Source: Geosiphon pyriformis
Lineage: Eukaryota; Glomeromycota; Glomeromycetes; Archaeosporales; Geosiphonaceae
NCBI GenBank assembly: GCA_016748015.1
Contig: JAAOMT010000503.1
Location: 303,258-367,257 of the forward strand
Length of the DNA stretch: 64,000 nucleotides
Direction of reading: 5' to 3'
Each line of letters opens with the position of its first letter. The stretch's first letter is position 1. The position numbers were made by a program, and so were the translations under genes. Positions 1-64,000 of the stretch are shown piece by piece. The notes below the pieces were generated by a model, which was not told the DNA's origin, made no database searches, and saw nothing but the letters and a program-made list of their open reading frames with translations.

Positions 1-834
1 ATATTTAATTGCTGATATCCCGCTTTAATTGCAATCAGTCTTTCGTGAGCTCCTCAGTTCTATTTGTGTGATAATGTCACTGTTACACTGAAGGCTTTCT
101 TTTTACTGTTGCGATGTAAGTTATTCTTTAATTCTTGATTGTTGTGTGTGTTTATGTACTCCTTCTCAGAGGCTGAACTGAAATCTACCCACTGTCTGGG
201 GTCTTCTCTGAGGCTATTCTTGCAATTGCCTGATGTGTTTCTCTAATCTAGAAACACAGAATGTTAATGGTCTTTAGCGCTTTTCTAATTCTCACAATAA
301 AGCTTTTATCAATTAGTAACAACGTGAATAATCTTGATCAAGGATTATTCTTCCAAGGGTTTCAGTTGATGAATGATAGTTTCATTCAATAAATAATACA
401 AGTAAGTTTCTTAATACTTTGGGTTGTAATAGTTCAGTTTTAAATATTTCTTTTTGATTTTTAAAGGTTTCTTGGGATATTTAATTTGAAAGTATGATTT
501 AAAGTGGAGTTTGTTGGATAAAATTGGATCTATTGCTTAATAAGTTATGATTTTTATTACTTGATTGATTCTTTCCCAATATTAAAACTACTGTATATAT
601 ACATGTTTGTAGTTCTACGAGAAAATACTTTCTTTTTGATATTTCAACCTGGTGCTTGCTGCTATCACCAGTTGGTGTTGGCTGCTATTATGAACTGGTG
701 CTTGCCACTATCACGAGATGGTGTTTGCTACTATGTTAATCATTACCTTTCTAAGATTATTACTGTGCTATATTATAATTGAATAGTTTGTATTATTTTT
801 ATGATTTTTTTTGCTAAATTTTTAAACTGTAATA
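1..834 (-). mobile_element. Partial LTR of a fifth LTR-retroelement family (inferred)
   Basis: No protein is recognisable. Three things make this look like an LTR read on the minus strand. A TATATATA box (594-601) lies in a context similar to the TATA region of the A and B LTRs. An imperfect tandem repeat of about 20-30 bp around the sequence CTGGTGCTTGC (about 645-740) sits just upstream of that box on the minus strand. The right edge ends CTGTAATA, close to the CTGTAACA end of the other LTRs, exactly where homology of C1 to C2 stops (after 834). The left end is outside the window, so full LTR versus solo LTR cannot be decided. Confidence 0.45.
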
Positions 835-3502
835 CCAGGTTTTTTATCAAAGGTTCTTCTAAGAATATCATAGTAGGACCAGCAGATCAGCTTGCCATTT
901 ACCATAATTTTTTTTTGTCAACTTTAATATTGTCTAGTGGCTTGCTGTTGCTAATAAAGATAGTATAGACAAGTTCAGCAGTTTCTTCTTGTTTTTCTTA
1001 ATCTTCTTCTTTATTGCTCTTATTATTATCTGATTCATCTGATTGTTTTTCTTCTTGGTTCTGCTTGGATACTAAAGGAGTTGTCCAATGATAGCACTTA
1101 ACCACAATGAGTTTCTCACCACATTTGATGATTAGTTTACAGAGTTTATAATCAAGCAAGGTTTTTGCTTTCTTAAACCATTCATTGTTAATTATTATGG
1201 TGTATTCTTTTGCTTCAGATACTTTCATGTTAGTTTCAATGCTGATATCATTGATTCAGACAGGAACAATTTTGGCTATGTCCAGACCTTTTTTCTTGTT
1301 ACCATGTACATTGGTCATTGGTTTTGTAAATGGTTCATCAATCTTTCTGCCAATTGCTTCTAAGAAGTGTTTGGCAATGATGCTAACAGATAATTCACTG
1401 TCCAGGATCAGATCAATGAAATAACCAGCCACTTGAGCTTTACAAATAAGAGAAGTAACATTGCTGTTGTTAGCAAATCCAGCTTGGCATGGACATTTGT
1501 TAATCTTTGGTGTCTTTTTTTTGGAAATTAAAAATTTGCAAAGATTTTTTCTGAATTGGGGATAGGTCATTAACTGGCCAAAAGTAATGTAAACAAACAT
1601 TTTTATGAAATCTTTAACAACAGAATAGGGTTCAGATTTTTGTACAATTTCTGGGAGTTCTAACTTTGAAAAATTTTTAAAAACTTTAGTCTTTGGTGGT
1701 TCATTGTTATTAACAGTTGATTTAGATGTCTTGTTTGGGTCCAGAACAAAATCAACCTTGGCTTTTTTCTTTTTTTTGGTTGATTTAGAGGTGTTGATTG
1801 CTAGTTCATCCATATTATGGTTATCATTAGTTAGATTAAAAGCATAAAAAGAGTTTTCTTCTAGTTGGCTTGCACTTTTATTTTTTAAAAATGTGCCTAT
1901 TAGTTTAAAGGCTAATAAACAGTGGCTTCAACTAAAAGATCTTCTCCAAAGAAATTAATGTTGGCATAATTAGGTCTTTGGTTGGGGACATTATTGTTGA
2001 TAATTCTGTTGTTTTGATTGTTATTGTTTCTGAAGGCTGGAGAAAACAGAAGAGGATTGTTACAATCTTTGAAGAAATATTCAATTAATCCACAATAATA
2101 ACACACATATGGGCCACAATTTTGTTGTCTTTAATAAGAGAGTTGTTAGAGTTGATTAAAATGAGGTTCAAATCTGGGTCTTTGGGGTTGTTGATTTTCT
2201 TTGACTGCTTGAGCTAAGAGTTCCAGTAACCAGGCAAAATTAACTGTAAGTCTATCTATTAACTGTCTATTTGGGTCTTAAGTTTGGACAGCAAAAAAGG
2301 TAGCAGCCATTTGGGAAGCAGAAGCCATAACAGGAGCAGGAGCAAAAACTGGAAGTATAAATCCCAAGTGCATTTTTTGGTTGTCTTCAATTTGTTGAAC
2401 AAGTTTAATGGCCATGTCTATTGTGAAATTGTCTTTCAGGACCAAGAGAGACCAAAGAGCATAGAACAGATCTGTTCTTAATTTTTTTGTAAAGGAATGA
2501 ATCTTTTGCTTTTCTGTCCAGTTTTTTTCAGAGTTTACTCTTTTAATTAACTTTCTGATGGCTTTGGCATATTCAGTTACCACTTCATTAGGATCTTGGG
2601 TTCTTTTTTCTAGTTCCATGTGCCATTTAGATATCAAGATAAGAGTTCTAAATTTTATTTCAAATTGGATAGTAAAAGAGGTGTTGTCTTCTCTGGCATT
2701 TGCTGGTGCCCATCTAATGATTTTTTGCTAAGTGTTGACATTGGTTTTTTGTAAGAACCAAGTAGCAGGAGAGTCTTGAAAGTAGCCACCAATAATTTAG
2801 AACTTATATTTATTATCATATTGGTTGGCTGTGGCAGCTCTTTCAAAGTCATCCAACCATTTAATTAGATCTTGTGCATCATCTTTAAACAAAAATAATG
2901 AAGTGTTGTTTCTTCTTTCCAAAGCAGTTTATATGCCTTGGAGGACAATCAGAATGTTTTGTTGCATAAGATCATTAGCCATTGGTTTAGGAGTTACTGT
3001 TTGAGTAAAATAATCTGATTTATTTGAAAAGAAATCAAAAACAGAAACAGTTTGATAGCATTCTTTTTCTGTTTTAAGAGGAGTTTTAGTTAATTGATGA
3101 GCAGCAATCCAAGTATGGATTTGATAATTCAGATATTTGAAATCAAAGGGCTGTTGTTCAAAGGTTGTAAAATATAAAAGCTGATTAATACTGTTGTTTC
3201 TTTCTTCAAGGTTGTCTTTAAAATAAGCTTGATCAAAGTAATAAGTTGTATAGGCTGTATAGATTTCAGCTGAATGTTCATTCAAGAACCAGTTCCAAAA
3301 GTCTTAGAATTGTCTGCTGGATTGTTTTTCAATGAAGAAGCAAATCAAGCAGAAGGGCAAAAGATTGAATTCAATAAAGTCTAGATTATTTTTGTTGTGT
3401 GCTTCAAAGTGTTTTTCTGATTGTTGTGGCAGATATGAATAATTACCCATACAATAGGAAACAGAGTAAATTTTGACAACCTCACAGAAAGCACCACTTT
3501 TA
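835..3502 (-). mobile_element. Ty3-like element C1, internal fragment (gag to protease)
   Basis: This is the internal part of a Ty3/gypsy-type element whose 5' LTR is the shared LTR at 3,503-4,210. It is collinear with the gag-protease region of C2 (17,460-20,139). The part encoding RT, RNase H and integrase would lie to the left and is cut off at 834, where an LTR of another family begins. The sequence next to the LTR contains TGGTGCTTTCTGTGAGG on the minus strand, which matches the primer-binding-site position of the other elements in the window. Confidence 0.8.
998..3450 (-). pseudogene. Ty3-like gag-protease remnant (element C1)
   Basis: Broken gag-protease reading frame starting at a Met near 3,450. 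Fragments in order are: gag N-terminus (3,450-2,929), gag core (2,637-2,278, ending in an alanine/proline-rich stretch), a CCHC-type zinc knuckle (around 2,106-2,060, CYYCGLIEYFFKDC, in which the expected His is Tyr), a lysine-rich linker, and a retroviral-type aspartic protease (around 1,430-1,260). The protease active site reads LILDSE instead of the usual D-S/T-G, so it should be inactive. Several frameshifts and stops separate the pieces. The homologous region of C2 carries the same order of parts. Confidence 0.75.
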
Positions 3503-4210
3503 TGTTATGAGTTGAAGTAACAAGCTAATGGATAGCAAGAGAGAACAGAATTGTAGGGTAATAAAAGAAATCAAAGAGAATTCAACTTCAAAAAGCAAAT
3601 TGAATAAGTATGAATTCAATGTGTGAAATCAGTCTCATAAAATATCTCAGTCACTATGCTTTTCAAAGGATAACCAAGAATTTGAAAGTAAAAGAATAGT
3701 TCATACTGTCAACAAATGATCACATACTGGTATAATTCTATGCCTTACATCAGCACTCTTAGAATTCAATATCAGGTATCAAATGTACTCTTTAGTCATG
3801 TTTTATTCAATAATTTTCAAATGCTGCAATTACACATTTCAAGAAAAGAGTAAAAAATAACCAACAAGTAATTTTTTATTCTAAAATATTCAGATACTTG
3901 AAAGTAGAGAAAAAAAAATTAACAATAAGAAAATGATTGAGATGAAAGTTGTTATTTTTATTTCTTTGATTTTTGATATGCTTTTCTACAGCTAAGAGAT
4001 TCATTGCTTATATAGCTATCAAAAGTGGTCAATGATCAAGTCAATGATTAGGTCAATAATCAGATCAATAATCAGATCATTGATCAAGTCAATGGTCAGG
4101 TCATTGATCAGATCAATGATTGCTTTTTAAAAATAGAGTGGCTAATTTATATAACATTAGTGGCTAATACATGTAATAATTAATAAAAAGTATAAGTTTC
4201 AACCATAACA
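3503..4210 (-). repeat. LTR shared by C1 and C2
   Basis: 708-bp LTR bounded by the inverted ends TGTTAT...ATAACA. Its left flank matches the internal sequence beside the right C2 LTR (primer-binding region), so it is a 5' LTR for C1. Its right flank is the end of the C2 integrase reading frame plus a short purine-rich stretch on the minus strand, so it is also the 3' LTR of C2. It holds a roughly 11-bp tandem repeat rich in TGATCA-like palindromes (4,029-4,121). Just downstream on the minus strand is a TATATAA box (about 4,008-4,014). Confidence 0.8.
4029..4121 (-). repeat. Palindromic minisatellite in C-family LTR, upstream of TATA
   Basis: About eight to nine degenerate copies of an 11-bp unit like GATCAATGATC. 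It lies immediately upstream (minus strand) of a TATATAA box. The other C2 LTR keeps only about four copies (20,634-20,680). Confidence 0.7.
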
Positions 4211-6342
4211 ATACCTCTATTTTAAGAATAGTGTATTTATTTATACTTGATTTTTGCTGATTATTTGAGTCAGTATTATTACAACAGGCAACCAATCAGG
4301 TTGTTTATGATATTTCTTAAGTTGTGTACCATGAACAGAACAATCATTGAAAATTGTTCCAGATTGATTTTGAAAAATATAAAAACCATTGTTCAAAACT
4401 TTGTTGACTAAAAAAAGTTTTTTTCATCAGCTAGAGAATTTATTACCATAAATATTGTCTCTGTTTAAATGATATTCTATTACTAAGTTATCAACATTTA
4501 AGGAAAGTGTTTTATAAGTTTTTTTTTTCTCAAGCTTTTCTTAGAACTGTTTTATTTTTTTAAAGACAATTATTCATGTTTTTATTAAAGAGTCAAGAAT
4601 AGTACCAAGTTTTTTTTGCAAAATGTCTTTATAATTTTTTATTGTGATTTTTTTAAAGAGTATTGTTTCAATATCAGTTTCTATTGATAGTGTTGCCATG
4701 TATTCATAGAGTAAATAAAAAGATTCATAACTTGTTATGTTATGATTTACAGTTTTATAATCAAACAAAGCTAAAAGCAGTACTTTGTCTCATAAGTTTG
4801 TTTCTTCACTGGTTTTGGCTAAAGTTTCACATAATGTTCTATTGAAACGTTCTACTAGGCCATTTGTTTAAGGGTGGTAAAGGGAGAAAAGTTTATGATA
4901 TATTCCTATTTTCCTACAAAGTTCTTCAATCAGTGTACTGAGAAAAGCTCTTCTTTTATCAAATAAAAGTTCTTTAGAACAGCCATAATGGCAAATAATA
5001 TCTTCATAAATGAAGTTGGCTATTGAGACTGCTGTTTGGTCTGAAGTGGCTTTTGTTTCTACTTACTTTGTAAAATAGTCAGTAACTGTGATAATGTATC
5101 TATTGCCATCAAGAGTTATTGTTAAGAGTCCAATAACATCTATACCAATTTTATCAAATGGTTGGCCAACAGAGATTGGATGGATATCTTCTTTCCAGTT
5201 GGGTTTTTTTTTTTTTTGACAGGTGTTACAGATTTTGATGTATTCAGCAATGTCTTTTTCTAAGATAGGCTAATAATAACAAGCTAAAGTTTTCTGAATT
5301 GTTTTTGTTTTTCCAAAGTGTCCAGTTAATAAATTAGTGTATATATTGTAGATCACAATTTCTCTTTCTTTAAATCTAATAACTCTTTGGGAGTAGTCAA
5401 GATTTTTTCTATTTTTTTTATATAGTTGGTTCTGGCAAATCAAATAGAAATTTGATTGTTTATGTAAATGTTCTCTTTGCTGTCTAGTGTATTCTGGTAG
5501 GTATTGTTCTTTATCCAAAAATTCTATTAAGGCAAAGTAGTTGTCCAAGTTCATTATTGTGTTTGTTTATAGAGGTATTACTAATAATTAAGTTGGTTTG
5601 GTTAAAAAGTTGTACTATTATTGGATGGTAAGTCTAGAAAGAGCATTAGTGTTTTAATAATTTGCTCTTTTGTGGTGTTAAATATCATAGTTAAATTCAT
5701 CTAGGTGAAGTATTCAGCAAGTTATTCATTTGTGTTCTAGCTTCTTTTTATTATGCAATTAAACCAAGGCTTAATGATCTGTTACTACTAGGAATTTTAC
5801 ACCAAGAAAATATTGATTCTAGTATCTAGTAGTCCAAACTACTGTCAAGCATTCTTGTTCAGTAACTAAATAGTTCTTTTCTGCTGGTGTGAGGATTCTA
5901 TTGACATATACTATAGCATGTTTTCTGCTATTTTCATTTTTTTGTAAGAGAATAGCATCAAGTCCATAGTCAGATGTATTAGTGTATAAAATAAAAGGTT
6001 AATCCAGGTCAGATTGTTTAAGAATTAATTCAGTAACAAGTTTTTCTTTCAAAGTTTCAAAAGCTTTTTGTTGATGAGTGCTTTAGTAATAATTGACATT
6101 TTTTTTGAGTAGCTAATTGAGAGAAAAGGCAATTTTAGAAAAATTTTTGATAAATTTACAATAGTAAAAAACCAAACCAAAAAAAGAATATAGTTCAAGA
6201 ACATTCATTGATTGTCTAATATTTTGAACTTTTTCAACTTTAGCTGGATCAGAGAAAATTCTATCTTTTGTAATAAGATAACCAAAAAACTGGGTAGATT
6301 GTTGTCCAAAGAAAAATTTAATTAGATTTATTTTAAGGCCAG
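4211..6342 (-). pseudogene. C2 pol, 3' half: end of RT, RNase H, integrase
   Basis: Decayed pol of a Ty3-like element on the minus strand. 6,342-6,113 carries the RT thumb/connection (FFGQQSTQFFGYLI, then DPAKVEKVQNI). About 6,010-5,640 is RNase H (FTLYTNTSDYGLDAIL, then EKNYLVTEQECLTVVW). 5,554-5,200 is the integrase N-terminal zinc-binding region, ending CNTCQKKKK. The catalytic core (about 5,170-4,850) is badly frameshifted. About 4,420-4,280 is the C-terminal region with a VHGTQLKKYH-like motif. Stops and frameshifts are frequent, so it is not functional. Confidence 0.75.
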
Positions 6343-7441
6343 TGTTATCCGAGTAGAAAAACCAATTCAAAGTTATGAAGAAATGTAATCAAAACATGAC
6401 CAAAACATGACATAATACAGAATAGTATGCAATAATGTTGGATAACATGTTATAACGTAGGATAACGTGTTATAATGCAGAATAACACAGAATAGCACAC
6501 AATAATGTTGGATAAATGCATTATAACAAAGGATAACATGTTATAATGCAGGATAATACAGAATAACATGTAATAATGTCAGATAACGTGTTATAACATA
6601 GAATAACTAGTGATAACATAAAAAAATGAAGCAATAACAGAAATAGTAAAGCAATAGCTAGCAATAGTGAGACAATTGAAAGCAATCCTGTAAAACCAAA
6701 AGAATATATAAAAGCAAATAGTTGTAGAAATTAGAAAAACAGACAGATAGATACAAACCTCTAGACAAGAATCAAATATCCATACCCTTTCATCATTTAT
6801 TATTTTCCCTATTTTATCTTCTGAAATAAACCAATTATTAAAGAAATTAGAATCACAAATTTATGTTTTCGAACTTTGTGGAATTTACATGAATTAACCC
6901 TTGTCTCATATCTTTGTTCTAGAACAGATGCTCTTAGCATAACTGCCTTGAACTATTAACAATTTGGACCAATTGCTCTTGATTACAGCGATTGACGATA
7001 CTAATTTATCTTTTCTTTCTTTTCTTTTTCTTTTTTTTTTCTTTCTTATTTTTTTTGTGGAGCAGCAACATAGTAAAATCAACTGTCTAAGAATAGACTT
7101 TGTGATAGTCTGGTAAAAAAGAAAAGCTCCCTCTAAGTTTTGGATATTAACATTATCTTGTTAACTTACCAGAAGAGTGGAAAGACAATGCCAAACCCTA
7201 ATAACTGCACTTGTTAGCTCAGAGAAGAAAGCTCATATTTACGGAAAACGTTGTAATCGATGAAAAACAAACTCTGTGCCTTATAACCAAAGAACTCAAT
7301 AGGTAAAATTACATCCAGAAATAGATCTTCAGAGACTGATAATCAAGACTAAGCCAACAGAATTACATGGAAGATGTATCATCAATAATTGAGAGCACCA
7401 AATGTTACCATTTTTCATACCCACCAAGTTTATCTGTAACA
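6343..7441 (+). repeat. 5' LTR of element D
   Basis: 1,099-bp LTR, near-identical in layout to 15,500-16,587. U3 begins about 50 bp before a long tandem array built on GGATAACATGTTATAA-like units (about 6,399-6,607). A TATATAAAAG box (6,705-6,714) follows the array. Differences from the 3' LTR that I inspected are mostly transitions. Confidence 0.9.
6399..6607 (+). repeat. Minisatellite of ATAACATGTTAT palindromes in D LTR
   Basis: Tandem, degenerate units containing the perfect palindrome ATAACATGTTAT or one-base variants, with related CAGAATAAC units. The same array occurs in the 3' LTR (about 15,555-15,770) and the solo LTR (about 41,225-41,360). Its position just 5' of the TATA box suggests upstream regulatory sites; that role is inferred. 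Confidence 0.75.
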
Positions 7442-7462
7442 TTTGGTGCTCCCTGTGAGGTT
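7442..7462 (+). promoter_or_regulatory. Primer-binding site of element D
   Basis: TGGTGCTCCCTGTGAGG begins 2 nt after the LTR and starts with the TGG expected of a complement to a tRNA 3' CCA end. Elements A and B have nearly the same sequence at the same place. The primer tRNA was not identified. Confidence 0.65.
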
Positions 7463-7648
7463 ATAAATCCACAAAGACAGCACACCCTAGAGATACACAA
7501 AAGTGGTAACTATTAGAACAATAGGAAAGAATCACTTCTTGTACAGAAGAGCACTATTTCAATACTTTCAAAAAATCTAGGAATCCCAGCAGAAACCACC
7601 ATCACAGAAAGTGATTTTTGCAACTATATCAACACAAAGATCAACTGC

Positions 7649-8302
7649 TTGTTAGGCCATGCAACTGACACAGGAAAACTTGGAGAACAAATTCATCAAA
7701 GTTTATTAAGATACTCAACAACTATCACTACTCAAGCAATCACTGAAACCCTACACATAGTCAATACAGACATTAAACACTACATGACAAAACAATTCCC
7801 TCAAATACAACAACCAGTAGAATCCAATCCAGAGGAATATAAATACAGACCCAATAATCCCACAACTGCCCAAGACAAATCCATGGTCAACAAGAAACCA
7901 AGGGTCCTCTCCCCAACAACTCTATCATATTATCAGATACTTCAAAGTAGAATTGTATTTAATCCACCCCCAGAAATCCAGTTGAAAACATCACAAACTC
8001 CTGGAAATCTACACCCTTGGAATCAACACAGTTGGACCAAATCATTAAGAGAATATGGATTGCTGTTTGGAAATTTTATTCCAACAGCTGGTCAAACAGA
8101 AGGAAACACGTTAATTTGGAAACAATTACCAGCACAAAACTCAGCAGAATCAGTATCTTTTCTGATGGAAGAAACAGCTATCTTACAACCTAGTGATTCA
8201 AGTGACAAAGAAAAACAACCAGCATTAGCACCCAGAGAACACTTGAATATGCAGACACCAACCTCCTTAAATATAACCAGTAACACCCCACTCATCAACT
8301 GA
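7649..8302 (+). CDS. Element D leader ORF (N-terminal gag-like protein, 217 aa)
   Basis: Open 217-codon frame at the 5' end of D. It has no domain I recognise. Its first half corresponds to the first ORF of elements A (61,736-61,389) and B (53,824-53,228), sharing a VNTDIKH/EINKEIEH-type helix followed by a basic, proline-rich region. The C-terminal half is Ser/Pro/Gln-rich and looks disordered. It is the longest intact frame in D, and its position before gag suggests an accessory or gag-leader role. The Met at 7,649 is simply the first in the open frame; the true start could be further upstream. Confidence 0.55.
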   Translation: MLGHATDTGKLGEQIHQSLLRYSTTITTQAITETLHIVNTDIKHYMTKQFPQIQQPVESNPEEYKYRPNNPTTAQDKSMVNKKPRVLSPTTLSYYQILQSRIVFNPPPEIQLKTSQTPGNLHPWNQHSWTKSLREYGLLFGNFIPTAGQTEGNTLIWKQLPAQNSAESVSFLMEETAILQPSDSSDKEKQPALAPREHLNMQTPTSLNITSNTPLIN

Positions 8303-8305
8303 ATC

Positions 8306-9080
8306 ATGGCTTACTGAGATATTGCTAAGTTAGAAAAATTCTCAGGGGAAGAAGATAATGCATATTTGTGAATTGTGGAAGCTGAGAAAGCAATCACTGC
8401 CAACAACTGGGATAATGACAGAGCTATTCAAGCACTGCCATTTTTTCTAACTGGAACTGCAGACTCATGATATCAAAGCCTTGCAGAGAAACCAACCGAC
8501 TTTGCTGCTTTTAAATTTGTTTTCCTGCAATACTTTTGTGATCTTAATACTCTTATTAGATTACAAAATCAGTTCAATATCATAAAACAAAAAGACCATG
8601 AAGCAGTAACCACTTATCTTGAATGATTCAACTAAATCTTTCATTAAATCCAAATCATTGAAAGGGATTACTATATTGTGATGCAAATCCTTAACCAATT
8701 TGTCAAAAGATTAAAAAGCAGTCTCTTCTAATCCATAAGACTCCACCATCCAACAAATCTACAAGAAGCAGTCACTTTTGCTTGTAATTTTGAGTTGGCC
8801 AAACAAGAAACAAATCATACTCAAGCTGTTAACTTAGCCATCAATAGAATCTCTGACATTGACGCAAAAATAACCCAATTAAGTGAAAAATTAACAAAAA
8901 AAATTAAGGGCTTCTTAGCCAAAACTGCAGAAACTTACCGACTACCACAATGGAGAGAAAATAACAACAACAGCAGATATCAATAGCAACAGAACCATCA
9001 ACAACAGTAACAATCTTGGAGATCTGATCTCCACAACTGTTACTACTGCCAGAAACCTGGACACATTGCTTAGGACTACA
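8306..9080 (+). pseudogene. Element D gag and zinc knuckle (broken)
   Basis: Begins at MAY around 8,306, followed by KLEKFSGEEDNA and a gag capsid-like core with AITANNWDNDRAI, TGTADS and QYFCDLNT, matching element A gag (60,742-60,386). The frame is cut by stops, mainly TGA. A nucleocapsid zinc knuckle follows at about 9,031-9,075, reading CYYCQKPGHIA then D-Y. The final Cys is replaced by Tyr (TGC to TAC would explain it), so the knuckle has lost a zinc ligand. Confidence 0.75.
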
Positions 9081-9577
9081 GAAAGAAGATCATGGACTAA
9101 AATCAAGGAAACCAATACCAGCAACCAAGATATCAGCAAAACATAGTATCCCAATATCTCATACTTCAAAATCAACTGCTCCAATACACACAACAAGTTC
9201 TGTACACTCAACCACCACCCCAAAATTATTATCAACTACCACCAATGACACAAACAATCTCTCACTATCCAACTCCCCTTTACAGCCCGTCCAGACTTCA
9301 AGCTATAGACTATAATCAGAGATGGAGGAATTCCAACAACAATCAGGTGCAAACCAACAATGAACTGTTTTGACCAATCTCTTGTGGTCCTGCCCAATCT
9401 TGACCAGCACCAACTGGATACCCAAATCAAGCTTCCTATCTCAGTCTCACAAAAGACCAGGGTTTTGATAAATCTACATCCATGGAAAGAAGGAATGTAG
9501 AGTAAATCTCCAAACCTTCCAAGCAAACAAAAAGCAATATCCCACCAGCCACTATTACTGAAGACACCACCTTAGCC

Positions 9578-9976
9578 ATGATATTTCCTTTTGACATTGA
9601 TAATTTGAACACTCATAGCCTTTTTAGTGGAACAGTTATCAATCAAGATAAACCAATAATGGCTCTATACACCAATGCCAGAGTTGAAGGAATAGACATT
9701 AAATTAATACTGGATAGTGGATTAGCTGGTAACATAATCACGAAGCAACTTATGGATCAACTAGGTTGCCAAGTAGACTGTGCCACTACTGCCCAGATCA
9801 TTACAGCAGATGGTAACACGAAAACCCCAATAAGAGAAATTGACAACTTCCCCTTCAAGATTAATGGAATCCAGATCTCTATTAAAGTACTCATCACAGA
9901 AACTATTCAATATCAAGCTCTAGTAAGAAATAATTGGTTGTCAAAAGCCAATGCTACTCTCAACTGGAACACTTAA
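9578..9976 (+). CDS. Element D aspartic protease (retropepsin-like)
   Basis: Open frame of 132 codons carrying a retroviral-type aspartic protease. The catalytic motif LILDSGLAGN at about residues 47-56 is intact (D-S-G), followed by IITADGNTKTPI and an ALVRNNW motif typical of the C-terminal strand. In the element it would process the polyprotein. Element A has the same domain with the active site changed to DSR. The domain is flanked by stops, so it is a fragment of the original pol frame. Confidence 0.8.
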   Translation: MIFPFDIDNLNTHSLFSGTVINQDKPIMALYTNARVEGIDIKLILDSGLAGNIITKQLMDQLGCQVDCATTAQIITADGNTKTPIREIDNFPFKINGIQISIKVLITETIQYQALVRNNWLSKANATLNWNT

Positions 9977-10239
9977 GAACTTCAATTCATGTTCAATGGA
10001 CAGCATGCCCAAGTCTCAGCTATGTGTGGATACTTTAAAACCCAACATACCAAGGAACCCCTTATTGAATTCGAAAACACACCACTGCTACCAACCATTG
10101 AGACCTATCAGGTTTCATGAATAAATGATTATTAAATTGAACTATCTCCACCACCAATCTGGAAAAAAAAAAAAAAGGCAGAGCAGAAGAGAAACTCCAA
10201 TTGTCATCACTAGGATATGTAATCTCAGACCAAAGAAAC

Positions 10240-11049
10240 TTATTTTACCAACCTTCAAGACTCATATGTGTCAATTGTGGAAAGAAGCTATTCACTATGG
10301 GTGCATGTATTGAAGACAACAAAGAATAGCCCACTGCCACCAAATACTACTGCAGACTTTGTTTACTAGACAGATTTGGGCAACCAAAACAACAAGATAA
10401 ATGGGACAATACACCATGCCTTACCTGTAGCAAGATCTTGTCAGATGAAGGACTCTGGAATGATGTACCTGACAGAAAAGAGATATGCAACAAAACATGT
10501 CAATATACTATCTTGATCAATGATTGGGTATGAAACAGAACTTTGATCAAGAATGCCTGGAAATAAGCACTTAATTGATTGAACAGGTACCCACATGATA
10601 AACACAAAATATTAAAAATGGCAAGTGCCAAAGCCAAAGGTGCTACACTCAGCAAAATCCAAGAAATCAAAGAAAATCTGTTTGTATCCGAATACAATAG
10701 ACCCAATTACATCACCAAAGAGTTTTTTACTGATGACCCAGATGCATTTCAGGATCATTACTAAGAATTGGCCCTAACCCAAAAAGAACAAGAACAGAGA
10801 CTAACTGACCTAAACACAAAACTATGTGATTATTGTCTGATTTCTTGCTATTTCCAATACTGTGATGAATGTAACCTTATGTTTGATCCACCACCAAGAA
10901 CATTATACCCTATTAACAAACTATTAGAACCCAAAGAAGAAGCCAAGTTAATAGCTGAGGACATGCCATTTCAAGAGCCAAACAAGACTACCGAAACAGA
11001 ACAATACTTCGCATATCCTGATCTTTTCAAAGAATTAAAATTGAAATAG
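10240..11049 (+). pseudogene. Element D cysteine-rich (putative zinc-binding) module
   Basis: Between protease and dUTPase lies a region with repeated paired cysteines. They include CVNCGKKLF-like and YYCRLCLLD motifs at 10,260-10,375, PCLTCSKIL at about 10,415-10,440, and CDYCLISC with YCDECNLMFDPPPR at 10,820-10,900. Element A has the same module in the same order (about 58,640-58,000). The CxxC pairs suggest zinc binding. I do not recognise a named domain. Stops interrupt the frame between 10,310 and 10,760. Confidence 0.5.
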
Positions 11050-11055
11050 TATAGT

Positions 11056-11500
11056 GATAATAATGAAGGAATCTGCCCCCAAAAAGCACATGACACTGAT
11101 GCTGGTTTCAATTTATGATACCCTGGACAATCATTCTTAGTTATAGCCCCATATTTTCTAGTAAGCATAAATCTCAAAATAGCATTAGAAATTCCAGTTA
11201 GTACTATGATACAAGTAGCATCTAGATCTAGCCTTGCAAAGAAAAAAATCGATGTAAAAAGAGGAATTATCAACGCCGAATATACCAGAAATATCATTGT
11301 GATGCTACAGAACAATTTGGATAAGTCCTACAAAATAGAATCACATAACAAAATAGCTCAAGTTATCTTCCTGCCTTTGGTAAAAATACCACAATTAGCT
11401 CTGGTTACTATTTACGAAAAGTTAGGCCTTACTGCCTGAGAAATCAATGGGTTCGGATCAAGTGGAAGAGGAAACGTACCAGTCAATTTCGCAAAGGAAG
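11056..11500 (+). pseudogene. Element D dUTPase-like domain
   Basis: The trimeric dUTPase motifs can be followed in order: AHDTDAGFNL (motif 1), SRSSLAKKK (2), GIINAEYTRNI (3), AQVIFLPLV (4) and, across a TGA stop, NGFGSSGRG (5, the Gly-rich C-terminal arm). dUTPase hydrolyses dUTP and so limits uracil incorporation during DNA synthesis; in retroelements it would protect cDNA. The domain lies between protease and RT, unlike the nucleocapsid/protease placement of some retroviruses. A stop at about 11,110 and the TGA before motif 5 make this copy defective. Element A has a longer open copy. Confidence 0.75.
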
Positions 11501-12002
11501 ACAGTGACCAGATAGAACTTATCTATACTGACACCATCATTTCCATCCTTCCCTATCGACAATATTTCCTCAAAGTGAATTGGAAAATCCAAGACCAGGC
11601 CCTGCTATTTGAAGCCAACCCTAAAATTTGCTCTCTAGCCAATATTGCTAACTTGTATTTACCAGCAAAGACTCATAAACACTTCAAAATTTCCATTCAC
11701 AATTCAACCAAAGATGTTATAGAAATTCCTGAGGGAACTCTTGTCAGTTCCATATCTGCAGATATTCGGAACCCTGAAAAACTCCAATCTATTTCAGATT
11801 TTACACAATTGTTCTTATTCTGCAACATTACATTACAAATATGGAATTTGCCAAAAAAAAGTTATCTGTTCACACCAGAAGAGATCAATAAATTGAATTT
11901 AGAAAACTTAAGTACCCTACAACAGATGCAACTCAAAGTCTTTCTGAATTAGTATGCTGATGTCTTTGCCAGCAAAAATAAGTTTGGATATACTGACATT
12001 GT

Positions 12003-13290
12003 AAAACACCAAATCAACACAAAAGCTGCTTGATCTATCAAGCAACGAGCTTACCAAGTATCCCATCTGGTGATAACTTAATTAAGCAAGAAGTACAACA
12101 GATGCTTGACAATGGTTTAATCAAAGAATTGTTAAGCCCTTGGTCCTTTCCAGTAGTCCTAGTTACTAAGAAAAATGGAAAGGTACAATTCTGCATGAAC
12201 TACAGAAAACTAAACAGTGTCACTCGAGGAGATAGTTATTACACTCTCTTTATCCAAGAAATTCTGGACAATCTAAGAAAAAAAAAATAGTTTTCATCAT
12301 TAGATCTAGCAAGTGGTTATTGGCAAGTTGAAATAAATTCCAAAGACAAAGAAAAAACAGCATTCACCACTTGAGATGAAAACTTCGAGTTTAACATAAT
12401 GCCTTTTGGACTCTTCAATGCTTCTGCCATGTTCTAATGCTTTATGAATATTGTATACAAAAGAATCCTGTGAAAATCAGTCATAGTATATCTAGATAAT
12501 ACCAATGTCTTTTCTAAAACGTTTAACAATTATTTGCTCTATCTGTAACAAGTTTTCGAATGTTTTCATAATGCCGAATTGAAACTCAACCCTAATAAAT
12601 GCTTCTTTGGAAAAACCGAGTTAAAATTTCTAGGACATGTAATCAGCAAAGACGAAGTCAAACCTGATTCAGATAAGATCCAAAAAGTCAAGAATTTTCC
12701 AGCCCCAATTAACTTCAGAGAATTACGAGGATTTCTAAGATTGACAAAATATTATTGTTGATTTGTCAAAGGTTTCTCGAACATTGCAAAACCACTTCAT
12801 CATTTGTTGTCCAAATACATACCATATTTGTTAAAAGAAGATTAACAGAAGGCATTCAATTATCTTAAACAGTGATTGATCACATCCCCAATCCTGATTT
12901 ACCCAGATTTTTTTAAACTGTTTATTGTCATTACAGACTCCTCAAAAAATGCTCTAGAAGCAGTTTTATCACAAATAGGACTGAACAATAGAGAACATCC
13001 AATTGCCTATGCCAGTTGCAGCATGAGTCCACTAAAAAAAAATTACAGCACAACAGATCTGGAATGTTTCGCCATTTATTGGGTCATACAAACTTGGAAA
13101 CATTACCTTAGTCAACCATTTGACTTATATACTGACCACAAAGGACTTATTTGGTTACTTAACAATCCACAACTAGAAGAAAAATATGTGAGATGAAGTA
13201 CTTATCTGCAACAATTCTCACTCAAAGTCTATTACAAGGAAGGATCCAAGAACACCAATGCTGACAATTTGTCGAGGATGCCACAAACCT
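12003..13290 (+). pseudogene. Element D reverse transcriptase-RNase H
   Basis: Ty3-type RT with IKQEVQQMLDNGLIKELLSPWSFPVVLV, split over several stops. Fragments include KKNGKVQFCMNYRKLN, SSLDLASGYWQVEI, FNIMPFGLFNASAMF and the catalytic box reading YLDN instead of YLDD, then FLGHVISKDEVKPDSDKI. RNase H follows at 12,876-13,196: FIVITDSSKNALEAVL, then TDLECFAIYWV and YTDHKGLIWLL, with DNLSRMPQ at the end. Internal TGA and TAG codons and the altered YLDD make it inactive. Confidence 0.85.
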
Positions 13291-13539
13291 AATTCCAGAC
13301 CCATAAACACACTCACTTATCAACAACTACATCAGTACCTATCAACACTATGTTTCAAAAAGATATTATCTCAACAGGAACAAAGTACCATACAAAAACA
13401 AGCCTGAAATTATTTTATTCAAGACAACTAACTATATCAATAAGAACACTGAAACCACCCCATCCCATAATGACTAATTAAGAACAGTAAAAGAGAAACT
13501 ATACTATATAGCATGGACTCAGATCTGATGTCAGGACAC

Positions 13540-14680
13540 TTTAACAAAGATGCTACCTTCGAAAAACACTAAATTTATACTATTGGCCAATGATATACAA
13601 AGATATTTTCAAATATGTGCTCAATTGTAATACATACCAGCGAAGAGAAGGAGCAAGATCAACAGAACCACTTCGACCCATTTCAGTTGGAAATCCATTT
13701 GATAGAATTAGGATCAATTTGGTTGGTCTTTTCTCAATTACATCTAAAGAAAATTGGTATATTGCTGTAGCCATTGATTATCTTACAAAATGGCCAGAAG
13801 CCAGAGCAATTCAAGTGGCCAATGCTAAAACAGTAGCCAAGTTTGTACATAAAAACCTAATTTGCCAACATGGATGTTTGAAAGAATTGTTATCCAATCA
13901 AGGAACACATTTCATCAATAATATGTTAACAGAATTAAGCCAATGGTTTGGTATAAAACATTTTTTATTGTCACCATACCACCCACAAATTAATGGACTG
14001 GTAAAATGGTTTAACCAAACACTTTATGAAGCACTAGCAAAAATAAGTCAAAAAAACGAACAAGAATGGGACTTATTCATACCTTCAGTACTTTTTATAT
14101 ACTGAACACTAAAGCAAAATATAATACACTTCACACCATTCAAACTAGTCTATGGAAGGAAAGCTACATTACTTATTGAACAAGAAATATTGTTCTACCC
14201 AACAAAAACAATTACCAAAGAAAATTTTAAAGCTATCTTGTATCACAGAACGTACCAGCTAATGAAAACATTAGAAAACAATCAAAGAACAACAGCTGAT
14301 AACATTAGTAACACTTAAAAACAACAAAAGGAAAGACATGACAATCACCCTATCTGAACAACCAATGGAATTCAAAATTGAAGACCAGGTACTGTTATAT
14401 TGTACAAAAGCTGAGAAACAGTGAAATAAAAAGTTGGACCCAAAGTGGGATAGTCTATTCCACATACAAAAAGCTTTAGGAAATAGAGCTTACAAACTAC
14501 AATTAAAAGACAGGATTTTAAAGAAAGTAGTGCATGGAAATTGGTTAAAAATTTATTATGCAAAACAAGAATCATCATCATCAGTACCTCAACTAGGAAC
14601 ACAAATTTTATTAATCAGACCAGAAGATATATCACAAAATCTGGAACCAATCATCATCATCAAAATATAGACAATGAGCA
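13540..14680 (+). pseudogene. Element D integrase with catalytic triad lost
   Basis: A retroviral-type integrase. A zinc-finger remnant reads LNCNTYQRREG (the CxxC is partly lost). The core (13,590-14,105) has AVAIDYLTKWPEA and SPYHPQINGLVKWFNQTL. All three catalytic positions are changed compared with element A: D to N in RINLVG, D to N in LSNQGTHF, and E to K in GLVKWFN. Each is explained by one G-to-A transition. The C-terminal region (14,340-14,600) continues to PKWDSLFHIQKALGNRAYKL. It cannot catalyse integration. Confidence 0.85.
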
Positions 14681-14829
14681 GCAAATTAAATTGGAGAATT
14701 CAAATATATATAGCATTCGAAAAGCAGCAAAAAATGATAGAAATTTTAATATAGACCTTTCAGATCAAATTTTAAAATTATCTAAACAATTATTTGAAAC
14801 AATTCAAAAATCTCCTGCTTAAATAGAAA

Positions 14830-15486
14830 TAACAATTGATAAAAAAGAGATACAATACAAAGATAAGAGCAGGAGAGAGGAGGACGAGAGTTTAATTAGA
14901 ACTAAATTTTTCCTTTCCTACTCACCACCCAAAAAGCAATGTTGAAAAAAAAATTGCCTTTGGGCAGGAGGTGGAAAAGAAAGAGACAAAAAACAAGAAA
15001 AAGGTTACAAAAGAAGATACTTGGTCCACAAGCTCGAAGAAATAAAAAAAGCTTTAATTCATGAGACCGAACTCTCTGAAACAGGGGAGTGAACACCTGA
15101 CAATGCTCAGGAATGGAAAGAAAAACTTTCTCCAGCATATTGGTTCTACAAAATTGGAGAACAGCTTGACTTGAAAACACCATATGAAGACCTCAGCCAG
15201 AAAATGTTCAACAAAGAAGCAATACAACAAGTAGAAAAGTTTGTAAAGAAAAACAACCTGATACTATATTACAAAACAGCATACTGACTATATGTCACTT
15301 TCCAACATTGTCCAAATGTACTGGTATATGAATCGATAAAGATGATAACAGTTAACAACATAGAACAAATTACCAATCAACAGTTCAAAGACCTACGAAA
15401 AACAGTACTCGATGCAATTATCGAATATTACATGAATGAAGACATAGGAACAGATACATATGATTTCACAGGAGCTCAATTCTAAA
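14830..15486 (+). pseudogene. Element D post-integrase ORF
   Basis: A reading frame after the integrase with a conserved end: IQQVEKFVKKNNL, then ITNQQFKDLRK and a terminal TGAQF. Equivalent ends exist in element A (about 49,820-49,520) and element B (about 52,020-51,745, FVGKNNLSTQAQ and ITNAQFEELQT). No function recognised. The conservation in three elements, including the drastically shortened B, suggests the segment matters, as protein or as RNA. Confidence 0.5.
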
Positions 15487-15499
15487 AAGAGAGGGATAA

Positions 15500-16587
15500 T
15501 GTTATCCAAGTAGAAAAACTGATCCAAAGTTATAAAGAAACATGACCAAAACATGACCAAAACGTGACATAACACAGAATAGCACGCAATAATGTTGAAT
15601 AATGCATTATAATATAGGATAATGTGTTATAACACAGGATAACACAGAATAGCGTGCAATAACATTGGATAAACACATTATAATGAAGAATAATGTGTTA
15701 TAATACAGGATAACACAGAATAACATGTAATAACATTAGATAATATGTTATAATATAGGATAACTAGCAATAACATAGAAAAACGAAGCAATAACAGAAA
15801 TAGTAAAGCAATAGCTAGCAATAGTGAGACAATTGAAAGCAATCTTGTAAAACCAAAAGAATGTATAAAAGCAAGTAGTTGTAAAAATTAGAAAAACAGA
15901 CAGATAAATATGAACCTTTAGACAAGAATCAAATATCCATACCCCTTCATTATTTATTATCTTCCTTATTTCATCTTCTGAAATAAACCAATTATTAAAG
16001 AAATCAGAATCATGAATTCATGTTCTCGAACTTTGTGGAATTTATGTAAATTAACTCTTGTCTCATATCTTTGTTTTAGGACAGATGCTCTTAGCATAAC
16101 TGTCTCGAACTATTAACAATTTGGACCAATCACTCTTGATCACGGCAATTGATGATACTAATTTATTTATTTTTTCTTTTTTTTTTCTTTCTTATTTTTT
16201 TTGTGAAACGGCAACATAGTAAAACCAACTGTCTAAGAATAGACTTTGTGATAGCCTGGTAAAAGAGGGAAGCTCCTTCTAAGTTTTGAATATTAATATT
16301 ATCTTGTTAGTTTACCAGAAGAACGAAAAGACAATGCCAGATCCTAATGACTGTGCTCGTTAGTTTGGAGAAGAAAGCTCACATTTATGGAAAACGTTGC
16401 AATCAATGAAAGACAAACTCTGTGTCTTATAACCAAAGAACTTAATGGGTAAAATCACATTCAGAAATAGACTTTCAGAGACTGATAATCAAGACTAAGC
16501 CAACAGAATTACACAGAAGATGCATCATCAATAATTAAGAGCACCAAACATTACCATTTCTCATACCCACCAAGTTTACTTATAACA
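15500..16587 (+). repeat. 3' LTR of element D
   Basis: 1,088-bp partner of the LTR at 6,343-7,441, with TGTTAT...TATAACA ends, the palindromic array at about 15,555-15,770 and a TATAAAAG box at 15,864-15,871. Confidence 0.9.
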
Positions 16588-19500
16588 CCAGCATTTCTAA
16601 GGAGATCAAAAACCTTTTGCAAGTGTTCAAGATGTTCATTCCAGGTTTTTGAATATACTATTATACCATCTAAATAGACCAGAACAAAGTTTTTTTTTAC
16701 TGATTCAAATACTTTGTTTATTAAGCATTAAAAAGTAGAAGGAGTATTGATGAGACCAAAAAGCATAACTGTAAATTTATAGATGTCATATTTGGTAATA
16801 AAAGCAGTTTTTTTTTTACTTTTTTGATCCATTTCTACTTGTCAGAATTTAGCAGTTAAGTTAATAGTTGAGAAGAAAGCAGCACTATTGAATTTGTTTA
16901 GCATTGTATCAATTTTTGGAAGTAGATATATGTTTCTTATAGTAATAGCATTTAATTGGTGATAGTTAATGCAGAAGTATAAGGTTCCACTTTTTTTGAA
17001 TACCACTACAACTGGGAAAGCCTATTTACTTTTGGTTTTTTGTATAAATCTAAGATTTTTTATTTGGATTATTTCTTTCTTAATAAACCCATTATTGTGC
17101 TAATTGGATTAATAAGACTTCAAATAAATGGGGTAAGTTTCTCTGGTAGTAATAGTATGTTGTATCATATAAGTTCATCCAGAGGTATCACTTTCTTTTG
17201 AGATAACTGGACTATTTTTAGCCAACAGATTTTCAATGTCTATTTTTTTTTCTTCTAAGGAGAGTTTTTTTTGTTTTATTGTAAGTAATTGAATCTTAGA
17301 TGGTTTACTCTCAAAGAACTTTTGTACTTCTCTTAATTTTTCTCTTGGTATTAGGCTAATTGGCTCCCAATTTTTGTAATATATTAAGCAGGACTTGTAT
17401 TTATCACTTGAAAAATACAAAAGTTTATTGCATCAGTACCTGGTACAAGGACCATATTATCAATAATTGTATTTAGCTTTCTTACTAGGTTTTTTATCAA
17501 AGATTCTTTTGAGGATATTATAGTAGGGCCAGCAAATCAGCTTGTCATTTACCATAATTCTTTCTTTGTTAGCTTTAATATTGTCTAGTGGCTTGTCATT
17601 GTTGGTGAAAATGGTATAGGTGAGTTTAACAGTTTCTTTTTATTCTTCTTGATCTTTTTCTTCATTACTTTCATTATCATCTGATTTATCTAATTGTTTT
17701 TTTTTGGTTTTGCTTGGATATTGAGAGAGTTGTTCAATAATGGCATTTAATCACAATGGGTTTTTTACCACATTTGATGATTAGTTCACAAAGTTTATAA
17801 TCAAGTAAAACTTTTGCCTTCTTAAACTATTTATTGTCAACAATAATAGTGTATTTTTTTGCTTCAAATACTTCCATATTAGTTTCAATGCTGATGTTAT
17901 TGATACAGACAGGAATAACTTTGGCTATACCAAGTTCTTTTTTTTTGTTATCATGCATATTGGTTATTGGTTTAGTTAAAAGTTTATCAATCTTTTTACC
18001 AATAACTTTCAGAAAGTGTTTGGCAATTACACTTACAGATGATCTACTGTTTAGGATCAAGTCAATGAAATAACCAGTCATTTGGGCTTTGCAAATTAAA
18101 AAGGTAATATTACTATTGTCAGCAAGTCCAGCTTAGTAAGAGCACTTGTTAGTTTTTGGTGTCTTCTTTTTTGAGATTAATTATTTGCAAAGATTTTTTC
18201 TGAACTGTGAATAAGTCATTAGTTGGCCAAATATAATGTGTGTTGGAGTTTTCATGAGATCTTTAATAATAAAATAGAGACTAGATTTTTGTACTATTTC
18301 TAAAGATTCCAACTTTGGGGAATTTTTAAAAACTTTAGCCTTTGGTGGCTCATTGTTATTAGCAGTTGATGTGGATACTTTGTTTGGGTTCAGAATAAAA
18401 TCAACCTTGGTTTTCTTCTTTTTTTTTGTTGATTTAAAAGTGTTAATTGCTAGTTTATCCATGTTATGATTATTATTAGTTAGATTAAAAGTGTAAAAAG
18501 GGTTTTTTTTTGGTTGGCTTGCACTTTTACCCTTTGGAGATGTGCCTACCAGTTTAAAAGCTAATAAACAGTGGCTTCAACTAAGGGATTCTCTCCAAAA
18601 AAATTGATGTTAGTATAATTGGATTTTTGATTGAGAATACTATTGTTATTGATTTTGTTGTTCTGATTATCATTATTTCTAAGAGCTGAAGAAAACAAAG
18701 GAAGATTATTGCAATCTTTGAAGAAATGTCCAGTTAATCTACAGCAATAACACACAAGTGGGCCATAATTTTGTTGTCTTTGAAAAGATGGTTGCTGGGA
18801 CTAATTAAAATGGGATTCAAATCTGAGGTTTTGGATTTGTTGATTTTCTCTGACTGCTTGGACTAAGAGTTCTAATAACCAAACAAGATTGGTTGTAAGT
18901 CTATCTATTAATTGTTTATTGGAATCTGAAGTCTAAGCAATGAAAGAAGTAGTAGTCATTTGAGAAACAGAAGCCATAATAAGAGCAAGAGCAAAAACTG
19001 AAAGTGTGAATTCTAAGTGCATCCTTTGATTGTTTTCAATTCATTGAACAAGTTCAATGACCATGTCTATTGTAGGATTGTCTTTTAGGGCCAAAAAAGA
19101 CCAAAGAGCATATAAAAGATCAGTTCTCAATTTTTTTGTAAAGAAATAAATCTTTTGTTCTTTTGTCCAGTTTTTTCCAAAGTCTACTTACTTGATTAAC
19201 TTTCTGATTGCTTTGGCATATTCAGTTACAATTTCACCAGGATCTTGGGTTTTTTTTCTAATTCCATGTGTTATTTGAATATCAAGATAGAAGTTCTAAA
19301 TTTCATTTCAAACTAGATAGTAAAAGAAATATTGTCTTTTCCAGCATTTGCTGATGTCCATCTAATGATTTTTTGTTAAGCATTGGCATTGGTTTTTTGT
19401 GAGAACCAAGTAGCAGGAAAGTTTTGAAGATAGCCACCAATAATTTGGAACTTGTATTCATTATCATATTGGTTGGCTGTGGTAGCTCTTTCAAAGTCAT

Positions 19501-20087
19501 CCAACCATTCAATTAAATCTTGTATATTACCTCTGAATAATGATAATGAAGTATTGTTTTTTTATTTTAAAGCAGTTTGTATGTCTTGAAGTGTGATCAG
19601 AATATTTTGTTGCATAGAGTCATTAGCCATTGGTTTAGGAGTAGCTGTTTGTATAAAGTGTTTTGATTTACTTAAGAAGAGATCAAAAACAAAAGTAGTT
19701 TAATAGTTTTTTTCTTTTGTTTCAAAGAATGTTTTAGCTAGCAATTCAAATGTGAATTTGGTAATTTAGATATTTAGAATCAGAAAACTGTTGTTTAAAG
19801 ATTGTAGAATATAAAAGCTAATTGATATTGTTGTTTCTTTTTTTAAAATTGTCTTCGAAATAAGCTTGGTCAAAGTAATAAGTTGTATAGGCTGTATAGG
19901 TTTCAGCTGAATGCTTATTTAGAAACCAGTTCCAAAAGTCTTGGAATTGTCTACTGAATTGTTTTTCAATAAGGAAGCAAATCAAGCAAAAGAGCAAAAG
20001 ATTAAGTTCAATAAAGTCTAAATCATTTTTGTTGTGTGCTTTAAAGTGTTCTTCTGATTGTTGTAACAGGTATAAATAATTACTCAT
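16588..20087 (-). pseudogene. C2 gag, protease and first half of RT
   Basis: Read right to left: gag from a Met at 20,087 (MSNYLYLLQQSEEHF), gag core (to about 18,960), zinc knuckle at about 18,755-18,715 (CYCCRLTGHFFKDC, CCHC intact), lysine-rich linker, and protease at about 18,081-17,990 (LILNSR, active-site Asp and Gly both changed). RT then runs to the D insertion: FPVVVVFKKSGTLYFCINY, KTAFITKYDIYKFTVMLFGL and VYLDGIIVYSKTWNEH, where YLDD has become YLDG. Stops and frameshifts throughout. Compared with C1 the zinc knuckle is better preserved. Confidence 0.75.
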
Positions 20088-20139
20088 ACAATAGAAAACA
20101 AAATAGATTTTGACAACCTCACAAAAAGCACCACTTTTA

Positions 20140-20763
20140 TGTTACAGATTAAAGTAATAAGCTAACAAATAACAAAAAAGAACAGAATTATAGAGTAATA
20201 AAAGGAATCAAAGAAAATTCAACTTCAAAAAGTGAATTAAATAAGTATGAATTTAATGTATAAGATCAGTTTCATAAAATATCTTAATTACTATACTTTT
20301 CAAAAGATAATTGGGAATCTGAAGATAAAGAAATAGTTCATACTATCAACAAATAATTACACACTAATATAATTCTATGCCTCATGTTAGTACTCTTAGA
20401 ATTTAATATCAAGTATCAGATATACTTTTCAATTATGTTTTATTCAATAATCTTCAAATGCTACAATTACACATTTTAGGAAAAGGATAGAAAATAACCA
20501 ACAAGTAATCTTTTATTTCAAGATGTTCAAATACTTAAAAGTAAAGAAAAAAATTTTAATGATAAAAAAAGAATTAAGATGAAAGTTGTTATTTTATTTA
20601 TTTTATTTTCTTGATTTCTGACATGTCTTTTCAATGATCAGGTCAACAACTAGGTCAATGATCAGGTCAATGATCACTATCTAAAAATAAGATGGCTAAT
20701 TATATGACATCGGTGGCTAATACATGTGATAACTAATAAAAAGTATGGGTTTCAATCGTAACA
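20140..20763 (-). repeat. 5' LTR of C2, promoter segment deleted
   Basis: 624-bp LTR ending TGTTAC...GTAACA. Aligned with 3,503-4,210 it lacks a stretch that in the other LTR contains the TATATAA box and part of the 11-bp tandem repeat: GACATGTCTTTT runs directly into CAATGATCAGGTC near 20,630. As this is the promoter-side LTR of C2, the deletion should have silenced it. The right flank runs straight into LINE I coding sequence, so C2 (or the tandem array) inserted into that LINE. Confidence 0.75.
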
Positions 20764-21432
20764 GTAGTATTGTGTGTTTGTTTTGTGAGAATGTCAAATT
20801 TTTGGATCACGTTTTTTCTTGTAGAATGGATAGTGAAGCTCACAAGAAGCTGCTAGATGCCCATATGGCCACCTGGAAAGCATCTTCTGGTCAGCTTAGG
20901 TCATTCTCGTGTGTTTTCCAATTGCTCTCCTCATGTTCTTCTAATTTTGCTGTATATACGGCTTTATGTAGGGGGTTTGTTTTTAAGGACTGGTTTTAGG
21001 AAGCTTTCTCAGTTTTCAAAGATCCTAAAATTGCTAGCTGTAAGGTTGTGGACTTTGTACATAGTTTTAGACTGGCTTATAGAAATAATATCTGGCTTGT
21101 TCCCTTCAAGCACCGGGCTTTAATGGAAAAGGGTGGCCTAATTCTGTGCGATGGGACCATATCAGTAGTTGTTACCGGCCCATCATCTGTATTGTCTAGT
21201 GGTGTGGTTAAGCTGCTGGGGATTGCTGAGGCTTTCGGAGTGAGTTTTGGCATGTGCAAATCGTGTTTGTTCTTTTCGGATATTGGGGATTTCATTTCTG
21301 TACGTGTAGACGCATAGTGTTGTCCTGACTGGCCTGAGTGGCTGGTCATGTGTAGCAAATGCATGATTCACTCCTAGTTTAGATCACTTAGTGTTTGGAC
21401 CTCACCCATTAAACGAAATAAAAAAAAACATT
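20764..21432 (+). mobile_element. LINE I, 3' end (interrupted by the C array)
   Basis: 3' part of a non-LTR element. It encodes the post-RNase H region seen in all LINEs of this window: a CLFC...HVFSC zinc-finger-like motif, then a conserved C-terminal block ending CLFFSDIGDF. A single TAG interrupts it near 21,000. It ends with GTGTTTGGACCTCACCC, then ATTAAACG and an A-rich tail (about 21,390-21,432), the shared 3' end. GC is clearly higher than in the other LINE copies, so it is less decayed or from a different subfamily. The 5' part must lie left of the window, beyond C1. Confidence 0.75.
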
Positions 21433-22085
21433 TATTTTTTATAAAAATAAAATAAAATAAAATAAAAATTTGCAATTAACAAAATATGGCATAAATTGAT
21501 TTTTATTGTAAAATGTCGAAATTTTTAAATTTTTTCAAACAATGAAATTTAAAGTTTCATAATGTGAATTTTACAAAATTCATTAAAAAACATGTTATAA
21601 AATAAAAGCTTTTAAAATTGATTTGAGTCAGAAATAAAAAGTATTTCGATATTTTTTTCTTAAATCTCGTGAAATTTTTCCAAACTGGAATTTCAGAACT
21701 TGTTTTCATACATTTTTATTGTCTCGATTTCTTTGCAGTCATACCTAGAATCAGAATGGCTTTTCTCATCGCTATTTATGTAGAGAACATAGGTGTTCCA
21801 GATTACGCGTCATATTATACATTCCTAGAATACATATCAGGCGTAATTCAGAAGATAATGCAATATCAGAAAACAAATGAATAATTTATCGTAGAAGGAT
21901 GGCGTTAGCCAAAAGGATTTTCCGAGCGAGATGTGAAAATAACCTATTTTGTATTCAAAGAACGATTTGTTTTACAGTATAGGAAGACTAAAGAAAAGGA
22001 AATTATTTATTGTACAGTTTCTAAGAAGTTTCAGACGAGTGAATCAATAAATATAAAACAATTTCATACAATGAGAATATAATGT
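21433..22085. other. AT-rich intergenic stretch
   Basis: A/T-rich spacer between LINE I and the F-box gene. I see no convincing gene. The last part is probably the 3' UTR of the minus-strand F-box gene. A 71-codon open frame at 21,669-21,884 has no recognisable features. Confidence 0.5.
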
Positions 22086-23888
22086 TCATGGATTTGCATC
22101 ATCGAAATCAAGAACTTCCATGACGGTTTTTGTTTCTCTTTGAAGTAAGATCACGGCTTTGGTGTCATTAAAAGCAAGTCGCCATACCGCGTTTCCTTGT
22201 GCTGTGAGCTCACGAATAAAATTTCCCGTTTTGACATCCCACAATTTAACATGCCCATCGTTACCACCGGAGACGATACGTTTATCATCAAATTGCAAAC
22301 ATGTGACGGAATTATCATGGGCTGCCATGCGCTGGGTACATTGATTGGTCTCAAGATCCCAAATGCGAATACCACCATCACTACCACCAGTGACAAGGGT
22401 GGACCCGTGAAGCTGCATTTGACCAACAAGAGATGTATGTCCTTGAAGAACACCAATACATTGGCCAGTATGAGCAGACCATACTCGTGCAGTAGAATCT
22501 AACGATCTAAAAGTGTGAACGTGTTAAGGGACAAGACCATGTATATGAAATAGTAGTTATCTAAGCAATGAATGACGTACCCGGTGACAATTTTTTCGCC
22601 GTCAAATGCAATAGAATATATCTGCGAGAAATGTCCTTGAAGAACGTACCGACAATTCCCAGTAACCATATCCCAAACCTATGAAAATACAAAAAGAAAA
22701 CCGTTAGATATATCGATTTACGTAATTAATAGCCTATAAAAACTGAACTAACCCGAGCTGTACAATCATAACTGCCGGAAACGACGAGATCACCACAAAT
22801 TTCTATACATCGTACACTGGCTTGATGACCAATGAGCAGGTGGAGCATCCTTCCCTCTTTAATATCCCAAACGCGTAAACTAGTATCTCGAGAGCCACTC
22901 ACAGCGATTTTATTGTCTTTCATTTTTAAAGAGCGGACAGTGGACGTATGACCACGTAAAACATGGTTACATTGGCCTGTTTTTATATCCCAAACGCGCA
23001 CATCTCTAAATAAGAAATTAAAAAAAAACCTTGTTAAAAAACCCAAAAATGTTGTTGAGGTATCCAATAAAAATCAATAATGGGCAAGTGATCTTACCTA
23101 TCACAGCCTCCAGAAACCAAGATTTCGTCAAAATATTGTAATGCCCATACCCCTCCTTCATGTCCCGTCAAAGTTTTTACATATTTTCCATCGGAGGCAC
23201 CAAATATATGAATCTTTTTGTTGTCCATTCCAACAACAATATATTTATTGCACATTTGTAATGAAGTAACAACACCAGAATCTGGACTTATATGTGTTAC
23301 AAGTGTTCTTCCGCCATATTTCCAGTTTGTTTCGACAACGTAGCGTCGCCGAAAATGATCTTTATAGGAAAATCGTGGACAACAAGGATTAATGGAATCG
23401 GGTGTTGAGGAGGATTGTAGTAATTTTGAGATGGAACTGCGTCTTCGAAAATGATATCGAACACATAAATTCTTCCAAGTGAAATCATCTTTAAGCAATG
23501 AATGCCAAAATTTTGAAACGCTCGATGCTCGAGAAAGTGTTTTTGGATCATTGATGAATGATAATATGTGCAAGCTGATTTCAATTGGAAGATCCTTTAA
23601 AAAGTCACGTTTCAAGCGTGGGGAAATGTAGTTGGACACAAATACAAGTTGTTCAGTATTACAGGAGTTGAGTAGTTCAGCAAGGAGTTGCTGCCTTTGT
23701 AAGTTATCCATGTTTTGGAAGCCCATTCGAACTATGCGAGTGAAATCATCAGGTTGTGAAGCAATAGGGCATCTTTCCGGGGATTGAGGAAAAAGTTGTG
23801 GTGAAGGGGCTGGCGTTGGAAGACTATGAAAAGTTGTGGTTGAAACCCAAGGTATTTGGGGAGGAGGGAAACGATGCATCTTTTTCAA
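22086..23888 (-). CDS. F-box/WD40 repeat protein, SCF ubiquitin ligase adaptor (CDC4/FBXW7-like)
   Basis: Substrate receptor of an SCF E3 ubiquitin ligase: the F-box binds SKP1 and the WD40 propeller binds phosphorylated targets. Four exons are supported by GT-AG sites and open phases: 23,888-23,098; 23,005-22,753; 22,678-22,581; 22,506-22,086, giving 520 aa. A proline-rich N-terminus is followed by the F-box at about residues 97-145 (LKDLPIEISLHILSFI, FWHSLLKDDFTWKNLC). Then about seven WD40 repeats follow with VWD/LWD and GH dipeptides (LTGHEGGVWAL, VRVWDIKTGQC, LRVWDIKEGR, VKLWDVKTGNF). The layout fits Cdc4, Fbxw7 and Pop1; Met30-like proteins are the main alternative. The F-box and WD40 calls are firm, the exact orthologue less so. 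Confidence 0.93.
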
Positions 23889-24404
23889 ATTTTCCTAATT
23901 TTAATATGTATTCCTCTCTTAATGTGAATTTTTTTATAGGTTTGAAGAGGGTAGGTGAAGTTTTATAAGAGTAGGTTCAAGATGAAGACCAGCACGGTAA
24001 AACGAAACGAATTTTAGATAAACTAACAACATATATTTGAAAGAAATTTGTAATAGAACTGATAATTAACTAATAACCAAAAGTGGCGAAATGTCTTTGT
24101 AATCCTTTAAAATATATAATCAGGAATATTAGTTAACATTTTTCTAATACCGACGAGCAAATGATGAAAAGAGTGGTATTACGTGCCACACGCTTCTCCA
24201 TTTTTCCCCTTTTTTTTTTTTAAAAAAAAACTGCTAACTTTGGTTGGAGGCTGTACGTCTGTCAGCCTCGAAACAATGTCAGGGCCGAAACAGTTCCCGA
24301 AACGCGAGCTTTTTTACTTTAATCGATTTAAAGAAAACCCAATTACATAATATATTGAAGAGAAAATAATAATAATAATAATATTATTATTATTTTTATT
24401 ATTA
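23889..24404. other. Intergenic region between F-box gene and mitochondrial IF-3
   Basis: Promoter side of the F-box gene and 3' side of the IF-3 gene, both on the minus strand. It contains a poly-T/poly-A block near 24,209-24,230 and an AAT/ATT repeat from about 24,367 that runs into the last codons of the IF-3 gene. No gene seen. Confidence 0.5.
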
Positions 24405-25181
24405 TTATTTTTCTTGTTCTTTTTCTTGTTCTTTTTCTTTTTTTTCTGAATCTTGGTTCTTTTGTCCCTTTTGTATTGCTTTACCCTTTAACTCGAATAT
24501 CAAAGTCCATTTTTTAAGTGCAGGAGATTCTTGGATATCTTTGGCATGTCCACTTAGAGTGTCAATAACTTTTTTCCTCATGGCTTCCGCTTCTTCTCTA
24601 TTGGGTTTTTGGCCCTTCTTGGGTTTAACAATAAGTTGTACATGATATCCTTTTTGTAAAAATTCTTTAGCGTGTGAAAATTTACGCATGCTATCGTTTT
24701 CTGACACATTCCAACTGATTTGAACTTGTTTGGTAATCGCTCCATGTTGTAATTTGGATGATTCCTTTGCCCTTTGACGGATTGATTTGTGTTTAAGGTA
24801 CTCCAGCTTCTTGTCAACGAGTTTGCAAATAGGCGGTTTAATATCTGTTGAAACCTGAACAAGCCAATATTTTTTACGATCCATTGATCCGAGAATTTCG
24901 CGTAAATATTTAACCCCTTCCATCTTGCCTTCAGCATTAACAAATTTTATTAGATTATAATCAATTTCTTCGTCACGAGGATGTTTCTCGAGTGATTGAT
25001 TCAATTGAAATTTGGAAGGTTTGAAAAGATTTGGCAAAGAAATGAAAAATTGTTGTCGACTTGTTGTCGAAAAAGACTGTAATTTCTGTCGCCAACTGGT
25101 ATTCAGCTTCGATTGTCCAATGTTAAAAGGTATTAAGCCAAAAGGAGATGATGATGATGGACGAAAATAAATTCTCGCCAT
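24405..25181 (-). CDS. MTIF3: Mitochondrial translation initiation factor IF-3
   Basis: Single-exon gene, 258 aa. IF-3 binds the small mitoribosomal subunit, prevents premature subunit joining and helps select the start codon. The N-terminal ~60 residues are rich in Ser, Arg, Gln and Phe with almost no acidic residues, as in a mitochondrial presequence. The IF-3 N domain spans about residues 70-135 (DEEIDYNLIKFVNAEGK, REILGSMDRKKYWLVQV, PPICKLVDKK). The C domain begins about 150 (KQVQISWNVSENDSMRKFSHA, AKEFLQKGYHVQLIVKPKKG). A Lys/Glu/Gln tail (KEKEQEKEQEK) overlaps a simple repeat in the DNA. Fungal counterpart is the AIM23 family. Low-complexity DNA at the stop codon may make the tail length variable. 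Confidence 0.92.
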   Translation of the reverse strand: MARIYFRPSSSSPFGLIPFNIGQSKLNTSWRQKLQSFSTTSRQQFFISLPNLFKPSKFQLNQSLEKHPRDEEIDYNLIKFVNAEGKMEGVKYLREILGSMDRKKYWLVQVSTDIKPPICKLVDKKLEYLKHKSIRQRAKESSKLQHGAITKQVQISWNVSENDSMRKFSHAKEFLQKGYHVQLIVKPKKGQKPNREEAEAMRKKVIDTLSGHAKDIQESPALKKWTLIFELKGKAIQKGQKNQDSEKKEKEQEKEQEK

Positions 25182-26030
25182 TTTGAGTGTTCATTTTTTT
25201 TTCCTGACGGCTCTGCCTGGAAATTAAATATTTGTCGATTATGATGCAATATGTTTATCATTTCTTTTTTCTGACAGAACAAAAATCACTTAGTTTAATT
25301 ATTTTTTTACAATATTGATTTTTATTATTATATAATTAAATTATTATATTAATTGATAATATTATAATAATTGGTTAAATTAATATATCAACAATAAATT
25401 TGTTATTTGAATTTGTATTTTAAATTTTTTTGCTTAACATAAACAATTATTTATAAATTATTTTATATAATTTATATTATTATACTGTAATTATAGATTA
25501 TGTTATAAATAATATGTAATTAGTCATTTAAGCCAATTAAAACTATTTTAAACTAAACAATAAAAACAAATTTTGTTTTAATAAAACAATTTAGATAATT
25601 AACATTTTTAATAAACTTATTTAATTAAAGACAAATTAATTTTTTACTATTTTTAATAAAAAAAAACCTAAAGATTCTAAAGTATTATTAAATTATTAAA
25701 TATGTTTTTATTAATAAATAAGCTTGTTTTATTATTTATATTTTTATTATTAAAAAACTAAATCACCAATTTTAAAGACTATATAGCCAAAAACAATTAA
25801 TTAATTGGGTTTTAAATATATTTTATTTTATTTAAATTTAATATATAATTCAATTATTGTTTAATATAATATATTAAATTAAACAACTTAAATTAAAGAT
25901 AATTTACATATTTTTTACATATAATTAGACATAAATCCAATTTAAACTAAACTATATTGAATCTAAAAAAAATCTACTCTAAAAAATTAATATACTATTT
26001 TTAATCAAACTATTTAATTATTTAACAGTT

Positions 26031-26880
<850 letters not shown>

Positions 26881-27911
26881 TTATATTAAAAAAAAACTAA
26901 TTATAGTCTTATTAAAAACAAATATCTTATTTTAAACATTAAAAACCAAATTTTTAATTTCTATATATAAAGCAAAAAAAGTGTTTAAAAAAATAATAAT
27001 TATAGTAATCAAAAAATTAATTAGTTTAATAATAAATTTTATCAAAGCAACTAAACTCAAAATTTAAGAATTGCAGAAATTTAATCTAGACTTAACAATA
27101 GAATTAACAATAAAATTAACAATAAACACAACCAAAAATACAGCAAAACAAAAAACCAAAAAAACAAAAGTCTTAACATAAGATTTTTTACTAATAAAAA
27201 AGACAGAAAAAACTTGAAGCCAACAGTAAATTTAACAAACAACTTAAAAAATAAAAATAGTAATATTTATAATAATAATATTTAAAATTTTTTTATTGGA
27301 TATAATATTTACATAAAATATTAGTTTTTATAACAGCAAAATTCAAAAATTTATAAAAATTAAACATTATAAAAACAAAATATTAATGATAATAAGAATT
27401 AAAAAAATAAAACAAGTATAAATATCAACTTAAAAAATTAAATCATTAATTTCAAAAACAGTATAGCCAAAAAAAATTAACTAACTTAATTTTATAAGTG
27501 TTTTATAAAATAATAATTTTTTTTTAATTAAACAAAAAAAAAATCTTAATATTATCTTTTTTTATTAGTAAAAATTAATAAGCAAAAACAATAATAATAA
27601 AAAAAGTTTTTAAAAATAATAATAGCATATTGTTATAAGTCAACAAACTTTAATTTAACAAAAATAATAACATTAAAAACACCAAGAATATTTATAATAT
27701 AATCAGAAAATGTGTTAAAAAAACATTATAAAATACAACAAAAACAAAAAAAAAGAATTAAAAACTATTACAAAAGATTTTACAATCTTAAAAATAATTA
27801 AAAAAACACTAATAATAACATTAATAATAACTTAATATTGTCTTTTAAAACTAACTTAAATTTAATAAAATCAAATAATAAATAGAACAAAAAAATAATT
27901 AAGACTAATTT

Positions 27912-29332
27912 TTTAGTGTATATGAATAGATCTCTAAAGAACCTAGACATGGTTAACAAGAAGGCTGGTGCTGCAGTTATTTTTGAGGACATTGGTTTGG
28001 GTTTGGGTATAGGTGTTATGAGTTTGATGTCATTCATCTTGGCAAAAATGCAAGCTATTGTATTAGCTTTGGAGTGTGTTCCCCCATTTAGTTCTGTTCA
28101 CTTGTTTTCAGATAGTTAATCTGCTTTGGATACTTGTAAGTTAGAACTAGATTTAGTGTCTTCAGACTTTTGCAATCAGTGTTGGATCAAACATTAACAT
28201 ATTGTTAATGTTGTTCATAGCAAAAATTTGAGAGTTTTTTGGCTTAAAGTAAAAGACCACTCTAATGTTTTGGAGAATGAGCATGCTAATGCACTTGTTA
28301 ATGCCACTTCTTTTTCTAATTGGTATTTTTCTCCTTGTTTAAATAAACGTTTTTTGGTGGCTAATGATTGTATGGTTTCTAACAACTCTAAACACTTTGT
28401 TCACAATGTTTTTTGTTCTATTTGTCATGCCCATTGAAAGATTGGGTCTGGTTTTACATTTGTAAATAATAATCTGCATTCTGACATTAATTGGCTTAGC
28501 TTTTCATTGGTGTGGCACTCTGATTTGCACATGGCCACTGGTTTTACTGACAGGTCTACAGCTTTTGTACATACTTATTTTATAAAAGCTTTGCATTGTC
28601 AACTGCCTATTGCCATTTGAAAGTGACTCTACAACTAACATTACTCTAATGTATTGTGCTTGTATTGTGATGCTATAGAGATATCAAATCATGCCTTCTC
28701 TTGTGACATTGACAGTTCTATTTGTCTTCAGTTATTGGAAGCCTGTGTAGTTTTTTGGATGACTCTTTCTGATCACTTTTATTTTTTATCAGCCATGTTG
28801 TAACTGTTGTTGTCCAGTGTTTTTGATGTCTTTATCTTCATGGCTTTTTTTAAGAGTTTTGTTTTTAGTGGTTGGCTTTGTGAGACTATCTCTGTTTTCT
28901 GCAATTCTAAGGTTGCTAGATTGAAGATTGTTAAGGTTGTGTATTCTTTCTGTCTTGCTTTTAGGGACAATGTCTGGTTGATTTGTGCTAAACATTATGC
29001 TTACATAGAAAAAAATGGTCTGATCTTATTAGATAAGTCAGCTTTTGTTTTGGTTTTTGGTTTGACTTCAGAGTTATTAGCTAGTGTAATCAGATTACTT
29101 GGCATTATTGAAGCTTTTGGTGTTTATTTTGGCTTTTATAGGCCTTGCTTATTTTTTTCAGATATTGGTGATTTTGTTTTGGTTTATATAACTAAATAAT
29201 ATTGTTCTAATTGGTCTGAGTGACTGGTCACATGTAGAAAATACATGATTCACACCTAGTTTAGATTATTTTTTTGATATATAATTCTAGATAGTGTTTG
29301 AACTTTACTCATTAAGCATAATAAAAAAAAAA
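27912..29332 (+). mobile_element. LINE H, 5'-truncated non-LTR element
   Basis: 5'-truncated LINE. It starts inside RNase H (VYMNRSL, EDIGLGLGIGV, MQAIVLALECV, LFSDS), then WLKVKDHSNVLENEHANALV. It continues through the zinc-finger-like CLYCDAIEISNHAFSC motif (about 28,650-28,710) to the conserved C-terminal block ending PCLFFSDIGDFVLVYITK at 29,197. The 3' end GTGTTTGAACTTTACTC ATTAAGCATAATA and A tail match the other LINEs. ACTAATTT occurs at both edges (27,904-27,911 and 29,333-29,340), a likely target duplication. Several stops; not functional. Confidence 0.85.
28807..29199 (+). pseudogene. LINE H C-terminal conserved domain (open fragment)
   Basis: 130-codon open stretch encoding the last part of the LINE polyprotein, collinear with LINE G (47,852-47,415), LINE E and LINE I. 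Conserved points are KVVYSF, IWLICAKHYAYIEKNGLI, LLGIIEAFGVYFG and CLFFSDIGD. I do not recognise a named domain. Confidence 0.6.
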
Positions 29333-29340
29333 ACTAATTT

Positions 29341-30600
29341 AATTTTAAATATAATTTTAGATATTGGAATAAAACTATTCATTCAAAAATTTTTTGATAA
29401 TTAAAAATTATTTTTCAAGTACTATTAAAAACAATATTAAAAAACAAAAAAAAATTAATTTAGTTTTTATTTAATCAATTTAATTTTTAAAATTAAATGA
29501 CTTAATAAGTTGTTTTGTTTTTAAAATTAATAATAATTTGTTAAAAAATATCATAATTGGCAATATAGTTAGTAATTAATTTTGGTTTATTTTGAAAGAT
29601 ATGCTATTGTTACTATTGTTTATATTAAAAAAAAAACTAATTATTATTAAGAAGATTTTATTTAAAATTTTATTTAAAATTTTATTTAAAATGATAAAAA
29701 GATTTGATATAATAATAGTAAACACAAATAATTATTGCTGTTTTTTTGAATTTTTGAATTTTTTAACTATTTGTAAATTAATAATAATAATATTAATAAT
29801 AAAACAAAAAAAACCAACTTGTTTACCGATTTATATTAAAAACTTTAAAGCTTTTAAAAAAAATAAAAACAATATTAGGACGAACTTAAGTGTATTTTTT
29901 AAAAAAAATTTTGACAAAAAAAAAACTATTAGTTAAAGATAAATAAAATTCTTTAAAAATTATTAAAAACAGTTTTTTACTATTAATATTTAAAAAAATA
30001 TTGTTGAAATTTTTTGTTTAATAATAAACCTTTTTTTTGTTAAAATTTTATTAATTACTATAAGAAAATTAATATTTAAATTATTTTAATTTTTACAATA
30101 TTATTAAATACTAAAATAAAAACCACTTATTTTAAAAATTTTTAATAACTAATAACAATTTTTTAAATATTATTAAAAACAATAATTTTTTCAAAAAACA
30201 AAAAAAAACAGTTTTATTTTTTATTTAATTTATTTAATTTATTTAATTTTTGTAATTAAGTAACTTAATAAATTAATTGGCTAAGATTGTATGTAAAAAC
30301 ATAATTTATTTTATTTTTAATTTTATAAAAATTAACTAAAATTTAATATTAATTTGTAACTTTGGTAAAACACATTACTATTATTATTATTTTAAAAAAA
30401 ACCATTGTTTACAGCCAAATTCAGAATAAAACCAATATCTTATTTTTTACAAAAACATTTTTCTCAAATATAGAAAAAGAGTTAATAGCCATTCAAGCAA
30501 AAAAAAAGTAGCTTTATTACCAATTTGTTGTTAAAAATCTTTGAATTTTTTACAATAATGATTTAAGACATTTTGTGTTGTGTGGCAAATCCTTTTGAAA
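29341..30600. other. AT-rich desert, right part
   Basis: Continuation of the A/T-rich desert on the other side of LINE H. It contains homopolymer runs and short direct repeats (TTTAAAATTTTATT units near 29,660-29,690). No credible gene; an apparent 114-codon frame at 29,592-29,936 is a composition artefact. Confidence 0.6.
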
Positions 30601-30671
30601 TTTGAAGGTAGCACCAAACCATTCGATAAACCCAGACTTGTCATTTCAAGTTTGTTGACTTTTTCCTTACC

Positions 30672-31539
30672 ATGACAACCTTCGCCTTTGGACCACACAC
30701 TATTAGAGCGAGTGAGGTTTTTTTTATCTCAAAGCTATCTATTGGCTTTGTAAATTTGAAACCGATCGTGCCGTCAGTATTTTTGAATCCTATTTGTTAA
30801 ACTCCTATAACAGACTTCTTTCAAAACCAAGAATCTCTTTCAAAAAATTCACCTGAAAAATAGCGACTTGTTTCTGATCCTAAAATTCCTCCTTTCAATT
30901 TCAGAGGCCGTAACCTTTTTTGAGACTAAAGTTTCTTGGGTGAAATATTAGGTTCATGAGACCACCATTTACTCTTTACATTTTCGTATTATATCTTTAT
31001 AACAATAGATGTTCTTGTGACAACCCGTCGTATTGTTCCCAGATACCTCGACCTTACCACTGAAGAGGTATGTTCTTATTTATTCTAGCTTCCTTCGATT
31101 TTTTGACCGCCGGTATTTAAATACTAATTTACTTCAACATATAGATAAGTGACCTTTTTGTGAGCGCTCAAAAAATTGGAAAGGTCATTGAGACAGAATA
31201 TAAGGGGTCAAGCTTGACTTTAGCAATTCAGGATGGTCCCGCTGCTGGACAAACAGTAAGCTAAGGATTTATCTGAGTCAATAGATTTAATCATTAATAA
31301 CTTCTACATGTTTACGATTTAAAAAGGTACCCCATTGCCATATCCACGTTATCCCTCGACGATTTGGTGATTGGGCGAATAATGACGATATCTATAAAGA
31401 AATTGATAGAGTTAATTTAGATAATTTATACAATACAACAGCCATCAAGGTAGATAACGAAGAAAGAAAACCGCGGACTTGGGAAGAAATGGCAAAAGAA
31501 GCTGCATATCTGCGGCAATTCTTTGATAAACCTGAATAA
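30672..31539 (+). CDS. FHIT: FHIT-type HIT-family diadenosine polyphosphate hydrolase
   Basis: A HIT-superfamily hydrolase of the Fhit branch (yeast HNT2, fission yeast Aph1), which cleaves Ap3A-type dinucleotides. Five exons give 162 aa: 30,672-30,772; a 5-nt microexon 30,905-30,909; 31,009-31,067; 31,145-31,255; 31,327-31,539. Key parts: FGPHTIRASEVFF near the N-terminus; SIGFVNLKPIVPGHVLV, whose P-G-H is only restored by the microexon; GPAAGQTVPHCHIHVIPRR with the His triad H-x-H-x-H and active-site His; and a C-terminal RKPRTWEEMAKEA typical of Fhit. All introns are GT-AG. Convergent with DBP3, with 196 bp between stops. The family call is firm; the microexon is inferred. Confidence 0.9.
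30905..30909 (+). other. FHIT: Predicted 5-nt microexon of the HIT gene
   Basis: Exon 1 ends CC before GTCAGT, and exon 3 begins AT GTT CTT after AATAG. Direct joining shifts the frame. The pentamer AGGCC, preceded by TTTCAG and followed by GTAACC, completes CCA GGC CAT, the Pro-Gly-His expected at this place in Fhit proteins. Confidence 0.7.
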
Positions 31540-31735
31540 ACAACTTTTCTTGAAATTTTTTAAGGTATGAAATTAAGTCACAATTACGATATTGTGAATC
31601 TCACAATTTCTAATACATTTAGATTCCTTACTGCCAATATTTGAGTGCTGCACCAAATCAAGCATTGTCTGTGCCGTTCACCGTCATTAGTCTACATACA
31701 AAATATCCAGCAGGGGTCAATCAGCGCACATAGTC

Positions 31736-33695
<1,960 letters not shown>

Positions 33696-33948
33696 AATTT
33701 TTGCTCATCAAAATTCTCCCCAAATTTATCTATGATTGGTCAGAAATATCGTGGACATCTACCTTTCAAAGATCAATCTAAAGGAGCTTCGGACTTTCCA
33801 GTCTTAGCTGTGAACGACGAACGTTTTTCCAATTCAAATTGGTTGCCCCAATACTCAGTTCTTTTTGTAGAGACCGAAGTATTCGTATTTGAAAAAGGAC
33901 TCCAAAGTTTGCTCAGCAATTTTGCTTTACCTAGATCTACTGCGAGAA
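33696..33948. promoter_or_regulatory. Shared upstream region of DBP3 and BUD6
   Basis: 253 bp between the divergent start codons of DBP3 and the inferred BUD6 start. Both promoters must lie here or in the first exons. No specific element could be named. Confidence 0.45.
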
Positions 33949-36712
33949 ATGGACTACTCGACACTTCAAATGCCTGTGGCTCAAAACCCGGACTACTCTT
34001 CTCCTGAACCGCTTCAACAGTCGCCAAGAAATTCACAATCTTCACGGCGACCTCCTTCCAGTGGAAGAGAGAGGGACCATCAACCCCCACAAAGAAGGAG
34101 TTCAGGAAACACACCGGTAAGCCTAAAGAACATTTTTTTTTACTTGATTTGTCATATTTTATGTTAGCAGAACCTTCATAGACATGCCAGACACATTAGT
34201 GCTTTTTTAATAAGTGGTCTTTTATAAATGTCGAAGATGAGTTCAATTGAAAAGACTGTAACCACCTTGCTCGTTGCTACCAAATCCTTACTTGAAAGTT
34301 TGACTGCCTGGTCTCAAGGTCGTATGACAGAACAACAAGTTTCTGATGTATATGTACAATTAACCAGCGACTTCCATAAAGCTTGCCAATCCTTTTCAAA
34401 ACAGGGTATAAATGTTAGGTAAATTATTACTTGACATTTGCTGGTTTTTATGCAGAGAATATAATTTACATTTTTGTTCATTTAGTGACTTATCTCACAT
34501 CCCACCTGATTTGCGTGCTTGTCTGGAAAAGGCTCTTAGCGAAGAAGCATCGCCTGCCTCCTTAGAATTATATTTGCCTAAGATTAGAGATGTTATAGTA
34601 ACTTTGCTTCAAGGACTCAAAGCAAAGCAGGCGATGTATCGGCAGATACACAATAGCGATGAAACACCACAATTACACAGACAGATGTCAGTAGGTTCTG
34701 CATCACAACCGCCGACAAGCGATAATCTATCAGCCTCTTCTCTTCGTCGAAATGTAAGTGCACCACCAGCACCTTCAGTCCCAACCGTACTTAAAACAAA
34801 TAATTCAGTCAGGACTGGGAATCCGTTAGATACCCTGAAACAAAGTAATGCACTGGAACGTCGAGCTTCAAAAAGATATTCTGCATATACACATAAGTCA
34901 AATCGCGAGTTATCACGCCGTCCAAGTTTACTTTCTGATCCCCAAGATAATTTTTTGCATCCCTCTATGACTCCTCCTCGTCAATCTTCTCCCACTTCTG
35001 ACTCTACCAATCAAGATGACGATATACCATTGTCAGAAACAACCACAGAGACTGAGCTCCCAAATAATTCTTTCCAAGAACCAGTGTTAATTACTTCGAC
35101 TGAGAGAATAGATGAAGTTGTACCTATAAAAGTAGAAAATCCGCCGGAAGAAAAAATTTTGACCCTTGATATTCAAGGTGAGGATAATTTTTGTTACTTT
35201 CTATAATTAAAATCTATGTTTATTACATGTTTAATGTGCTATGAGTTTAATAAGATTTTGATTTGTTAGATAAACCCGAAAAAAAAAGCTTGACGCTCTT
35301 CTTACAAGTTGGAAAAGATGTAAAAAAAACATCTTATGATGGAGATGTCAGCATTTCAGCGTTACGAATGCTGTTTATTGAAAAATTTTCATATAACCCA
35401 GGATTAGATGATTTTCCTAACATTTATATAAAAGATTCGAGCAACAGTGTATTCTATGAGCTCGAGGATTTGAGTGAAGTACGAAATAATTCTGTTTTAG
35501 CTTTGAATGTTGAAGGTAAAGGAGATTCATGATTCATGCATTGATCAGTTATATTTGTATTAATAATAGTGGAATTATATCTATCATGTAGCGCTTGAAC
35601 AAGTTAAAAAGCATATAGATCAAAGCATTGCAGCTTTGACAAAAGAAATTCGTGAAATAAAGAAATCTTTTTCGGAGAATAACGAGCTTCTCCGTCGAGG
35701 AAATACAGGAACTCCCAATGCAAGCACTTCATCCAGGCCTGCTCCCTCCGAGATGCAATTACGAGAGCTAGCAAAAAAAGTGCTTGCCAATTTCAAACAA
35801 AAAAATCAAAATGAATCAAAACCAGACAACAAGAACAATCAATGCGAGAAGATTGTCAATGATATTAAAATTCAATTTGATGAAGTTCAAAATCTTCGAC
35901 GGGATCTGGGCATTATGAGACAGCTTTACTCTGAATTCCAAGATGAAACACAACATTTGATTCAATCTCTGACAGATAAAACAACCGCGGTCAAACAAGT
36001 GGCAATGACCAATGTAGGTTCAGCAAGGGCTTTTATAAATGCGGGGAAAATGAAACTTGATGCAGGATCTCAACAATTATTAACGAGAGTGGATGAGCTT
36101 CAAGATATTATTGATGAACTCAAAGCGGATGTTACCCAAAGAAAGTGTAAGCCCCGCCCGTCTGCAGTGGATCATGTCAAGAAAGAATCAGATGCAGTGG
36201 AAAAAGAATTAGCTTCTTTATCAAATTATGTTAAGACTGTCAAACCACAATGGAAAAAGACTTGGGAGGAAGAATTGCAGACTATTGTGGAAGAACAGAG
36301 ATTTTTGAACCATCAAGAAGAGTTACTTGAGGACATGCAAGATGATCACCACAAATTAACCGAGGTCTTCTCTAATATTTTGAAAGTGGTTGAAATCAAA
36401 TCTAAATCGCGGCCGAAAGAGTTTCGAGTCGTTCCCACGGAAGAAGGTTTTGAGGGTTTGGTAACTGTTCTTCAAGAAGTTCGAGGTATCGCCCCTGATT
36501 CCCAACGTAGATTGCGTGCAGTGCAGCAAGCTGAGAAAATGCGTGAACGCGAACTAGCCAATCGAATCGATGAATTCGAACAGGAGTTAACCCAATTTGT
36601 ATCTGAGAATAAATTAAAAAAAACTGGTGGAGCTCAGGAGGTAGAACGCCTACGGCAAAAAAAAGACGAGGATGCTTTAAAAGAATTATTCAAGACGGCA
36701 ACTACAGAATAA
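33949..36712 (+). CDS. BUD6: Actin-interacting polarity factor BUD6/AIP3
   Basis: Formin-associated nucleation-promoting factor that binds actin monomers and organises polarised growth at bud or hyphal tips. Five exons inferred: 33,949-34,116; 34,237-34,418; 34,486-35,177; 35,270-35,515; 35,592-36,712, giving 802 aa in one frame. The AIP3 domain starts with IEKTVTTLLVATKSLLESLTAW, continues TEQQVSDVYVQL and IPPDLRACLEKALSEEA, then a Ser/Pro-rich linker. A second conserved block has KSLTLFLQVGKDVKK and FPNIYIKDSSNSVFYELEDL. The C-terminal half (from about residue 430) is largely coiled coil (LREVR-like, heptads with Glu/Lys) and ends in the conserved Bud6 core. The first exon and acceptor at 34,236 are less certain: translation might instead start at 34,228 (MSKMSSIEK). 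Confidence 0.9.
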
Positions 36713-37117
36713 ATCAAATTGTCCTATATTAGTCATTATTATCTGTTAGATATATCTATGATAGTGGTTTTAGAATTTTTACATAAATTATCTTTATTTT
36801 ATTATCGGTTAAACAATATATAAATCCCAAACTAAAACAAATTATTCATTGAGAATAAAAATCATCACTTGTGAAAAATGGTCAATTTTGGAGCTGTAGG
36901 TGAGGCTTCGTATTTGAAGAATTTTTCGTCTGGGTTAGACCCTCTTTGAATCAATTTTCAAACTGGATAAATATGAAATTGATGATCAAAAACGCACCCG
37001 TTAATCAAATGGGCGATAATATTAGAAATAGATAAGAAACCAATTTCTCAATTTGGAAACCAAAAAAAGATTGTATATAGATTTTGCATTTCTGCATCAT
37101 TCTATTTAAGATTTTGT
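36713..37117. other. Convergent 3' region of BUD6 and PRE10
   Basis: About 400 bp between two convergent stop codons, AT-rich, holding the two 3' UTRs. No gene seen. Confidence 0.5.
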
Positions 37118-38417
37118 TTAATCGTCTTCCATTTGCTCGTTTAGGGATTCCTGGAAAATTGAAGGAAATTAAATCAAATTGGGTAGCTGTAAAATATTGT
37201 GGAAAAATCCAAAGTTGAAAGTGAAATATTACCTTTGCCAGTCTCTCGGCTTCGTTTGCAATATCATTGGGCACAAACTGATGCCTTCTGTTTTCTGCGG
37301 TTATCCAGCTTAATTCCAGTTCAAATTCTTTGTCTTTGGCTTCATCATGGACTGTATATATTCTTGAAACATGTAATGAAGATATTTAAAAAAAAATCCC
37401 AAAGCAAAAACAACAAAATTAATGATAACTCACATTCTAGCAGCTTCTTTCACCGCGTCTAAAACGGTGAGTTCACTAAGTTTGAGCTTTTCAATTTCGG
37501 TTTTTGCACCCTGTTTTCCTTTGCCGATGGCACATCCATGGTATCCCTATGAATGATTATCCATTTTATAATTTATTGATTGGGAAGAAAGCTTGTATAG
37601 GAATTAACTAACGTCAAAGATTAGAATTACCCAGTAGACACCAGATGGTTCGACCATGAACAATTGAGGCCCTTCCTTATCGACTGTTCCAATAATGGCG
37701 CTGCTGCCGAAAGGACGAACACTCGAGTATAGAGTGTAGGCCTGTACGTATTGCCCTACTCTGTCTGCAATTGCCTATAAAAATCGTGGTATGAGATGTG
37801 CAATATAAAGAATATCGGCTTAGAAAAAATCAATGATGATACCTTGCCTGTAATTGGAGCTTTATATAGGTCTTTATAGCTCTCTGCCTCATCCCTGGCT
37901 CTATTGATAATGTGACGTCCGTCCGCTAACAAGCCCGCGGTGGCCTGCGATCAGTTTGGGGAAGTAAGGCGATACGCTTGACACAACACGCATTTTCAAA
38001 CATAAAGCTGAATCTCGTCTTCTCATACCACGCCAATATGGGTATCAACGGTTTGAATTCTGCGATTTGATCCCGGTACAAGTAATTTGGATTGTACTAA
38101 TTTTTCAACTGCCAGTACAACTCCGTCTTGGACGCGTAAACCAATGGCAGTTCTATTCAAGTATATAGTGTTCAATTATAATTCGAGAGATAACAACAAA
38201 AATCGAATCTGTTCTAGAAATTCCCAATTGTTACCCGCTGTTATCGACTGCTTTTGCAGCATATTCAACTTGAAACACCCGCCCGTCAGGTGAATAGGTA
38301 GATACTGATAAATCGTACTGCAAGTAGAAAAAAATGATTAAAGCAAGAGTCTTTCGACTGGAAAATAATAGCATTGTAAATAGCAAATTCACTTGCCCCT
38401 GTTCCAATTGAACTCAT
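37118..38417 (-). CDS. PRE10: 20S proteasome alpha subunit, alpha-type 3 (PSMA3 / yeast PRE10)
   Basis: Outer-ring alpha subunit of the 20S proteasome core (human alpha-type 3, the alpha7 position). Eight short exons: 38,417-38,397; 38,317-38,235; 38,152-38,029; 37,944-37,843; 37,774-37,631; 37,546-37,434; 37,362-37,233; 37,150-37,118, giving exactly 250 codons with stop (249 aa), the usual family length. The signature begins MSSIGTG, then [20 protein letters not shown], the N-terminal alpha-subunit motif. [10 protein letters not shown] and [21 protein letters not shown] follow, and an acidic tail [10 protein letters not shown]. The first intron has a GC donor (GGG|GCAAGT). Divergent from SRP40, 177 bp between start codons. 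Confidence 0.95.
38318..38396 (-). other. PRE10: GC-AG intron 1 of PRE10
   Basis: Donor reads GGG|GCAAGT and acceptor TTGCAG|TAC. The GC donor is otherwise a perfect match to the rest of the consensus. Splicing here joins MSSIGTG to YDLS, as in other alpha-3 subunits. Confidence 0.85.
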
Positions 38418-38594
38418 TAGGAAACAAATTAGGTTGTCAAATTCAAAAAAAGCTCGGATTAAAACAGTGACTTTCTTAAGATAAGATTTGTGGAATCCGT
38501 GTAATATTTTATAGATGTAAAATTTCATAGATGTAAACGTAAAAAAAAATTGTTCTATGGACTTTTAATGACACATTTTAATAACGGGGCAAAT
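38418..38594. promoter_or_regulatory. Shared upstream region of PRE10 and SRP40
   Basis: 177 bp between two divergent start codons, so likely a bidirectional promoter. No known motif could be named with confidence. Confidence 0.45.
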
Positions 38595-40515
38595 ATGCCT
38601 ACAAATAACAAAGGCTCAATTCCTGCTGAGCTTTATCCTATAGTGCGTAGTTTTTTGAGTGATGCAGGATTTGACAAGACTGTAAAAGTTTTTCAAAAGG
38701 AACTTGGTCAGGTTAGTAGCGTGAAATGATTGACTCTACTACGAAAACAATTACTCAAAATACAAACGTTTCTCATTTAGAAAGTGGTTAATGATGAAGT
38801 ACCGGAGGTTGACCTCCTTAAAATCTATAGTTTTTACCTTTTTCATTAGTAAGACAAGGCCTTATGATGATAGCTGAAAGGTTTATGTTTTGGCAAGCTA
38901 AACTTTTCTCTAACCTTTCGCCTGGGAATTTAAATATTATGCAGCCGTAATTCAGAGTCTAAAATACTCTTATCGAATGAACAATCAAATTCAGAAAAAA
39001 AAAAAACGGAGTATGTCGAATCAATTATTTCCTTTTGTTTCTAATCAAAAGCATCCAATTAAAAGTGCCCATCCAAATTCAAGCTCTCCATCCTCAAGTA
39101 AAAAATCACCAAAGGCTTCATCTGTTAAAAAAGATGTAAGACACGCTTCCAGAGCTTCTAGCTCCGATTCCTCAAGTGAAGAAACCTCGAGTAACGAAGA
39201 ATCTATAACTGAAGAAGAAAACTCTAAGAAGAACGGCACAAATCAATCAAAAACCAACAAAGTTATAAATAGTGATAACAGTGATGAATTTGAAGAGGAC
39301 AAAACCAAAAGTGATGGTGAAGAAAGCTCTTCAAGCGACCCAAGGGTTGATCAAATGCAACTCAAGCCCTCATCTGCCTCTGGAAAAGCTTCTACCTCTG
39401 AAGATTCTTCAGATAATAGTCAGGTGGAGCTCAAAAGAAATAATGAAACAGAAGATGAGTCTACCGATTCTGAACCTTCAAGTGATGAAGAGAAATATAT
39501 CACTGAGCCTAAGAATCAGCAAACAACAAAAAGCAGATCTGTAAACAAAAAATCTGAGAAAGAAGCTTCGACCTCTGAAACTTCAACTTCTGAAGATGAA
39601 AATAAAAAATCCCAAACCACCAATATAAAACCCATGATTGCCAAAAATTCGCCTGGATTTGAATTAAAACCAACTGAGAAAGGTAATAACAAGAAGGATG
39701 TCGTATCCAATAATGAAAAGATATTTCTGACGCAGAAACTATAACTGATTCCAGAAAAAGCAAACATGACCAAGTAGTATGAGTGAACTTTATCTTAACA
39801 TTTTCTTGAAATAATAAAAGACTAACTTAAAATTTTTCAGATTCAAGTTGGAACGGCAAACGTAAAAAGAACAATGTTGATTTATCAGAAAGTGACAGTG
39901 ACAAAAATCTAAACAAAAAGGACAAATTAAAACAAAGGTATGATATGTTTAGAGTGCAATCTCCTTTTCGATTTCTGGCTAAGATGAAACCAAAGACCTG
40001 TTATGATGACGCTTTATCTGGCTATTTAGTCGCCCCACTTTAAAAGATCAACAACGCAAAGGTAGTTCTCCAAAGAAAATAAAGGTTAGTATACTTGACT
40101 GAATTATTTCTGTAAATGCTATTTTTAATTAAGTTTCACTTTTATTTTCATTCATTTATTATAGCTTTCTGAAGATAGTACTGGCAAACAGAATGTTGGA
40201 ATAAATACTTATCAAAGAAGAATTGAGCCAGAAAAAGTTGAATTTTATGATGAAAGGCTAAAAAACAATAGCTTCCTCGCTAAAGTATGTAATGATTTAT
40301 TCATCACTAACTATACACTATTCGGTCGTAGTAATGCTTAAAACTAACTTTCATAGGATGGTGCAATTGGATCTTATGGGCATAAGGCTCATCTTGATCT
40401 TGTTGTGACAAGAGGAAGGGATTTTCGCGCGCAAAAAACAAAAAAGAAAAGAGGATCTTATCGAGGTGGGAAAATAGATATGAAATCGCATTCAATTAAA
40501 TTCAATTTTGAATGA
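38595..40515 (+). CDS. SRP40: Nucleolar phosphoprotein SRP40/NOPP140 (NOLC1 family)
   Basis: Nucleolar chaperone of snoRNPs and RNA polymerase I. The N-terminal LisH-type domain is in exons 1-2 (38,595-38,711 and 38,781-38,848): ELYPIVRSFLSDAGFDKTVKVF and VDLLKIYSFYLF. A long acidic Ser-rich exon (about 38,958-39,682) has SSSDSSSEETSS-like stretches for CK2 phosphorylation. Small exons follow at 39,841-39,937 and 40,030-40,084, then the conserved SRP40 C-terminal domain at 40,165-40,284 and 40,357-40,515 (RRIEPEKVEFYDERL, SYGHKAHLDL, KKKRGSYRGGKIDM). The acceptor near 38,957 and the donor at 39,683 are my best guesses to keep phase; an alternative coding-like stretch DISDAETITDSRKSKHD (39,720-39,770) is left unexplained. 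Confidence 0.88.
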
Positions 40516-40828
40516 CATCTGATATATCCGGCTATCAGTGCACTCAATAAATTTCGGCCATAACAGAATAGAATTCAATGAACTTTTAGTGAAAAAAACT
40601 TGGTTTTAATATTACAACAATTGTTGGTATTTAATTTTTAAACACTTCCAACTATTAAAAAAATATTAAAAACACATTTATATTAGCACTAACTTTTTTG
40701 ATTTTTAACAATAAGGAAAACATTTTTGTTTTTATGTTGAATTTAGAAATATATGATTTATTTGTTTATATACAAATATAGTCAAATATAAAATTACCAA
40801 AAAAACAATATTAGTTATTAAATGTTTT
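40516..40828. other. AT-rich spacer
   Basis: SRP40 3' UTR followed by A/T-rich DNA up to the target duplication of LINE E. Nothing else seen. Confidence 0.5.
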
Positions 40829-41176
40829 TTTATTATGATTATTGCTTAATGAGTGAAATTCAAACACTGCTTAGTTTCATACATCAAAAAAATGATCTAT
40901 ACTAGGTGTAAATCATGCATTTTCTACACATGACCAGCCACTCAGGCCAATCAAAACAATACTATACAGCTATATAAACCAAAACCAGATTACCTATGTC
41001 AGAAAGAAAAAAACCAGACTGGCAAAAGCCAAAATATATGTCAAAAGTCTCATCAATGCTGAGTAATTTAACCACACCAGCAGAAAGTCCTAAAGCCAAA
41101 CCAAAAACTGAAATGGAAGCTAAATCATCAAGAGAAATCAACACATTCTTCTCTATATAGGCACAATATTTGATGC

Positions 41177-42182
41177 TGTTATCCAAGTAGAAAAACTGAT
41201 CTGAAGTTATGAAAAAACATAACCAGAACATGACATAACACAGAATAGTGTACAATAATATTGAATAAACATGTTATAACTTACGATAATGCAAGATAAT
41301 ATGTTACAATGTGGGATAACACAGAATAATATTAGATAACATGTTATAACATAGGATAACTAGTAATAACATAGAAAAACAAAGCAATAACAGAAATAAC
41401 AAAGCAATAGTTAACAATAATGAAACAATCAGAAGCAATCCTGTAAAACCAAAAGAATGTATAAAAGCAAGTAGTAATAAAAAATAGAAAAAAGAACAGA
41501 TAAATACAAATCATTAAACAAGAACCGAATATCCATACCCCTCTTCATTTATTATATTCTCTATTTATCTTCTAAAATAAATCAATTATTAAGAAATCAA
41601 AATTATGAATTCATGTTCTTAAACTGCAAGGAATTTACATGAATTAACCATTGTTCCATATCTTCATTCCAGGACAGATGCTCTTAGCATAACCATCTTG
41701 AACTATTAATGATTTGGACCAATCACTCTTGATCATGGCAATTGACAATACTAATTTATCTTTTCTTTTCTTTTTTTTTTCTTTCTTATTTTTTGTTTGT
41801 GAAGCAGCAACATAGTAAAATCGACTGTTTGAAAATAAACTTTGTGATAGTCTGGTAAAAAAGAGAGGCTCTCCTTAGGTTTTGGATATTAACGTCATCT
41901 TGTTAGCTTACCAAAAGGGCAAAAAGACAATACCAGACCCTAACAACTGTGCTTGTTAACTCAAAGAAGAAAGCTCACATTTACAGAAAACATTGCAAAC
42001 AACAAAAGACAAACTCTGTGTCTTATAACCAAAGAACTCAACAGATAAGTTCACATCTAGGAATAGATTTTTAGAGACTGATAATTAAGACTAAGCCAAT
42101 GGAATTACATGGAAGACATATCACCAATAATTGAGAGCACCAAACGTTATCATTTCTATTACCCAGCAAGTTACCTGTAACA
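41177..42182 (+). repeat. D-family solo LTR inside LINE E
   Basis: About 1,006 bp, collinear with the D LTRs: TGTTATCCAAGTAG start, palindromic array at about 41,225-41,360, TATAAAAG at 41,460-41,467, CTGTAACA end. It interrupts the LINE between WLVC and KYCAYIEK; removing it and one copy of the 4-bp flank (ATGC/GTGC on the plus strand) restores the LINE reading. No internal sequence: a product of LTR-LTR recombination. Confidence 0.88.
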
Positions 42183-42706
42183 GTGCAGACCAACCAAATA
42201 TCCTCTCTAAAAGCAAGGCTAAGAGAACACACAAATCTAACAACTTTCAAACTAGCAATCTTGGAGATCATGGAAAACAGACACAGTTTTGCAAAACCAA
42301 TTATTAAAGACAAAGCCCTTATAAAGAGCCATAAATACAAAAGAACCAGAAACACAAGATGACAACAACTATAATACACTTGAAGAAGAATGAGAGAAAC
42401 CAAAAAGTGACTTTCAAGAATTTACATAAGAGTCCAACAACTGACACCAAGCAGAATTATCAATCTTACAAGAAAACACATGATTTGACATTTTCACATT
42501 ACCACAATATAAGCACAAAACACTAGAATAGAGTCTATTATAGAGACACTTCTGAATGGCTACAAGCAGATGATAATGCAAAGCCTTCATGAAATAAGTA
42601 CATGCATTAGCTGATGGTCTGCTAGTAAAACCAGTGGCCATGTGCAAATCAAGATGTTACACCAATAAAGAGCAAAGCCAATCAACCTTAGAAAGCAAAC
42701 TACTTG

Positions 42707-43878
42707 TCAAAAACTTAGAGCCAGAACCAACTTCCCAATGTGCATGACAAATGAAACAAAAAATATCACGAATAAAGTGTCAAAAATTGCCAGAACAATA
42801 CTACTATCAGCCATCAAGAAATGTTTACTTAAGCAAAAGGGAAGAAACCGACCAAAAAAAAAAGTGGCACCAGTAATTGTGTTGGCACACTCATTTCCTG
42901 AAACACCAGAGTAATCTTTTATCTTGTGCCAACTAACTCTCAGATTCTTATCATGAATAACATTAATAATATGCCAATGCTCAACCCAATACTGATTATA
43001 AAAATTAAGACAAATCAGATCTAATTCTGACCTACAAGCATCCAAAGCAGACTGACTATCTGAGTATAAGTGAACAGAGCTAGATGAGGAAATACACTCC
43101 AAGGCCAATACAATAGCTTGCATTTCAGCCAAAGTAGACAACATCAACTTTGATATACTGATGCTTAAACCCAAATTAATGTCTTTGAAAAAAGCAGCAG
43201 TACCAGCTTTATAGCTGACTGTGCCCAAATTCTTAGAGACTCATCCATATACACAGACAAACTACCAGTACCAATTTGAGAAAGATGCTTACAAACAGAC
43301 ACATAATTACTAGAATCAAAAATGTTCAATGGGCTAATACTACTTGAAACCATGGGAGGAGTAGGAGAAGAGAGTGAACTAGCAAGAAATGCAGCAAAAA
43401 GCTTAAACCACTCAGAAACAGAGCCATGGAGGTCCAATCTTTTCCAATGCTTAAAAGTGTACCAGTCAAAAACAGGACTGTGACAATTATGAAGCTGTTC
43501 CACAAAGGCAATACCATACCACCAGAGAGAAAAGAGGAACTTGTAAAATTTTGACTCACCCAAAATGGCAAACATGAGCACTCTATTACAAAACCAAAAA
43601 GAACTGGCCAAAGAACCACTTAGAGACAAATTGCAATCAAGAAAAATACAAATCATGCCCACCAAAAAGTTATTAGAAGCACTGACATGAATACAAACAG
43701 GAGAACTTAATGGATGAACAGGATGCCAACACAGAACTTGCAAGTCATGAGATCTATAAAAAAATAAGTAACCCAAAATTCCAACAGAGTTCATAAAACA
43801 AACAAGGAAAGCAATCTTACTTTCAGACTGAACTTGCAAAAAGGATTTTAAACCATAAAAGACAAAGTAGTGAATCAT
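42707..43878 (-). pseudogene. LINE E RT C-terminus and RNase H
   Basis: Two long open stretches in different frames (43,878-43,165 and 43,228-42,707) encode the RT-RNase H connection and an RNase H domain. D-E-D-type positions are readable in VYMDES, LALECI and LYSDSQSAL. A frameshift lies at about 43,200, within the RNase H start. No complete ORF remains. Confidence 0.75.
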
Positions 43879-44425
43879 ATTACCAGGAAAATCAAAAAAC
43901 AGATTAAACTTAAGCTTTAAGCTCTTATGAATCAGAGCATTCTACTTGTTGCATATACTAACAGGAACAAAGCTAAATTGCATTCTGTAGCTAACTATAG
44001 GATGGAGAACTGCCAATACCAAATACAAAAACTGCTTATCTGAGATGGTTTTTTTCAGAACCAAATTGGCAAAAAAACAAATGTTCAAATGCATCTTAGC
44101 CAAACTAGGCTTTAAAAGACCCTCAATAGAAAAAAAAATACCCAGATACTAATAAAACTCACCCTTTTTGGTGATAGAAATAGGTGAGTCATTGATAGAA
44201 AGAAAAAAAACACTGACCCTACTATTGATGAGAATAGTTATCATCTTGTCATTGTTGATTGAAATGTCATTAATCCAAAAAAATTTACTAACAACATTGA
44301 AAATATATTAAGTAGCACTCTGATTGTTACCAACCCAAATTATATCATCAACAAAGACACCAGCAGTGAAAAAAGAAGAAAGTCCAGCCTGAGATTTAAT
44401 ACAACTACTGCTGATTAAATGTTTT

Positions 44426-44561
44426 AATATTAAATTTTAACTAAAATATTTTGTTTTTAAACCAAATCAACATATTTATAATTTTAAATAAAACAAAAAA
44501 TTTAACAAAGTGTAATTTTTTTTACTATAATTTTATAAAATATATATTATTATTATTATTA
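44426..44561. other. AT-rich spacer with short ATT repeat
   Basis: A/T-rich DNA between LINE E and LINE F, ending in an ATT array used as LINE F target. No gene. Confidence 0.5.
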
Positions 44562-44572
44562 TTATTATTTTT

Positions 44573-46819
44573 ATCTATTTTAATAAGTAAGATCCAAACA
44601 CTGCCTAGTATAATATATCATACAAATGATCTAAACTAAGTGTGAATTATGCATTTTCTATACATAACCAGCCACTTAGGCTAGTCAGGACAACACTAGG
44701 CACTTATATGTACTGAAACTATGTTACTTATATCTAAAAAAAATAAACAAAATTTACAAAACCCAAAACTAATACCAAATGCATCTGCAATACTCAACAA
44801 TCTAAACACACCAGCCAAAAGCACCAAAGAAAGACCAGAAATTGAAACAGAAATGGAACTATCATGTGAGATCATGCCATCTTTCTCTATAATAGCTCAG
44901 TACTTAGTACACACTAGCCAAACATCATTATGAAACACAAGACAAAACTTATGCACAAAGACTACAATATGCTAAGCCACAATTTTAGAGTCTTTAAAAA
45001 CAGCAACAGATTCACGATATTACTCCTTGAAAACAAAGCTCTTACACAGAGCTGCACCAACAACAATATTAGAGATGCAAGTAGAAAGCAATCTCGAAAC
45101 ACATAAAGAAAAATAAGATAAACCTGAGCATGCCCTCCAAGCAAATACATGAATTTTCACTAATTGAGCATAACCAGCAGCATTAAATGGGCAAGAAAAC
45201 ACATGGTCTGAGATTTTAACATCACCGCAGAATAGACATATTACACTGAGGTAATTCCTATTATAAAGACATTTATGTACAGCAACCAGAAGACAATAAT
45301 ACAATGCCTTCATAAAATATGTCTGAAAATCAGCAGTCTGAGTATTAGTGAAATCAGCAGCCAAATGAAAGTCCAGATGCCACACCAAAGAAGATTTGAA
45401 CCAATCAACATCAGCATGCAGACTATTTACTAAGACTTGGGAACCAAAACCAATCTCTCAGTGCGCATGGTGAACAGATTAGAAAACTATGAACAAAATG
45501 CCTAGAATTACTGGACACTGCAGTACTACCAATTCTGAGAAAATGTTTATCAATCATATGAGAAAGATGCATATCAAAGAATACAACAGCTTTCATGAAA
45601 GCATCAGCATGTTTATTGCCCGAGACACCAGAGTGACCTCTAACTTTAACCCAATTAACATCCAAATTCTTGTGATAAATAACATTAGCAAAGTGGCAAT
45701 GCTTGATCCAACACCAATTCCTGAAATCCAGATGAGTCAACATGGATTCTGATTTGCATGCATCCAAAGCAGCTTGGCTGTCCGAAAACAAATTGACTGA
45801 ACAAGAAGAAGGAACACATTCAAAAGCCAGAGCAATAGCCTACAACTCTACCATAGTAGAAGAAACCAGCCCAGACATTCCTACACCCAAACTTAAATCA
45901 ATGTCCTTGAAAAAAACAGCAGCACCAGCTTTCATATCAAGAGTATCCAGCCCATTTAAAGAACTATCTATAAACAAAAAAAGATAACCAGAATCAACCT
46001 CCAATAGACAATCACATACAACTCTAAACTCACAAGACTCAAAAACATTAAATGAACCAACATCTGGCAACAGAAGATTGCAAATAGAAGATGACCCAAA
46101 ATCATTCAGAAAGTAAACAGAAACATTAAACCAATAAAGAACCAGGCCTTGAGGGTCTAATCTTTTCCATTGCTTAAAAGTCTTCTATTCAAAAACAGAA
46201 CCAGTACGATTGCGAAGCTGCTCAACAAAGGCAATTCCATAATGCCAAAGTGAAGAGAAACATTTATAAAAGGTGGACTCACCAAGAACAACAAACATAA
46301 GGGTTCTATTCTGAAAACAAAAAGCATTGGTTACAAGACCACTCAGAGAAAGGTTGCACCCCAAAAAAATCCAGACAATGCCAGCCAAAAAATTATCTAA
46401 AGGATTGATATTGATATGAAAAGAGAAAAACAGAAGGTAGTAAGGGTGTCAGCTGAAAACCTGCAAGTCATGTGATCTATGCATAAACAAATGACCCAAG
46501 ATATTAACAGAGTTGACAAAACTAACAACAGAAGCTAACTTGCCTTCAACCTGAACCTGTTCAAAAAACTTCAAACCATACAGAGAAGAGTGGTAAACAG
46601 CATCATTGAGAAAGTTGAGCAGCAAGCCAGATTTGGATTTTAGACCCTTGCAAATCATAGTGCCCTATTTTACACACACATTAATAGAAACAAAGCTGAA
46701 CTGAATCCTGTAGGTAATAATGGGGTGAAGAACTGCTGACACCAAATACAAGAACTGTTTGTTAGAAACAGCCTTTTTCAGCATGAAATTGGTAAAAAAC
46801 TAGACATCCAGATGAGCTC
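44573..46819 (-). mobile_element. LINE F, 5'-truncated non-LTR element
   Basis: Read right to left: RT C-terminal part (about 46,810-46,100; MICKGLKSKSGLLLNFL, YHSSLYGLKFFEQVQ, IVWIFLGCNLSLSGL), RNase H (46,070-45,560; KAGAAVFFKDIDLSLGVG, MFSDSQAALDAC, VKVRGHSGVSGNKHAD). The zinc-finger-like CLFCGDVKISDHVFSC is at about 45,240-45,190, followed by the C-terminal block. 3' end at about 44,573-44,620 has the same GTGTTTGGATCTTACTT type terminus. TTATTATTTTT at 44,562-44,572 and 46,820-46,830 is a likely target duplication, but in low-complexity DNA. Frameshifted, inactive. Confidence 0.8.
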
Positions 46820-46830
46820 TTATTATTTTT

Positions 46831-47289
46831 GTTATTTTAAAATATTAATTATTATTATTATTATTATAAATTAATACTTAATATTATTACAAATTGGTAA
46901 TTATTATTATGTAAATTTTTTTTATTTTAAATTATTATTGTATTTACAATATAATTACAATAATTATAATTTAATTTATTTATAACTTGTTATTTTTTAA
47001 TTAATAATATTAAATACAATAAAATTTAAAAAATATTTTAATAAATAAAAAACAATTTTATAATTAAAAATTAAATAATTCAAATTTTATAATTTATAAT
47101 AGTATTACTAAAAAACTTTTATTAAATATAGTTTTTTCTTAAAATATTAATTTTAATAATAATATTATTAAATTTTTAAAATCAAAAATAATAATTATAT
47201 ATTTTTGTTAATAATTTTTTTATGTTTTAACAAATATAATCTAATTATTAATTATAATATAAAAAAACTAAATTAAAATTGAATTTTTT
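46831..47289. other. AT-rich spacer
   Basis: A/T-rich, transition-decayed looking DNA with short ATT runs between LINE F and LINE G. No gene seen. Confidence 0.5.
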
Positions 47290-48732
47290 TTTTATTGCTT
47301 TATAAATGAGGTTCAAACATTACCTAGTATTATACATCAAAGAAATAATCTAAACTAGACATGAATCATGCATTTTCCACATGTGACCAACCATTTGGGC
47401 CGATTAGAACAACACTATACAGCTATGTGAACTAAAACAGAGTCACTTACATCTGAAAAAAATAAACAAGATTTGTGAAAGCCAAAATAAACACCAAAAG
47501 CATCGGCAATGCCAAGCAATTTGACCACTCCAGCCAAAAACTCTGAAGCCAAACCAGAAATTGAGACAAGAACTGAACCATCAAGGGAAATCAATCTATT
47601 TTTTTCTATGTAAGCACAATGTTTGGCACAAACTGACCAAACATTACTTCTAAGAGCAAGACTAAAAAAGTATACAAATTTAACAATCTCCAAACCAGCA
47701 ATTTTGAAATCATGAAAAACAGTAACTGTTTCATGGAACCAATCATTAAAAACAAAATTCTTAAAGAGCGCTATAGACAAAGAAGAGTCAGAAACACACA
47801 AAGACAAAAGTTGTAGTATGCCCGAAGAAGAATAAGAAAAACCAGAAACCATCTTTCAAAAGTTTACATGAGATTTCAACAACTGTCTCTGAACAGAATT
47901 ATCAATCTTATAAAAGAACACATGATCTGAAGCTTCCACATCGCCACAATATAAGCATAACACACTAGGATATAATCTATTATAAAGGCACTTCCGAACG
48001 GCAACTGGTAACTGGTGGTGTAAAGCCTTCATGAAATAAGTGCATGTATTAGCTGAAAGTCTGCTGGTGAAACCAGCAGCCATGTGCAAGTCAGGGTGCC
48101 ATACCAAAGATAAACAGTGCCAGTCAACCTCAGAAAGCAAACCACTCACCAAAATTCTGGAACCAAAACCAACCTTCCAGCATGTATGACAAATTGAATA
48201 ATAAATATTATGGACAAAATGTCTGGAATTGCCAGAAACCACAACACCATTAGTCATTATAAAGTGTTCACCCAAGTGAAAAGGAAAATACCAATCAGAA
48301 AAAGAAGCATCACTAGCAATTGTGTCAACACACTCATTTCTTGAAACACCAGAGTGGCCCTTAACCTTATGCCAGTTGACCTTCAAATTCTTACTGCAAA
48401 TAACATTAATAATATAATGATGTTCAATCCAACACTGATTACGAAAGTCGGAATACGTCAAACCCAATTCTGACTTACAAGCATCCAGAGCAGACTGACT
48501 ATCTGAAAACAAATTAACAGAATATAGAGAAGGGACATACTTCAAAGCCAGCACTATAGCCTGTAACTCCACCAAAGTAGATAACATCAAATCTGATACA
48601 CCAACACCCAAACCTAAATCAATGTCCTCAAAAAAGCCAGCAGCGCCAGCTCTACAGCCAACTGAGCCCAAATTACTAAGAGATTCATCTGTATATACTA
48701 ACAAATAATTAGTACTAATCTGTAAGAGACAA
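47290..48732 (-). mobile_element. LINE G, 3' part (RNase H to 3' end)
   Basis: 3' half of a LINE split by element A; the 5' half is at 62,581-64,000. A long open frame (48,704-47,856, 282 codons) carries RNase H (VYTDESLSNLGSVG, FEDIDLGLGVGVS, LFSDSQSALDACKSELG, WHKVKGHSGVSRNECVD) and the zinc-finger-like CLYCGDVEASDHVFFY, where the last Cys is Tyr. A second frame (47,852-47,415) has the C-terminal block (AKHCAYIEKNRLISLDGS, CLFFSDVSD). The 3' terminus has the shared GTTTGAACCTCATTTATAAAG-like end. Among the LINEs here this copy is relatively well preserved. Confidence 0.85.
47856..48704 (-). pseudogene. LINE G RNase H and zinc-finger-like region (282-codon open frame)
   Basis: Longest open LINE frame in the window. 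RNase H-like positions D (YTDES), E (LVELQAI), D (FSDSQSA) and the KGHSGV loop are in place. It is followed after ~100 residues by a C-x2-C-x8-H-x3 motif. Interrupted upstream by element A, so it cannot be translated with its RT. Confidence 0.7.
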
Positions 48733-49497
48733 TGTTACAGATAATTATTTGGGGTCTCAAGTCAAATAACAAATCCATAACTTGGTGCTTAGTTGGTACT
48801 TAGGTGTTGATATTTGAAAGTTTTGGTTGTGGAGTTCTTTGTATAATGGACAGAGATTTAATAGTTGTTTCAGTAGCCTCCCGGAATTGCAATTCCATCG
48901 AATTTTTTTCTTAGTATGGTGGCTGGTAATCCTTCTGGTAAGCTATTCTCAAATTTATGAGTGTTCTACCCTTGTTTCACGGATTTTTTACCAGTTCCTA
49001 TGACATCTGTATTTCAGTGCTTAATTCTTAATCAATTTAGTAAAACCAAAGAAATAACAAAAAGAAATAAAAAAAATAAAAAAAAATAAAAAAATAAACA
49101 AAAGCAATTGCAAGTTAGTATTCCATTAATAGCCATGATTAAGAGCTATTGTTCCAGCATGGTTAAGTATTAATTACTATCAACATGAAGTGTTGATAGT
49201 GGAGAGTGAATTTGCATGGTAAATAGTTATTTATTTGATATTTGTGAATGGAAGGTTGCTTAGATCAAATCTAAACTGAGAGGTCTGTCTTTTCTCCTTC
49301 TAATACTACTACTATATATACATAATTAATGTTCTATGAGATCACTCATATTTCTGAACAATGTGCTATGATTTCTTGAGCAATGTGCCATGATTTCTGA
49401 CATTGCTCCACATTGCTAAGCAATGTGCTTACATATTAAATACTATTCTTTCATTGGTCTGCTATTTTCTATATCTGTTTTCTTTTTATGAGTAACA
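48733..49497 (-). repeat. 3' LTR of element A
   Basis: 765-bp LTR, partner of 61,797-62,580. It contains TATATATA at 49,313-49,320 and, upstream of it on the minus strand, a tandem repeat of GAGCAATGTGCTATGATTTC-like units (about 49,333-49,430). Confidence 0.9.
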
Positions 49498-49499
49498 TT

Positions 49500-50379
49500 A
49501 TTTCTTCCTTTTTAATATTGAGCTCTGTCAAAATCTTTGTTTTAAATTAATTCCAATACTTCTTTTTCAAGTATTGTTTGTTCAACTCTGTTTCTCACAT
49601 CTTCTACTTGTGTATTGTTCATTCTTTCCTATTGGTTAATAGTTATGGTTTCTATGTTAGAGTATAACAGTATTTCTGGATAGTTTCAAAATATGTTGTG
49701 TAGTTGGTACATTGTTTTAACATGTAGTGTTGAATTCGTTTTCTTTCCGATAAATTCTTTAATTTGTTGTATTATGTCTTGGTTGAATATTCTCTTGGAT
49801 TTGTTGGTATATAACTCCTGAATATTCAACTTTCGACTTAACTGGTAGTAACAGTATGATATTAGAAGTTGTTCTGTTTATTGCTTCTAATTCTCTTTTG
49901 TAAGTTCTTTTGTTGGTGCCATAATTATTTTCCCAAAAATGTTCTTTACTTTTTCTATTATATTATCTGATCAGTTTTTATCATTTTTTGGTAATCACTG
50001 ATATGGGGTGTTTTTTGTCTTTTTTTTGGTGTTTTGATAGCAAATTGTTTGGTTGTTAATGATAATTTCCATGTCTAACAGTTGTTAACTTAAGGCCTGG
50101 AACAGTTGTTGAGCTATAGTGTGAATATAATCTGGTATTTTCATTTTTTTAGTTGCTTTTGTCGCGTGTATTGTGCCTTTATATACTCTTTTGGGTTGTT
50201 TGATTTGATGTGTTTGGTTCAATAACTATGATTGGTTCCAAATTTCATAGAATCTCATCTGGTTGAACTAGTATTCTTTGTACTCCTAGTTGTGGAATGT
50301 TATTGGTGGAAGATGATGCTATCTGGTAATATGGTTTCAGTCAATTACCATATGTTGCTTTGGCTAAAATTTTGTTGTC
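49500..50379 (-). pseudogene. Element A post-integrase ORF remnant
   Basis: Broken reading frame between integrase and 3' LTR. Its end (IIQQIKEFIGKKTNST, then NTQVEDVRNRVEQTIL and FDRAQY) aligns with the intact last ORF of element B (51,996-51,745) and the end of D. No known domain. Confidence 0.5.
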
Positions 50380-50849
50380 CTATCTTAATTTATAAGCTCC
50401 ATTTCCAAGAATTTTTTCTATGTAAAATGGTCCATCCCATTTGGGGTCAAATTTTCCACTCCATTGTTTTTCTGCTTTGGTATGATATAAAAGTACTTTG
50501 TCTTCAATCTTGAATTCAATTGGTTTATCTAGTAGTTGGTTATTGTGTCTTTTTTTTTGTCTTTCTTGTGACTTCTGGATGTTATTAGCTGTTCTTTGCT
50601 GTTTATTTTCTAATGTTTTCATTAAGTCATATGTTCTTCTTAGCAACATTTCCTGAAAATTATCTTTGGTTATTGGTTCTATTGGGTAAGTGTTGATTTT
50701 TATCTTAATTGGTAATGTTGCTGTTCTACCATATACTAATTCAAATGGTGTTGCTTGTGTAGTGTCTTGTTTCATTGTCCAATAAGCAAATAATACTGAT
50801 GGTATGAACAAATCCCATTTGTCTTGGTTTTCTTGACTGATTTTGGTAA
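50380..50849 (-). pseudogene. Element A integrase, C-terminal part (downstream of B)
   Basis: Open stretch continuing the integrase after the B insertion: ITKISQENQDKWDLFIPSVL, FAYWTMKQDTTQATPFELVYG, and the C-terminal DKVLLYHTKAEKQW with FDPKWDGPFYIEKILGNGAYKL. Equivalent to 14,030-14,520 of D, but less mutated. Confidence 0.8.
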
Positions 50850-51731
50850 TGTTACAGGTGATTATTTCTGTTGTTGTATTGAATAACAAACCCATAACTT
50901 GGTGCTCAAAAGCTATTGCTGTTGATAATGTTCTGAAGATTTTGTATTTAAAGATTTTGTATTTGAAGGTTTTGGTTGAGTCCTTTGTATAACGGACAGA
51001 GATTCAATAGTGTTGATAGTAGATGTATCTTTCCAAGAGTTTTCCCAATTTCTTTCTCAACATGATGGCCGGATTTAGTCTGGCAGTCGTGCTTTTCTGG
51101 TAAGCTATCTGATAATATATAAAATCCTACCCTTATTTCTGGGTCTTTTACCAGGCTATCCTTGACATCAATAACTCAGCGCTTAATTCTTTTACTCAAT
51201 TAGTAAACAACAAAAGAAAATAAAATAAAATAAAGAAAAATAAAAGAAAATAAAGAAAGAAAAGAAATAAGCCCAGATGGTATGGCAGATTAGTATTCCG
51301 TCAATAGCCATGATCAAGAGCTATTGTTCCAGTGTGGTTAAGTATCAATTACTATCAACATAAAGAATTGATAGTGAGGAGTGGATTGAGATATGAAATA
51401 ATTATTTATTTAATGATTGTGTTTCTAGGCTAAGAATTCTATGGTATCGATTCTGTCTTTTCTGTTTTTAATGCTACTGCTATATATACATAATTGAGAT
51501 TCTTCAATTCCTCAATTCTTCATGACAGGAATCCTAGAATTCCTGGAATCCTGCAATTTCTTTGAGAAAAATTCTGGAAATCTGGAATCCTGTAATTTCT
51601 CGTCGGAGAATCTTGAAATTTTTGGAATCCTGCAATTCCTGAAAGGAATCCTGGAATTCCACATTTATTATGCCTACTTCTGATTGGCTAATAATTAGAC
51701 TAATATATTTCCTATATTTCTATGAGTAACA
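50850..51731 (-). repeat. 3' LTR of element B
   Basis: 882-bp LTR, partner of 53,887-54,752. TATATATA at about 51,481-51,488. Upstream of it on the minus strand is a tandem GGAATCCTGGAATTCC-type repeat (about 51,520-51,662). Differences between the two LTRs that I inspected are nearly all transitions, for example CGGAC versus CAGAC. Confidence 0.9.
51520..51662 (-). repeat. GGAATCCTGGAATTCC minisatellite in B LTR
   Basis: Degenerate tandem units containing the palindromic words GGAATTCC and CAGGAATTC-like variants. Also present at about 54,530-54,680 in the other LTR. It sits upstream of the TATA box, as in the other LTR families. Confidence 0.75.
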
Positions 51732-51744
51732 TTATTTTCTCCTT

Positions 51745-52030
51745 TTAATATTGAGCTCTGTCAAAATTCAACTCATGTAATTCCCCCTCTTGAAGTATTT
51801 TCTGGATTTCATTTTTGAGAATTACTTGTGTTATTTGGGTCTGTAATTCTTCAAATTGAGCATTAGTGATTTTTCCCAATTGATTACTGGTAATCATATT
51901 CATTGCTTTGTTGCGCAATATTTCTGGTCTATCCTGAAATGCTGTATGTATTCGGTAGATGGCTTGGGCTTGTGTAGATAAGTTGTTCTTTCCCACAAAA
52001 TGTTCTAATTGTTGTAGTATTCTTGTGCAA
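51745..52030 (-). CDS. Element B last ORF (post-integrase domain, partial)
   Basis: Open frame to 51,745 that runs up into the viral segment without a clear start of its own. An in-frame GTG lies at 51,996, and homology to the equivalent ends of A and D begins a little further upstream, at about 52,025 (LQQLEHFVGKNN). Contains ITNAQFEELQTQITQVIL and ends NFDRAQY. It is uninterrupted, unlike the A copy. Function unknown. It marks the 3' junction between retroelement and captured sequence. Confidence 0.55.
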
Positions 52031-52436
52031 CATCTAATTGCGTAGCAGGTTGCGTGTAATCGTCATAATCAAATGTGATAAATGCATTACTTGATGTATT
52101 CGTATTAATAATTGGTATATATCGTATTTGTAAACTCATAAAATTATATTTATCATAAATGTCAGCTAGACCCCCGACCCAAGAAATTATAGCAGGATGT
52201 AACATAAGAGCTGTAGCAATAAACACACTCTGTTGGGATGCAATAAATCTATCAATGACAGCTGTTTTATCTATTATAATACTGGTTTTGTTTGCTAACT
52301 GGAAACGTACACCACGAGAAACTGGTGTATTAACTGTCTGATTTCTTAAATGCATTGGAAGATATGTAAAATTAGAACCACCTCTCACCAAACTGTGTGG
52401 AACTGTTTGAGGACAAACTTGATATCGAACTCCCAC
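52005..52436 (-). CDS. Capsid S-domain fragment of a tombus-/sobemo-like RNA virus, captured in element B
   Basis: Open frame of 143 codons, no stops. From about residue 85 the sequence has the hallmarks of the shell (jelly-roll) domain of small icosahedral plus-strand RNA virus coat proteins: HPAIISWVGG, then IYDKYNF, then the strand-turn-strand IRYIPI...NTNTSS followed by FITFDYDD and a Pro four residues on. This closely approaches the classical S-region signature (aromatic-x-Pro, small turn, aromatic-x2-Asp, Pro). Known family role: assembly of the capsid shell. The frame stops shortly after the FDYDD strand, so the second half of the S domain and any P domain are absent. There is no AUG at the beginning: a TAA precedes a GTG at 52,436, and the frame overlaps 52,372-52,851 by 65 nt. 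Host range of the source virus cannot be told; a fungal virus is plausible. Confidence 0.75.
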   Translation of the reverse strand: MGVRYQVCPQTVPHSLVRGGSNFTYLPMHLRNQTVNTPVSRGVRFQLANKTSIIIDKTAVIDRFIASQQSVFIATALMLHPAIISWVGGLADIYDKYNFMSLQIRYIPIINTNTSSNAFITFDYDDYTQPATQLDVAQEYYNN

Positions 52437-52851
52437 TTAAACTGAAGCATATTGAATGTGCTGGGGTAAATTGATTGAACGTAAAACTCTGACCGAACAC
52501 ATGTTTTGTGAAATTACAACTGCTGCAGCATTGTTTTGCCTGTGCGTATGTTTTCAATTCGATCTTGTATTCATGGTAAACACAGTGTTTCATGAAGCCA
52601 TCTTTTACCTCAAATTGACAATCGGCTGGACTTACGTTCAAACCAAAATGTTCATATAGAACCAAATTTGCTTTGATCAAATTCACGAGCTTGTTGTACA
52701 CTTTGTTATATCTTCGTAACTCTGTAGCATACTCAAAAATATCTTCAATATTTTCATCATGTAAAGTGAAGAAATGTTCTCTAAAGTTTTTGAATACAGT
52801 AACTTGTGTTTGGGCTGTTACAAATTTTTCTACTGTTGTGATTTTTTTCAA
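52372..52851 (-). CDS. Unidentified ORF in the captured segment of element B (possibly viral)
   Basis: Intact 159-codon frame starting with AUG, directly upstream of and overlapping the capsid-like frame by 65 nt in a different frame. It has no counterpart in elements A or D at this position. The N-terminal two thirds look globular and helical (NIEDIFEYATELRRYNKVYNK), with cysteines HCVYHEY and QCCSSCNF, and the C-terminus is Ser-rich (SGSSISSLSSNSS). I do not recognise the family. Small RNA viruses often have the coat frame overlapping the end of the preceding frame, so this could be the upstream viral protein; it may also be a separate host mRNA fragment. Confidence 0.5.
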   Translation of the reverse strand: MKKITTVEKFVTAQTQVTVFKNFREHFFTLHDENIEDIFEYATELRRYNKVYNKLVNLIKANLVLYEHFGLNVSPADCQFEVKDGFMKHCVYHEYKIELKTYAQAKQCCSSCNFTKHVFGQSFTFNQFTPAHSICFSLSGSSISSLSSNSSTQFGERWF

Positions 52852-53227
52852 AAACTCAGTGCAGACTATTTGAAAAGTGTGTTGTTGTTGTTGTTTGTTG
52901 GGGTGGTAGCTGAAGTGGCTGCTGTATGGGTTTGGCTATAAGATTAATCGGCAGTTGATCAATGATGATTACTGGAGGTAAGTTTTGCTGATTAATTAAT
53001 TTGGGGTTTTGATTTCTTTGATTTGGCGGCATTTGAATATTTGGAGTTTCAATTTCCAGATTTTCTAACTGTTGCTGAGTTTGAATGTTCAGGATTTCAA
53101 CTTCCGTGTTTTCAGTGATTGGATGCTAGTAAGTGAATTCTTAATCCTCTAATTCTTCTTCCTCCTTTTCTGATTCTGCTGCTTCCCACGGATCAGAGAT
53201 TCCGAAATCTGGTGGAGGCAATGGTGA
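52852..53227 (-). pseudogene. Element B Gln/Pro-rich linker after leader ORF
   Basis: Minus-strand reading has LPPVIIIDQLPINL, QQPLQLPPQQ and a run of Thr, equivalent to the linker between leader ORF and gag of element A (about 61,140-60,743). The similarity stops at the Thr/CAA-rich stretch (about 52,880-52,895), which is the 5' junction with the captured sequence. Contains two stops. Confidence 0.5.
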
Positions 53228-53824
53228 TCAAAGTCCTGATGGGGTTGATGATCGCGAATTAAATCTCTCAAAGTATTCGCTGTATGGTCCTAACAATTCT
53301 GTTTTCCTTTGTCTACTTTGGAATGAGAATCGTCCAAATGTTAATGTCACAGTTGATGGGAATGCATCAGTTGATGATATGTTGATGGCACTTCCAGGTG
53401 TATAGTGGTATAATAAGTTACTTGGGGATTCAACTCTGTTTTTCTTCCAAGCAGGTGACTGTGTTTTTCGGGGTGTTACTGCTGGTGTTTGTAATTTTCT
53501 CTTGCCTTTACTAGTGTATGTAATTGGATATCTTTGTTGAGTGTGGTGTTTAATTTCTTTGTTGATCTCAGTGATGATGGATGCAAAATTATGGTTTGTT
53601 GGTAGGTTGGTGTTTTGAATTAATTCCTTATAGAAAGTTTCTCTTGCTGATTCAGTATTCACTGGTGTTCCTAATAAAGAGGAAATCTTTTTGTTGACAT
53701 AAAAATTGAAGGCTGATTCGGCGGATATATGATTGTGGTTTAATCCCAAGTATTGACAATAGTGTTGAAATAAGGATTTTGTGAATCCTAAATGGTTTGC
53801 TCCTATAATTTCTGATTCTGCCAC
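53228..53824 (-). CDS. Element B leader ORF (N-terminal gag-like protein, 198 aa)
   Basis: Intact frame beginning MAESEIIGANHLGFTKSLF. It aligns along its first ~115 residues with the element A leader (61,736-61,389), and contains a helical region (HYCQYLGLNHNHISAESAFNF, TEINKEIKHH) and a basic, Ser/Thr-rich second half. No named domain. It is uninterrupted in B while the A copy breaks, which suggests B is the younger or less mutated element. Starts about 60 bp from the primer-binding site. Confidence 0.65.
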   Translation of the reverse strand: MAESEIIGANHLGFTKSLFQHYCQYLGLNHNHISAESAFNFYVNKKISSLLGTPVNTESARETFYKELIQNTNLPTNHNFASIITEINKEIKHHTQQRYPITYTSKGKRKLQTPAVTPRKTQSPAWKKNRVESPSNLLYHYTPGSAINISSTDAFPSTVTLTFGRFSFQSRQRKTELLGPYSEYFERFNSRSSTPSGL

Positions 53825-53886
53825 TTTTGGTTTGGTGTTGTCGGTGCTGGTTCTTTGTAGGATTATACTTCACAGGGAGCACCAAA

Positions 53887-54752
53887 TGTTACAGGTGATT
53901 ATTTCTGTTGTTGTATTGAATAACAAACTCATAGCTTGGTGCTCAAAAGCTATTGCCATTGATGATGTTCTGAAAGTTTTGTATTTGAAGGTTTTGTATC
54001 TGAAGGTTTTGGTTGAGTCCTTTATATAACAGACAGAGATTCAATAATGTCAATAGTAAATGTATCTTTCTAAGAGTTTTCCCAATTTTTTTCTCAGCAT
54101 GGTGGCCAAATTTAGTCTGGCAGTTGTGCTCTTCTAGTAAGCTATCCAATAATATATAAAATCCTACTCTTATTTTTGGGTCTTTTACCAGGCTATTCTT
54201 GACATCAATAACTTAGCGCTTAATCCTTTTACTCAATTAGTAAACAACAAAAGAAAATAAAATAAAGAAAATAAAGAAAGAAAAGAAATAAACCCAGGTG
54301 GTGTGACAGATTAGTATCCTGTTAATAGCAGTGATTAAGAGCTATTGTTCCAGTGTGGTTAAGTATCAATTACTATCAACATAAAGGGTTGATAGTAAGG
54401 AATGGATTGAGATATGAAATAATTATTTATTTGATGATTGCATTTCTAGACTAAGGATTCTGTGGTATCGATTCTGTCTTTTTTGTTTTTAATGCTACTG
54501 CTATATATACATAATTGAGATTCCTCAATTCCTCAATTCTTCATGACAGGAATCCTGGAATTCCTGGAATCCTGCAATTTCTTTGAGAGGAATCCTGGAA
54601 TTCTGAAATCCTGTAATTCTTCATCAGGGAATCCTGAAATTCCTGGAATTCTGCAATTCCTGAAAGGAATCCTGGAATTCCACATTTATTATGCCTACTT
54701 CTGATTGGCTAATAATTAGACTAATATATTTTCTATATTTCTATGAGTAACA
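53887..54752 (-). repeat. 5' LTR of element B
   Basis: 866-bp LTR with TGTTAC...GTAACA ends, TATATATA at 54,502-54,509 and the GGAATCCTGGAATTCC repeat at about 54,530-54,680. The adjacent internal sequence carries the primer-binding site. Confidence 0.9.
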
Positions 54753-56992
54753 GTGATTGCTTTACACAATGTTCTGTTAAATTTTTCAACTAGTCCATTG
54801 GTTTGTGGATAATATAGTAATGATAATGGTCTTTTGATTCCAAATCTCTGACTTAATTCTGCTAATGTTCTGTTTACAAAGTGAGTTCCTTGATCTGATA
54901 ATAGTTTTTTTGGACATCCATATCAACAGATCAAATCTTAATGAACGAATTCAGCAATGAATTCTGCATTTGTTCTTTAAATGGCTTTTGCTTCTGGCCA
55001 TTTAGTAAGATAATCCATAGCTACTACAATATATCTGTTGCCTCTGCTGGTAATTGTTAATGGTCTAACTAAGTCAATTCCAATGTGATCGAATGGTTGT
55101 CCCACTTTGATTGGTCTTAATGGTTCACTGGGTTTTGTTCCTCCTCTTTTCTGACAAGCATCACAATTTTAAACATATTAGATGATGTCTGAATACATTG
55201 ATAGCCAATAGTATCTTTTTCTGGTTTTTTCTATGGTTGTTTCTTTATGAAAATGTCCTGCTGTTGGGTCTAAGTGCATGTTGAATAATATTGTCTTTTT
55301 CTTTGGTTTTGTGATTACTCTGATTGGTTGATCTGGATTTCTTCTGTTCTTCTAATAAAGTATATTTTGATGATTGATAAAATATTTTGATTGTTGTTTA
55401 ATGTTCCTTTGTTCCTTTTGAGATAATTTCTCCTTGAACAGTTGGGTATTTATATAATGTTGTAGTTGTTGGTATTTTTGTATATTTATCTTTTGTTATA
55501 TTTTTGGTTTGAAATGTTTTTAGATTTGTCTTATTCATGATAGTCCATCAACATTTCCATTGTCTTTTCCCTTTTTATAATGTACTATATAATTAAATGG
55601 TGAAAGTTCTATTTTCTATCTGGCATAGCAATCATCTGCAAATTCTTGTTTTTGAATTGAAGTCAATCCTTTGTGATCAGTGTACACTTCAAACTTTTGG
55701 CTCAAGTATTCCTTCTATTTGATGACAGCCCAATAGATAGCTAAGTATTTTAGTGCTGGAGTTCTATAGTTCTTTTCAGCTGGACTTAAGCTTCTACTGG
55801 CATAAGCTACTGGATGTTTTTTTCTATTGGGTCTTTTCTGTGAAAGTACTGCTCTCAATGCTTGGCCTGATGTATCAGTAGTGATTATGAATAGTTTGCT
55901 GTAGTCTGAATACATCAATACTAGAGCTTAAATAAGCTTTCTTCTTAATATATCAAAAGCTTCTTGTTGAGTTTCTGTCCATTCATACTTCACATTTTTT
56001 GTTTGGAGTTGATGTAGTGGTTGAGCTATTTTAGAAAAGTCCTTAATAAAGTGGTGGTAGTATTCGGCAAATTCCAAGAATGCTCTTAATTCTGTAAGAT
56101 TATTTGGTACTGGAAAGTTCTTGACAATCTCAATTTTGTCTGGATCTGTTTTGATTCCATCTTTGCTCACTACATGTTCCAAAAACTCGAGTTCAGTTTT
56201 GCCAAAGAAGCAGTTATTGGTATTTAGTTTCAATTCTGCTTGTCTGAGTTTTTCAAATACTTGTTGGAGATGATGTAGATGGTTATCAAATGTCTTAAAA
56301 AATACATTTGTGTTGTCTAAGTATATGACTACTGATTTTCATAGTAATCTAGTATAGACAATTTCTATGAGTTGTTGGAATGTTGCTGAAGCATTCATCA
56401 AGCCAAATAGCATGATTTCAAATTCAAAATTCCCTTTTTTTGTCATGAATACAGTCTTTTCTTTGTCAGCTGAGTCCATGGCTACTTGCCAGTATTCACT
56501 ATCTAAATCTAGTGTTAAGAACCATTTATTTTCTCCAAAAGTGTCAAATAGTTCTTGGATCTTTGGAGTTGGATAGCTGTCTCTTTTGGTTACTCCATTT
56601 AATTTCTGATAATCTACATAAAAGCAAATTTTTCCATTTTTCTTCTAGACTAGTACCACTGGTGATGACTATGGACTCATCGATGGCTGAATTAGCCTAT
56701 TGTTAAGCATTTGGTTGATTTCTTGATGAATAATTTCATGGCTAGCTAGTAGTACTCTGTATGCTCTTTGTTTAATTGACATTGCATTTCCAGTTTTGAT
56801 CTGATGTTAGATGATATTGATATGGCCAAATTTATTTTTGCTCACAAAGATGTTATTGAAATTGTTGAGTAACATCTTTAATTGCATCTGTTGGAGTGAG
56901 TCTAGATTTCCCATGTTTATCTGTTCCAACTGCTCTGGTTGAAGCAGATAACATTCACTTCGTTCGTAAATAGTCTGTAATGTAATGTCCAT
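54753..56992 (-). pseudogene. Element A RT, RNase H and integrase core
   Basis: Read right to left. RT: INQMLNNRLIQPSMSP, KKNGKICFYVDYQKLNGV, FLTLDLDSEYWQVAMDS, FEIMLFGLMNASATFQQL, the catalytic box YLDN (YLDD expected), then FLEHVVSKDGIKTDPDKIEI. RNase H (55,918-55,540): LFIITTDTSGQALRAVLS, RSLSPAEKNYRTPALKYLAIYW, VYTDHKGL. Integrase zinc finger ends NCDACQK. The core keeps the triad: D in IGIDLV, D in LLSDQGTHF, E in GLVEKFNRTL. The core is cut at 54,752 by element B. Stops and frameshifts occur, so it is a pseudogene although the integrase active site survives. Confidence 0.85.
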
Positions 56993-57054
56993 ATATTTGC
57001 AAAGTTGTGGAAAATCTGGAATGTGGTTTGGTGGTTAATTCTCAACTTGAGTGG

Positions 57055-58089
57055 TTAAATATTCAATGATAGTTCTCTTTGGTATTTTGATGACCTTTTC
57101 AGTTGTGTTATAGATGGGAATTTTGATGTTTTGGGGCTGTTGGCTGAGATGTAGAAATTGGTGAGTCCAATCTCTCCTGATTCACAAATGGTGGCTTCTG
57201 CTTCAAACAATTGAGCTTGATCTTTTACTTCTCTTTTTATGACTAACATATACTGGTCATATGGTGGAATAGAAATTAATTGATAGGTTGAGATAATTTT
57301 TCTTTTGTCAACAATTTCTTTCTCTGCCATATTAACTGGTATATCTATTTTACTCATTGATCTGAATCTCTGTATTCCTCTAGCTGTAATCCTTAATTTT
57401 TCCCTGTTTCCCACTAACACTAACTGCATTATTTTCACCAAAGGTAGGAATATTGCCTGTGTTATCTTTTCATTTGGATCTATGATATATGTTTTTTCTG
57501 AGTCATTTTGTAGCATAGCAATAATATTTCTTATGTATTCTGTGTTAATTATTCCTCCTCTGATGTTGATTCCTTTTTTTGCTAAACTACTTCTGGATAT
57601 TAATTGAACCATTGTTGCTGGAATTTCCAGTACTATTTTCAGATCAATGCAAGTATGCAAGTGAGATTCCAATTTGATAGGATCTTTCTCTGGATATCTC
57701 AGATCAAATCCTGCATCAGTATCATGCACACATTCAGGCATAATATCTTCATTATTATCACTGAACCATTTCAGTTCTTGCTCCTTGGTAAGATTAGGGA
57801 GAGTGATATATGTTTCAGAGTTTGAATCAGAATCCGAATCATTGTTATTTTTATTGCTGTTTTGAGTGGAGCTAGAACTGGTGTTTTCATCGTCATCATT
57901 GTCAGAGTTTGAGTTAGGATTGAAAATTGATTCCGATTCTGATGCACAGTTGCTCATTAGTTCATCTTCTTCTGGGATTATGTAGATTATACGTGGTGGT
58001 GGATTGTAAATGAGGTCACACTTATTACAATACTTGAAGTCACATGGGATCAAACAGTGGTCACATAATTGGGTGTTTATTTCTTCCAA
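57055..58089 (-). CDS. Element A dUTPase-containing ORF (344 aa)
   Basis: Long open frame between protease and RT. The N-terminus has CDHCLIPC and YCNKCDLIYNPPPR (paired cysteines, putative zinc ligands), followed by an acidic Ser/Asn-rich linker. The dUTPase domain spans about residues 118-250: HDTDAGFDLRYP (motif 1), SRSSLAKKGI (2), GGIINTEYIRNI (3), AQAIF/TQAIFLPLV (4) and RGIQRFRSMSK (5, where the canonical Gly-rich arm RGxGGFGS has lost Gly residues). Motif 2 and the motif 3 Tyr are in place, but the Asp expected in motif 3 is Asn. Reaction in the family: dUTP to dUMP and PPi. Activity here is doubtful. Same position as in element D. Confidence 0.8.
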   Translation of the reverse strand: MEEINTQLCDHCLIPCDFKYCNKCDLIYNPPPRIIYIIPEEDELMSNCASESESIFNPNSNSDNDDDENTSSSSTQNSNKNNNDSDSDSNSETYITLPNLTKEQELKWFSDNNEDIMPECVHDTDAGFDLRYPEKDPIKLESHLHTCIDLKIVLEIPATMVQLISRSSLAKKGINIRGGIINTEYIRNIIAMLQNDSEKTYIIDPNEKITQAIFLPLVKIMQLVLVGNREKLRITARGIQRFRSMSKIDIPVNMAEKEIVDKRKIISTYQLISIPPYDQYMLVIKREVKDQAQLFEAEATICESGEIGLTNFYISANSPKTSKFPSITQLKRSSKYQRELSLNI

Positions 58090-58239
58090 ACATTGTTCCT
58101 GTTCTTCTCTGGTGAGTGTTAATTGTTAGTAATGTTCATGGAATTCCTCTGGATTATCTTTGATGTTGCCAAAGACATCAAAAGTTTGGATGTATTCAGA
58201 TTCAAGAAGTAATAAAGGGTTGTTTTTGATTTCTAGTAG

Positions 58240-59040
58240 TTTACTGGTTGTCACACTTTCTGCTTTCGCATATGCCATTTTCCAGAGTTTATGTTTGTTG
58301 TAGGGATATTTTTTTAATTGTCACAACACTCTTTTTCAGGCATCATTGATTGGTATGCCTTTGCGTACCCAATCGTTGATTAGGATTGTATATTGGCACA
58401 TTTCATCGCATGTTTTTCCTCATTCAGAAATGTTGTTTCACATTTTTTTGTCTGGAAGAGTTTTTTTACAAGTTAAACATGGTGTATTATCCCATTTTCT
58501 CACTTGTTTTGGCCTTTTAAAACATTTAACGAGACATGCATGGCAATAAAACTTAGTTGCCATCTGGTATTCTTTGTCATCACCACAGCATGCACCCATT
58601 AAAAACAATTTCTTGCTGCAATCAGCACATATAAGCTTTGGTCGACAATAATTTGGTTGTGGTAGTGCATAAGTATATGCATGGTGAATGGTGATTGGTG
58701 TTGGAATTTTTTTGTTCTCTTTCTTTTTTCCTTTGTGGTTATCCTCTTCCCACTCCCAGGTTGTTGGTAGTTCATTTTGATTATTGTCAGTTCCCTAGGC
58801 TTGATCTGAATTCCAGGTAAGTTCTTTTGTTTGTTTTCTTTTTTCTTTATTGTCCCAGGATAGTATTGGTGGTAATTTGTTGTGGTTATTTTCATTGGCC
58901 CAGGAAACTTGATAGGCTTCCCAGGTAGGTTTTTCCTTTTCTTTTTCCAATTTGATAAGTGGAGCTGATGGCATGGTGATGGGATTTGAAATGGCCACAC
59001 GTGGCTAGTATGCATGTGTGTCGTCCGTTCTGGCTAAGCT
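58240..59040 (-). pseudogene. Element A cysteine-rich module and linker
   Basis: Minus-strand reading around 58,640-58,380 shows CADCSKKLFLMGACCGDD, then FYCHACLVKCFK and NTPCLTCKK, matching D at 10,260-10,440. Upstream (59,015-58,650) the frame is a Lys/Asn/Pro-rich repeat-like linker with three ~45-residue units containing WEAYQVSWANENN/WDNKEKRKQ/TWNSDQA. Broken by stops. Putative zinc-binding; no named family. Confidence 0.5.
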
Positions 59041-59086
59041 AGAGCTCTTAGGTGTTTTAGTCAAGTGTCACATTGATTTTGAACAG

Positions 59087-59527
59087 TCAGTCATTACTCA
59101 TCAGTGCTTGGTATTGAGTGGCTTCCATAACTAATACCTTGATTGGTACAGTGATGCCATTGATTTCTATAGGCAAGTTATTTATTTTACTAATTGGAGT
59201 CTTGGTGGCTCCATCAGCTGTAATTATCTTTGCACTGGCAGCTTGATTAACTTGGTGACCTAATTGGTTTATGAGCTGTCTTGTGATGATGCTGCCAGCT
59301 AATCTACTATCTAGGATCAGTTTAATAGACTGACTGTCAATTTTGGCATCCGTGTACATCACTGTAATAGGTTTTTTCTCAAGTATGGCTCCACTGAACA
59401 AAGAGGTTTCTGTTGGTTTCTCGATTTCAAAGGGAAATATTACTGCTAGAAACTCGTCTTCCATGATAGTGGCTGGCAGAATATTGGTAAGTGGTTGCTT
59501 TTGGTTGGGTTTCCAGGTGTTGGGCAA
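59087..59527 (-). pseudogene. Element A aspartic protease
   Basis: Retropepsin-like fragment: LILDSRLAGSIITRQLINQLG, KIITADGATKTPIS and ATQYQALMSND. The active-site triplet is DSR where D has DSG, a single G-to-A/C-type change that should abolish catalysis. Preceded by a Pro/Asn-rich linker. Confidence 0.75.
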
Positions 59528-59863
59528 GGTGTCTTCTGGAGTAACCAGAAAGCTTAAATAGTTCTGAGAACTCGGGTTTTAAGTATACCCAGTTCCCGAA
59601 TTCTGCTGTCATCATCTTAATGGCTGGTTGGATGAACTAGGAATTGGTTGGTGAACAACCATTGCTGATCTCCAGTTTTGAGTGACTCTTGATCTAGGGT
59701 TTCCTGATGTCATTTGAGTGGAATTGGGTGATGGTGTTTAATAGATTATTTGTGGCTGCAGCTGATATATAGGTTGGGACTGTAGTTGATAAACAATGGG
59801 TGCTGTTGGCTGATAAATTGGCAGTTGATAAATTTGTGGCTGCATCATAGGTATGTAATTTGG

Positions 59864-60742
59864 TTAATATATTACTGAGATTGATGGATAACTCAGAGCT
59901 GAAAACCTGCAATCAGAGTTTTGATATTGATTTTTCAATTGTTGGTTTTCTATTTTTAACTGACAATTAATTCTCAAATGTTCTTGTTTACTACAGTAGT
60001 GGCAGATATGCATCTCTTGCTGCCACGGCTGATTAGATGATAATAAGAAACGCAACTGATTTTGTGGGTAATTTGTGATTCCTAAATTATTGCATTGTTA
60101 GGATGGTTGATAAATTGTGTGATTGTCAGCTAAGTATCCTTCCAGCTTCTGGTTAATGGAATTACTGAATTGTTTCAATTTGGAATCTAATTCAGATGAT
60201 CCATTCATCACTAGATTTATGGCTTGGGCATGATTGGCTTTGAGTTCAGCTGCTTCAAAATCTCTGGCGTTGTTAATTGCAGCTTGAAGGTCTACTGGAT
60301 GCATTGGGTGTATGCATTGGAGGATGCTACTGTGCAGGCCTCTAATAAATTGGTTTAGGATTTGTGGCGCTGTAAAATAATCAGCCTAAATTGCTTGAAT
60401 CTGGTGCAAATTCCTATGGAAGCATCTTAGGTAAGTAGTAACTGCTTTATTTTTCCCTTGTTTGATAGTGGTGAAAGTGTTTGCTAGCCGATTAATACTA
60501 TTGTTGTTGCTGAAGTATTGTAGGAATGCAAGCTTGAATGCAGCAAAATCTTGGAGTTTGTTAGCCAAGCTTTGATACCATAAATTGGCAGTATTTTGAA
60601 GAAAGTAAAAAATGACCTGCATGGCTCTGGCATTATTCCAGCTGTTGGCTGCGATGGCTTTTTCCATATCATTTAGCCACACTTGGGTGTTATTTTCTTT
60701 ACTGGTGAATTTCTCAAGTTTTGCTATCAGAGCGTAGGCCAT
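59864..60742 (-). pseudogene. Element A gag with intact CCHC zinc knuckle
   Basis: Starts MAYALIAKLEKFTSKENN (60,742), gag core with AIAANSWNNARAMQVIFYFL, TANLWYQSL, QYFSNNNSINRLANTF and TTYLRCFHRNLHQI; one stop near 60,386. The following piece (60,304-60,098) ends EGYLADNHTIYQ. A zinc knuckle of the exact CX2CX4HX4C type (CHYCSKQEHLRINC) lies at about 60,005-59,960. These parts package RNA in Ty3-like particles. Confidence 0.8.
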
Positions 60743-61159
60743 TGGATCGACATTTGGTTGTTGCAGTTGTTGTTGTGGCTGTTGAAGCAGCTGCTGTGGT
60801 TGTTGAGGTGGTTGAAGTAGCTGCTATTGCTGTTTGTTGATTGGTGGAGCTGAATTAATCCTGATTACTAAAGGTAAGTGTTGTTAATTATTGATGTCAG
60901 GGTTTTAATTGTTCTGATTGTGCTGCATTTGGAAATTCAGAGTTCTGATTTCTGGATTTTCCAAATCTGGATTTTGTTAAGTCTGAAAATTCGGGGTTTC
61001 AATGTTTGGGTTTTCTAGGATTGGGTTCTGATAAGTAAATTCTTGATCTTCAGATTCTTTTTCCTCTTCTTCTTGTTCTTTCTCTGATTCCATTACTTTC
61101 TAGAGACTTGCGATTCCGAAATCTGGTTGGAGTGGTGGAGATTGAAGTCCTGATGGCAT

Positions 61160-61736
61160 TGGTGATCAGAACTTAAATCTTTCAAAATACATGCCATATG
61201 GTCCTAGAAGATTTTTTTCTTTTGTTTACTCTAAAATGGGAATTGTCCAAAGGTTGATGTCACATGTGATGTGAACGTGCCTGTTGATGTAATGTTGATG
61301 GTGCTTCTAAGTGTATAGTGATATGATGAGTTTGTTGATGATTCAACTCTGGTTTTCTTCTTAGTGGGTGGTTGTATTTGTTTTGGTGTTACTGCTGTGT
61401 TTGCAATTTTTCTTTGTCTTTACTGGCATAAGTAATTGGGTATCTTTGTTGTGTACAATGTTCAATTTCTTTATTAATCTCAGTAATGATGGATGCGAAA
61501 TTATAATTTGTTGATAAGCTGGTGTTTTGGATTAATTTGTGGTAAAAAGTTTCTTTTGCTGATTCAGTGTTTACTGATGTTCTTAACAAATAAGCAATTT
61601 TTTCATTGACATAGAAATTAAAGACTGATTCTGCTAATATCTGATTGTGGTTCAATCCCAAGTGTTGACAGTAGTGTTGAAATAAAAATTTTGTGAATCT
61701 TAAATGGTTTGCTCCTATACTTTTTGATTCTGCCAC
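61160..61736 (-). pseudogene. Element A leader ORF (broken)
   Basis: Begins MAESKSIGANHLRFTKFLF at 61,736 and is open to 61,389 (115 codons), then frameshifts. Collinear with the intact leader ORF of B (53,824-53,228). The downstream remnants share PYGMYFERF-like and SGL ends with B. Confidence 0.65.
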
Positions 61737-61796
61737 TGTTGATTTATTTGTTGGTGCTGGTTCTCTGTAGGATTATACTTTACAGGAAGCACCAAA

Positions 61797-62580
61797 TGTT
61801 ACAGATAATTATTTGGGGTCTCAAGTCAAATAACAAATCCATAACTTGGTGCTTAGTTAGTACTCGGGTGTTAATATCTGAAGGTTTTGGTTGTGAAGTT
61901 CTTTGTATAATGAACAAGGATTTAATAGTTGTTTCAGTAGCCTCTCGGAATTGCAATTCTGTTGAATTTCTTTTTCAGTGTGGTGGCCAGTAATCCTCCT
62001 AATAAGCTATTCTCAAATCTATGAGTGTTTTACTCTTGTTTTATGGGTCTTTTACCAGTTCCTATGATGTCTGTATCTTAGTGCTTAATCTTTAATCAAT
62101 TTAGTAAAACCAAAGAAATAACAAAAAGAAATAAAAAAAAATAAAAAAAAATAAAAAAAATAAACAAAAGCAATTGCAAGTTAGTATCCCATTAATAGCT
62201 GTGATCAAGAGCTATTGTTCCAGTATGGTTAAGTATTAATTACTATCAACATGAAGTGTTGATAGTGGAGAGTAGATTTGGATGGTAAATAGTTATTTAT
62301 TTGATATTTGTGAATGAAAGATTGCTTAGATCAAATCTAAACTAAGAGGTTTGTCTTTTCTCCTTTTAATACTACCACTATATATACATAATTGATGTTC
62401 TATGAGATCGCTCACATTTCTGAGCAATGTGCTATGATTTCTTGAGCAATGCTTATATTGCTGAGCCATGTGCTCTAATTTCTAACATCACTCCATATTG
62501 CTAAGCAATGTGCTCACGTGCTAAATACTATTCTCTCATTGGTCTGCTATTTTTTATATCTGTTTTTTTTATAAGTAACA
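61797..62580 (-). repeat. 5' LTR of element A
   Basis: 784-bp partner of 48,733-49,497. TATATATA at about 62,379-62,386, with the GAGCAATGTGCT tandem repeat upstream of it on the minus strand (about 62,408-62,520). Confidence 0.9.
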
Positions 62581-64000
62581 ATAATTACAAACAAAAACAA
62601 AGTTCTGAGATTTAAGAATGTTCAAAGAACCAACATTATCCAAAACTAAAGGGCAAGTGGGAGATAGACTTTCACTATTTAGAAATACAACAAAAAGCTC
62701 AAACTATTTAGGAACTGGGCCATAGAGGTCCAATCTTTTTTAATGCTTGAAAGTATACCAATCAAAGACAGAACTATGATGATCACAAAGTTGATCCACA
62801 AAAGCAATACCATACCACTGGAAAGAAGGGAAAAACCTAAAAAACTGTAACTTGCCCAGAACAACAAACATAAGAACTCCACCATGAAACTAAAAGGGAT
62901 TGGCCAGAGAGCCACTCAGGGACAAATTGCAATCAAGAAGAATGCGAACCATGTCTACCAGAAGTTATCAGAAGCACTGACACAAATACACACAGAAAAA
63001 CTCAATGGATGAACAGGATGCCAGCACAGAACTTGCAAGTTATGGGATCTGTGAGAGAACAAATGACCCAAGATGCCACCAAAGTTTGCAAAACTAACAA
63101 AAGAGGCCACTTTGCTCTCTGACTGAACCTGAACAAAAGACTTCAAACCATAGAAGAAAGGGTAATGGATTATATTACTAAGAAAATCAAGAGGTAAGCC
63201 AAATTTGAACTTCAAGCTCTTATAAATCAAAACATTCCACTTGTTACATATACTAATGAGAACAAAGCTAAACTGCATTCTATAACTAACTATAGAATAA
63301 AAAACCACTAATACCAAATATAAGAACTGCTTATCTAAGACAGTTTTTCTCAAGACCAGATTGGTAAAAAAACAAATGTCTGAATTTGCTTTCGCCAAAC
63401 TAGGCTTTGACAGTCCTTCAATTGATAGAAAAATACCCAAATATTGATGAGATTTACCCTTTTTGACAATGGAAATAGGCGAGCCACTGATAGAAAGAAA
63501 AGGAGTGCTAATTCTGCTATTGATAGAAATGGCCACTGTTTTATTGTTATTAATAGAAATATTATTTATCCAAAAAAATTCATTTGCAATATCAAGAATA
63601 TGTTGAGTAGCTGCCTAACTACAACCAATTCAAATTGTATCATCAATAAAAGTGCTAGCAGCAAAAAAAGAAGAGAGCCCAGTCTGGGACTCAGCACAAT
63701 CATTCCTTGAAATAAAATAAAAATTTAACTTATAACTACACATGTTTTTCTGTCTCTTAACTTCACATAGCAGAGGATCATAAAATATACACCACAGAAG
63801 AGGAAAAAAGACCTCCCTTTGGTTCAAACCATTATGTACACAATAACCATCCATTAACCCAAAATCTGTCATCATTCTGTTGGTACAATCTTTATGAATA
63901 CCACCGAAAAACCAAATGAACCTGCTGCACATCTTGATCCTAACCAAACTTTTCTCAAGATATACCCAGCTGACTGAATTATATGCTTTTTACATATCTT
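62581..64000 (-). mobile_element. LINE G, 5' part (RT), running out of the window
   Basis: RT part of the LINE whose 3' half is 47,290-48,732. Near 63,830-63,760 is the RT motif B region (GLNQREVFFPLLW, IFYDPLLCEV). The catalytic box reads FIDDTIR at about 63,640. The palm/thumb follows (SPISIVKKGKSHQYLGIFLS, 63,490-63,420) and the connection region (YPFFYGLKSFVQVQ, CWHPVHPLSF). Ends at element A (62,580). Frames are interrupted by stops. Endonuclease and the start lie beyond 64,000. Confidence 0.85.

What the first reader, a model, noticed from the sequence alone, without database searches (positions are those of the whole stretch)
50850..54752. LTR retrotransposon that has replaced gag-pol with an RNA-virus capsid fragment
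Element B has two good LTRs, a primer-binding site and a near-perfect 4-bp duplication, and keeps only the first and last ORFs of its family. In place of gag through integrase it carries about 860 bp (about 52,030-52,890) that includes a recognisable half of a tombus-/sobemo-like coat S domain. Related elements A and D in the same window have no such sequence, so it was gained. The simplest model is RT switching from retroelement RNA to a viral RNA and back within a particle, then integration. That would be a direct record of how plus-strand RNA virus genes enter a genome, and possibly a mobile unit that spreads a capsid fold.
Basis: partly seen in the sequence, partly recalled or inferred. 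Interest (0 to 1): 0.92.

Follow-up and report, generated by a model that had tools for sequence, protein, structure and literature searches.

The report
Retrotransposon carrying an RNA-virus coat fragment
In the fungus Geosiphon pyriformis a copy of a common jumping gene has lost its own core genes and carries in their place a piece of a virus coat gene, and a second copy elsewhere carries a piece of a viral replication gene, which suggests that the jumping gene's copying enzyme wrote viral sequence into the genome.

Summary
Element B (50850-54752, minus strand) is a Ty3-order LTR retrotransposon with 4-bp target repeats (GTAA/GTGA), nested in a related element's integrase region. Against 16 fetched relatives, about 7.1 kb holding gag through integrase is missing at sharp breakpoints and replaced by 853 bp (52028-52880). 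The insert holds half of a tombus-/sobemo-like coat S domain (Pfam Viral_coat E 2.6e-9), cut off at the breakpoint; the other half of the insert is an unidentified open frame. No other copy was found in the genome, which is that of Geosiphon pyriformis. Following this up, I found a second chimera (contig C370): a broken alpha-like helicase/RdRp fragment inside a related LTR element, with its own 4-bp target repeat and different breakpoints. A third RdRp fragment (C366) has rearranged pieces of the family on one side. Capture by reverse-transcriptase template switching is the best explanation; DNA-level replacement after integration is not excluded. A 'mobile unit spreading a capsid fold' is not supported: one copy, half a domain. 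Precedent exists (eBxnv-1 in a nematode LTR element), so this is a well-resolved new member of a known kind.

The parts
50846..50849 (.). target-site repeat, left copy (GTAA)
   Evidence: empty site by joined flanks
50850..51731 (-). 3' LTR of element B (TGTTAC...GTAACA ends)
51732..51745 (-). polypurine tract AAAGGAGAAAATAA next to the 3' LTR
   Evidence: sequence
51746..52027 (-). retained 3' internal part of the family ('last ORF' region)
   Evidence: matches 15 of 16 fetched relatives
52028..52880 (-). 853-bp foreign insert in place of about 7.1 kb of gag-pol
   Evidence: breakpoints; one place in the genome
52028..52436 (-). coat-related open frame; Viral_coat S-domain match at residues 75-136 (52029-52214), truncated by the junction
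52372..52880 (-). second open frame of the insert (168 codons, element sense), no relative found
52881..53886 (-). retained 5' internal part of the family, with ORF1 (53228-53869)
   Evidence: 39 other scored matches start at window 52870-52895 and run to 53886
53871..53884 (-). primer-binding-site-like TGGTGCTCCCTGTG, 2 bases inside the 5' LTR (tRNA not identified)
   Evidence: sequence
53887..54752 (-). 5' LTR of element B
54753..54756 (.). target-site repeat, right copy (GTGA)
48731..62586 (-). element A, the related LTR element in whose integrase region B sits (LTRs 48731-49503 and 61795-62586)

Best explanation
Element B is a non-autonomous Ty3-order retrotransposon copy in Geosiphon pyriformis that took up an RNA-virus cDNA fragment. 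Inferred mechanism: inside a particle made by full-length relatives, reverse transcriptase copied the 3' end of element RNA, switched at about 52027 to a virus RNA of the same sense, copied about 850 bases of it, and switched back at a CAA-rich tract at about 52881 into the element's 5' region, skipping gag-pol. Integrase supplied in trans then inserted the chimera into element A with a 4-bp target repeat. Shown: element anatomy, breakpoints, foreign insert with one place in the genome, coat homology, target repeat, and a second chimera of the same general kind. Inferred: that switching happened during reverse transcription, and that the template was RNA. B has no gag or pol and half a coat domain, so it is most likely an inert molecular fossil.
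For: Sharp replacement of gag-pol against 16 relatives; gag, protease, dUTPase, RT, RNase H and integrase in that order in full-length copy L036; empty site and 4-bp repeat; coat homology reaching the junction; two sense open frames covering the insert (168 and 136 codons; 0 of 2000 shuffles have two of at least 136); one place in the genome; repeat or short shared tracts at the junctions; no short pre-capture element among the 40 scored of 1510 candidates. Second chimera at C370: left LTR and 3' internal part, then a viral helicase (E 9.1e-7) and RdRP_2 fragment (E 1.5e-32, six stops) antisense to the element, then LTR interior joined in an A-rich tract, then LTR end, with target repeat ATAT/ATGT.
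Against: The chimera is a single copy, so replacement of gag-pol after integration would leave the same picture. B's insert is sense and C370's antisense, so there is no orientation rule. No source virus was found. Half of the insert is unidentified, and its G+C by codon position (0.39/0.28/0.34) differs from that of the coat frame (0.45/0.39/0.19), so the two halves may have different sources. The C366 case shows family sequence on one side only.
Confidence: 0.77

Rival explanations
1. A full-length element integrated first; later a double-strand break deleted gag-pol and the gap was patched with a viral cDNA made by a cellular reverse transcriptase.
For: Only one place in the genome carries the insert; short shared tracts at the junctions also fit end joining.
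Against: Needs a separate viral cDNA plus a 7.1-kb deletion at one place. A second, independent case shows the same kind of loss.
Confidence: 0.16
2. The coat fragment comes from a single-stranded DNA virus with a tombus-type coat (cruciviruses, recalled), so no RNA template was needed.
For: The S domain alone cannot tell the two sources apart; no tombus-type RdRp in the genome by PF00998 (a search that rang in none of its 14 controls and so does not show absence).
Against: No relative in viral contigs. RdRp fragments of RNA viruses are present in this genome next to the same LTR group.
Confidence: 0.07
3. The coat match is chance or the locus is an assembly join.
For: AlphaFold without relatives gives no usable model (pLDDT 30.7). 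No read data were available.
Against: E 2.6e-9; matches to coat proteins of several solved virus structures; clean nested insertion with target repeat.
Confidence: 0.02
4. The captured frame is kept and used by the fungus, for example as a source of antiviral small RNA or an interfering coat fragment.
For: Two long open frames persist; NCBI carries a gene model over the locus (P0005); interference by capsid fragments is discussed for fungal viral genes (PMC2805616, passages).
Against: Age is unknown and may be too short for decay. The gene model is a prediction; no expression data were seen.
Confidence: 0.05

Closest known systems
eBxnv-1, nodavirus-like RdRp inside a Bel/Pao LTR element, Bursaphelenchus xylophilus (Cotton et al. 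2016, PMC5177903; abstract, Results and Discussion read)
   Same: Plus-strand RNA-virus fragment inside an LTR element, single copy; the authors speculate on copy-choice by the element's RT.
   Different: There RdRp, here coat. There gag is lacking but pol parts remain; here all of gag-pol is replaced. There only insertion fragments and isolated LTRs of the element were found; here 16 relatives give exact breakpoints. Host is a fungus, element Ty3-order, and a second chimera exists.
LCMV-IAP recombinants (Geuking et al. 2009, Science; only its reference entry in PMC5177903 seen; virus, element and mouse host recalled)
   Same: Recombination between an LTR element and an exogenous RNA virus, then integration.
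   Different: Experimental mammalian system, negative-sense virus (recalled).
Virus sequence in a host plant genome attributed to recombination of viral and host RNAs (Tanne and Sela 2005; reference entry only)
   Same: Natural non-retroviral RNA-virus sequence in a genome.
   Different: Plant host; [quoted passage not shown]
Non-autonomous LTR elements with captured host genes, such as maize Bs1 (recalled)
   Same: gag-pol partly replaced by foreign RNA-derived sequence between intact LTRs.
   Different: Captured sequence is a host gene there, viral here.
Endogenous totivirus genes in yeasts (Taylor and Bruenn 2009, PMC2805616; 12 of 23 passages shown)
   Same: RNA-virus capsid and RdRp genes in fungal genomes.
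   Different: Chromosomal viral genes of a dsRNA virus; an LTR context was not described in the passages shown.

Membership tests
Ty3-order (Metaviridae-like) LTR retrotransposon, the source family | gag and aspartic protease; RT and RNase H before integrase | tested here: met
   on full-length copy L036
Ty3-order LTR retrotransposon, element B itself | Two LTRs with TG...CA ends, PBS, PPT, short target repeat | tested here: met
   (tRNA of the PBS not identified)
Ty3-order LTR retrotransposon, element B itself | Own gag and pol (autonomy) | tested here: not met
   about 7.1 kb missing; B is a non-autonomous derivative
Viral coat S-domain family (PF00729) | Profile score over the curated cut-off | tested here: met
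   37.7 bits against 23, profile positions 57-122 of 207
Viral coat S-domain family (PF00729) | Complete jelly roll | tested here: not met
   homology stops at the junction; the later part of the profile is absent
Viral coat S-domain family (PF00729) | Jelly-roll fold by structure prediction | tested here: inconclusive
   pLDDT 30.7 without relatives
Tombusviridae or Solemoviridae | Matching RdRp and genome plan | not testable with these tools
   only a coat fragment present; no PF00998 match in the genome, in a search that rang nowhere
LTR-element-captured endogenous RNA-virus element (eBxnv-1 kind) | Non-retroviral virus fragment between LTRs, absent from relatives of the element | tested here: met
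LTR-element-captured endogenous RNA-virus element (eBxnv-1 kind) | Chimera formed during reverse transcription | tested here: inconclusive
   junction tracts and a second case support it; DNA-level replacement not excluded
14-3-3 protein (considered for the upstream frame) | Alignment to the host's 14-3-3 proteins better than shuffles | tested here: not met
   124 of 1000 and 198 of 1000 shuffles score as high

The most novel reading that the evidence does not exclude
In Geosiphon this Ty3-order group of LTR elements is a habitual writer of RNA-virus genes into the genome: each of the three virus-gene fragments found here (coat at C386, alpha-like replicase at C370, RdRP_1 at C366) is joined to or lies beside its sequence, the first two inside copies with target repeats, with different breakpoints and orientations. 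Reverse transcriptase may switch both between same-sense RNAs and, at the A-rich LTR tract, from element DNA to a viral RNA.
Probability: 0.4. Interest if true: 0.75.

Novelty: new member of a known kind. Interest (0 to 1): 0.6.

Why it matters
How genes of RNA viruses without reverse transcriptase enter genomes is often inferred from bare fragments. Here the vector element, its relatives, both breakpoints and the target repeat are readable for one event, and a second event in the same genome has another virus gene, another orientation and other breakpoints. That makes the copy-choice model testable, and it points to a host genome where its frequency could be counted.

Tried and rejected
The upstream frame (P0002) gave a weak PDB match to 14-3-3 proteins (E 0.14). 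Against the two host 14-3-3 genes it was no better than shuffles, so that was dropped; the frame stays unidentified. Pfam, PHROGs, NCBIfam, PDB, the 5.8-billion protein set (32 candidates, none at E <= 1) and viral contigs gave no convincing relative for it (the weak listings there have E 0.025 or worse). For the coat frame the protein set gave none of 2 candidates, and with a longer query only the locus's own NCBI record among 82 candidates; viral contigs gave none by protein, by alignment (42 stretches, none confirmed) or by motif pattern (25 loci; best tblastn E 1.8). Two AlphaFold jobs without relatives were uninformative, so no fold search was run. LTR divergence was considered as a clock and rejected: it is almost all transitions. 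A short pre-capture element was sought and not seen among the 40 scored of 1510 candidates. Literature: no held paper has both 'Geosiphon' and 'endogenous viral'; among the titles listed (15 of 27; 20 of 34; 15 of 1605; 5 of 5; 2 of 2; 15 of 16) I saw no fungal LTR-virus capture. Most subscription papers are not held, the Geosiphon genome paper among those not seen.
Full report
Where it is. The window is part of contig C386 of a 124.7-Mb, 406-contig assembly. The coat frame is identical to part of NCBI protein G9A89_021535 of Geosiphon pyriformis, on a contig of 944,922 bases, the length of C386. Geosiphon is a glomeromycete fungus. The NCBI gene model runs from ORF1 through both frames of the insert, leaving out stretches between them; it is a prediction, not evidence of expression.

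The element. B has LTRs at 50850-51731 and 53887-54752, a polypurine tract and a PBS-like tract, and target repeats GTAA/GTGA. It sits in the integrase region of element A: the flanks joined with one repeat removed give a 600-base query that aligns to 15 of 16 fetched relatives, 14 without gaps, over their integrase region; L040 gave no hit. A full-length relative (L036) has gag, aspartic protease, dUTPase, RT, RNase H and integrase in Ty3 order.

The replacement. I searched the genome with B's internal part; 40 of 3105 candidates were scored, and the 39 other than B itself match only from window 52870-52895 to 53886. I fetched 16 of these as loci of about 10 kb. In 16 of 16 the 5' match ends at 52870-52895, and in 15 of 16 the 3' match resumes at 52022-52027, with about 7.1 kb between in the relatives (about 7.4 in L042); L040 has no 3' match in the stretch held. 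B has 853 bp there. At the 5' junction B reads through a CAA-repeat tract that most of the fetched relatives have in shorter form; at the 3' junction the shared sequence begins at about AAGAATAC.

The insert. On the minus strand, which is the element's sense, two open frames cover it: 168 and 136 codons. In 2000 dinucleotide shuffles the longest frame reached 168 in 2, and none had two frames of 136 or more. The downstream frame hits Viral_coat (E 2.6e-9, profile 57-122 of 207, residues 75-136) and coat proteins of solved structure, among them Sesbania mosaic virus, Southern bean mosaic virus and tomato bushy stunt virus (best E 9e-6). The match runs up to the junction, so the later part of the domain was not captured or was lost there. 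The upstream frame has no recognisable relative, and its G+C by codon position differs from that of the coat frame, so it could come from another gene or another RNA. Insert DNA, coat protein and the Pfam profile find only this place in the genome. The upstream protein finds itself, 42 short matches to its 22 residues of element sequence, and one weak partial match (E 0.118, four stops). The insert's CpG ratio is 0.69, against 0.09-0.39 in the element parts of B and 0.87-0.98 at two host gene loci, in line with a later arrival.

A second chimera. Screening the genome for virus replicases, PF00978 gave one hit at C370:2520036-2521307 (E 1.5e-32, six stops in frame). Pieces searched apart show a viral superfamily-1 helicase (E 9.1e-7) upstream and RdRP_2 in two open stretches (E 4.6e-13 and 6.2e-16). 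To the left lie an LTR and about 430 bases of the 3' internal part of an element related to A; to the right the RdRp passes, in an A-rich tract, into the interior of an LTR that then runs to its end. Outside, the two flanks match neighbouring stretches of one other element (window 13016-12637 and 12638-11668), in a part that aligns with the RT region of L036. The target repeat is ATAT/ATGT, read by eye. The viral piece is antisense to the element, and the retained 3' part is longer than in B (about 430 against 296 bases), so this is an independent event. ORF1, gag-pol, the PBS and the inner part of the right-hand LTR are missing. Its two LTRs differ by 68 transitions and 3 transversions over 486 aligned bases.

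A third case, weaker. PF00680 gave one hit at C366:1716786-1717403 (E 1.3e-12; 51.5 bits again; that family also rang in one of 14 control genomes). On its left lie an inverted LTR piece, an LTR end with PPT, and a dUTPase-region piece of the family: 567 of 601 bases of L080 match the family, none of the 1210 of L082 that follow. On its right, 1717411-1717999 was not fetched and 1718000-1718600 has no match. So of five virus families whose genome search was answered (PF00729, PF00978, PF00680 with one hit each; PF00998 and PF01660 with none, both ringing in no control), 3 of 3 hits adjoin this LTR group. As a small control, 0 of 2 host 14-3-3 loci of 3.3 kb do. Outside 48700-62600, 6394 of 50099 window bases match the family. 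The family is abundant, so adjacency alone is not rare; the two cases inside copies with target repeats carry the weight.

Mechanism. Copy-choice during reverse transcription explains loss of gag-pol and gain of virus sequence in one step and puts both between LTRs before integration. It is inferred. A later DNA-level patch would leave the same anatomy in a single copy; the second case makes that less likely. For C370 I suggest, as inference only, that element DNA ending in the T-rich strand of the LTR tract primed on A-rich viral RNA.

Age. LTR pairs differ almost only by transitions: B 68 to 2, and 494 to 15 over 15 other pairs measured on the part of the 3' LTR held (the 16th copy, L040, had no 3' LTR in the locus). 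Between copies the excess is smaller, 12.3 to 1 over 120 pairs. Rates are about threefold higher at CpG but present in all contexts. LTR identity is therefore not a clock here, and the few transversions would allow a young age.

Against the literature. The closest case read is eBxnv-1 (PMC5177903), whose authors propose the same route. Myers et al. 2020 (PMC7482067, passages) report viruses in 88.9% of nine Glomeromycotina samples and a tymo-like virus in Geosiphon, so possible donors exist.

Noticed in passing
G000:C370:2517187-2521790 (L079, L077): Second LTR element of a related subfamily with an antisense, broken alpha-like helicase/RdRp fragment and target repeat ATAT/ATGT.
   Followed up: partly
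G000:C366:1715600-1717410 (L080, L082): RdRP_1 fragment in a long open frame beside rearranged pieces (inverted LTR piece, LTR end with PPT, dUTPase region) of the same LTR group.
   Followed up: partly
window 50850-54752 and L032-L047: LTR pairs diverge almost only by transitions (68:2 in B, 494:15 in 15 other pairs), in all C contexts with about threefold more at CpG: a repeat-directed or methylation-linked mutation process is likely in this fungus.
   Followed up: partly
window 52372-52880: 168-codon open frame in the insert with no relative in any library tried; low-confidence model (pLDDT 40) shows helices followed by strands.
   Followed up: partly
window 57055-58125 and L036: The LTR family encodes a dUTPase between protease and reverse transcriptase.
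   Followed up: no
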